Below are positions 1-32,240 of a DNA stretch of 32,240 bases, one piece after another. Below the pieces are notes generated by a model. That model did no database searches. It was not told the origin of the DNA and saw only the letters and a program-made list of their open reading frames with translations. The first letter of the stretch is position 1. Each line of letters begins with the position of its first letter. Origin of the DNA: a virus; the IMG/VR virus record IMGVR_UViG_3300048928_000149, positions 1 to 32,240 of that record; one strand, given 5' to 3'. The position numbers and the translations under genes were made by a program.

Positions 1-25
1 CGGCGAGAATGTGGCTGAAAAAATT

Positions 26-52
26 ATAGCCAGCTCTGGGGGAACTGGCTAT
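26..52 (-). terminator. Rho-independent terminator of the tRNA-Pro locus
   Basis: An 8-bp perfect inverted repeat (ATAGCCAG at 26-33, CTGGCTAT at 45-52) with an 11-nt loop. Read on the minus strand, downstream of the tRNA 3' end, the stem is followed directly by AATTTTTT, a typical terminator. A T-run also follows at 59-64 on the plus strand, so it may work weakly both ways. It lies on the host side of the attachment site. Confidence 0.8.
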
Positions 53-66
53 CTATCTGTTTTTAA

Positions 67-113
67 TGGTCGGAGCGGCGGGATTCGAACCCACGACCCC
101 TTGACCCCCAGTC
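67..113 (-). tRNA. 3' fragment of tRNA-Pro(GGG), prophage attachment core (att)
   Basis: Read on the minus strand this is the 3' 47 nt of a tRNA: a CTGGGGG anticodon loop (anticodon GGG at 109-107), the 3' anticodon-stem strand TCAAG, a GGGTC variable loop, T-arm GTGGG-TTCGAAT-CCCGC, acceptor strand CGCTCCG, discriminator A and an encoded CCA. The matching 5' anticodon-stem strand should be CTTGA, but identity stops after GAC (113-111) and the sequence turns into phage DNA. The 5' half (acceptor strand, D-arm) is missing. The fragment is therefore the duplicated att core left by integration. The intact tRNA should lie at the far prophage end, outside the window. Confidence 0.85.
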
Positions 114-130
114 GCGTAGGAAAACGCTGT

Positions 131-150
131 AGCCCTTATTTTGCAGGGCT
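131..150. terminator. Hairpin downstream of integrase
   Basis: A perfect 6-bp stem (AGCCCT 131-136, AGGGCT 145-150) with an 8-nt loop lies between the integrase stop and the att core. On the minus strand a short TTTT follows a few bases later, so it could end the leftward operon. The U-run is poor, hence the modest confidence. Confidence 0.4.
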
Positions 151-163
151 TCTAGCGATTTCA

Positions 164-225
164 GTTTACAGACTACCCATTTACTGCCCTGTGGATAACA
201 AGGTCATCCGGGTTTGCCTGTAAAC
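164..225. repeat. 8-bp inverted repeat flanking a DnaA-box-like site, next to att
   Basis: GTTTACAG (164-171) and CTGTAAAC (218-225) are perfect inverted copies. Between them TGTGGATAA (190-198) matches the DnaA box TTATCCACA exactly on the minus strand. The position beside the att core would suit integrase or excisionase arm sites, but nothing in the sequence proves this. The right copy lies inside the 3' end of the integrase gene. Confidence 0.35.
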
Positions 226-1274
226 CGTTTTTGGCGATTCTCGATGCTCTCAACCGCCGCGCTCGACACCAGATAGTGCTTGCGGATGATTCCCTCGGCG
301 TCCTTTTCGGAGTGGCCAGACACCTCGGCAATTTCCTTTATCGACGCACCATTCCGATAGGCGAGGGTGACGAACGTTCCTCGCAGGTCGTGGAATGTCT
401 TCCCTTCGATGCCTGCTTTCTCTACGGCCTTGCGCCAAGACGATTTGAAGCCGGTCGCCCAAGGCTGGCCCTGACTATTGGTCAAAATCGTGACAGAGTT
501 GCCACGCTGCAACCCGTCCAGATAGCTCTTTAGCTCCTCCGAAACTTTCATTCGGACATGCGCCCCGGTCTTCGACTGGCGCAGGTAGATGGAATGGCCG
601 TCGTAAGCCTTCCATGTGAGCTTGAGCAAATCCCCCTGTCTCTGTCCCGTCCAGATCGCCAGCATAAGGGCGCGCACCAATGGCTCGGCCGCCGGCTTAA
701 TCTCCCACTTGCCGTCCTTGTCTTTTTTCCCATATCGGAATGTATGGATATCCTCGTCGGTCCATATCACGTCTCGGCGGCTGCCGTCGCTGACCTTCTC
801 GACGCGTTCCAGCGGGTGGCGCTCGATCATTTCCCGATCCAGGCCGAACCAGAGGATGCGTTTCAGCACGCTCATGTAGAGGTCGGCTTTGCGCGGGTGC
901 GTCTCGGCTATCTCGTCACGCCATTCAAGAAACGTCGTTCGAGCGCCCGGCGCCGATATTTTTGAGGCTGGCATGTCGAAGAACATTGTCTCAATCGCTT
1001 TGATAGCGAAATCGTATCCTTCTCGCGTGCTCGGCTTTAGGTTCAGGTAGGTCGGAGATTTGAGATATTGGCGGATGATCTCAGCCAGACAGCCGTTATA
1101 GGGCGCATCTTTTCTGTCGCGTGTCAGCCGCACATATTCAGCGATGAACTCATTTTGGTTCTTGGGGTCGGCCTTCATCCTCGGGCCGCCCCGCCATGCG
1201 TAGAAATAGAAAGTGCTGGTACCGTCAGCGAGTACCTTTTTGACGCGGTGAATACCCACTAGATTTACCTTCAC
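204..1274 (-). CDS. int: Tyrosine recombinase, phage integrase
   Basis: Catalyses integration and excision at the adjacent tRNA-Pro att site. The C-terminal catalytic domain has the full tyrosine-recombinase set: Arg212 (TGQRQGDL), Lys235 (SKTGA), His295 and Arg298 (HDLR), His321 (SGHS) and the nucleophile Tyr334 (KHYL). The N-terminal half holds the SAM-like core-binding domain (about 60-160). I choose the GTG at 1274, giving 356 aa, because GGAGG stands 7 nt upstream and the protein then begins MKVNLVGIHR, the usual start of rhizobial homologues. Longer readings (TTG 1367, ATG 1310) lack an SD. It is the last gene of the leftward operon and overlaps the preceding gene by 50 nt. Confidence 0.95.
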   Translation of the reverse strand: MKVNLVGIHRVKKVLADGTSTFYFYAWRGGPRMKADPKNQNEFIAEYVRLTRDRKDAPYNGCLAEIIRQYLKSPTYLNLKPSTREGYDFAIKAIETMFFDMPASKISAPGARTTFLEWRDEIAETHPRKADLYMSVLKRILWFGLDREMIERHPLERVEKVSDGSRRDVIWTDEDIHTFRYGKKDKDGKWEIKPAAEPLVRALMLAIWTGQRQGDLLKLTWKAYDGHSIYLRQSKTGAHVRMKVSEELKSYLDGLQRGNSVTILTNSQGQPWATGFKSSWRKAVEKAGIEGKTFHDLRGTFVTLAYRNGASIKEIAEVSGHSEKDAEGIIRKHYLVSSAAVESIENRQKRFTGKPG

Positions 1275-1476
1275 GGCGCGCCCTCCATTCGGAGAGGCTA
1301 TTGCCACCATATGCAATGTCGCGGTCAACGGACGATTGCTTGTGATTATCGGGGATATCGGGGGCAACTCGTATTATTTTGCCATCGATCTCGATTTCGA
1401 CACGGACGCCTTTCTCCAAGGCTATATCCGCCATGCGTTTAAGGTCCGCGGATTTGACCAGTGCGGGTGCCGTCAT
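1225..1476 (-). CDS. Small conserved protein next to integrase
   Basis: 83 aa starting MTAPALVKSADLKRMADIA, with a strong AAGGAG upstream of the ATG at 1476. The centre reads as a helix followed by a beta hairpin (VRVEIEIDGKIIRVAPD). Small proteins of this pattern often sit directly before integrases in rhizobial prophages (family impression, not searched). It overlaps int by 50 nt and the previous gene by 4 nt (ATGA). A role as excisionase or recombination directionality factor is possible from position only; no HTH is visible. Confidence 0.75.
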   Translation of the reverse strand: MTAPALVKSADLKRMADIALEKGVRVEIEIDGKIIRVAPDIPDNHKQSSVDRDIAYGGNSLSEWRARREGKSSGYSPRQKGTR

Positions 1477-1652
1477 CCCTCGCTCCTTATCGGAACCACG
1501 TTCGTCCCATCTGGCGTTGATAATTCCTCGAACTTCGCCGCGTAGCTGAACACCATACGGCGCAGCACCAGTTCGGGTGACACGTCGAAGCGCTCGGCCA
1601 GTTTTGCGATCTCGGCGCGCATCTCGTCGGTGAGGTTGAGAGTTTCCGTCAT
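1473..1652 (-). CDS. Small protein, ribbon-helix-helix-like
   Basis: 59 aa, too short for many ORF callers. It starts MTETLNLTDEMRAEIAKLAE with AAAGGAG upstream. The short N-terminal strand (TLNLT) followed by two helices (EMRAEIAKLAERF; SPELVLRRMVFSYAAKF) fits a CopG/Arc ribbon-helix-helix DNA-binding fold. It overlaps both neighbours by 4 nt (ATGA), so it belongs to the operon. It could be a local transcription regulator or an Xis-like factor; the assignment is by pattern only. Confidence 0.7.
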   Translation of the reverse strand: MTETLNLTDEMRAEIAKLAERFDVSPELVLRRMVFSYAAKFEELSTPDGTNVVPIRSEG

Positions 1653-1882
1653 CCCTCGCTCCTTTCAAGCGCCGCTCGGCCGGCATCCGTGATGCGGTAG
1701 GTGGTATTGGGCTTCCCAAATTTGAGCAGCCCTTTTCTAAGCAAGCTGTCTATGCGCTGCTGTACCGCCCTGTAATTTGTGGCTGAGTTTCTAAGCCGCC
1801 GGATGGCAATAACCTCGAAAGTTGCCTTCCAATCGTCGCAAGCGCGCAAAGTCTCGACATCTGCCTTTGTCAGCTTCACCAT
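1649..1882 (-). CDS. Small winged-helix-like protein
   Basis: 77 aa. The second half (RIDSLLRKGLLKFGKPNTTYRITDAGRAAL) has the look of a winged-helix C-terminal half: a recognition helix, a wing with GKPNTTYRIT and the classic T.AGRAAL ending. ATG 1882 is preferred over GTG 1885 because GGAGGAG stands at good spacing. Its start overlaps the upstream stop (TGATG). It probably binds DNA; the target is unknown. Confidence 0.7.
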   Translation of the reverse strand: MVKLTKADVETLRACDDWKATFEVIAIRRLRNSATNYRAVQQRIDSLLRKGLLKFGKPNTTYRITDAGRAALERSEG

Positions 1883-2316
1883 CACCGCTCCTCCGATTGC
1901 AGGGCGATATCGGCAAACGCCAACCGCCCGATCGCATCAGCAACACCGTTCTGGATATTGAACTGAGCAAGCGGCTTTGCCGAATCCCTGTGAATTATCG
2001 TCGTACCAGCCCAACCAGACTTGATGGCAGTCGATGCTGCCGAAAGCGCTTCCGTCTCGGTATCGAACGCGCCATGCAGCCGAATGATGCTGCTGTGTCT
2101 CAGCGGGTTGTCGCGCTTTGAGCGGGGCGGCGGGCAATGATAGACGCTGGCGCTCCATTTTGTGAACTGCACCAGATCTCGCAATTCGCCCAGCGCCTTC
2201 GCCCTTGCCTCCCTCTCGCGCGTCTCGGCTTCGGATAGGAGTTGGCGGACAGTCGCCTGCGGTACAACGGTTACGCGCTGGCAATGCTGGCAGACGCACT
2301 TGACGATATCACTCAT
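1882..2316 (-). CDS. Hypothetical protein with N-terminal CxxC motif
   Basis: 144 aa, start ATG 2316 with AGGAGG upstream. Near the N-terminus CVCQHCQ gives a Cys cluster that could bind zinc. A charged helix follows (SEAETREREARAKALGELRDLV), then a C-terminal domain with a strand-rich middle and a helix at TEALSAASTAIKSG. I do not recognise the family. It is translationally coupled to its neighbours on both sides. Confidence 0.6.
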   Translation of the reverse strand: MSDIVKCVCQHCQRVTVVPQATVRQLLSEAETREREARAKALGELRDLVQFTKWSASVYHCPPPRSKRDNPLRHSSIIRLHGAFDTETEALSAASTAIKSGWAGTTIIHRDSAKPLAQFNIQNGVADAIGRLAFADIALQSEER

Positions 2317-2479
2317 TGGTGCCGTCCTCCTGCTTTTCTGGAATGGCATATCGCCTAGACCGCGCGACGATCAGCATTTCCTTCTGGAACTGCTCTCTGG
2401 ATATTTTTCCGGCCCTGAAATCCGCCCGGATGTTCGCTTCCGCCGTATCTATCATCTCTGGCGTCAAGTCGTCGGCCAT
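2309..2479 (-). CDS. Small hypothetical protein (56 aa)
   Basis: 56 aa, MADDLTPEMIDTAEANIRAD..., with AGGAGGG before the ATG at 2479. It is charged and mostly helical. It overlaps the next gene by 8 nt and lies 3 nt after the previous stop, so it fits the operon spacing. No known family. Confidence 0.65.
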   Translation of the reverse strand: MADDLTPEMIDTAEANIRADFRAGKISREQFQKEMLIVARSRRYAIPEKQEDGTNE

Positions 2480-2482
2480 GGG

Positions 2483-3556
2483 TCAGCCCTCCTGCTTTGC
2501 GGGTGCTGCGGCTCGGATAACGCGATCTAGCTCGGCGGCGATGAGCGCCCCGGCCTTCTCAAGATCGCGTTGTCTGGTTGTCGGCTTCCAGAAATCGCGA
2601 GACCAAGGCCAAGCGCCCGGTGCGTCATCCAGTTCGCCACCTCCGTAAAGGGCGTAACAAGCCGCAGCTTCCAGCAATTCGCCGTTGGTATACTTATCGT
2701 CATGAGCAGGCGACCAGCCTTCCTTTTCGATCTGCCGGGCGCGCTCGGCTGCGATGGCTTTTATCGCGGGGCTACCCGCCACGTCCTGCGCCTGTGCGGA
2801 GAGGGCGGAGCGAATGCGGGCCTCGTAGTCAGCTTGGGCGGCGGCTTTGGCTTCTTCGCTCGACTTGTGGCGAGAAAAGTTCTCTTTCCAGTTGGTTGAT
2901 TTTTGCGGGCTGTAGAGTTGCCAGCATTCAAACTCGCCAAGATACGCAATCTGGTATTGGCCCAAAATCGTATTTGACTGGAAGTGCCGCTTGAGTTCCG
3001 TAGAGAACTCGTCCCACTCCAAAGCTTTTACGGCCACGTCTGTTGCAGATTGTGATACCGCAACAGACAGGGCGGAGCGAAACGCGTTAAATGCTTCGCC
3101 AAGCACCTTGATGTTTCTTTCGGTTTCCTTTTCGTGATTTCTCTTCGGCTTGAACGGGTCCCCGTAAGCGTTGATGAAATTGCTGTACGCACGGTCCAAC
3201 TTTTCCCACTCGGCGCTAGCTAGAACCGGTGAAAAATAGAATGGGCGCGCTCCGAGATCGCTTGCCGCGCACGCCTTCCACGAATACCAAGTTTCCCCCG
3301 GCATCGTGAGCTTCACGTATCCTGCCGGCTCCGCAGCGGACAGGGCGGCTTCGAGGGCGGGACGGCGGTTCCAGACTTCTGCCGCGTCTTTTTCGGCGTC
3401 TTCCTTATCGTCGTGCTTGAATTCACTCATAGGCCCCAACATGTCATCGCAGTCGGTGCATTCGACGTGGGCTATCCACCCCTCGATATCCGAAAGACGG
3501 AACCGCAGATTGTTACCACCGCAGAATGGGCACGGCTTCAGTTCTTCACTCTGCAT
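2483..3556 (-). CDS. Lar-like zinc protein fused to a phage C-terminal domain
   Basis: 357 aa. The first 65 residues match Lar-type restriction alleviation proteins: LKPCPFCGG, then CTDCDD, ending AAEVWNRR. Lar of the Rac prophage modulates type I restriction in favour of modification; that this protein does the same is inference. The middle (about 90-270) is unrecognised. The end (about 270-350: AERARQIEKEGWSPAHDD ... TRQRDLEKAGALIAAELDR) is a domain common in phage proteins and occurs again as a separate gene at 10127-10459. AAAGGAG precedes ATG 3556. Confidence 0.7.
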   Translation of the reverse strand: MQSEELKPCPFCGGNNLRFRLSDIEGWIAHVECTDCDDMLGPMSEFKHDDKEDAEKDAAEVWNRRPALEAALSAAEPAGYVKLTMPGETWYSWKACAASDLGARPFYFSPVLASAEWEKLDRAYSNFINAYGDPFKPKRNHEKETERNIKVLGEAFNAFRSALSVAVSQSATDVAVKALEWDEFSTELKRHFQSNTILGQYQIAYLGEFECWQLYSPQKSTNWKENFSRHKSSEEAKAAAQADYEARIRSALSAQAQDVAGSPAIKAIAAERARQIEKEGWSPAHDDKYTNGELLEAAACYALYGGGELDDAPGAWPWSRDFWKPTTRQRDLEKAGALIAAELDRVIRAAAPAKQEG

Positions 3557-3836
3557 TGGGTGCTCCTTTAATCATTCGAGCGCGAACCTGTTCTTTCGTT
3601 TCGGGAATGGAGTTGCGGTAATCGTCTGCCATCTTGCGGACGGTGATGCGGTGGAGGCCGGTCGCCTTAGCAACCTGACCTTCAGATAAAACACCTTCCT
3701 CGTGAAGACGGATGAGAAGCGCCTGCATGGAGGCAACGTGATTGCCGCCATGGCCGTATGCACCGCGAGCATGGCCCGTGTTTCCGTACTTCTTCCTGCG
3801 CGTTTCCCATGCGCGTGCTCTTGCGTCACTCTGCAT
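3546..3836 (-). CDS. Small HTH DNA-binding protein
   Basis: 96 aa with a helix-turn-helix at about 50-75 (LSEGQVAKATGLHRITVRKMADDYR), preceded by a basic N-terminus. AGGAGG precedes ATG 3836. Its 3' end overlaps the Lar-like gene start by 11 nt. It is probably a DNA-binding regulator or packaging/recombination helper; the family is not recognised. Confidence 0.7.
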   Translation of the reverse strand: MQSDARARAWETRRKKYGNTGHARGAYGHGGNHVASMQALLIRLHEEGVLSEGQVAKATGLHRITVRKMADDYRNSIPETKEQVRARMIKGAPNAE

Positions 3837-4209
3837 GGTGTTCGCCTCCTGTGCTGGCGAGGGCGTAATCCTCGATGTCGAGTTGCGGAGATTTGAGACG
3901 GCGCGTGCGCTGGGCGTTTACCTTCCGGTGCGGCGCGTCCCATTTGTTGTGGCAGCGCTGGCAAAGGGCTCGGCAACGCTCTGGGTCGGCATGGCTCTCG
4001 TCATGGTCCATGTGCGCGATTGTCAGAACGACTTTGCCGCCGGTCTCTGGGTGCGGCTCACCATTTGCGGCTCGGCACTCTGGATGCTGTGGCGTGCCTT
4101 CACAGCAGTTGCCGGCACGATCCAGAAGAGAGGCGCGGAATGCCTTCCATTCTTTGGAGTGGATCGAGCCGCCTGGGTAAAGCTTCATGCGTTCAGCGCT
4201 TATCGGCAT
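3826..4209 (-). CDS. HNH endonuclease (first of two adjacent)
   Basis: 127 aa from ATG 4209 (GGAGG upstream). It has the HNH pattern: a Cys pair early (NCCEGTP..C), a central AHMDHD at 65-70 giving the metal-binding His, then CRALCQRCHNKWD (79-91) with a zinc-type CxxCHN ending. It is likely a metal-dependent DNA nickase or nuclease. Its start overlaps a second HNH gene by 17 nt. It may act in packaging or as a mobile (homing) nuclease; the function is not decided by sequence. Confidence 0.85.
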   Translation of the reverse strand: MPISAERMKLYPGGSIHSKEWKAFRASLLDRAGNCCEGTPQHPECRAANGEPHPETGGKVVLTIAHMDHDESHADPERCRALCQRCHNKWDAPHRKVNAQRTRRLKSPQLDIEDYALASTGGEHHAE

Positions 4210-4594
4210 AGCCACCTCCGACAATTTCGCCGGTGTCGCGGCGAACGACCGTGCCATCCATCAGCTTCTTGAATTTCTGGTTGGAGAGCGAAGACTTCTT
4301 CTTGCCCATCACCCGCTTGATCTGGTTGCGGTTGACCTTGGCACGAACTGTCGCTTCGCTTTTCGTCTTGGCGGCGTGGGCCTTGGCTGTGACGGCTTGG
4401 AGATTTGATTCCCGGTTCTCGCCATCGAGCCACAGCGGTTTGATGTGGTCAAATTCGGCCCTGACGCCGTCTGTGAAGGCGACACCGGTTAAGGCGCACT
4501 TCCACCCCTGACGCTCAAGGATGCGCCGCTTGCAGGCGTCTGTGGGCATGGTGTCGTCGGTGCGGCCGATCCATTCCTCTACTGTCCGGGCCAT
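4193..4594 (-). CDS. HNH endonuclease (second of two adjacent)
   Basis: 133 aa from ATG 4594 with AGAGG upstream. HNH signature: KRRILERQGWKCALTG, FDHIKPLWLDG (Asp49-His50), NRESNLQAV (Asn64) and KAHAAKT (His73). The ending is basic. The spacing and residues differ from the HNH gene next to it, so the pair does not look like a recent duplication. It overlaps both neighbours. Confidence 0.85.
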   Translation of the reverse strand: MARTVEEWIGRTDDTMPTDACKRRILERQGWKCALTGVAFTDGVRAEFDHIKPLWLDGENRESNLQAVTAKAHAAKTKSEATVRAKVNRNQIKRVMGKKKSSLSNQKFKKLMDGTVVRRDTGEIVGGGYADKR

Positions 4595-4773
4595 CACCTC
4601 TGCCCTCCCAGCGCGCGTGTCAGGCGTTTCCACCAAGGCTGGTAGCCGATGGATGTACGGAACTCGTTGACGGCCCCGGCTGCTCTGCGCTGTTCACGCT
4701 CGGCAAGCTTGGCGTTGATCTGGGCGACGAACGGATCGACCGGCTTTTTGATGCGGATGGTCTTGGAGGTCAT
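4594..4773 (-). CDS. Small basic hypothetical protein
   Basis: 59 aa, MTSKTIRIKKPVDPFVAQIN... It is a basic, helical protein ending YQPWWKRLTRALGGQR. The ATG at 4773 follows a GGGGG stretch. It overlaps the upstream gene by 4 nt. No known family. Confidence 0.6.
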   Translation of the reverse strand: MTSKTIRIKKPVDPFVAQINAKLAEREQRRAAGAVNEFRTSIGYQPWWKRLTRALGGQR

Positions 4774-5012
4774 GCTGCACCCCCGATCCGCTCCTGACGA
4801 ACTTGCTTGATGTGATCGACGGTGATGCCGCCGTTCTCGCAGAACCAATCCCATGATCCTTCCGGTATGAGCTTGGCGGTCTCCAGCTTGAGCGTGATGC
4901 CCTTTGGCGTGTCGTTGAACCAATCAGCCATCAGGATCGCCATGCGTCTCGTGTAGGTCGTCTGGCCGACTGTGTGCATCTTGAAAACGGTAGTGAGTTC
5001 TTCGGTGTTCAT
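4770..5012 (-). CDS. Hypothetical protein (80 aa)
   Basis: 80 aa with AGAGG close before ATG 5012 and ATGA overlaps on both sides. It is a small mixed alpha/beta protein (MNTEELTTVFKMHTVGQTTY...) without a recognisable motif. Confidence 0.65.
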   Translation of the reverse strand: MNTEELTTVFKMHTVGQTTYTRRMAILMADWFNDTPKGITLKLETAKLIPEGSWDWFCENGGITVDHIKQVRQERIGGAA

Positions 5013-5506
5013 ACCTCTGCTCCCTTCATGGGCGTGATATAGCCGTAGTATGGGTTGGGCTGCGTCGGGCAGTGTTCCTCATGACCTTGCAAGCGCGTAA
5101 TCTTCCGGCAGTAGTGGCAAACCGTCTCGCGCACTCCATCACGCTTGGAGACGCGTTTTAGCGGCACCTTAACGAAGCCTTCCCCACTGCCCTTCGGCTC
5201 GAATGGGTACAGGTTCTCGTCACCATGTTCGCTGGCACCGGGTTCGATGAAGCAAATCAGCTTCGATCCCTTGTTCTGGATCGCAATGCCGGGATAGGTG
5301 CGGACATAGAATTCCTCATCACCCTCTGGGTCGAAGGCCAGCGTCTCTACCAAAACCGCGTCACCCGGGCGGAATGCCAAACGTTTCCATTTGCACGTCC
5401 ATTTCAGCGACGTGACGCCAAGTCCCTTGACTTGTGCCTTCACGTTCTCGCGGACATTGCAGAACGCTTCTCCGAAGACGCAGCCTGTGCAGGTGCGATA
5501 GGTCAT
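5009..5506 (-). CDS. Cys-rich hypothetical protein
   Basis: 165 aa from ATG 5506 (GGAGG upstream). The N-terminus CTGCVFGEAFC and the C-terminal CHYCRKITRLQGHEEHC give two likely zinc-binding clusters around a strand-rich middle. It is probably a nucleic-acid or protein binding protein. No family recognised. Confidence 0.65.
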   Translation of the reverse strand: MTYRTCTGCVFGEAFCNVRENVKAQVKGLGVTSLKWTCKWKRLAFRPGDAVLVETLAFDPEGDEEFYVRTYPGIAIQNKGSKLICFIEPGASEHGDENLYPFEPKGSGEGFVKVPLKRVSKRDGVRETVCHYCRKITRLQGHEEHCPTQPNPYYGYITPMKGAEV

Positions 5507-5733
5507 GGCCGCACCTCCATGATCGGCGTGACGCGGACAAGCAGATAGCAGCCGCTGATGCCTTCGAGCCAAATGACAGCTGAGTGACCAGACAGAACTT
5601 CGGCCTTAGATCGGGTGACGGTAATCACGCCGTCGCCAGCATCTTTGCGAACGGATACTTTCTGCCCGACCGGATATCTTGCATTGAATGCTTCACACTG
5701 CGCTTGAAGCTTTGCCGTGTTCGGGCGTCTCAT
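5503..5733 (-). CDS. Short product from internal start (76 aa)
   Basis: Begins MRRPNTAKLQAQCEAFNARY with AGGGAGG at ideal spacing. It holds a beta-rich domain (VGQKVSVRKDAGDGVITVTRSKAEVL) that looks complete by itself. The pattern suggests a small phage protein with an N-terminal helix and an SH3-like barrel. It is in frame with the longer 5503-6051 reading; both products may be made. Confidence 0.6.
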   Translation of the reverse strand: MRRPNTAKLQAQCEAFNARYPVGQKVSVRKDAGDGVITVTRSKAEVLSGHSAVIWLEGISGCYLLVRVTPIMEVRP

Positions 5734-6051
5734 GCGAACCTCCCTTGGCCATCCATGCGGCGCGCGGTTCTGGCTAGAACCTTCTCCTGAAGGCGGTGAA
5801 TGCCGTGGCGGAACATTGGTCTGCTCCCTATCTTTTGGGTGCATGAGGCTTCGGATAGCGTATCGTGCCTGCTGCAGGCGCGTAGCCGAATCCATCACCT
5901 CATCCTTGAAGGATGTCGTGGTGGCAAAGCGCTCTATCCGGCCAATGAGACGGAATATCTCGAGATCGATATCATCCGCCTCCTCTTGCATCTTCGTACG
6001 CTTGAAGCGCATTGACGGAGGAACAAGGCCTTCGACCTTTTCTCTACCCAT
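5503..6051 (-). CDS. Hypothetical protein with a second in-frame start
   Basis: 182 aa if read from ATG 6051 (GGGAGG upstream). The first 100 residues are helical (EEADDIDLEIFRLIGRIERF, DSATRLQQARYAIRSLM). A Pro/Ser-rich linker follows, then at 5733 a new Met with a strong AGGGAGG in front opens a 76-aa segment in the same frame. The linker looks like former intergenic DNA, so this may be two genes that became fused by loss of a stop, with the second also made on its own. Confidence 0.55.
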   Translation of the reverse strand: MGREKVEGLVPPSMRFKRTKMQEEADDIDLEIFRLIGRIERFATTTSFKDEVMDSATRLQQARYAIRSLMHPKDREQTNVPPRHSPPSGEGSSQNRAPHGWPREVRMRRPNTAKLQAQCEAFNARYPVGQKVSVRKDAGDGVITVTRSKAEVLSGHSAVIWLEGISGCYLLVRVTPIMEVRP

Positions 6052-7162
6052 CGACGCCTCCCAGATCAGAAGCCTTGCAGTCGAGCATTTCGGCATGGAA
6101 ACCGGCGGCCGATTCCAGACTGGTGTTACCGGCGGCAATCGCGCGGATCGACTGGCTGATGGACTTCGCCTTGGCCTTTCCGTCCTCCGACAGAGTTTTC
6201 ATCTCGCCTTCTGACCAGCCTTTCTCGACGTCCTTCCACACTTCTGTCTTCGCCGTCGCAGCCATCGGCAGCATTTCAGCGGCAAACCGGATCAGGATAT
6301 CGCGCTCAGGATCGGTAGAGGCCGGAGCGTCGGAGGGGGATTCCGTTCCGGCCTCATCTGCTGGCGTATTGCCAGCGGTATCCGACGACGAGGCGGTGGA
6401 TGGGGTGTCGTCGGAATTGGTATCGGTCAGTATCTCGCCCGTGAGAGCGGTTTCTGTCTCGGAATGGACGAATGCCGCGTCAAAGCCTTCGCGCTCTTCC
6501 TCGAGATGCTGTGGGGCATCCTGAGCGGCGCGTAGACGCTGCATGACAGATGGCTGGGCCGGGGTGATATCGCGGGCGTTGTCGGGGCCGACGTGCTGGT
6601 AATCATCTACTTCTTCGCGGATACGAAGACCCCGGAGGATATCAGCGAAACCGTCTCGCAGGGCGTATGATCGCGCGCGCATCTGGAACATCCTGGCGCG
6701 GTAATTTTCCCATGGGCCCTTTTTGCCAAGCAGTCCGGCCGCTTTGGCATCGTCCCAGGAGAATGAACGGGTGATGGCCTCAGGCTCGCCCTTGCGCTTT
6801 ACCGAGCAGTGAGCGGCGTATCCGTTCCCTTCTCCCTCGGCCCATTCCTTTATCCATTCCATCATGCCAGAGCCGCGGACAAGCCCGAGGGCGCCGTCAC
6901 CCCAGATCGTCGGAAAGCCGTTCACGACAGCGATAGACTGCATTGCGGCCATCGGCGTCATACCGATTTCAAGCCCGTGCATTATGGCGACCATGGCTTT
7001 CTCTGGCGTATCCAGAGAGCGAGGAGCCATGCCGGCAGAAACGACCGCATTGGCGATGCGATAAGCTTCTTCGATCGACTGAGGCACGATAGCTGAAATG
7101 GAACCGCCAGAGGTAAGGGCGGGCTTGGAAGGTCGTTCGGTGCGCTCTGTTATCTGGTTCAT
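6044..7162 (-). CDS. recT: RecT-like single-strand annealing protein with C-terminal extension
   Basis: 372 aa, start ATG 7162 (AGGAAA upstream). Residues 25-185 carry the RecT-type core: the AIMHGLEIGMTPMAAMQSI helix pair, NGFPTIWGDGALGLVRG, FSWDDAKAAGLLGKKGPW and MRARSYALRDGFADILRGL. It would anneal complementary strands made by the nearby exonuclease during phage recombination. After about 235 comes a Ser/Thr/Asp/Glu-rich linker to about 285, then a helical domain of about 85 residues that I do not recognise. The gene overlaps its neighbours by 4 and 8 nt. Confidence 0.85.
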   Translation of the reverse strand: MNQITERTERPSKPALTSGGSISAIVPQSIEEAYRIANAVVSAGMAPRSLDTPEKAMVAIMHGLEIGMTPMAAMQSIAVVNGFPTIWGDGALGLVRGSGMMEWIKEWAEGEGNGYAAHCSVKRKGEPEAITRSFSWDDAKAAGLLGKKGPWENYRARMFQMRARSYALRDGFADILRGLRIREEVDDYQHVGPDNARDITPAQPSVMQRLRAAQDAPQHLEEEREGFDAAFVHSETETALTGEILTDTNSDDTPSTASSSDTAGNTPADEAGTESPSDAPASTDPERDILIRFAAEMLPMAATAKTEVWKDVEKGWSEGEMKTLSEDGKAKAKSISQSIRAIAAGNTSLESAAGFHAEMLDCKASDLGGVDG

Positions 7163-7740
7163 CGGTTGAATTTCCTGTTTCGGTTCTGTTCGAAGTCGTC
7201 GGCCCACCGGCAATTACCTGGCTCGTAGCCCTTGTCTCCGTCGATGCGATCAATTGACGTCTTGTTTGGAGGCCTGCGCCCCATGTCTTCGAGGAAGGCG
7301 GAAAAGTCGTTCACCCAACGGTCGCAGACTTTGATGCCTCGGCCGCCGTAGAGGTGATATTTCGGGAAGTTCGGATTATTGCAGCGAGCTTTCATTGATG
7401 CCCACGTCGTGTATTCCACGGTGTGAGCTGCAGCCTCTCCGTGGGTGGTCATCTCTACATTCCGCGCCACGGTGACTTCGCTCTGGCGGCATCCGCATGA
7501 AGTTGTTCTACCGCCAAGAAGCGCCGTCGATTCTACGATAGCGTAACCGCCGCAGTCACAATTGCAGAGCCAGTATCGGCGTGTCAGCCTCGGCCTTTTC
7601 TGCGAAGAACAGGCGTAGGTCTGCACGAACAGGCGACCAAAACGCATCCACTGAAGGTCCCTAAAGCCTGGATGGGTCGGGAAACTGAAAGATGTCACCT
7701 GAATGCGGCATGCAGCACGAAGATTTCGGGTCAATTCCAT
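7159..7740 (-). CDS. HNH-type phage protein with zinc-ribbon N-half
   Basis: 193 aa from ATG 7740 (GGAGG upstream). The N-half has CNCDCGG (59-65) and SCGC (81-84), a likely zinc ribbon. The C-half carries the pattern TTWASMKARCNNP, YGGRGIKVCDRW, SIDRIDGDKGYEPGNCRWA (162-180). This matches a widespread phage family related to HNH and AP2-linked homing nucleases. It sits between the exonuclease and RecT genes, splitting a pair that is usually adjacent, as a free-standing mobile nuclease would. Confidence 0.75.
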   Translation of the reverse strand: MELTRNLRAACRIQVTSFSFPTHPGFRDLQWMRFGRLFVQTYACSSQKRPRLTRRYWLCNCDCGGYAIVESTALLGGRTTSCGCRQSEVTVARNVEMTTHGEAAAHTVEYTTWASMKARCNNPNFPKYHLYGGRGIKVCDRWVNDFSAFLEDMGRRPPNKTSIDRIDGDKGYEPGNCRWADDFEQNRNRKFNR

Positions 7741-8741
7741 CACGCTGCCTCCAGTTCAATCTTGATGCGGGTCTTTGCCCATCCGGGCATCTCGGCGTAG
7801 GAAATGGCCTTGTCGAAGCCGTCGTATCCCGGCCAGTCGTTGCGCTTCAGGCACTCGTTGACGGTCGCTATGGCTTTGCGGGCGAGCGCTTCCCCGAGGT
7901 CGATGTCCTCGTCTTTCAGCTGCATCACGCGCACGTCATAGGGTGGTGACTTCTCGACAAACACGAAGGTGAAGCTGGAGAAGGCGTCGGCGCCGAGGAT
8001 TTCCCGAACAACCATGCGGAGCAGCCCGGCCTGAACATGATAGCCGTGGGAATAGATCGCCTTGGACAGGCTTTCGTCATCCACGCTGGCGGCTGTCTTC
8101 AAGTCGACAAAGTCGCCGCTGTCGTTCGGCACCACATCCGGCCGCGCCTTCAGCCAGATATCGCCGTGTTTGCAGAAGATGCTGCGCTCGATGCGACCGT
8201 TCAGAATTCCGAGGCGGATCGCCTCCTTGCTCTGGAGCGAGTTGGCGATGTGGCGGATATGCGAGATATCGGTGTCGGTGATGACGACGCGGCCGGCATT
8301 CTTCTGATCGGCAAGCCATTTCTTGCACCAGTTGGAATTGCCGCTCCAAGGCTTTTCGTTGCCTTTGTCGTCTGGGTATTTCTCGGGGCGCAGGACATAG
8401 CGCTCTTTGAAGCCTTCTTCGCCCAGCAGCAGCATATGAGCCGCCTTGCCGAACTCCAGGCTATCCTTCTCCGGCTTCTCGAAAGGATTGGGGTTGTAAG
8501 GCGAAAAGCCCCAATATTCGGACGGACGCTTGAGCACGGCGCGGAGGCCAGAGCTTGAGATAGAGAAGCCGTCAAACAGTTCGGTGTCGCTATGGTAGGT
8601 CTCAATAGGTACGCCGCTGTAGACCGCACCCAGCTTGATTTGCGAGCCATCCCACTTTCGATCCCGGCGAAGCCCGCCGAGCATCTTTCCAGCAATGCCG
8701 CCGATCGCTTTGAACTTGTCCTGGTCGACTATCTTTTCCAT
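7740..8741 (-). CDS. PD-(D/E)XK exonuclease, RecE/exonuclease VIII-like
   Basis: 333 aa. The core motif is clear: KARPDVVP (Pro201-Asp202), then DFVDLKT with Asp213 and Lys215, then GYHVQAG with Gln237. An N-terminal FGKAAHMLLLG helix (97-107) is typical of the DUF3799/RecE C-terminal nuclease family. It would chew double-stranded DNA ends 5'-3' to give 3' tails for the RecT-like protein. ATG 8741 lies 13 nt inside the upstream gene; AGGAG is 11 nt away, a loose spacing. Confidence 0.88.
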   Translation of the reverse strand: MEKIVDQDKFKAIGGIAGKMLGGLRRDRKWDGSQIKLGAVYSGVPIETYHSDTELFDGFSISSSGLRAVLKRPSEYWGFSPYNPNPFEKPEKDSLEFGKAAHMLLLGEEGFKERYVLRPEKYPDDKGNEKPWSGNSNWCKKWLADQKNAGRVVITDTDISHIRHIANSLQSKEAIRLGILNGRIERSIFCKHGDIWLKARPDVVPNDSGDFVDLKTAASVDDESLSKAIYSHGYHVQAGLLRMVVREILGADAFSSFTFVFVEKSPPYDVRVMQLKDEDIDLGEALARKAIATVNECLKRNDWPGYDGFDKAISYAEMPGWAKTRIKIELEAA

Positions 8742-8974
8742 GCGACATCGATCTCCTGATTTGCCTTCGCCATCTTCCGATCTGCCGGCATGCCGAAGTG
8801 CAGAAACGAGGCTGAAATGATCCCCAGAGTTAGAAGCCCTGTGATGAGGCGGGTGACACCCTTGCGAAGGTCTGCCATCGACTGGTCGATCTGCTTTTCG
8901 CAATTGCGGAGCCGGATGATGATCTCGGTCGGGTCATCCGCTTCTTGTGTGTTGGTGGTGGAGAAAGGGGGCAT
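8729..8974 (-). CDS. Small single-pass membrane protein
   Basis: 81 aa. A cytoplasmic-looking N-terminal helix (EIIIRLRNCEKQIDQSMADLRKGV) is followed by one hydrophobic segment (about 43-61, LITGLLTLGIISASFLHFG) and a short polar tail. The ATG at 8974 has AAAGG upstream. Function unknown; an accessory early membrane protein. Confidence 0.65.
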   Translation of the reverse strand: MPPFSTTNTQEADDPTEIIIRLRNCEKQIDQSMADLRKGVTRLITGLLTLGIISASFLHFGMPADRKMAKANQEIDVAWKR

Positions 8975-9210
8975 CAGGAACGGCCTTTCGAAGCATAGAG
9001 CGACAGACGTTCTTCGACGCCCTGAACCAAACCTTCATTGAGCATGCCCGCAGCCTTGCGCGGGTCTCCCATAAGCATGAGCAACAGTGATGCGATGGCA
9101 TGTTCAGCGGTGACAAGGATTTCTGATTGCTTGGCAATAGGGTCGCGACCGTCGATAATCGCTTTGACCGCCTGAATTGCGCATAGGGTGTCTTGCTGGT
9201 TTCTACCCAT
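8974..9210 (-). CDS. Hypothetical protein (78 aa)
   Basis: Helical, MGRNQQDTLCAIQAVKAIIDG... It has a hydrophobic helix AIASLLLMLMG that could be buried. The ATG at 9210 overlaps the upstream stop (TGATG), and its own stop overlaps the next gene in the same way. No family recognised. Confidence 0.65.
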   Translation of the reverse strand: MGRNQQDTLCAIQAVKAIIDGRDPIAKQSEILVTAEHAIASLLLMLMGDPRKAAGMLNEGLVQGVEERLSLYASKGRS

Positions 9211-9635
9211 CACGCACCAGCCTCTGCCGGAACGTCCAGCGTCTCAAGCATCGCCTGCATGGCAGCGATTTCGCTTTCCGCTTTATTGCGCAGCGATGAA
9301 GCTTCCTTCTCCATGATCTCGGCCATGGTCTGGAAGATGAGTTTCTGGTGCTTGTTCAGGGCCGCAATGAAAGCTGCATTCACTGCCTTTTCGTCACTCA
9401 CCGACAACTGGCTATATACAGACGAACTGCCGTACTGACCGGCATAGGCGTAAAACCACACGGTGGTCTTGAACGAGTTGTATTCGCTGCTGTGGCCAAT
9501 GTTGAAGCCAAAGTTCTGCTTGTCGTGGTGCTTCTTGTCGGCAAAGGACTTTGCGAACCATTCATGGAAGCCGCCGATCTTCGCGGCATCACTCTTCAAT
9601 GTTTTGATTTTCTGAATTGCTGCTGTATCTGCCAT
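9210..9635 (-). CDS. Hypothetical protein (141 aa)
   Basis: 141 aa with AGGAA before ATG 9635. The middle is rich in aromatic and Ser residues (SSEYNSFKTTVWFYAYAGQYGSSS), which suggests a beta-sheet. The C-terminus is a long charged helix (MAEIMEKEASSLRNKAESEIAAMQAML). Not recognised. Confidence 0.65.
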   Translation of the reverse strand: MADTAAIQKIKTLKSDAAKIGGFHEWFAKSFADKKHHDKQNFGFNIGHSSEYNSFKTTVWFYAYAGQYGSSSVYSQLSVSDEKAVNAAFIAALNKHQKLIFQTMAEIMEKEASSLRNKAESEIAAMQAMLETLDVPAEAGA

Positions 9636-9686
9636 TGTTCCTGCCCTTTAATGCGCGGGTACTCTGTACACAGCCCGCTGGTGGGT

Positions 9687-9890
9687 TCAGTTGGTGGATG
9701 GGGTGTTGGCGCGTGGAAGCGTACCCATGAGGTAGCAATTCCAATTCAGGCTCGCCTTTTCCCAGAAAGTGCGCGCTTCCGTTTCGTCATCGAAGACCGC
9801 TAAATCCATCTGAGGGTCATCGAAAAGAACGATAAACTGCCTCTTTGGTTGGTCGGACGGCTGGCACCAAACCTCTTGATGATCAGCCAT
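9687..9890 (-). CDS. Small hypothetical protein (67 aa)
   Basis: Starts MADHQEVWCQPSDQPKRQFI at ATG 9890, overlapping the upstream stop by 8 nt. The SD is weak, so expression may rely on coupling. An FIVLFDDPQMDLAVFDDETEARTFW stretch looks like a strand-helix unit. No known family. Confidence 0.55.
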   Translation of the reverse strand: MADHQEVWCQPSDQPKRQFIVLFDDPQMDLAVFDDETEARTFWEKASLNWNCYLMGTLPRANTPSTN

Positions 9891-10125
9891 TTGACTTAAC
9901 CCGCAGGTCTTGGCCAAAGCCGGGGCCGACAAAGTCGATAGCCCTCTGAGCATCACCGCTGAGGGTGATCGTCTCGCCTTCCATGGCGCGCTTGTGGAGG
10001 TACTGGTAAGTCCTGAGTGCCTGCCGGATAACGGCGGTCTTGGACATCTGATGCTCAAGGCATAGCTGCTCAAGAACCTGCATTTCCACAGGCGATAGGT
10101 TGAGCGTCATAGTGGGTCCGCTCAT
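9883..10125 (-). CDS. Ribbon-helix-helix DNA-binding protein
   Basis: 80 aa from ATG 10125 (GGGAG upstream). TMTLNLSPVEMQVLEQLCLEHQMSKTAVIRQALRTY has the Arc/CopG layout: a short beta strand, helix, turn with S-K-T, second helix. Such proteins bind operator DNA as dimers. It is likely an early-operon regulator; its target is unknown. Confidence 0.7.
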   Translation of the reverse strand: MSGPTMTLNLSPVEMQVLEQLCLEHQMSKTAVIRQALRTYQYLHKRAMEGETITLSGDAQRAIDFVGPGFGQDLRVKSNG

Positions 10126-10126
10126 C

Positions 10127-10459
10127 TTACTCTCCCGTTGGGGTGTGAGGGGTGGAGAGGCGGTCGAGGCGTTCAATCTCAGCGATGATGAGGGCCGCAG
10201 ATCGAACCAAGTCGCGACGACGATCCTTTGGCGTCCACCAGCCCCATCCCCACGCTTTCGGCCAAATGAATTGAACGACGGCCATCAGGCGATCATCCTT
10301 GCCGCGTTGGTCTTCCGGCACTGCGCCGGACACTGCATAGCAAGCTCCCGCAAACGCGATTTCACCAAAGGTGTGCTGATCATCGTGATCGTGGTCGAAA
10401 CCTTCCTCAACGATTTGCCTTTGGCGTTCCAAAAGAACGTCTTCGACTGCCTTGCTCAT
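10127..10459 (-). CDS. Phage protein of the HDD...WxPKDRRRDLVRxAALIIAEIERLDR family
   Basis: 110 aa. It starts with the helix VLLERQRQIVEEG, then HDHDDQHT, GACYA, and the strongly conserved WGWWTPKDRRRDLVRSAALIIAEIERLDR. The same layout forms the C-terminal domain of the Lar-like protein at 2483-3556. The family is common in proteobacterial phages; its function is not established to my knowledge. Acidic HDD and E residues could bind a metal. GGGAAG precedes ATG 10459. Confidence 0.75.
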   Translation of the reverse strand: MSKAVEDVLLERQRQIVEEGFDHDHDDQHTFGEIAFAGACYAVSGAVPEDQRGKDDRLMAVVQFIWPKAWGWGWWTPKDRRRDLVRSAALIIAEIERLDRLSTPHTPTGE

Positions 10460-10498
10460 ATTCTTCCCATCCCTTGTTTGAAGCCTTGGATTGCGGGG

Positions 10499-10735
10499 CT
10501 ACATGCTCTCGCTGCACGGATAGATGCGGAAATGCGATGTGTTGAAGTGGTCGATGGATTCGGCATTATCGCCGTCGCCGTCGCGCTCAAAAGCTGAGTC
10601 ACGTGCGCCTTTGCGGTTCATCTGAATGTGGCTGTTGTGGACCTGAACCTCGACATCCACGGGCATTGCGTTCAGAAGCCGATACAGCTTGTTGAACCAC
10701 GCCTTTTCGCTGGTGGTCATCTCGCTCATCGCCAT
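10499..10735 (-). CDS. Hypothetical protein (78 aa)
   Basis: MAMSEMTTSEKAWFNKLYRLLNAMPVDVEVQVHNSHIQMNRKG... has a helix then a beta hairpin. The start at 10735 overlaps the upstream stop (TGATG); the SD is weak. Not recognised. Confidence 0.6.
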   Translation of the reverse strand: MAMSEMTTSEKAWFNKLYRLLNAMPVDVEVQVHNSHIQMNRKGARDSAFERDGDGDNAESIDHFNTSHFRIYPCSESM

Positions 10736-11022
10736 CACTCGGCCGCCACCAGATCGCGCTGTGCAATATTGGCACCGCGTACGATGGGGTTGATGTCGAT
10801 CCGCGAAGGCAGAACGATCTCGCCGGGGCGTGCATGGCGCTGGAACTCAAACACCTCGCCGCCGTACCGAAGCGCGTCTGCATCGGCTTCCTCAACGTCG
10901 TCGTATTCGAAGGCGTCATCCGGGTTAGAGGTCCATTCCATCCCGTCACCGAACTGGCACAGGTAAATCGACTTGCCGCTGCGGGTATGCATTTCGACGT
11001 TGAAGCGCGTTACCATTGCCAT
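10735..11022 (-). CDS. Hypothetical protein (95 aa)
   Basis: 95 aa from ATG 11022 with GAGG 8 nt upstream; ATG 11016 is an alternative. It is an acidic protein with strands (RFNVEMHTRSGKSIYLCQF) and an acidic helix (EYDDVEEADADALRY). No family. Confidence 0.6.
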   Translation of the reverse strand: MAMVTRFNVEMHTRSGKSIYLCQFGDGMEWTSNPDDAFEYDDVEEADADALRYGGEVFEFQRHARPGEIVLPSRIDINPIVRGANIAQRDLVAAE

Positions 11023-11057
11023 TTGCTCATCCTCAGTGGTTGAGATCGAATTGGAGA

Positions 11058-11228
11058 TCAGGCGGTGATGTTCATTCCGCAGCGGGCGTTTTCGGCGTAT
11101 TCAGCGGAAATCCGTTGATGCCGAACCGCTTCCTCAAGCTCGCCGTCGAGCAGGTAATCAAGCGCCCACTCAGCGTGCATTGCCGCCTCTTCCTGCCAGT
11201 ATTTTGCATTGAGCTTTTCGTAGAACAT
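11058..11228 (-). CDS. Small hypothetical protein (56 aa)
   Basis: Short acidic helical protein, MFYEKLNAKYWQEEAAMHAEW..., ending GMNITA. The start overlaps the upstream stop (TGATG). Real by operon position and coding look; function unknown. Confidence 0.6.
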   Translation of the reverse strand: MFYEKLNAKYWQEEAAMHAEWALDYLLDGELEEAVRHQRISAEYAENARCGMNITA

Positions 11229-11431
11229 CACGCTGCCCTCAGAATTTCACGGCGGCAGGGATGACCGGGGTTGAAGACAGCGGCTTTCAGATCGCCGCGA
11301 CCGACGCTGATAACAACTTCCTTGCCGACGCATCCTTTGGTGCGGAGCCAGTCGATGTAGGCCTGAACGGCAGAAGCATCTGCAATCGTCTTGCTGAAAC
11401 CGTCGCAGTAGATTTTGTAAACCTTGCCCAT
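11228..11431 (-). CDS. First gene of the leftward operon, hypothetical (67 aa)
   Basis: Starts MGKVYKIYCDGFSKTIADAS at ATG 11431, chosen because GGAG lies 9 nt upstream; an ATG at 11440 is too close to that SD. It contains a YIDWLRTKG helix and an EVVISVG strand. It is closest to the left promoter, where phages often keep early takeover or antitermination proteins; no such motif (for example an Arg-rich N-like region) is visible. Confidence 0.6.
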   Translation of the reverse strand: MGKVYKIYCDGFSKTIADASAVQAYIDWLRTKGCVGKEVVISVGRGDLKAAVFNPGHPCRREILRAA

Positions 11432-11504
11432 CGTCGTCATCTCCGGTTCTTGTGGTGGCAGCGAGATCGGCGGGTGAGGCGGGTTCGTCGCTGCTGATGA
11501 CTAG

Positions 11505-11556
11505 AAATTACGTTACGACTGAAATTCAGTCAACACATAATTTCGCTTTGACTGAA
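11505..11556 (-). promoter_or_regulatory. Left promoter and operator sites (OL/PL)
   Basis: On the minus strand TTGACT (11533-11528) and TAATTT (11510-11505) are 17 nt apart, a plausible sigma-70 promoter for the leftward operon. It overlaps GACTGAAATTCAGTC (11517-11531), a palindrome made of two TGACTGAA-type half-sites. A third half-site TTGACTGAA is at 11548-11556 on the plus strand. The same half-site occurs three times at the right promoter, so the immunity repressor or Cro-like protein probably binds here. Confidence 0.75.
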
Positions 11557-11582
11557 AATTGTTTCCGGCGTAGGAATACTCC

Positions 11583-11900
11583 ATGCTCAAAACCAATGAT
11601 GACGGCCAGTCGGCCGCAGCCTTCTATGACAAGCGGCGAAAGTGGCTCGATTTCATCTGTGAGATGGACGCGCTATCGGATCGCGCATTCCGCGTCGGCT
11701 ACTGGCTGGCGAAGAGGATGAATGGTGACGACCAGTCTTGCTGGTATGGGGTCAAGGAAATCGCGAAACGGCTCTCCATGTCCGAGGACAAGGTTTTACG
11801 GGCTGTCTCTGAGCTTGAAGGTGAGGGCGTCCTGATCGTGGTCAGGGAACACCGGAAGTCGAATATCTATTATATCCGGCTACCGTTCGAATTAACCTAG
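11583..11900 (+). CDS. Winged-helix protein, replication-initiator-like
   Basis: 105 aa. Residues 20-100 look like an HTH_36-type winged helix: ALSDRAFRVGYWLAKRMN, CWYGVKEIAKRLSMSEDKVLRAVSELEGEGVLIVVREHRKSNIYYI. Such domains start phage and plasmid replication proteins. The gene is much shorter than those, ending in TAG at 11898. Past the stop, the same frame stays open for 32 more codons through two direct repeats. It is either a compact regulator or a shortened initiator. A promoter from the TTGACT at 11548 (spacing 17 to TAGGAA) is possible. Confidence 0.7.
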   Translation: MLKTNDDGQSAAAFYDKRRKWLDFICEMDALSDRAFRVGYWLAKRMNGDDQSCWYGVKEIAKRLSMSEDKVLRAVSELEGEGVLIVVREHRKSNIYYIRLPFELT

Positions 11901-11943
11901 GGTCGCAAATCTGCGGGTCAATTGGGTCGCAAATCTGCGGGTC
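11900..11943. repeat. Two 20-bp direct repeats
   Basis: Two exact 20-bp copies, at 11900-11919 and 11924-11943, repeat with a 24-bp period. Each contains the small palindrome CGCA-AATC-TGCG. They follow a replication-initiator-like gene and lead into AT-rich DNA, as iterons of an origin would. They could equally be the decayed 3' end of that gene, since they encode RKSAG repeats in its frame. Confidence 0.7.
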
Positions 11944-12162
11944 CAATCTATAAAGCTGAATTTCTAAAGGGTTATTTGTTTATAAGGTTCTTGCTCTGAG
12001 GGTAATTGGTAGAAACGGGAGCAAGGCAATCATTCCTAGAAAAAAGATCGTTCCCGAATCAATGCTTTGTCGTCAGTCGACCCGAATCCGAGAGCGCGCC
12101 GCTTGAATTAGTGATCGCTTTTGTTCACTATTAGTTCTTGGTAATGGGTGGTGGAGCAATCT
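11944..12162. other. AT-richer intergenic stretch
   Basis: No gene seen. It starts AT-rich (11944-11990). It holds an inverted repeat TAGTGA (12109-12114) / TCACTA (12125-12130) with a 10-nt spacer, which could be an operator or weak hairpin just before the next gene. No clear sigma-70 promoter pair was identified by eye. Confidence 0.4.
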
Positions 12163-12414
12163 ATGTCTCGCATTTACGATCGGATTCGAAGAACGTACAA
12201 AACCCGGAATGACGAGATCATTGCCGGGCTGATCGAATCCGCAGGCGCTCAGCAGCCACCAGCGCCGGAGGTCGTCATCAGAAGGAAGGCGACCGAGATT
12301 TCAGCAATCATGGCGTCGATTCACGGCGGCGACTGGCGGGTAGAGATTGATCACCAGTCTGGCTTTGTTCTGATTGCTCCTCGACCGGCTCGTGAGCAAC
12401 GAACCTCCCGATGA
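12163..12414 (+). CDS. Small conserved phage protein, overlaps repressor tail
   Basis: 83 aa from ATG 12163 with GGAG 6 nt upstream (GTG 12148 is possible but lacks an SD). It begins MSRIYDRIRRTYKTRND and contains IMASIHGGDWRVEIDHQSGFVLIAPR, a stretch of a kind I have seen in other alphaproteobacterial phage proteins. Its last 107 nt run antisense to the 3' end of the repressor gene, so the two converge and overlap. Confidence 0.6.
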   Translation: MSRIYDRIRRTYKTRNDEIIAGLIESAGAQQPPAPEVVIRRKATEISAIMASIHGGDWRVEIDHQSGFVLIAPRPAREQRTSR

Positions 12415-12787
12415 TATCGATCGCCAGCCCCAGCTGCGTGTGGTCCACACCGAATGCCAGCAACGCCGAGCGCAGCGCGCGCGCCGCTCTTTCCGTATCC
12501 GGGTCTCTGCCCTCTTGAAGCGGATTGACCGCGATTAGCTCCCATGGCTCGCATCTGAGCGCAGGAGCAATCGCCTCAAGCGTAACCTGGCTGTAGCCCT
12601 GCTTACCATTCACAAGCTGATTGATTGACGAGGTCGCATAGCCTGCCTCTGCCGCAAGCTGTTCCTGCGTCATGTCGCGGTGCTTCATCCACTCCGAGAT
12701 GAAGTGGCCCTTGCGCCCATTTTCCGTGTTCAGTTTCCGCCTTGTGCCCATCCTCAGAATGTCGCCCATCCAGAAAATGCATTCCAT
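12308..12787 (-). CDS. XRE-family immunity repressor (CI-like)
   Basis: Up to 159 aa. It has an HTH at about 38-62 (MTQEQLAAEAGYATSSINQLVNGKQGYS) followed by TLEAIAPALRCEPWELI, a classic Cro/CI fold. The C-terminal part (ERAARALRSALLAFG...) is a helical tail, not a LexA/S24 self-cleaving domain, so induction is probably not by RecA-driven autocleavage. The start is unsure: ATG 12787 has no clear SD and may be leaderless; ATG 12769 and 12751 are alternatives. It faces the Cro-like gene across the operator array. Confidence 0.85.
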   Translation of the reverse strand: MECIFWMGDILRMGTRRKLNTENGRKGHFISEWMKHRDMTQEQLAAEAGYATSSINQLVNGKQGYSQVTLEAIAPALRCEPWELIAVNPLQEGRDPDTERAARALRSALLAFGVDHTQLGLAIDIIGRFVAHEPVEEQSEQSQTGDQSLPASRRRESTP

Positions 12788-12792
12788 AGCGT

Positions 12793-12835
12793 TTGACTGA
12801 AAGTTTTCGCTTGACTGAAATTCGTTTTGACTGAA
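12793..12835 (+). promoter_or_regulatory. Right operator array and promoter (OR/PR)
   Basis: Three exact copies of TTGACTGAA at 12793-12801, 12811-12819 and 12827-12835, in direct orientation with 18 and 16 bp periods. TTGACT of the first copy is also a good -35, with TGAAAT 17 nt later at 12816-12821 as -10. A repressor bound to any copy would cover this promoter. The copies match those at the left promoter. Confidence 0.8.
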
Positions 12836-12844
12836 TATGGGGGT

Positions 12845-13063
12845 ATGAAAAAGCTAATCGAGTTCTTCAAAGCAAATCGCGGGACGCAGAAGAAGCTGGC
12901 CGAGCATCTCGGTCTGCAGCCTTCGACGGTATCGCAATGGAAATCGGTTCCCCCGGAATACGTGCCGGAGGTGTCGGAGTTCACCGGGATTTCTCGCGAG
13001 GAACTCATCCCCGAAGTTTTCCGACCCGCTCGTGAAGCGCAAGCGCAGGAGCCAGCGGCATGA
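12845..13063 (+). CDS. Cro/YdaS-like regulator
   Basis: 72 aa from ATG 12845, with GGGGG just before it. IEFFKANRGTQKKLAEHLGLQPSTVSQWKS is an HTH of the YdaS/Cro type, followed by VPPEYVPEVSEFTGISREEL, the usual second half of the family. It is the first gene of the rightward operon and would oppose the CI-like repressor at the TTGACTGAA sites. It overlaps the next gene by 4 nt. Confidence 0.85.
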   Translation: MKKLIEFFKANRGTQKKLAEHLGLQPSTVSQWKSVPPEYVPEVSEFTGISREELIPEVFRPAREAQAQEPAA

Positions 13064-13668
13064 CGACCAAGGGGAAAAATATCTACTTCATTCGCCCGGT
13101 CGGGATGACCGGACCAATCAAGATCGGTTGCTCGACATGCGTGGATGAGCGCCTTGATGCACTCGCGACGTGGTCTCCGTTCAAGCTCGAAGTCATCTAC
13201 ACGGAACCCGGAAACTATAGTCTCGAGAAGCAAATTCATGAGGTCTTTGCCGACTATCACTCGCACCGCGAATGGTTTCACCCGGGCGAAAGGCTTCTGG
13301 TGGCTGTTGGAAAGCTGTTGGATGGCGAGACAATCTCCACGGCGATCAACCTCGCAGACTATCGCGGCACTATCCGCAATGTGACGAGGAAGCCGAGAAA
13401 GCCAATTCCTGATTTCCAGAAAGAGCTGAAAAGCTACGAGTTCCAATTGATATGGGCTGAGAGGAAGGCTGAGCAGGCCACTGGAAACAATCTCAAAAAG
13501 CCAAGTGATGTCTACGCGATCCTCGAAAGGTGGAAGGGTAGCCACGCGAAGAAGCACACAGACGCCGTTCGACCGACGGAAGCTGAATTTGACAGGTTGC
13601 ATGAGGTTATCCGCGATCCGGTATCTCATTTTGTCCTCATCGGAACACGGCAGCAGGTGGCAGCATGA
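13060..13668 (+). CDS. GIY-YIG nuclease-like protein (MUG113/T5orf172 type)
   Basis: 202 aa, AGGAG 8 nt before the ATG. The N-terminus (8-80) has the family layout: IYFIRPVGMTGPIKIGCS, ERLDALATWSP, LEVIY, LEKQIHEVFADYHSHREWFHPG. This is the short GIY-YIG-type domain seen in T5orf172 proteins; the canonical Tyr pair is partly changed (YF..KIG), so catalysis is uncertain. The C-terminal half is basic and helical. It acts early, right after the Cro-like gene. Confidence 0.75.
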   Translation: MTTKGKNIYFIRPVGMTGPIKIGCSTCVDERLDALATWSPFKLEVIYTEPGNYSLEKQIHEVFADYHSHREWFHPGERLLVAVGKLLDGETISTAINLADYRGTIRNVTRKPRKPIPDFQKELKSYEFQLIWAERKAEQATGNNLKKPSDVYAILERWKGSHAKKHTDAVRPTEAEFDRLHEVIRDPVSHFVLIGTRQQVAA

Positions 13669-14027
13669 TCTGGAACCACGACATATCCGCCGCACCGCGC
13701 GGCAAGATGGTGCCTTACACCCGCAAGGGAAAAGATGGCCCGGTACAGGCCGAGCAGTACCGCAAGGAATACATCCTCGCTGTCGACGTACACGGCGATG
13801 TCTACCAGTCCTATTGGATACCGCCGCGCTACACGCAGTCTGGCGGCCTTCTGGAAGGCAATCGCTGGTCTGGCTTCAATCCCGGCGTCGATCCGATCGC
13901 TTGGGCGCCGTGGCCGGAATATGTCTCCGACGATCAGCTGATGACCGATCCAGCGCCGGCGACGCACGCTCTTACGCTTCGAGAAGGAGCGATGTTGCTG
14001 GCTGATGACGTTGGCGGTGGCACATGA
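13665..14027 (+). CDS. Phage hypothetical protein (120 aa)
   Basis: Starts MIWNHDISAAPRG, resembling the W..I.TAPRD opening of small phage proteins (DUF551-like impression). Many aromatic residues follow (YQSYWIPPRYTQSGG, WSGFNPGVDPIAWAPWPEY), which suggests a compact beta fold. ATGA overlaps at both ends. Function unknown. Confidence 0.65.
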   Translation: MIWNHDISAAPRGKMVPYTRKGKDGPVQAEQYRKEYILAVDVHGDVYQSYWIPPRYTQSGGLLEGNRWSGFNPGVDPIAWAPWPEYVSDDQLMTDPAPATHALTLREGAMLLADDVGGGT

Positions 14028-14143
14028 CCACCCCGAAATCGAAGCTCCGAGAAATCCTATTCGACCTCTCTGGCCAGCATCAGATCGAGGGATACGAGAA
14101 ATCCGACCCGAAGCGGCCGGTCGAAATTCGTGAGGGGAATTGA
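14024..14143 (+). CDS. Micro-protein (39 aa)
   Basis: Too short for most callers: MTTPKSKLREILFDLSGQHQ..., ending RPVEIREGN. It overlaps the previous stop (ATGA) and its end carries GAGGGG, the SD for the next ORF. The coupling pattern supports it as real; function unknown. Confidence 0.5.
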   Translation: MTTPKSKLREILFDLSGQHQIEGYEKSDPKRPVEIREGN

Positions 14144-14145
14144 TC

Positions 14146-14253
14146 ATGAAGAAGGTCACCAAGCAGAAGCCGATCGTCATCGATATGGAGGCCTTTGAGG
14201 CTGAACTGATGGCTGAGGTTGCCCGCATCAACGATGAACGGGTGGCGGCATGA
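14146..14253 (+). CDS. Micro-protein (35 aa)
   Basis: MKKVTKQKPIVIDMEAFEAE..., a short charged helix. GAGGGG lies at good spacing before the ATG and its stop overlaps the next ATG by 4 nt. Confidence 0.5.
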   Translation: MKKVTKQKPIVIDMEAFEAELMAEVARINDERVAA

Positions 14254-14351
14254 CCGACACGACCATTTTCATCGGCGGTGCGGCGTTTCTGGCGGCTGTT
14301 ACTGTCCTCGTCATCCTGGCGCACTTCACGGTATCGGGACCTCGCAAATGA
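14250..14351 (+). CDS. Single-pass membrane micro-protein (33 aa)
   Basis: Nearly the whole product is one hydrophobic helix (IFIGGAAFLAAVTVLVILAHF). It is coupled by ATGA overlaps on both sides. It resembles many phage micro membrane peptides; role unknown. Confidence 0.5.
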   Translation: MTDTTIFIGGAAFLAAVTVLVILAHFTVSGPRK

Positions 14352-14545
14352 CGGCTGCGTATGCATTCAAAATCATTTCGGGCCTGCTTTTGACGGCCGT
14401 CCTGGTCTACGCCAGCGCGTTTCTGTTGGCTGTCGCACAAGCCATTATCGTGCCGGATGTCCCGGCCGAAGTGGCGTGGCTCAAGGCTCTTTACTACTCG
14501 CTCGGTGTCGCCGCCGGTTGGTGGACATGGGCGTCGAAAATCTGA
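14348..14545 (+). CDS. Small two-pass membrane protein (65 aa)
   Basis: Two hydrophobic segments (about 8-36, FKIISGLLLTAVLVYASAF onward, and about 48-62, YYSLGVAAGWWTWAS). Size and topology would suit a holin, but it lies in the early operon with no lysis gene nearby, so I do not call it one. Confidence 0.6.
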   Translation: MTAAYAFKIISGLLLTAVLVYASAFLLAVAQAIIVPDVPAEVAWLKALYYSLGVAAGWWTWASKI

Positions 14546-14797
14546 GCGGCACGTCCCCCTGACGCTCAGCGCTGGTCGCTTTCATCCCGCTCCCGATGGG
14601 CGACCAGCACACTTACTAACGTCCTCCCCCGCAGCCTTGCGATGACTGCGGCGAGGGGGACGGCAAGTGGTTCGAACCCGACGAGTGCGGCGGGCCTGGA
14701 GACGGCGGTTTGATTGGCATCTGTGCCGCCGTCTCCATCAGTTTCAAAGCCTTTGTGCATGTTGGCCTCCGTTGACGCCGCCAACCTCGCACAAAGG
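14542..14797 (+). promoter_or_regulatory. Multi-hairpin segment that pairs the next gene's Shine-Dalgarno
   Basis: Consecutive perfect stems: CTGAGCG/CGCTCAG (14542-14548, 14563-14569); GCTGGTCGC/GCGACCAGC (14571-14579, 14600-14608); CCGCAG/CTGCGG (14629-14634, 14646-14651); a 12-bp stem TGGAGACGGCGG with its complement (14697-14708, 14726-14737); CCTTTGTGC/GCACAAAGG (14750-14758, 14789-14797) with an inner GTTGG/CCAAC. The last stem buries AAAGG, the likely SD of the gene at 14805. A regulatory leader RNA is the simplest reading. Confidence 0.6.
14596..14775 (+). pseudogene. Small Cys-rich ORF interrupted by a stop codon
   Basis: From ATG 14596 the frame reads MGDQHTY, then TAA at 14617, and stays open for 51 more codons with zinc-knuckle-like CDDCGEGDGKWFEPDECGGP. 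No start codon lies between the TAA and the Cys motif. It looks like a 59-residue zinc protein broken by one nonsense change. It overlaps the hairpin region, so the coding look may be partly accidental. Confidence 0.4.
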
Positions 14798-14804
14798 ATG
14801 AAGA

Positions 14805-15212
14805 ATGTCTGACAATAGGTTTTCACGAAACGTAAATTTTGTTTCAGAGGATGAAATGTCTAGTACTGCGTTAGTCGAAGCAAAGGACTGGTACGACAAG
14901 CTTATGGCCTTGGAATTTCGAGGCCGTGGTGATCGTGAAAAGTCCGCCCGTGGGCGAGTGGCCGATAACATCGGTGTCCCTGAGACGTGGCTGTTCGACC
15001 TTCAATACAAGTCCAGTGGCAAGAAAGACGTACGCGGTGCGCTCTATCGAGCCCTCATGCTTGGCATCCAGAAATACGACGACCTTTGCCAGAAAAACGA
15101 GGAAGCGGCGGATCGGTATAAGGCCGATCGCCTGAAACGACGAGGCAATCATGAAACGGCTGACGAAAAGCCTGCTCAGGCGGGCTTGGGAATGGATTCG
15201 TCTGAGGTTTGA
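14805..15212 (+). CDS. Conserved phage hypothetical protein (135 aa)
   Basis: Starts MSDNRFSRNVNFVSEDEMSS. The core RVADNIGVPETWLFDLQYKSSGKKDVRGALYRALMLGIQKYDDLC is helical with a possible HTH at its start. I associate it with rhizobial prophages but know no function. Its SD (AAAGG 14793-14797) is inside a 9-bp stem, so translation may be controlled by that structure. Confidence 0.65.
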   Translation: MSDNRFSRNVNFVSEDEMSSTALVEAKDWYDKLMALEFRGRGDREKSARGRVADNIGVPETWLFDLQYKSSGKKDVRGALYRALMLGIQKYDDLCQKNEEAADRYKADRLKRRGNHETADEKPAQAGLGMDSSEV

Positions 15213-15227
15213 GAAAAGGAAATCGAG

Positions 15228-15887
15228 ATGACCGATATCGAAGTGAATGCACAGTTCGTCACAATCAAGGTTCCTGACGATATCGACATGTCGAAGCCAA
15301 TCCCATTGCGCATTGCGCGGAATGAAGAGGCGCCGAACCTCTGGGCAACGACTGATGGTCGCCGCGTTTTTAACAGCGAAGAGTGGGCGGTCGAATCCAT
15401 GAAAATGGATACGCAGGAATACAAGGACCACCGAACAAAGACTATTGCCGCCGGTAGGCTTGCCCGCGCTGAGATCGTTGAAAATTACGATGGCTGGGTC
15501 ACCACAACGGGTGACGAAGACGACTATGCCCAGGATGTTGCAGAGCTTCTGGAAAAGCATGGCGACCAATTGGCTTGGGCGGGAGTTGCTGCCGAAGATA
15601 TCCCAGCGCAACTGCCTGCATGGGCGTTTTGCTGCACAGAAGGCGGCTTTGATTTCGACCTGGAATCGCAACTCGAAAGCTACCTCGCTGATGAGCATCA
15701 CGAGAACGCTCGTGATTTTCTGGTGGACGAGAAAGAGCTTTGGGACTTTTGGAGTGCTTGGGTCGAAAAACAGAAGAGCCTCACCAGCTACTTCATCGAC
15801 ACCAAGCGCATCGTTGTCATCGACCGCGAACGATATGAAACTGAACTGGCGGCGGCAAAGGCTTTCCTCGAAGGAGAGAAGCCATGA
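15228..15887 (+). CDS. Acidic hypothetical protein (219 aa)
   Basis: AAGGAA precedes the ATG. It is a strongly acidic, helical protein rich in Trp, Glu and Asp (DEDDYAQDVAELLEKHGDQ, SQLESYLADEHHE). Acidic early proteins of this sort can mimic DNA, but nothing specific shows that. It overlaps the nuclease gene by 4 nt. Confidence 0.65.
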   Translation: MTDIEVNAQFVTIKVPDDIDMSKPIPLRIARNEEAPNLWATTDGRRVFNSEEWAVESMKMDTQEYKDHRTKTIAAGRLARAEIVENYDGWVTTTGDEDDYAQDVAELLEKHGDQLAWAGVAAEDIPAQLPAWAFCCTEGGFDFDLESQLESYLADEHHENARDFLVDEKELWDFWSAWVEKQKSLTSYFIDTKRIVVIDRERYETELAAAKAFLEGEKP

Positions 15888-16228
15888 AGCCCTCAACCTA
15901 CAAAAAGGGCGTGAAGCCCAAGCGGGGAATGAGCCTCGCACGTCGCGCCGCAAAGCGTGACGCCAGCGAACCGGAGATCGTCACAGCGCTAGAGCAGTGC
16001 GGGTTCTCGGTTTTCCGCCTCAATGAGCCGTGCGATTTGCTCGTCGGCTTCCGTGGCAAAAACTATCTGGTCGAATGCAAGACCAACGGCACGGCCTACG
16101 GCAAAGACCTCAATAGCAATCAGCAAGCTTTCAACGACTTTTGGCGAGGCGGGAAGATGATCCGCATCGGTAGCGCATTGGAAGCGCAGGACTGGGCGAT
16201 ATCGATCGCCAGTAAGGCTGCGGCATGA
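15884..16228 (+). CDS. VRR-NUC-like PD-(D/E)XK nuclease
   Basis: 114 aa. EPEIVTALEQCGFSVFRLN, then Asp51 in CDLLVGFRGKN and Glu64-x-Lys66 in YLVECK give the E...D...ExK layout of VRR-NUC and small resolvase-type nucleases. The N-terminus is basic (KKGVKPKRGMSLARRAAKR). It would cut branched or flap DNA during phage replication. It is coupled by ATGA to the methyltransferase gene. Confidence 0.8.
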   Translation: MKPSTYKKGVKPKRGMSLARRAAKRDASEPEIVTALEQCGFSVFRLNEPCDLLVGFRGKNYLVECKTNGTAYGKDLNSNQQAFNDFWRGGKMIRIGSALEAQDWAISIASKAAA

Positions 16229-17334
16229 CGCACGAAACCAGAATCATTCTCGATGGACGATGCACCATCCACGTTGGCGATTGCATTGCAGTGATGCGCT
16301 CTATGCCGGCAAACTCAGTTGACTGCGTGGTGACATCGCCACCGTATTGGGGTTTGCGCGACTATGGAGTTGAAGGCCAGATCGGGCTTGAGCCGACACT
16401 TGGCCAGCATCTTGAGGTGATGGTCGCTGTCTTCGAAGAGGTGCGCCGCATCCTCAAGCCTACCGGCACATGCTGGGTGAACTACGGCGACTGCTACGCG
16501 ACCACGCCCAACGGGCGCAGCGCGGCCGACACCAAAGCCGCCGGCAATGATGATCGCACGTTCCGAGATAAGCCATTCTCTACCATTCAAGGCATCTTGA
16601 AGGCGAAAGACTTATGCATGGTGCCCAACCGCTTCGCTATCGCTTTGCAGGAGGCGGGGTGGTGGGTGCGTTCCGAGATCATCTGGGCCAAGCCAAACCC
16701 TATGCCTGAAAGCATTCGAGATCGGCCGGCGACGAGCCATGAGAAGATTTTCATGCTCACCAAGTCACCCCGGTATTTCTATGACAAGGAAGCCGTTCGT
16801 CAGAACATGGCTGCATCGAGCGTTTCGAGACTATCTCAGGATATCGAAAACCAGATTGGATCGACCCGAGCGAACGGCGGACGAAAGACCAACGGAAATA
16901 TGAAGGCGGTCGGCAAAATCCGAGCTTCAGATGTCGCGTCCCCAAAGCATGCTGGTCACATCAACCATACTGGAATTGAGCAAACCCCGCGTGGCGAGGG
17001 TCGAAATCTCCGAAACTACGAACCCGCTCCAATCCAAGCTTGGACGATAGCCACACAGCCTTTCTCCGAAGCCCACTTTGCTACCTTCCCGCCTGAGCTT
17101 GCAGAGCGTTGCATTCTGGCCGGTTGCCCGAAGGGCGGCTCGGTACTTGATCCTTTCGGTGGGGCAGGCACGACAGCACTCGTTGCTCTGCGTCACGGTC
17201 GCGCCGCCCAACTGATCGAACTCAACCCGGAATACGCCGACATAACCTGCCGGCGGATCGAAAAGGAATGGAAGGTCCAGCGCCAGCCGAAGAGGGTTGA
17301 CCACGGACCATTGTTCGCGGGGAGCGCAGCATGA
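16225..17334 (+). CDS. DNA amino-methyltransferase (N6-adenine/N4-cytosine)
   Basis: 369 aa. The catalytic motif TSPPYW (37-42) comes first and the AdoMet motif DPFGGAGTTA (about 309-318) comes late, the beta-class order of the N6_N4_Mtase family. The middle (about 190-275) would be the target recognition region. It probably protects phage DNA from host restriction. The S/T-PPY form occurs in both N4-C and N6-A enzymes, so the product is not decided. No cognate restriction gene is obvious, unless the coupled VRR-NUC protein plays a part. Confidence 0.9.
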   Translation: MTHETRIILDGRCTIHVGDCIAVMRSMPANSVDCVVTSPPYWGLRDYGVEGQIGLEPTLGQHLEVMVAVFEEVRRILKPTGTCWVNYGDCYATTPNGRSAADTKAAGNDDRTFRDKPFSTIQGILKAKDLCMVPNRFAIALQEAGWWVRSEIIWAKPNPMPESIRDRPATSHEKIFMLTKSPRYFYDKEAVRQNMAASSVSRLSQDIENQIGSTRANGGRKTNGNMKAVGKIRASDVASPKHAGHINHTGIEQTPRGEGRNLRNYEPAPIQAWTIATQPFSEAHFATFPPELAERCILAGCPKGGSVLDPFGGAGTTALVALRHGRAAQLIELNPEYADITCRRIEKEWKVQRQPKRVDHGPLFAGSAA

Positions 17335-17687
17335 CCGGTCCAGAGAAAGAAGCACTCAACGTCCTGCAGCCGGTCTTGGGAGACGAGCTGGCTAACGCAA
17401 TTGTCGAGTTCCGCCGGCACACCAAGAAATCGCCGCTAACAGGCTACGCAGCCAAGCTAATGATGAAGGAATACCAGATCACCGGCAACCCGGTTGCGGC
17501 GGCCGAAATGCAGATCTCGATGAACTGGCAGGGGTTCAAAGCCAACTGGTATTTCAACGAGCTTGCCAAGACCGGCCAGCGCCACCCGCACCAGCCTCCG
17601 CAGCGCCGCACTGGCGACATGGCAGATTTCACCAACGACTTGATGGAGGGATTCTATGAACGCAAGCTTCCGACCATCAACCATTGA
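17331..17687 (+). CDS. Phage replication-associated protein (118 aa)
   Basis: The C-half has KSPLTGYAAKLMMKEYQITGNPVAAAEMQISMNWQGFKANW, a pattern found at the ends of phage replication or helicase-loader proteins and in small stand-alone phage proteins. It likely helps load or hold replication machinery; this is by resemblance. It overlaps the next gene by 32 nt. Confidence 0.6.
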   Translation: MTGPEKEALNVLQPVLGDELANAIVEFRRHTKKSPLTGYAAKLMMKEYQITGNPVAAAEMQISMNWQGFKANWYFNELAKTGQRHPHQPPQRRTGDMADFTNDLMEGFYERKLPTINH

Positions 17688-18246
17688 GGCTCTGAAATCT
17701 CTTTGGGTGGCATTGCCTGTCCGCGCGTCCAACGATGGCGCTGACGGCGATCCTCGCGAACGGCAGATGGCTATCCTCCAGCTTTACTGCGAGGTGCTTT
17801 CCGAGTGCAGCGAGACGGCTATCTGGAACACGGTCAACAACCTGCGCGCAGGCAAGATCGAAGACGCAAGCAAGAGCTTCTGCCCGAAGGCGCCAGAACT
17901 CGCCGTCTTCGTTCGAAACGAGCAGGCACGCCTTGAAGCGCTGCACCGGCCTAAGTCTATCGCGGCACAGCCCGTCACCCGGCCTTGGACCGACTGGCGA
18001 GAGGTTCACCTGAACCGGGCATTCAAGGAACATCGCGCCTTCATAGAGCATGTCACGCTCGATCAAGCGAAAGCTCGGTCCAGCAGAAAGAAGTATCCAG
18101 CCGGGTCAACGTGGTTTTGGTCCCTTGGTCCCGTCGATACCATGCTTGGCTCAATGTATGGGCCTGCTGGAAGCGCAACTACTGATGCTCAAATCTGGGG
18201 CGACAACAGGCAGCACGTACCTGCATCGGTGGTGATCCATGTGTGA
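17656..18246 (+). CDS. Probable replication accessory protein (196 aa)
   Basis: ATG 17656 has GGAGGG upstream. The N-half (LWVALPVRAS, ERQMAILQLYCEVLSECSETAIWNTVNNLRAG, FCPKAPELAVFVRNE) is like the helical N-part of phage replication proteins that end in a helicase-loading region. The C-half is not recognised. Called a replication accessory by context and pattern. Confidence 0.55.
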   Translation: MNASFRPSTIEALKSLWVALPVRASNDGADGDPRERQMAILQLYCEVLSECSETAIWNTVNNLRAGKIEDASKSFCPKAPELAVFVRNEQARLEALHRPKSIAAQPVTRPWTDWREVHLNRAFKEHRAFIEHVTLDQAKARSSRKKYPAGSTWFWSLGPVDTMLGSMYGPAGSATTDAQIWGDNRQHVPASVVIHV

Positions 18247-18442
18247 TTGCCCTCTATCAGAAACAGAGCTTCGCGTAGCCCGGTGGCTGGCAGATGGAAA
18301 AGACTGTCAGGACATCGCGCTTATCCTGGAGCGCAGCAAGATGACTGTCACCCGGCATATCGCCTCAGCCTACAACAAGACCGGCACCCACAATATGCAC
18401 GGCCTCGTTGCCTTCGTTCTGCGTAAAGGATGGCTCGAATGA
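18239..18442 (+). CDS. LuxR/GerE-type HTH protein, copy 1
   Basis: 67 aa, essentially only the GerE DNA-binding domain: LSETELRVARWLADGKDCQDIALILERSKMTVTRHIASAYNKTGTHN, with the usual E-x-E-V/L-R start and recognition helix. There is no receiver or ligand domain, so DNA binding is presumably unregulated or through partners. The next gene encodes a similar domain. Confidence 0.8.
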   Translation: MCDCPLSETELRVARWLADGKDCQDIALILERSKMTVTRHIASAYNKTGTHNMHGLVAFVLRKGWLE

Positions 18443-18642
18443 TTGAAAGAATCCCCACAGATCGAGAGATCGAATGCGTTCAGGCAATCGCCAATGGACT
18501 GACTGCTAAACAGGCATCGTTCAAGCTTGATACGTCCATTAATTTGTTCAACAGGCTCCTTGAGCGTGCGCGCCTGAAAACCAGCGCGAAGACAACCGCT
18601 GAGCTGGTCGCAATCGCGATGAGAAATGGATGGATCGCATGA
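18439..18642 (+). CDS. LuxR/GerE-type HTH protein, copy 2
   Basis: 67 aa from ATG 18439 (AAAGG 9 nt upstream, ATGA overlap). PTDREIECVQAIANGLTAKQASFKLDTSINLFNRLLERARLKTSAKTTAELVAIAMRNGWIA follows the same fold and ends like copy 1 (RKGWLE / RNGWIA). Sequence identity is low, so the duplication is old or the two were gained separately. Confidence 0.78.
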   Translation: MIERIPTDREIECVQAIANGLTAKQASFKLDTSINLFNRLLERARLKTSAKTTAELVAIAMRNGWIA

Positions 18643-18722
18643 CCCCCATCCAATGGAACGGCTCAAGCACCAGCTTTGGACCGGCGTTTGACGACTGCCG
18701 CATGTCGAGGAGGCTGGTGTGA
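18639..18722 (+). CDS. Micro-protein (27 aa)
   Basis: MTPIQWNGSSTSFGPAFDDC..., joined to the genes on each side by ATGA and TGATG overlaps. Its 3' end carries GAGGAGG, the SD for the next gene. It may be only a coupling leader; weakly supported as a protein. Confidence 0.35.
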   Translation: MTPIQWNGSSTSFGPAFDDCRMSRRLV

Positions 18723-19105
18723 TGCAGCAGCTTGGTCTTTTCGATGTGATCAGGCGCCCGCCGATCAAGAAGCCAGTTGATCCATATGGACCAGTTCTAC
18801 AATCGGAACCCGATTACACCTTCCGGCTCAAACACCCTCGTATGGCTTGGGACAGGGCAAAGATCGAAATCCATCGCCACCATGACGGAAGCTGGATGTG
18901 GTCGACAAGCCGATACTGCGACAACGCAGGAGGAGGCTACAGGGTGGGGGAGAAATGGGGGAAGTTTGCTGAAACAAGGGAAGACGCACTCTTCTATGCA
19001 GTCACAGAAATAGAACAGCGGCTGGATGAGAAAGACGGGCCTGAAACGGTCCTTGTCTTGAAATGGGCCGCATCGCTCAAAGACAATCCGGAGGCATTCA
19101 AATGA
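18722..19105 (+). CDS. Phage hypothetical protein (127 aa)
   Basis: Starts MQQLGLFDVIRRPP after a strong GAGGAGG. It contains HHDGSWMWSTSRYCDNAGGGYRVGEKWGKFAETREDALFYAV, a beta sheet then helix unit I associate with phage early regions. Function unknown. Confidence 0.65.
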   Translation: MQQLGLFDVIRRPPIKKPVDPYGPVLQSEPDYTFRLKHPRMAWDRAKIEIHRHHDGSWMWSTSRYCDNAGGGYRVGEKWGKFAETREDALFYAVTEIEQRLDEKDGPETVLVLKWAASLKDNPEAFK

Positions 19106-19380
19106 AAAATCGTCTTATCGATCTCAACAACCACCTTTTCTCGCAGCTTGAGCGCTTGAGCGAGGAAGGGCTGACGACTGAACAGATTGAAACTGAGGTG
19201 AAGCGCACCGACGCCATTGTGGCAGTGAGCGAGCAGCTTATCCGGAACTCCGATCTGTCTTTGAAGGCCGCAACGCTCGTCGCCAATCATGGCGACCGGT
19301 TCAAGCCGATGCTCCCGACCATCTTCCGCCCTGCCGAAACCATCGATGCCAAGGCACTCACGGATGGAGGCGAAAAGTGA
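19102..19380 (+). CDS. Phage hypothetical protein (92 aa)
   Basis: MKNRLIDLNNHLFSQLERLSEEGLTTEQIETEVKRTDAIVAVSEQLIRN... is an all-helical, coiled-coil-like protein of a small family found next to HNH genes in many phages. GGAGG precedes the ATG and the ends are coupled. No known activity. Confidence 0.7.
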   Translation: MKNRLIDLNNHLFSQLERLSEEGLTTEQIETEVKRTDAIVAVSEQLIRNSDLSLKAATLVANHGDRFKPMLPTIFRPAETIDAKALTDGGEK

Positions 19381-20042
19381 AGGGACAGGCAATCGTCTAC
19401 AGCATCGAAGAGATGGCGTGGCTCGAAAAGAACAAGACCCTCATCATCGGAGAGTATCATGCGGCTTTCATCCGGAAGTTTGGGCGCGATGACATTGCAG
19501 CCAAGAACCTGCACGCGCTACGCAAGAGGAAGGGCTGGAGAACCGGCAGGACCGGTTGTTTCGAGAAAGGCCAAGAGCCATTTAATAAGGGCAAGCTATG
19601 TCCGGAAGGCAAAGGTGGGCGCCATCCAAATGCGAGAAAGACGCAGTTCCGGAAAGGCAACCAGCCCCATAACACTCAGTACCTGGGGCATGAGCGCGTT
19701 TCCAAAGACGGCTATGTCGAGATCAGCATCGATGAAAAGAACCCGCACACAGGCTTTGAGCGCCGCTATGTGCTGAAGCACCTCCATCTTTGGGAGCAGA
19801 AAAACGGCCCGGTTCCGGAAGGTATGTGTCTCAAAGCAGTTGATGGCAATCGGCAGAACACAGATCCCGACAATTGGGTTCTCATCCCGCGCGGCGTTCT
19901 CCCAAGGCTTAACGGCGGCAAGGCGACCCGCATCATGGCATATGACACTGCCCCAGACGACTTGAAGCCAGCGCTTCTGACCCTCGCCCGCGTCGAGCAG
20001 AAGGCAAGCGAGTTGCGTAAAGGCCGAGGAGACGCGCCTTGA
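19377..20042 (+). CDS. HNH endonuclease (homing-type)
   Basis: 221 aa from GTG 19377 (GGAGG upstream, GTGA overlap). The basic Gly-rich middle (FNKGKLCPEGKGGRHPNARKTQFRKGNQP) precedes the HNH core YVLKHLHLWEQKNGPVPEGM, then AVDGNRQNTDPDNW. This is the HNH_3 layout of free-standing phage homing nucleases. The N-terminus (1-55) has a DNA-binding look (HALRKRKGWRTGR). Confidence 0.85.
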   Translation: MKGQAIVYSIEEMAWLEKNKTLIIGEYHAAFIRKFGRDDIAAKNLHALRKRKGWRTGRTGCFEKGQEPFNKGKLCPEGKGGRHPNARKTQFRKGNQPHNTQYLGHERVSKDGYVEISIDEKNPHTGFERRYVLKHLHLWEQKNGPVPEGMCLKAVDGNRQNTDPDNWVLIPRGVLPRLNGGKATRIMAYDTAPDDLKPALLTLARVEQKASELRKGRGDAP

Positions 20043-20380
20043 ACCACTTCGCCGCATATACCAAACCAGTCCCCGGCGGCCATTGGGCCATGTGCCGGTT
20101 CGCTCAGAACGCGCAGCCATGGCCGATCCTTGAAGGCGACAAACCGAAGGTGTTCCCGGTTCAGGCCGAAGCGCTTATCGCCGCCCAGGGACATGTCATC
20201 AAGCACATCAACGGTACGATGCGCCGCGACGGTGAAACGATAGCTACCAGCAAAGCCGATGCTGCGTTCCCCAACCTCAAGCCCTTCGTCAAAGCCAAGG
20301 GCAGCAACAAGCGAACCATTGTCGAGAAGGTGGGCCGCAAGGGCAAAGAGATCAGCGTGGAAAGGAGAGAAATGGCATGA
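20039..20380 (+). CDS. Hypothetical protein (113 aa), TTG start
   Basis: Begins with TTG at 20039 (TTGA overlap), with GAGGAG 7 nt upstream. It contains WAMCRFAQNAQPWPI, a helical middle and a basic C-terminus (KAKGSNKRTIVEKVGRKGKE). It may bind nucleic acid. Not recognised. Confidence 0.6.
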   Translation: MNHFAAYTKPVPGGHWAMCRFAQNAQPWPILEGDKPKVFPVQAEALIAAQGHVIKHINGTMRRDGETIATSKADAAFPNLKPFVKAKGSNKRTIVEKVGRKGKEISVERREMA

Positions 20381-20634
20381 ACCGCATCGTCATCAACATG
20401 GACCCGCAAGGCCTCTTCACGGTCTACAGCGACGAACCGATAGAGTTCTTCGTGGTTTGCGACCACACGCCGAATGATCGCGTCTACCAGATGGAAGTCG
20501 AGACCGGCGTGCAGAAGGTGCAGCAGCAGCTCGGCGCCGATCCCGTAGGCCACAAGCACGACAGCCACGAGCTTGGTAGCGGTCACGGTCCACGCAAGCC
20601 GCCATCGAAGCGGAAGCTGGAGGTGGTGAAATGA
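20377..20634 (+). CDS. Hypothetical protein (85 aa)
   Basis: MNRIVINMDPQGLFTVYSDEPIEFFVVCDHTPNDRVYQ forms a beta-rich N-half; the C-half is polar, His/Lys-rich and likely disordered. ATGA overlaps at both ends. Function unknown. Confidence 0.6.
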   Translation: MNRIVINMDPQGLFTVYSDEPIEFFVVCDHTPNDRVYQMEVETGVQKVQQQLGADPVGHKHDSHELGSGHGPRKPPSKRKLEVVK

Positions 20635-20963
20635 ACCACCACCGCTCCCTATACACGAAGGAACAGATAGCCGCTGCTGCAGCCCTATGGCGTGACGGCT
20701 ACACCATGTACGACATGGCCGAAAAGCTTGGCATGACATGGAGCGCGGTCAAGAACATGACCAGCACGCGCCGCGGCACGTTCCCATATCGCAAGAGTAA
20801 CGCGCGGCGTTCAGACCCAATCGTCAAGCAGCTGGGCGATGAACCGGCGCCAGCGCCTCTCAAGGCTGGCTGCGTGGTCAGAACCACATTCACCGGTGCC
20901 AAGGTCACTATGCCGCGTGTCGCGTTTATCGACGGCCCAGAGCCGGAAAGCGAGGCAGCATGA
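20631..20963 (+). CDS. GcrA-like HTH protein
   Basis: 110 aa. YTKEQIAAAAALWRDGYTMYDMAEKLGMTWSAVKNMTSTRRG follows the GcrA layout (W/Y-T-x-E-Q, L..LW..G.S...IA..LG....AV). GcrA is an alphaproteobacterial cell-cycle regulator that works with methylated promoters and sigma-70. A phage copy could redirect host transcription; this is inference, and a plain HTH protein is the alternative. Confidence 0.55.
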   Translation: MNHHRSLYTKEQIAAAAALWRDGYTMYDMAEKLGMTWSAVKNMTSTRRGTFPYRKSNARRSDPIVKQLGDEPAPAPLKAGCVVRTTFTGAKVTMPRVAFIDGPEPESEAA

Positions 20964-21490
20964 ACCAGATGGCGACAATCTCCTACGAGGATCAGGCAAA
21001 GGCCAGAGCGAGGCAGCGACATCTCCAGCTTTACGGAAAGCCGAAAGTCGTAAACCTCGTCAAGTTCTCTCAGGTCGTGGAGCAAGACCAGACCGCCAGC
21101 CAATCGCCCGCACAGACCCGTGTGGTGCAATACCCGCTTCCTACGGCACAGATGCTCAAGAATGAGCCGCGCCACCATATGGACGCGTGGGCGTCGTACC
21201 TCGATGCTTTGAGGGAACTAAGCCCTGCCAGACGGTTCGTAAAAATGCAGTGCTTCATACATTGCGTGACTTACAAGGACGTCTGTTCCGATAGGCGACC
21301 GCGATATCTGACCCGCGCGCGCAGGCAGATCGTGATCAGTACGCACGAGGCTTTCCCCGATTTGTCGACCACGCAGATTGGGAACCTCATCAACAAGGAC
21401 CATACCAGCGTCCTGAATTATCTCGGGCGCTTGAGATGCAAGAGCCAAGCCTCGCGGGAATGGCGGGAGAAGCGGGCGAGGGCGGAATGA
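20960..21490 (+). CDS. DnaA domain IV-like DNA-binding protein
   Basis: 176 aa. The C-terminal third (about 115-160: YLTRARRQIVISTHEAF, LSTTQIGNLINKDHTSVLNYLGRLR) has the DnaA signature helix, with KDHTSVL like the (R)DHTTVLHA of DnaA. It lacks an AAA+ domain. It may bind DnaA-box-like sites at the phage origin or block host initiation. The N-terminal part is not recognised. Confidence 0.75.
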   Translation: MNQMATISYEDQAKARARQRHLQLYGKPKVVNLVKFSQVVEQDQTASQSPAQTRVVQYPLPTAQMLKNEPRHHMDAWASYLDALRELSPARRFVKMQCFIHCVTYKDVCSDRRPRYLTRARRQIVISTHEAFPDLSTTQIGNLINKDHTSVLNYLGRLRCKSQASREWREKRARAE

Positions 21491-21936
21491 AGCACCACGC
21501 CCACCGATGCGACATCTACAAGATTGCCCGTCAGTGTGGCGTGAAGCTCTTTGACGGGCATCTGCATAGCCCAACCAGCCGGAAGCCGTTCGAGTGCTAC
21601 TGCAAGCCCACTGTGAGGGAAATTGGCACGGTACACGGTGAGGAACACCTGAAGCTCGTCTTCATGCTGATGACCGGCAACAGAAACAATGCGGCCGAAC
21701 TGTATTCCGACATGATCAAGGCCGTCTCATCGGTCATAATTCGGAACCCAGAATTGCAAAAGCGTTCAACATTGGTGAACGACTTCGATAGAATAGACCT
21801 CGGCAGCCTGCGCCGGAAGGCAAGGGCAATGAACTGCGGAATACCGACCACGCATGTGTTACGCGTCCTGATCGGGATCAAGTTTTACCAGCCCGTGCAG
21901 GGCGACCTTCTGGATATGATTGGAGAGGCGGCATGA
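21487..21936 (+). CDS. Hypothetical protein (149 aa)
   Basis: From ATG 21487 (ATGA overlap). Starts MKHHAHRCDIYKIARQCGVK with Cys residues at C8, C18, C38 and C40. The C-half is basic and helical (RIDLGSLRRKARAMNCGIPTTHVLRVLIGIKFY). Possible nucleic-acid binding; family unknown. Confidence 0.6.
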   Translation: MKHHAHRCDIYKIARQCGVKLFDGHLHSPTSRKPFECYCKPTVREIGTVHGEEHLKLVFMLMTGNRNNAAELYSDMIKAVSSVIIRNPELQKRSTLVNDFDRIDLGSLRRKARAMNCGIPTTHVLRVLIGIKFYQPVQGDLLDMIGEAA

Positions 21937-22583
21937 AGTACCAGGCATGGACATGGAAGGCAGTCGAGGCTCGCGTGCTGGAGATGGCTGACACGCTTCG
22001 ACTGATGCCGAAGCACAAAGGCCCGAAAGAGTACGGCAGCGCCATGCCAGAGGCCGTCAGGAGGCACGAAGAGGCTTACGGCTCCGATACAGCGCACAGC
22101 AAGGAAACCGCATCGGCGGCCAATCTGGCGCGAATGGAGCAGGTGTGGGCGTGGGTGAACAGCTACCTATCGGAGCCTCAAAGGAAGTTGATTTATGCCT
22201 GGTCGTGGGTGAAAGTCAGAAAAGGCATGAAAATCGCGGCCTTCGCGGCAGAAAATGACATGTCGGACCGAATGTTGAGACGCGAAATTGTCAAGCTTTG
22301 TTCGATAATTGCGAACAATCTCAACCAGATTACCCTCGTTCGGTTGAACAATGAGGATTGCTCCTTGTCCGAAAATGAGGGAGAAAGCGATCAATCCGAT
22401 GTAACGTCGAACAACTGCGGCACGATCAGGCAGAACGGTATCGCGGTAGGGATGACACTGGATGCAAGGCCGATACTGGACTTGAGCAGTCCGGAGTTGG
22501 CCGCTCTCAATCAAAGGCTGATGGAGAGCAACCAACGGCGCGAGCGGGAAGCACGACGACGCGCCAAGTTGGAGGCGGCTTGA
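21933..22583 (+). CDS. DUF6362-like protein with sigma-type HTH
   Basis: 216 aa. Opens MKYQAWTWKAVEARVLEMADTLRLMP, as in DUF6362 proteins of alphaproteobacterial phages. The region around 75-120 (LSEPQRKLIYAWSWVKVRKGMKIAAFAAENDMSDRMLRREI) reads like a sigma region 4-type HTH. Sitting at the end of the right operon just before the non-coding region and late genes, it is a good candidate late regulator (inference). Confidence 0.6.
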   Translation: MKYQAWTWKAVEARVLEMADTLRLMPKHKGPKEYGSAMPEAVRRHEEAYGSDTAHSKETASAANLARMEQVWAWVNSYLSEPQRKLIYAWSWVKVRKGMKIAAFAAENDMSDRMLRREIVKLCSIIANNLNQITLVRLNNEDCSLSENEGESDQSDVTSNNCGTIRQNGIAVGMTLDARPILDLSSPELAALNQRLMESNQRREREARRRAKLEAA

Positions 22584-22780
22584 TGGCTAATACTGCTGAA
22601 TGGGATGAAGGCAGAGATGCCTTTCTCATGAACCGTCAGTCGCAAATCAGTGATTGCCCTTACGCGCCCGAGGACGATTGGGACAAATGGGCCGATTGGG
22701 TTTGTGGGCACGGTGAGGCGGAAACAGAGGCCTGGGAGGCGGAGACGCCTTCTCAATCAGTTCGCATGACGACGCGGTAA
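22583..22780 (+). CDS. Rmf-like small protein
   Basis: 65 aa, GGAGG before the ATG. EGRDAFLMNRQSQISDCPYAPEDDWDKWADWVCGHG resembles the small Rmf/CrpP-type family (G..A...G.....CPY.......W..GW). Ribosome modulation factor silences ribosomes in host cells; whether this phage protein binds ribosomes is unknown. It is the last gene before the non-coding region. Confidence 0.5.
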   Translation: MANTAEWDEGRDAFLMNRQSQISDCPYAPEDDWDKWADWVCGHGEAETEAWEAETPSQSVRMTTR

Positions 22781-23121
22781 TCAGCCAAGGCCGTCCTCCC
22801 CGCAAGGGTGTAGAGTAATCCGAGTGTTTGGCGCTCGGCATGCGATAACAGGCTAGCGGGTCGCTCCCGCGAACCTTCGGGATGCGGAAATAACGAAGCA
22901 AAACACTTCCGCACAGTTTCGCCCAACAGGGCAACGGAACCGGGCGGCGGTCCTCATCCGAGCGGGATGTAATCTTGAGGTAAAGACAGTCCCGCTAGTC
23001 GGTTAAACGGCAGACGAAAGCCCAGGTAGGCTGCCACCCTTCGGGGCCGATTATGGTGCGCCCGTACTTTTCACCAGCCCCGCCCGTAACAAGGTGGGGC
23101 TTTCGTTTATGGAGATGAGAG
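22781..23121 (+). other. 341-bp non-coding region with many hairpins
   Basis: No gene is credible here. Perfect stems seen on the plus strand: CCGAGT/GCTCGG with a G-U pair (22820-22825, 22833-22838), GCGGG/CCCGC (22856-22860, 22866-22870), TGCGGAA/TTCCGCA (22883-22889, 22907-22913), GCCC-AACA-GGGC (22921-22932), AGCGGGA/TCCCGCT (22961-22967, 22990-22996) and CCC-TTCG-GGG (23037-23046). It ends in a terminator. It may be a structured RNA or an antitermination region for the late genes. Confidence 0.55.
23076..23108 (+). terminator. Rho-independent terminator before the next genes
   Basis: A 9-bp stem AGCCCCGCC (23076-23084) with GGTGGGGCT (23093-23101), one G-U pair and an 8-nt loop, followed by TTTCGTTT. 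It would stop rightward transcription from the early operon; the next gene starts 14 nt later. Confidence 0.7.
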
Positions 23122-23400
23122 ATGCCAGCGTATCGCAAGCGGCCTGTCGTAATTGAGGCCATGAAATACCCGGGCCTCGGGACATCGGACGAAATTCTAT
23201 CCTTCGAAAAGTGGTTGCTTGAGAACGGAGGCGAGGGCCGATACGACGGACCGTATCTCCATATCATCACGCTCGAAGATGGCCCAAACGGCGAAGTGAA
23301 GCACGTCGCTGACCCCGGAGACTGGATCATCAAGGGTGTGGCAGGGGAGTTCTACCCATGCAAGCCCGAAATCTTCGCAGAAACATACGACCCCGCATGA
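23122..23400 (+). CDS. Conserved phage protein (PGDWIIKG family)
   Basis: 92 aa, GGAGATGAGAG before the ATG. It contains VADPGDWIIKGVAGEFYPCKPEIFAETYD, the conserved core of a very common small phage protein of unknown function, after an N-terminal KRPVVIEAMKY strand. It usually sits between early and structural genes, as here. Confidence 0.75.
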   Translation: MPAYRKRPVVIEAMKYPGLGTSDEILSFEKWLLENGGEGRYDGPYLHIITLEDGPNGEVKHVADPGDWIIKGVAGEFYPCKPEIFAETYDPA

Positions 23401-23428
23401 CCTTTCACCCGCCCACATGGAGAGAGCG

Positions 23429-23689
23429 ATGACCGACCTTATCCAGCAGCTTCATGCAGCTATCAGCCGCCGTTCTTGGCACGATGTAGAAGTCGCTGCC
23501 AACGCCATTAGAGATGGCGGGTTTTCTAAAGTCGCGGACGGCTATGGCGTAGCGCTTATGGCGATCCGTGCAGGTTGCAGTGACCCTAGCCGCGTTGCTT
23601 CAGAGGCGCTTGGTGGTGACGGCGCTACTGTCCACTACAACGGGACGGGTGAGGACGCTCTTCGGAAGATGGGCTTTCCCGGCTACTGA
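23429..23689 (+). CDS. Hypothetical protein (86 aa)
   Basis: From ATG 23429 (GGAGAG upstream). Helical first half (LIQQLHAAISRRSWHDVEVAANAIRDGG) and a small, polar second half. No known family. Confidence 0.6.
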   Translation: MTDLIQQLHAAISRRSWHDVEVAANAIRDGGFSKVADGYGVALMAIRAGCSDPSRVASEALGGDGATVHYNGTGEDALRKMGFPGY

Positions 23690-23728
23690 CACCCCATGAC
23701 CACCACCGAGCAAGAGAGGGAGAGGAAG

Positions 23729-23881
23729 ATGGACAACCATTATTCCGACTGCGCGCTTCACAACGCTCCCGCCAAGCACCCCGCATGGTGTGACTGTGGT
23801 GGTATTACGTGGAAGCCGACGCTATCCGAAAAGCTCAGGGCGTGGATAACCGCCCAGTTCGAATATTTCACCAACCGGTGA
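23729..23881 (+). CDS. Small Cys protein (50 aa)
   Basis: MDNHYSDCALHNAPAKHPAWCDCGG has Cys8, His11, Cys21 and Cys23, a possible zinc site, followed by a C-terminal helix. ATG 23729 is preferred over 23696 because AGAGGAAG stands right before it. The last gene before a strong terminator. Confidence 0.6.
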   Translation: MDNHYSDCALHNAPAKHPAWCDCGGITWKPTLSEKLRAWITAQFEYFTNR

Positions 23882-23887
23882 TTTGCG

Positions 23888-23912
23888 CCCCGTCAGCAAT
23901 GGCGGGGTTTTT
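23888..23912 (+). terminator. Strong Rho-independent terminator
   Basis: CCCCGTCA (23888-23895), GCAA tetraloop, TGGCGGGG (23900-23907), then TTTTT. A GNRA loop, an 8-bp GC-rich stem with one G-U pair and a clear U-run make this a textbook terminator. Confidence 0.88.
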
Positions 23913-24004
23913 CATTTCTACAGCCCCGACAGGCTGAGATGTTGCGCAACGGGCGGGCGGGGTGTCGGCCCCGCTCGTCCATCCTTCCGACAAAGGACAA
24001 GGCA

Positions 24005-24796
24005 ATGCACGATCCATCAACTGTAGCGTTCGATATCAAGTACCCTTGGCGCAGTCGCCGCTCTGAGCATTGGCCAAAGGGATATCGCAACACCTTCATT
24101 ACGATCTGGCACGAAGACCCGCTGAACTTCAAAGGGAAGTGCGGATGCCGTGATGACGACAGTTGCGGCTGGTCACGGCCTCCCATGACGCTGGAAGAGC
24201 GTGATCAGGTGAAGGGCTGGGCCAAGTTCGAATACGGGACCATCTTTGCGAGGCAGGTCGCGGAAGCGGAAAAGAAGAGCTACGCATACATCTGCTACGA
24301 CAGCACCTGCCACGAAGCAGTTTATTGGATCTGGCGCTACATCAAGCACGAGAAGACGAAGGCCAAGGGATGGAAGTTCCTCGATCGTCGCAACGCTCTC
24401 TCGTCCGCTGAGATCGAGCGTATTTTCAATCTGGCCAGCAACCCGGTCGACAATCTGAAGCTGACGCACAGCCAGGTTCATGACGCCGAAAGCTTCGAGC
24501 AGTTCTTTCTGCTGATCTATCGGGCATACCAGAGTTTCCATCGTTCATGGTATCGGCACCCCCGGTGGCATGTGCACCACTGGCAATTCCAAATCCACCC
24601 GCTTCAGAAGCTGAACCGCTGGCTCTTCACTCGCTGCCGTGAATGCGGTGGCCGGTTTGGCTGGAATGAAAGCCCGATGGGTTCGTGGGGCGGAAAAGAG
24701 GTCTGGCACGACCGCTGCGATACCAGCGGGCCGCGAATGGCCACGGCGCGTTACGAATGCAAACCGGCTACGGCCGATGTCCATCAGGAGAACTGA
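24005..24796 (+). CDS. Large phage hypothetical protein with zinc-finger end
   Basis: 263 aa from ATG 24005 (AAAGG/AAGG upstream). It opens MHDPSTVAFDIKYPW, then CGCRDDDSCGW, and ends with CRECGGRFGWNESPMGSWGGKEVWHDRC, a likely zinc ribbon. Many Trp, His and Tyr residues in the middle. I do not know a function; it lies alone between two terminator/structure elements. Confidence 0.65.
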   Translation: MHDPSTVAFDIKYPWRSRRSEHWPKGYRNTFITIWHEDPLNFKGKCGCRDDDSCGWSRPPMTLEERDQVKGWAKFEYGTIFARQVAEAEKKSYAYICYDSTCHEAVYWIWRYIKHEKTKAKGWKFLDRRNALSSAEIERIFNLASNPVDNLKLTHSQVHDAESFEQFFLLIYRAYQSFHRSWYRHPRWHVHHWQFQIHPLQKLNRWLFTRCRECGGRFGWNESPMGSWGGKEVWHDRCDTSGPRMATARYECKPATADVHQEN

Positions 24797-24799
24797 ACC

Positions 24800-25159
24800 A
24801 TGGCAATGACCCGTGAAACATCGTCACTTCAGGCTGGCTACGGCGCTGTGGATTACAGTGATCGCCTGGCTAAGCAAAACGAAGTCTACGACACTGCCGT
24901 CCCGCCGAAGACGATGACGCCGATCGACCGAATTCGTCAGGTGCTCAATGAAGCGCGGGAGGTTTCCAGCCGTGCCGGCTCGATGGTTGACAGCCTCATT
25001 GGTGTTCGCCCCGAAAGCGATCCAAAAGGTGAAGGCAGAATTACGGGTGGCGGCATTCTCACGTCTCTGGCCGACAATGCCGAAGACGCCCTGACCGAAC
25101 TGCGCCGCGCCAACGATGAGCTTTCGCGTCTGTCGAAGGTTCTCGGTCTCGGGCTTTAA
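24800..25159 (+). CDS. Hypothetical protein (119 aa)
   Basis: AGGAG 9 nt before the ATG. The middle and end are helical coiled-coil-like (IDRIRQVLNEAREVSSRAG, NAEDALTELRRANDELSRLSKVLGLGL). Position just before terminase suggests a late or packaging-linked role; not recognised. Confidence 0.6.
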   Translation: MAMTRETSSLQAGYGAVDYSDRLAKQNEVYDTAVPPKTMTPIDRIRQVLNEAREVSSRAGSMVDSLIGVRPESDPKGEGRITGGGILTSLADNAEDALTELRRANDELSRLSKVLGLGL

Positions 25160-25213
25160 CCTCTTCATGGACGAGCGGAGATTCCAAGCTTCGTCAACCG
25201 GTACGAGGAACAG

Positions 25214-25296
25214 GCCTTGCTCGTGGGTGAAGAACCCACGTCTTCCGCTCGGCTGAGGCCTGCAAGCCTTAGACATATAGAGACGTCAAGCAAGGC
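25214..25296 (+). ncRNA. Cloverleaf-like folded element before terminase
   Basis: An outer 8-bp stem GCCTTGCT (25214-25221) / AGCAAGGC (25289-25296) encloses a 7-bp hairpin CGTGGGT-GAAGA-ACCCACG (25222-25240) and a second 7-bp hairpin CTGAGGC/GCCTTAG with a 6-nt loop (25253-25272). One pair in the second hairpin is G-U on the plus strand but A-C on the minus strand, so the plus strand folds better. It is not a standard tRNA: no D-arm, no usual T-loop and no CCA. Confidence 0.55.
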
Positions 25297-25325
25297 AAAC
25301 CGGGTCAACATAACGGGACACAAGA

Positions 25326-25832
25326 ATGGCAGAAGGCGAGAGAGGGCGCCCAACGGCATACACGCCGGAGCTCGCTGCCCTGATACTCAATCAGATCGCG
25401 GCAGGAACGAGCCTTCGCAAGATTTGTGAAGCGGACGACATGCCTGCCGAAAGCACAGTGAGGCTTTGGGCAACAGAGGATCGCAACGGTTTTTCTGCGC
25501 AATACACACGCGCAAGAGAGGCCCAGATGGATGCTCTGGCGGAGGATTTGCTTGAAATTGCAGACGATGACGACGCCGACGTGAACCGCGCAAGGCTTCG
25601 TGTCGACACCCGTAAATGGCTGATGAGCAAGATTGCGCCCAAGCGGTTCGGGGATCGCAAAACCCACGAGGTCAGCGGCCCGAATGGCGGTGCAGTCAGA
25701 GTTAACGTGTCTGGGATGAGTGATGAACAGTTGGCCGCACTTGAATCAGCGCTCATTGGACTTGCCGCTACCGCCCTTACAGATGCTGGAGGTGGTGAGG
25801 TCGGAGAGGCAGAAGAGGGAAGCGAGACGTAA
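25326..25832 (+). CDS. terS: Terminase small subunit
   Basis: 168 aa. GRPTAYTPELAALILNQIAAGTSLRKICEADDMPAESTVRLWATE is the N-terminal HTH of small terminases that bind the packaging site; the helical DALAEDLLEIADDDDADVNRARLRVDTRKWLMSKIAPKRFGDR region mediates oligomer formation. The C-terminus (SDEQLAALESALIGLAA) would contact the large subunit. The large terminase gene overlaps its end by 50 nt. Confidence 0.9.
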   Translation: MAEGERGRPTAYTPELAALILNQIAAGTSLRKICEADDMPAESTVRLWATEDRNGFSAQYTRAREAQMDALAEDLLEIADDDDADVNRARLRVDTRKWLMSKIAPKRFGDRKTHEVSGPNGGAVRVNVSGMSDEQLAALESALIGLAATALTDAGGGEVGEAEEGSET

Positions 25833-27327
25833 TCTCGACCGTGAACTTGAACAGACAGGTGCGTCTCTATCGTCTTTCACCAAGGCGGCGTGGCACGTTC
25901 TGGAGCCTGGGCAGCCTTACAAGCACGGTTGGCATCTCGATGCTATCAGTGACCATCTGGAGGCGGTTACGGCAGGGCACATTACGCGGCTGCTGATCAA
26001 CATCCCGCCAGGCACAATGAAATCCTTGTCGGTTGGGGTCATGTGGCCCGCCTGGGAATGGGGGCCGAAGGGTTTCCCGCACCTTCGTTATCTCGGTACG
26101 TCGCACAGCCACCCGTTGGCCATCCGAGACAACCTCAAAATGAGGCGCCTCGTAGCGTCGGAATGGTATCAGGACCGATGGGGCGAACATGTTCAGCTTA
26201 TGGCTGACCAGAACGCCAAGCTAAAGTTTGAGAATACGGCAACAGGCTTTCGTGAGGCGATGGCTTTCACCGGCTTGACTGGTTCGCGCGGTGACAGGGT
26301 ACTGATTGATGACCCGCTGTCAGTCGACAACGCAAATTCGGACACGCAGCGAGAGGCGGTCAACGATACCTTTCGTGAATCGGTGCCAACGCGCCTGAAT
26401 AACCCGGATGGTTCGGCCATTATTGTGGTGATGCAGCGCCTGCATGAGAACGATGTGTCTGGCCTAATCCTCGCTAATGATTTCGGCTACGACCACCTCA
26501 TGCTCCCTATGGAGTTCGAACCGGAACGGCGCTGTTATACCTCGATCGGGTTTACCGACCCGCGCAAACATGAAGGCGAACTGCTCTTCCCCGATCGCTT
26601 CCCGCGCGAGGTGGTGGAGCGAGATAAAAAAATCATGCTCGCATACGCTGTTGCTGGCCAGTTCCAACAGCGGCCCGCGCCTCGTGAAGGCGGTTTGTTC
26701 AAGGCGGAATGGCTTAAGCCGTGCCAATTGAAGGATTTGCCGAAGAAAGAGACGCTGACGATCTATGGCGGTTCTGACTACGCGGTTACAGCAAACGGCG
26801 GCGACTACACCGTGCACGGCGTGGTTGGGCTTGATCCGCTCGGCCGCATGTGGCTGCTCGATCTATGGCGCAAGCAAACCTCATCCGATCAGTGGATAGA
26901 AGCATTCTGCGACATGGTGCTTGAATGGAGGCCGATAGGGTGGGCGGAAGAAACCGGGCAGATCAAGTCTGGTGTTGGCCCGTTCCGAGATAAGCGTATG
27001 AGAGAGCGTAGAGCCTACGTTGCGACAGAGGTTTTTCCTACTAGAGGTGACAAGGCGATCCGCGCACAATCTATCCGCGGACGTATGGCTTTGGACGGTA
27101 TCTATGTGCCGACAGACGCGCCTTGGTACGAACAATTCGTATCCGAACTGCTGACGTTCCCAGCCGGCAAGAATGACGATCAGGTGGATATGATTGGTCT
27201 CATCGGGCAATTGCTCGACACGATGTACACGAAGCCGCTCAAAGACCCAGACGAAGGCAAGACGAAGCCGCGTGACTGGTTCGAAGAACCTGATGATGAC
27301 GAAGCGACGGATTGGAAGGTTGCATAA
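25783..27327 (+). CDS. terL: Terminase large subunit
   Basis: 514 aa. The ATPase half has NIPPGTMKS (Walker A, 73-81) and LIDD (Walker B, 174-177); RLLINIPPG is typical of this branch. The nuclease half has Asp332 and Asp341 (GGSDYAVTANGGD), Glu390 (WAEETG) and KNDDQVD (463-469), the RNase H-like acidic set. It packages DNA into the prohead using ATP. The start is not certain: ATG 25783 has no good SD; ATG 25723 with GGGATGAG upstream is a longer option. The stop overlaps the portal start (TAATG). Confidence 0.95.
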   Translation: MLEVVRSERQKREARRNLDRELEQTGASLSSFTKAAWHVLEPGQPYKHGWHLDAISDHLEAVTAGHITRLLINIPPGTMKSLSVGVMWPAWEWGPKGFPHLRYLGTSHSHPLAIRDNLKMRRLVASEWYQDRWGEHVQLMADQNAKLKFENTATGFREAMAFTGLTGSRGDRVLIDDPLSVDNANSDTQREAVNDTFRESVPTRLNNPDGSAIIVVMQRLHENDVSGLILANDFGYDHLMLPMEFEPERRCYTSIGFTDPRKHEGELLFPDRFPREVVERDKKIMLAYAVAGQFQQRPAPREGGLFKAEWLKPCQLKDLPKKETLTIYGGSDYAVTANGGDYTVHGVVGLDPLGRMWLLDLWRKQTSSDQWIEAFCDMVLEWRPIGWAEETGQIKSGVGPFRDKRMRERRAYVATEVFPTRGDKAIRAQSIRGRMALDGIYVPTDAPWYEQFVSELLTFPAGKNDDQVDMIGLIGQLLDTMYTKPLKDPDEGKTKPRDWFEEPDDDEATDWKVA

Positions 27328-29285
27328 TGGACGATGTAGCGTTCCACTCATGGCTCGTGGATATGTTCTGCGATGCCGAATCCGCATCGGATAAGTCACG
27401 TACTCGCGCAGAACGGGATCTGGATTACTACAACGGCAAGCAATGGACCACCAAAGAAGTTGCCGCCTTGAAGAAGCGCGGACAGCCGGTCATAGCGTTC
27501 AACCTAATCCGAAACAAGATTGACTACCTGCAAGGGCTTGAACGCCAGCAGCGGACAGTCCCCCGCGCTCTACCTCGTACGCCGATGCACGAGAAGGATA
27601 GCGAGGCCGTAACCGACGCGCTGCGCTATGTGACACAGGACCAGCGATACGACGACAGCAAGTCCCGTGTATGGGGAGATATGCTCAAGATCGGATGGGG
27701 CGGCATCGAGGTGACCGTCGAGCAGCGCTTTGACCGCAACGCTATGATGGCCACAACGACCATGACGCCGGCAGATTACGACGTTCGTCTGGTTCGTTGC
27801 GCTTGGGACCGCATGTTCTGGGACCCACACAGCTCGGAGGACGACTTTTCCGATGCCAGTTATCTCGGGCTGGTGATCTGGATGGACCGAAGCGAGGCTG
27901 TGCGACGGTATGGTGAAGGTGCGTCGGCAGTCTTTGATGAGACTGTGTCTCTCGCAAGTGTTGGCGACACCTACGACGACAGACCGCGACTGGCTTGGAT
28001 TGATAGTTCAAAGCGCAAGCGCATTCGTGTTGTTCAGATTTATTTCATCGACACCGATGGTCAATGGAGCTTCGCGGAGTTCACCAAGGGTGGTATTCTT
28101 CGCAACGGGCCTTCACCTTGGCTGGATGAGGACGGGAGAAGAGAACACCCATATGCTTGGCGATCATCGTATGTTGACCGCGACAACAACAGATACGGCG
28201 CTGTCCGCGATCTGATCGACCCGCAGGATGAAATCAATAAACGCCGCTCCAAGGCTCTGCACCTCGTCACCAGTCGTCAGACGTATGGCAACCACACCTT
28301 TGAAGCCAACACCAAGGAGAACAAGGCCCAGTTGCAACGGGCTGATGGTCACGTCACGCTCGAGGGAGAAGCACAGTTCGGTAAGGACTTCGGCATCATT
28401 CCGACAAATGACCAAGCCGCTGGCCACATGGAACATTTGTCCCAGGCGCTCAGTATTTTCGAGGTGATGGGCCCAAACGCGGCCATGATGGGCAAACAGG
28501 CGGGCGCTCAGTCGGGGCGCGCGATCCTTGCGCAGCAGCAGGGTGGGCAAACCCAGATGGGGTTGCTGACCGATACCTTGCGCCAAATGGACATGGACGT
28601 TTACCGCATGATCTGGAACCGCATTCGGCAGTTCTGGACAGGGGAGCGCTGGATACGTGTCACCGACGACCAGAACAACATGAAGTGGGTCGGGCTCAAT
28701 CCTGCGCAGCAGTATGACTTGACCGGTGTTGGAAATGCCTCCGTCATGGATGCGAACGTTTCTGATCTGGATGTAGATATCATCCTTGATGAAGCCCCAG
28801 CCGTAGGCGCGATGATGGATGAGCAGTTTGCTTTGCTGATCGACCTCAAGCAAATGGACCGGAACAACGAAATCCCGTTCAAGGATATCATCGCTGCGGC
28901 TCCAAACCTTCGCTACAAGGCCAACCTCCTCAAAGGCATATCGGAACGGGAGCAACAGCCTCCGAACCCCGTTGCCGTTGCTGGTGCTCAGGCGGAACTC
29001 GCTACACAAGAGGCGACCGTTGCCGACAAGCAGGCATCCGCCAAACTCAAGGAGGCGCAAGCCTTCAAGGCTCTATCCGAAGCCGGCGCCAATGGGCAGC
29101 CGAACGCTCCGCAAGGGCCGAACCAAATCGACATGGTCAAGGCCATGGTTGATATCGAGAACACAGAAGCCGCCACGGATAAGACAGTGGCGGAAACTGA
29201 CAAGATACGCATGGAGACAGCAATGACGCCCTTTCGATCGGGCGTCGGCGCACTTCTCCATGCACAACCCGGTGCCGGGGTCTAA
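27327..29285 (+). CDS. Portal protein, P22-like
   Basis: 652 aa. The N-half (RDLDYYNGKQWTTKEVAALKKRGQPVIAFNLIRNKIDYLQGLERQQR) is the signature of P22-type portals; RYGAVRDLIDPQDEINKRRSKALH and AAMMGKQAGAQSGRAI are further conserved blocks. It forms the dodecameric DNA channel at one capsid vertex. The C-terminus is Ala/Gln-rich and helical (AQAELATQEATVADKQASAKLKEAQ), like the P22 barrel. Confidence 0.93.
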   Translation: MDDVAFHSWLVDMFCDAESASDKSRTRAERDLDYYNGKQWTTKEVAALKKRGQPVIAFNLIRNKIDYLQGLERQQRTVPRALPRTPMHEKDSEAVTDALRYVTQDQRYDDSKSRVWGDMLKIGWGGIEVTVEQRFDRNAMMATTTMTPADYDVRLVRCAWDRMFWDPHSSEDDFSDASYLGLVIWMDRSEAVRRYGEGASAVFDETVSLASVGDTYDDRPRLAWIDSSKRKRIRVVQIYFIDTDGQWSFAEFTKGGILRNGPSPWLDEDGRREHPYAWRSSYVDRDNNRYGAVRDLIDPQDEINKRRSKALHLVTSRQTYGNHTFEANTKENKAQLQRADGHVTLEGEAQFGKDFGIIPTNDQAAGHMEHLSQALSIFEVMGPNAAMMGKQAGAQSGRAILAQQQGGQTQMGLLTDTLRQMDMDVYRMIWNRIRQFWTGERWIRVTDDQNNMKWVGLNPAQQYDLTGVGNASVMDANVSDLDVDIILDEAPAVGAMMDEQFALLIDLKQMDRNNEIPFKDIIAAAPNLRYKANLLKGISEREQQPPNPVAVAGAQAELATQEATVADKQASAKLKEAQAFKALSEAGANGQPNAPQGPNQIDMVKAMVDIENTEAATDKTVAETDKIRMETAMTPFRSGVGALLHAQPGAGV

Positions 29286-29394
29286 CGGGCAATAGGGCGT
29301 CAGGCCGTCATCCTGACAGGTGGTGCCGACCATAAGGGCAATGCCGGTGCCGGGTGATCGGGCAAACGTAATCCCCACGAACGAGGAAATCACT

Positions 29395-30243
29395 GTGACT
29401 GTAAAATCACTGGACGACATCATGTCGGGCCGGGGCGAACCCGCGTCCGAAGAAGCCAACGCTTCTGTTGCAACGGAAAGCGCGACACCAGCGCCAGCAG
29501 AGCCCACAGGAGCGTCACGAGACGAGCAAGGCAGGTTTGCCGCCAAGCAGACGGATGCCGCTGTAGCAGTGCCGGAAGTACCGGTCTCCGCGCCAGCGCC
29601 TACCCAGCAGCCAAGCGGACAAGTTCCAATCCAAGCACTCGACGCTGAGCGCGGTAAGCGCAAAGAACTCGAGGAGCGCTACGATCGGGACATGCGGGAA
29701 CTGCGAGACCAACTCGCACGCCTATCCGCACCACCAGCGCCCACTGAACCGCCGAAACCACCACCGGCCCTTTGGGATGATCCGGACGGTTATCTCCAGC
29801 ACCAACTCACGCCAGTCCAGCAGCAGATGCAGGAAATGCGGGAAGCGCTGCAGGAGACGCAGGCAATCAGCACGCACGGTGCAGCGAAAGTGCAGGCCGC
29901 CAAGCAGGCCGCTGAAGCACTTTTCAACACACCGCAGGGGGCAGCACTCGGCCGTGAATTGATGGCCGGAGGCAACCCTTTCGACAATCTCGTGAAATGG
30001 CATGAACGTCAGACAATGAACGCTGAGATCGGTGGTGATCTGGAAGCCTATAAGGCAAAGATCCGCCAGCAGATCATGGATGAAATTGCATCCCAGCAGC
30101 AGCCGCAGACAGCGCCAACACCCCAACCGGCCCCAGCCCCCAATCTTCCTACAGCCTTCGCGAAGACGCCTGCCGGCGGTCCTCGTGGCGGTGCGGAGTA
30201 TGGTGGCCCAAGGCCTCTTTCTGAAATCATGGGCGGCAGATGA
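29395..30243 (+). CDS. Capsid scaffold protein
   Basis: 282 aa from GTG 29395 (GAGGAA upstream), VTVKSLDDIMSGRG. It is low-complexity, rich in Ala, Pro, Gln and Glu, with SRDEQGRFA, a coiled-coil stretch (DAERGKRKELEERYDRDMRELRDQLARL) and a basic-to-polar C-terminus. Composition, size and place between portal and major capsid are those of scaffolding proteins, which guide capsid assembly and then leave. Confidence 0.82.
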   Translation: MTVKSLDDIMSGRGEPASEEANASVATESATPAPAEPTGASRDEQGRFAAKQTDAAVAVPEVPVSAPAPTQQPSGQVPIQALDAERGKRKELEERYDRDMRELRDQLARLSAPPAPTEPPKPPPALWDDPDGYLQHQLTPVQQQMQEMREALQETQAISTHGAAKVQAAKQAAEALFNTPQGAALGRELMAGGNPFDNLVKWHERQTMNAEIGGDLEAYKAKIRQQIMDEIASQQQPQTAPTPQPAPAPNLPTAFAKTPAGGPRGGAEYGGPRPLSEIMGGR

Positions 30244-30269
30244 TCGCCCGATCCAAGAGGTAAAAAGCA

Positions 30270-31388
30270 ATGGCAGAGACTCGCGTACAGGCGGATCTTT
30301 CTCCGACAATCTGGGACGACCAGTTTTCGACTGAGTTCTTCCAGCGAAATCCGTTCTCGGCATACGCCGGGACTGGCGCAGACAACCCGATCGTGATGAA
30401 GGAAGACTTTGCTTCCAAGCAGGGCAACGGCATCACTTTCGAGTTCATCACCAACCTGAAGCGTGGCGCCATCAAAGGCCGCCAGCCGCTTCGTGGCCAT
30501 GAAGACAAGCTTGGCGAATACGGCGACAAAGTCTTCTGGGACATGCGCAAGAAGGCGATTTCCACCCACGAGCTTGACAAGGATCTCGCCGCCATCGACC
30601 TGCGCAAGGCGTTCAAGGTCGCGTTGAAAACGTGGTCTGAAGAAGACGCCAAGTACGAAGTCATCGACCGGCTTCAGGATGTTGGCCAGTCCATCAATAT
30701 TCCATACGCCGACGCAGCGGCTGCCGACAAGAATACCTGGCACACCAACAACAAGGACCGCGTGCTTTACGGCAACTCGCTGTCCAACTATGTGGCCGCC
30801 AACCATGCAGCCTCCCTTGCCAACATCTCAACATCCACCGGCAAGTTCACCAAGGATTCTGTATCCCTGTTGAAACGCATTGCTCTCTCGGCTCGCCCGC
30901 GCATCACCCCGATCCGCATCAGCGAGGCAGAAAATCGCCGGTTCTTCGTTTGCTTCGTTGGATCGCTGGAAATGCGCGACTTCGTAGCATCGATGAATGA
31001 AACGGAGCGGCAGCAGTCGGTTGCCCGTCGCTCCGAAGGCATGTTCCTTGGTGGCGACCGTGAATGGGATGGTGTCATAGTCCACGAAGTCGATGACATG
31101 CCTATCCTGCCAGGTGTCGGCAACTCCGGCATCAACGTTCAGCCGGCATTCCTGCTTGGTCAGGAGGCGCTCGGATGGGCAATTAAGGAACGCTACAAGT
31201 CCCGCGAGCAGAAAGACGATTATGACCAGGTCCAAGGCCTAGGCATGATCGGCAAGTGGGGCATGAAGAAGCTCGGTTATACGCTGGGCGATGCGGTTAC
31301 CGTTGACGCACTTGACGGCACACAGACCAACGTCCTCGGCAAGCAGCGCGGCGTCGTTAACGCCTACTTCGCTGCGACCGGCGACTAA
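30270..31388 (+). CDS. Major capsid protein, N4-gp56/DUF4043 type
   Basis: 372 aa with AGAGG before the ATG. It opens TRVQADLSPTIWDDQFSTEFFQRNPFSAYAGTGADNPIVMKEDF, and contains GNGITFEFITNLKRG, RRSEGMFLGGDREWDGVIVHEVDDMPILPGVG and IGKWGMKKLGYTLGDAVTVDA. These are the hallmarks of the N4-gp56/DUF4043 coat family, which has an HK97-type fold. It is the shell subunit. Confidence 0.88.
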   Translation: MAETRVQADLSPTIWDDQFSTEFFQRNPFSAYAGTGADNPIVMKEDFASKQGNGITFEFITNLKRGAIKGRQPLRGHEDKLGEYGDKVFWDMRKKAISTHELDKDLAAIDLRKAFKVALKTWSEEDAKYEVIDRLQDVGQSINIPYADAAAADKNTWHTNNKDRVLYGNSLSNYVAANHAASLANISTSTGKFTKDSVSLLKRIALSARPRITPIRISEAENRRFFVCFVGSLEMRDFVASMNETERQQSVARRSEGMFLGGDREWDGVIVHEVDDMPILPGVGNSGINVQPAFLLGQEALGWAIKERYKSREQKDDYDQVQGLGMIGKWGMKKLGYTLGDAVTVDALDGTQTNVLGKQRGVVNAYFAATGD

Positions 31389-31408
31389 GCGGGAAAGGAG
31401 AGCACACA

Positions 31409-31849
31409 ATGTCTAATCCTATCTGGACGAACCCGATCAAGCATCCTGAAGACGTCGGCGTCGGCGTATGGCGTCGGCGTATTCCGCTGAACACTGTCGG
31501 GCTTACCACTGGTGTCCCGGTCGTTGCCCTTGAAAAGGGCAGCATCCCGCTTCGGGCTTATGTCCGCATCGAAGAAGCGTTCAACGCTGGCACCACCAAC
31601 GTTCTCGTTCTCGGCTCTGCCGCCGACGATGACGGACTGGTGACCTCGGCAAACGCTGCGGCAGGCACGACCGGCTTCAAAGCTGGCACGGGCGTCGAAC
31701 TGGGGGCTGAACTCGCCGCGGACACCATCTTCTACGGCAAGTTTACCCAGACGGGTACAGTGGCAACCACCGGCATTGCCGAGTTTGTTGTTGAATTTGC
31801 CAACCCCCGCAACTGGGCTCACTACAGCAACCGTAGTCAGGGGCTCTGA
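31409..31849 (+). CDS. Small structural protein, possible capsid decoration
   Basis: 146 aa, AAAGGAG before the ATG. Strand-rich and polar (LNTVGLTTGVPVVALEKGSIPLRAYVRIEEAFNAG, TGTVATTGIAEFVVEF). Placed right after the coat gene, it suits a capsid decoration or head-stabilising protein, but no family signature settles it. Confidence 0.65.
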   Translation: MSNPIWTNPIKHPEDVGVGVWRRRIPLNTVGLTTGVPVVALEKGSIPLRAYVRIEEAFNAGTTNVLVLGSAADDDGLVTSANAAAGTTGFKAGTGVELGAELAADTIFYGKFTQTGTVATTGIAEFVVEFANPRNWAHYSNRSQGL

Positions 31850-31851
31850 TC

Positions 31852-32240
31852 ATGACGAAGATCACATACACCTCTGATGGCGATGCTGATGAAGTCGAAG
31901 CTTTCGGCGTCAAGTTCACTGACGGCAAGTCTGTCGATGTTTCTGACGAAGTGGCAGCCAAGCTGAAGGGCAACCCATTCTTCAAAGTTGCATCTGAAAA
32001 GGCGTCTACGGACAAAGCGCCTGCCGCCCCCGCCAAAGGGGGGAAAGCCACGGACAAAGCGCCTGAACAGCCCACCGAAGGCGACACCCCGTTCAAGGCT
32101 CCGTTTGAGGCCAAGGACGAGGAAAACGGCTGGTGGGCCGTCTATGACGCTGACGGCAAGAAGGTGAAAGCTCTCCGCAAGGACGATGCTGAAGTCTTTA
32201 CGGAACTCAGCGAAGAGGACAAGGCTAAACAGGTAGAATC
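31852..32240 (+). CDS. Hypothetical structural protein, 3' truncated by window
   Basis: Starts MTKITYTSDGDADEVEAFGVKFTDGKSVDVSDEVAAKLKGNPFFK at ATG 31852 and stays open to the end of the window (129 full codons). The first 45 residues form a beta domain; then a Lys/Ala/Pro-rich linker with a repeated TDKAP; then another small beta unit (NGWWAVYDADGKKVKALRKDD). It follows head genes, so it is likely structural. Confidence 0.7.
   Translation, partial: MTKITYTSDGDADEVEAFGVKFTDGKSVDVSDEVAAKLKGNPFFKVASEKASTDKAPAAPAKGGKATDKAPEQPTEGDTPFKAPFEAKDEENGWWAVYDADGKKVKALRKDDAEVFTELSEEDKAKQVE

What the first reader, a model, noticed from the sequence alone, without database searches (positions are those of the whole stretch)
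14542..14797. Multi-hairpin leader that hides the Shine-Dalgarno of the replication-side operon
Several strong stems in a row fill the only large gap inside the right operon. The last one pairs AAAGG of the 14805 gene in a 9-bp stem, closed further by GTTGG/CCAAC. This looks like an RNA switch or protein-binding leader that sets when the second half of the operon is translated.
Basis: partly seen in the sequence, partly recalled or inferred. Interest (0 to 1): 0.72.

Follow-up and report, generated by a model that had tools for sequence, protein, structure and literature searches.

The report
Phage hairpin array over antisense gene
A run of RNA hairpins in the early operon of rhizobial temperate phages is real and conserved by compensating base changes: the last hairpin hides the ribosome-binding site of the next gene, the first two resemble bacterial small RNAs that block ribosome-binding sites, and the supposed gap in fact carries an unannotated gene on the other strand.

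Summary
Five strong stem-loops fill 14542-14797, the most stable of 126 stretches of the window, and the last one pairs the AAAGG of the 14805 gene as described. Hiding of that Shine-Dalgarno (SD) is conserved: across 36 relatives the SD is paired with mean probability 0.90, against 0.49 for 18 control genes, and arms pair within a locus far better than between loci. But the 'gap' is not empty. A conserved antisense ORF (14760-14566, minus strand, 64 aa, SD GGAGG) runs through the hairpins in about 29 loci, and two public records annotate it as a gene. Hairpin stability exceeds that of synonymous-codon shuffles (mean z -3.8), so structure and protein are both under selection. In relatives the first two hairpins carry CCUCCUCCC loops and match the Rfam sRNAs ar14 and CcsR1; the window's own loops have decayed. 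Similar twin hairpins occur in unrelated phages. I read the region as a module: anti-SD 'cuckoo'-like hairpins, an antisense gene and an SD-occluding hairpin. The trigger and the functions are untested.

The parts
14542..14569 (+). H1, stem CTGAGCG/CGCTCAG directly after the stop of the upstream small ORF; counterpart of anti-SD hairpin 1 of relatives (loop here GUCCCCCUG, motif decayed); also lies just beyond the 3' end of the antisense ORF
14571..14608 (+). H2, stem GCTGGTCGC/GCGACCAGC; counterpart of anti-SD hairpin 2 of relatives (loop here CCGCUCCC; L003 has ACCUCCC)
14620..14662 (+). H3, about 14-bp GC-rich stem (CGTCCTCCCCCGCAG/CTGCGG-CGAGGGGGACG) inside the antisense ORF
14698..14736 (+). 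H6, perfect 11-bp stem GGAGACGGCGG/CCGCCGTCTCC inside the antisense ORF; a stem at the same place in relatives
14750..14797 (+). H7, SD-occluding hairpin: CCTTTGTGC/GCACAAAGG with inner GTTGG/CCAAC; 3' arm holds the SD of the 14805 gene, 5' arm holds the start of the antisense ORF
14793..14797 (+). SD (AAAGG) of the 14805 gene, P(paired) about 1.0
14566..14760 (-). Antisense ORF, 64 aa (MHKGFETDGDGG...RERDESDQR), conserved family in about 29 loci, no known family match
14766..14770 (-). SD (GGAGG) of the antisense ORF, in the apical part of H7
14805..15212 (+). Regulated gene (PHROG 35370, unknown function; all-helical model with weak resemblance to XRE-type HTH proteins)

Best explanation
This is a compact phage regulatory module read on both strands. 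(1) The rightward early transcript, coming from the cro side, carries a chain of hairpins. The last one (H7) hides the SD of the 14805 gene, so a read-through transcript is translated poorly until H7 is opened or cut. That H7 occludes the SD in the folded RNA is supported by comparison; that it represses translation is inferred; what opens it is unknown. (2) The first two hairpins derive from a twin anti-SD element like the alphaproteobacterial ar14/CcsR ('cuckoo') sRNAs. In relatives their CCUCCUCCC loops could pair with SDs of host or phage mRNAs; in this window the loops have decayed. The resemblance in relatives is shown; the action is inferred. (3) The middle hairpins lie in a short antisense gene whose RBS sits in the same palindrome as H7. 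Selection keeps both the protein and the hairpins. Most likely the hairpins keep the untranslated sense RNA folded, protected from Rho, RNase E and pairing with the antisense mRNA (inferred).
For: H7: SD paired with P = 0.90 over 36 diverged loci against 0.49 in 18 control genes; fixed-window arm-swap test 0/10,000. H1/H2: arm-swap 0/10,000 for 24 and 28 loci; CCTCC/CTCCC/CTCCT in a hairpin loop in 20 of 25 loci against 2.35 expected from shuffles; Rfam ar14 at this spot in L012 (E 1.3e-5) and in 8 of 10 further loci, best L006 50.9 bits, E 2.6e-6; G.U on the + strand against G.U on the minus strand 61:18, p = 1.3e-6. Antisense gene: ATG with AAGGAG/GGAGG-type SD mostly 43-51 nt from the sense start; pN/pS 0.50 in its frame, above 1 in four other frames and 0.60 in p1; annotated as CDS in Rhizobium phage RHph_N3_2 and an S. 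meliloti prophage. Both layers at once: + RNA more stable than synonymous-codon shuffles, mean z -3.8, window -2.96.
Against: No transcript, protein or phenotype data. The window's H1/H2 loops lack CCUCCUCCC and give no Rfam match; no locus tested reaches the ar14 gathering score. H1/H2 boundaries for the arm-swap test were drawn by eye. RNAalifold on a sequence alignment of H7 finds no consensus structure, because the helix register slides between loci. pN/pS of 0.5 is only moderate constraint, and the antisense protein models poorly (pLDDT 57). The antisense SD is less consistently paired (0.66). G.U asymmetry at H7 alone is not significant (p = 0.06). The antisense ORFs were picked as open frames, so absence of stops inside them is not evidence.
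Confidence: 0.66

Rival explanations
1. Insulation: the hairpins mainly separate overlapping transcription units. H1/H2 end convergent transcripts, and H7 silences read-through messages in both directions (as fold-back inhibition does in IS elements), with no dedicated switch.
For: Antisense ORF and sense operon converge on H1/H2 and diverge from H7; both RBSs lie in the H7 palindrome; arrays followed by a different downstream gene occur in L193-L196.
Against: No terminator-like U tract in the window region (0 found); the conserved CCUCCUCCC loops and + strand G.U bias of H1/H2 are not needed for insulation.
Confidence: 0.2
2. A classical single RNA switch or protein-binding leader: all hairpins form one regulatory aptamer-type leader of the 14805 gene.
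For: Strong structure and a conserved SD-occluding hairpin.
Against: No conserved aptamer-like core: stems differ completely between relatives and hairpin number varies; no riboswitch match; middle hairpins lie in a coding sequence on the other strand.
Confidence: 0.1
3. The antisense ORF is a by-product: palindromes and anti-SD loops on the + strand automatically create SD-like sites and open GC-rich frames on the minus strand.
For: The H7 loop CUCCU reads as an SD on the other strand; other frames are sometimes open in GC-rich sequence.
Against: Aligned N-terminal, (V/I)xPF and LG..AVVxRL motifs over about 29 loci; lowest pN/pS in that frame; independent gene calls in two records.
Confidence: 0.12
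4. DNA-level function: cruciforms, operators or a replication origin.
For: Perfect palindromes near early and replication genes; a separate conserved palindrome TTTCCGNNNNCGGAAA lies just downstream.
Against: G.U pairs on the + strand outnumber those on the minus strand 61:18 in H1/H2, which DNA palindromes would not show; stem sequences are not conserved as operators would be.
Confidence: 0.05

Closest known systems
Alphaproteobacterial sRNA family ar14 (RF02344; NfeR1, SmelA075) and the 'cuckoo' RNA family
   Same: Adjacent hairpins on one strand, CCUCCUCCC-type anti-SD loops, highly diverged stems (PMC3927594, PMC10746234, PMC4504443); best Rfam match of the relatives
   Different: Two rather than three hairpins of this type, phage-borne, placed directly after an operon ORF, the second overlapping an antisense gene; scores below the gathering cut-off; motif decayed in the window itself
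CcsR1-4 sRNAs co-transcribed with ccaF1 in Rhodobacter
   Same: Anti-SD hairpins directly downstream of a small protein gene in one operon transcript (PMC10253847); RF02791 sub-threshold matches in L006, L012, L025 and L087
   Different: Upstream ORF here is a short hydrophobic protein not tested for DUF1127; processing by RNase E unknown
SD-occluding leader hairpins of phage and IS genes (fold-back inhibition in IS10, leader of lambda N; from my own knowledge)
   Same: An upstream 5' arm pairs with the SD, so read-through mRNA is translated poorly
   Different: Here the palindrome lies between two head-to-head ORFs and covers both RBSs; no trigger known

Membership tests
ar14 / cuckoo anti-SD sRNA | Two to four adjacent hairpins | tested here: met
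   H1 and H2 adjacent in the window and in relatives
ar14 / cuckoo anti-SD sRNA | CCUCCUCCC in each loop | tested here: not met
   Not met in the window (loops CGUCCCCC and CCGCUCCC). Met in relatives such as L006, L012 and, with small variation, L025
ar14 / cuckoo anti-SD sRNA | Stem sequences variable but complementary | tested here: met
   Arm-swap permutation 0/10,000 for H1 and for H2
ar14 / cuckoo anti-SD sRNA | Rfam score at or above gathering cut-off (58.8 bits) | tested here: not met
   Best relative 50.9 bits; no match in the window
ar14 / cuckoo anti-SD sRNA | Discrete expressed small RNA that silences mRNAs through the loops | not testable with these tools
   No expression data
SD-occluding translational leader | SD sequestered by an upstream arm, conserved by compensating change | tested here: met
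SD-occluding translational leader | Measured repression and a trigger that opens the stem | not testable with these tools
   Needs reporters and probing
Known riboswitch or leader family in Rfam | Covariance-model match | tested here: not met
   No gathering-level match in the window; only chance-level matches in 14250-15250
Intrinsic terminator pair | GC-rich stem followed by a U tract | tested here: not met
   0 terminator-like sites in 14200-15300 on either strand
Protein-coding gene (antisense ORF) | Conserved start with SD, protein-level conservation, purifying selection | tested here: met
   expression not tested

The most novel reading that the evidence does not exclude
A new kind of phage control module in Alphaproteobacteria: phages carry cuckoo-type anti-SD hairpins inside early operons, fused to an antisense gene whose coding sequence has evolved as a chain of RNA hairpins, with one palindrome that hides the start sites of two head-to-head genes on both strands. 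The phage RNA would titrate or block SDs, of host or phage mRNAs, during the lysis-lysogeny decision.
Probability: 0.3. Interest if true: 0.82.

Novelty: new variant of a known kind. Interest (0 to 1): 0.62.

Why it matters
Anti-SD sRNAs with CCUCCUCCC loops are known as host regulators in rhizobia and Rhodobacter, and I found no held paper that contains both the motif and the word bacteriophage. Finding them in phage early operons, with dozens of diverged natural variants, gives a ready set for testing how phages use this RNA type. The overlap of a conserved antisense gene with selected hairpins is an unusual case of double constraint, and several of the records examined leave the gene unannotated.

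Tried and rejected
Rfam at gathering threshold on the window: nothing. DNA similarity of the leader itself to phages and plasmids: only chance-level pieces. Single-sequence protein scan of genome contigs: no relatives; an alignment query solved that. The first synonymous-shuffle run timed out and was repeated smaller. Antisense protein: no PHROG, Pfam or NCBIfam match above chance and a low-confidence model. 14805 protein: no significant PDB sequence match, weak XRE-HTH-like fold matches only. Stop-codon counts per frame were set aside as evidence because the ORFs had been chosen as open frames. CsrA-type GGA hairpins on the minus strand were considered and dropped, because G.U bias points to the + strand.

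Full report
WHAT IS THERE. The window is the left part of a temperate phage genome: integrase at 204-1367 (minus), CI/Cro-like regulators around 12308-13063, large terminase at 25720-27327. Its nearest named relative is Sinorhizobium phage phiLM21. Five strong stem-loops fill 14542-14797. I number them H1, H2, H3, H6 and H7 to match the seven-hairpin arrays of relatives: H1 14542-14569, H2 14571-14608, H3 14620-14662, H6 14698-14736, H7 14750-14797. The segment 14520-14830 folds with z = -3.4 and no shuffle as stable. The 256-nt stretch is the most stable of 126 in the window.

RELATIVES. A single-sequence search with the 14805 protein found only two near-identical contigs. Searches with the phiLM21 homologue and then with an alignment gave about 65 loci in rhizobial prophages and viral contigs (Ensifer, Rhizobium, Shinella, Phyllobacterium, Martelella and others); identities of the aligned representatives to the window protein run from about 62% down to 26%. 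In most of them the same position holds a hairpin array of different sequence.

H7, THE SD-HIDING HAIRPIN. In 36 diverged loci the SD of the sense gene is paired with mean probability 0.90; it exceeds 0.5 in all 35 loci where an SD is recognisable. For 18 control genes of the window the mean is 0.49. With a fixed 68-nt window and no hairpin selection, pairing the 5' half of one locus with the 3' half of another is much weaker than within loci (-22.9 against -17.7 kcal/mol), and 0 of 10,000 permutations reach the observed mean. An alignment-based consensus fold fails because the helix slides in register between loci (for example window against phiLM21), so covariation had to be tested without an alignment. 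These permutations do not fully correct for shared ancestry, but the loci are strongly diverged.

H1 AND H2, ANTI-SD HAIRPINS. In relatives the loops of the first two hairpins read CCTCCTCCC or close to it. In 25 loci, 20 have a CCTCC/CTCCC/CTCCT motif in a predicted hairpin loop at this place, against 2.35 expected from shuffles. Arm-swap permutations give 0 of 10,000 for both hairpins (hairpin limits were drawn by eye). In an Rfam search limited to this region of L012 the top matches are ar14 (38.4 bits, E 1.3e-5) and CcsR1 (24.1 bits). In ten further loci, searched whole against 4227 families, 10 of the 13 matches with E up to 1 are ar14 or CcsR1, all at this spot and on the + strand, in 8 of the 10 loci (L006: 50.9 bits, E 2.6e-6). 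All stay below the gathering score of 58.8. G.U pairs that help the + strand RNA outnumber those that would help the minus strand RNA 61 to 18. The published ar14/cuckoo definition is two to four hairpins with CCUCCUCCC loops and variable stems (PMC3927594, PMC10746234, PMC4504443). The window's own loops (CGUCCCCC, CCGCUCCC) have lost the exact motif, while its close relative L003 has ACCUCCC. So the window copy works at most like a decayed version and is not filed as a member.

THE 'GAP' IS AN ANTISENSE GENE. On the minus strand an ORF runs from 14760 to 14566 (64 aa, SD GGAGG ten bases upstream). Homologues of 64-108 aa with AAGGAG- or GGAG-type SDs sit in the same place in about 29 loci, mostly 43-51 nt from the sense start codon. 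In a set of seven close homologues pN/pS is 0.50 in this frame. Four of the other frames give 1.07-1.41, and the frame sharing its third codon positions gives 0.60. Independent annotation calls the gene in Rhizobium phage RHph_N3_2 (QIG72974.1) and in an S. meliloti prophage on pSymB (UIJ95977.1), antisense to its neighbours; phiLM21 leaves it unannotated. It has no known family and its model is poor.

TWO LAYERS OF SELECTION. If the hairpins were only a by-product of the coding sequence, shuffling synonymous codons should not weaken them. It does: in 24 loci the + strand RNA over the ORF is more stable than its synonymous shuffles by a mean z of -3.8 (window -2.96), with no shuffle of 40 reaching the native energy in 20 loci. 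The region thus carries RNA structure and protein at once.

MODULARITY AND SPREAD. In L193-L196 the array is followed by a different downstream gene. Loci without this antisense family carry another antisense ORF in the same place with QLELF/QLSLF-like motifs, for example L029, L035, L041 and L058. Of the 80 loci read, 45 had both motifs in hairpin loops. Some of these are probably host sRNA genes next to prophages. Others lie between phage-type genes unrelated to this operon: L087 (before a helicase-like ORF), L107 (before an ORF that looks like a YqaJ-type exonuclease, from reading the sequence) and L143 (after a Cro-like gene). Sub-threshold ar14 matches were found at L087, L089, L107 and L143.

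MECHANISM. Supported by comparison: SD occlusion by H7, anti-SD-type H1/H2 in relatives, a conserved antisense gene, and structure selected on top of it. Inferred: that H7 lowers translation from read-through mRNA; that H1/H2 act in trans on SDs; that the middle hairpins keep the untranslated sense RNA folded against Rho, RNase E and pairing with the antisense message. Unknown: what opens H7, what the antisense protein does, and what the 14805 protein does (all-helical model, weak XRE-HTH-like matches).

VERDICT. It is a new variant of known kinds, of real interest because dozens of natural variants make it testable.

Noticed in passing
window 14821-14836; L001, L006, L020 and others: A palindrome TTTCCGNNNNCGGAAA at codons 6-11 of the 14805-family gene is kept at DNA level in 28 of 38 loci (always TCC for Ser, GGA for Gly in those loci); window copy TTTCACGAAACGTAAA. 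One near-perfect copy in phiLM21. Operator-like.
   Followed up: partly
L029, L031, L035, L039, L041, L049, L057, L058 upstream of the 14805 homologue: Where the hairpin-family antisense ORF is missing, a different antisense ORF with QLELF/QLSLF/QLEFPW-like motifs starts near the same place; the motif resembles the bacterial beta-clamp-binding motif (motif meaning from my own knowledge).
   Followed up: no
L087, L089, L107, L143 and others of L073-L152: Twin CCUCCUCCC hairpins between genes of unrelated phage contigs, several with sub-threshold ar14/CcsR1 matches.
   Followed up: partly
L001 3901-4143 (phiLM21_p023, AII27775.1): The annotated sense CDS phiLM21_p023 lies across the hairpins opposite the conserved antisense ORF and looks spurious.
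   Followed up: no
L193-L196: The same array is followed by a different downstream gene (GTG start in some) instead of the 14805 family, suggesting that the array moves as a module.
   Followed up: partly
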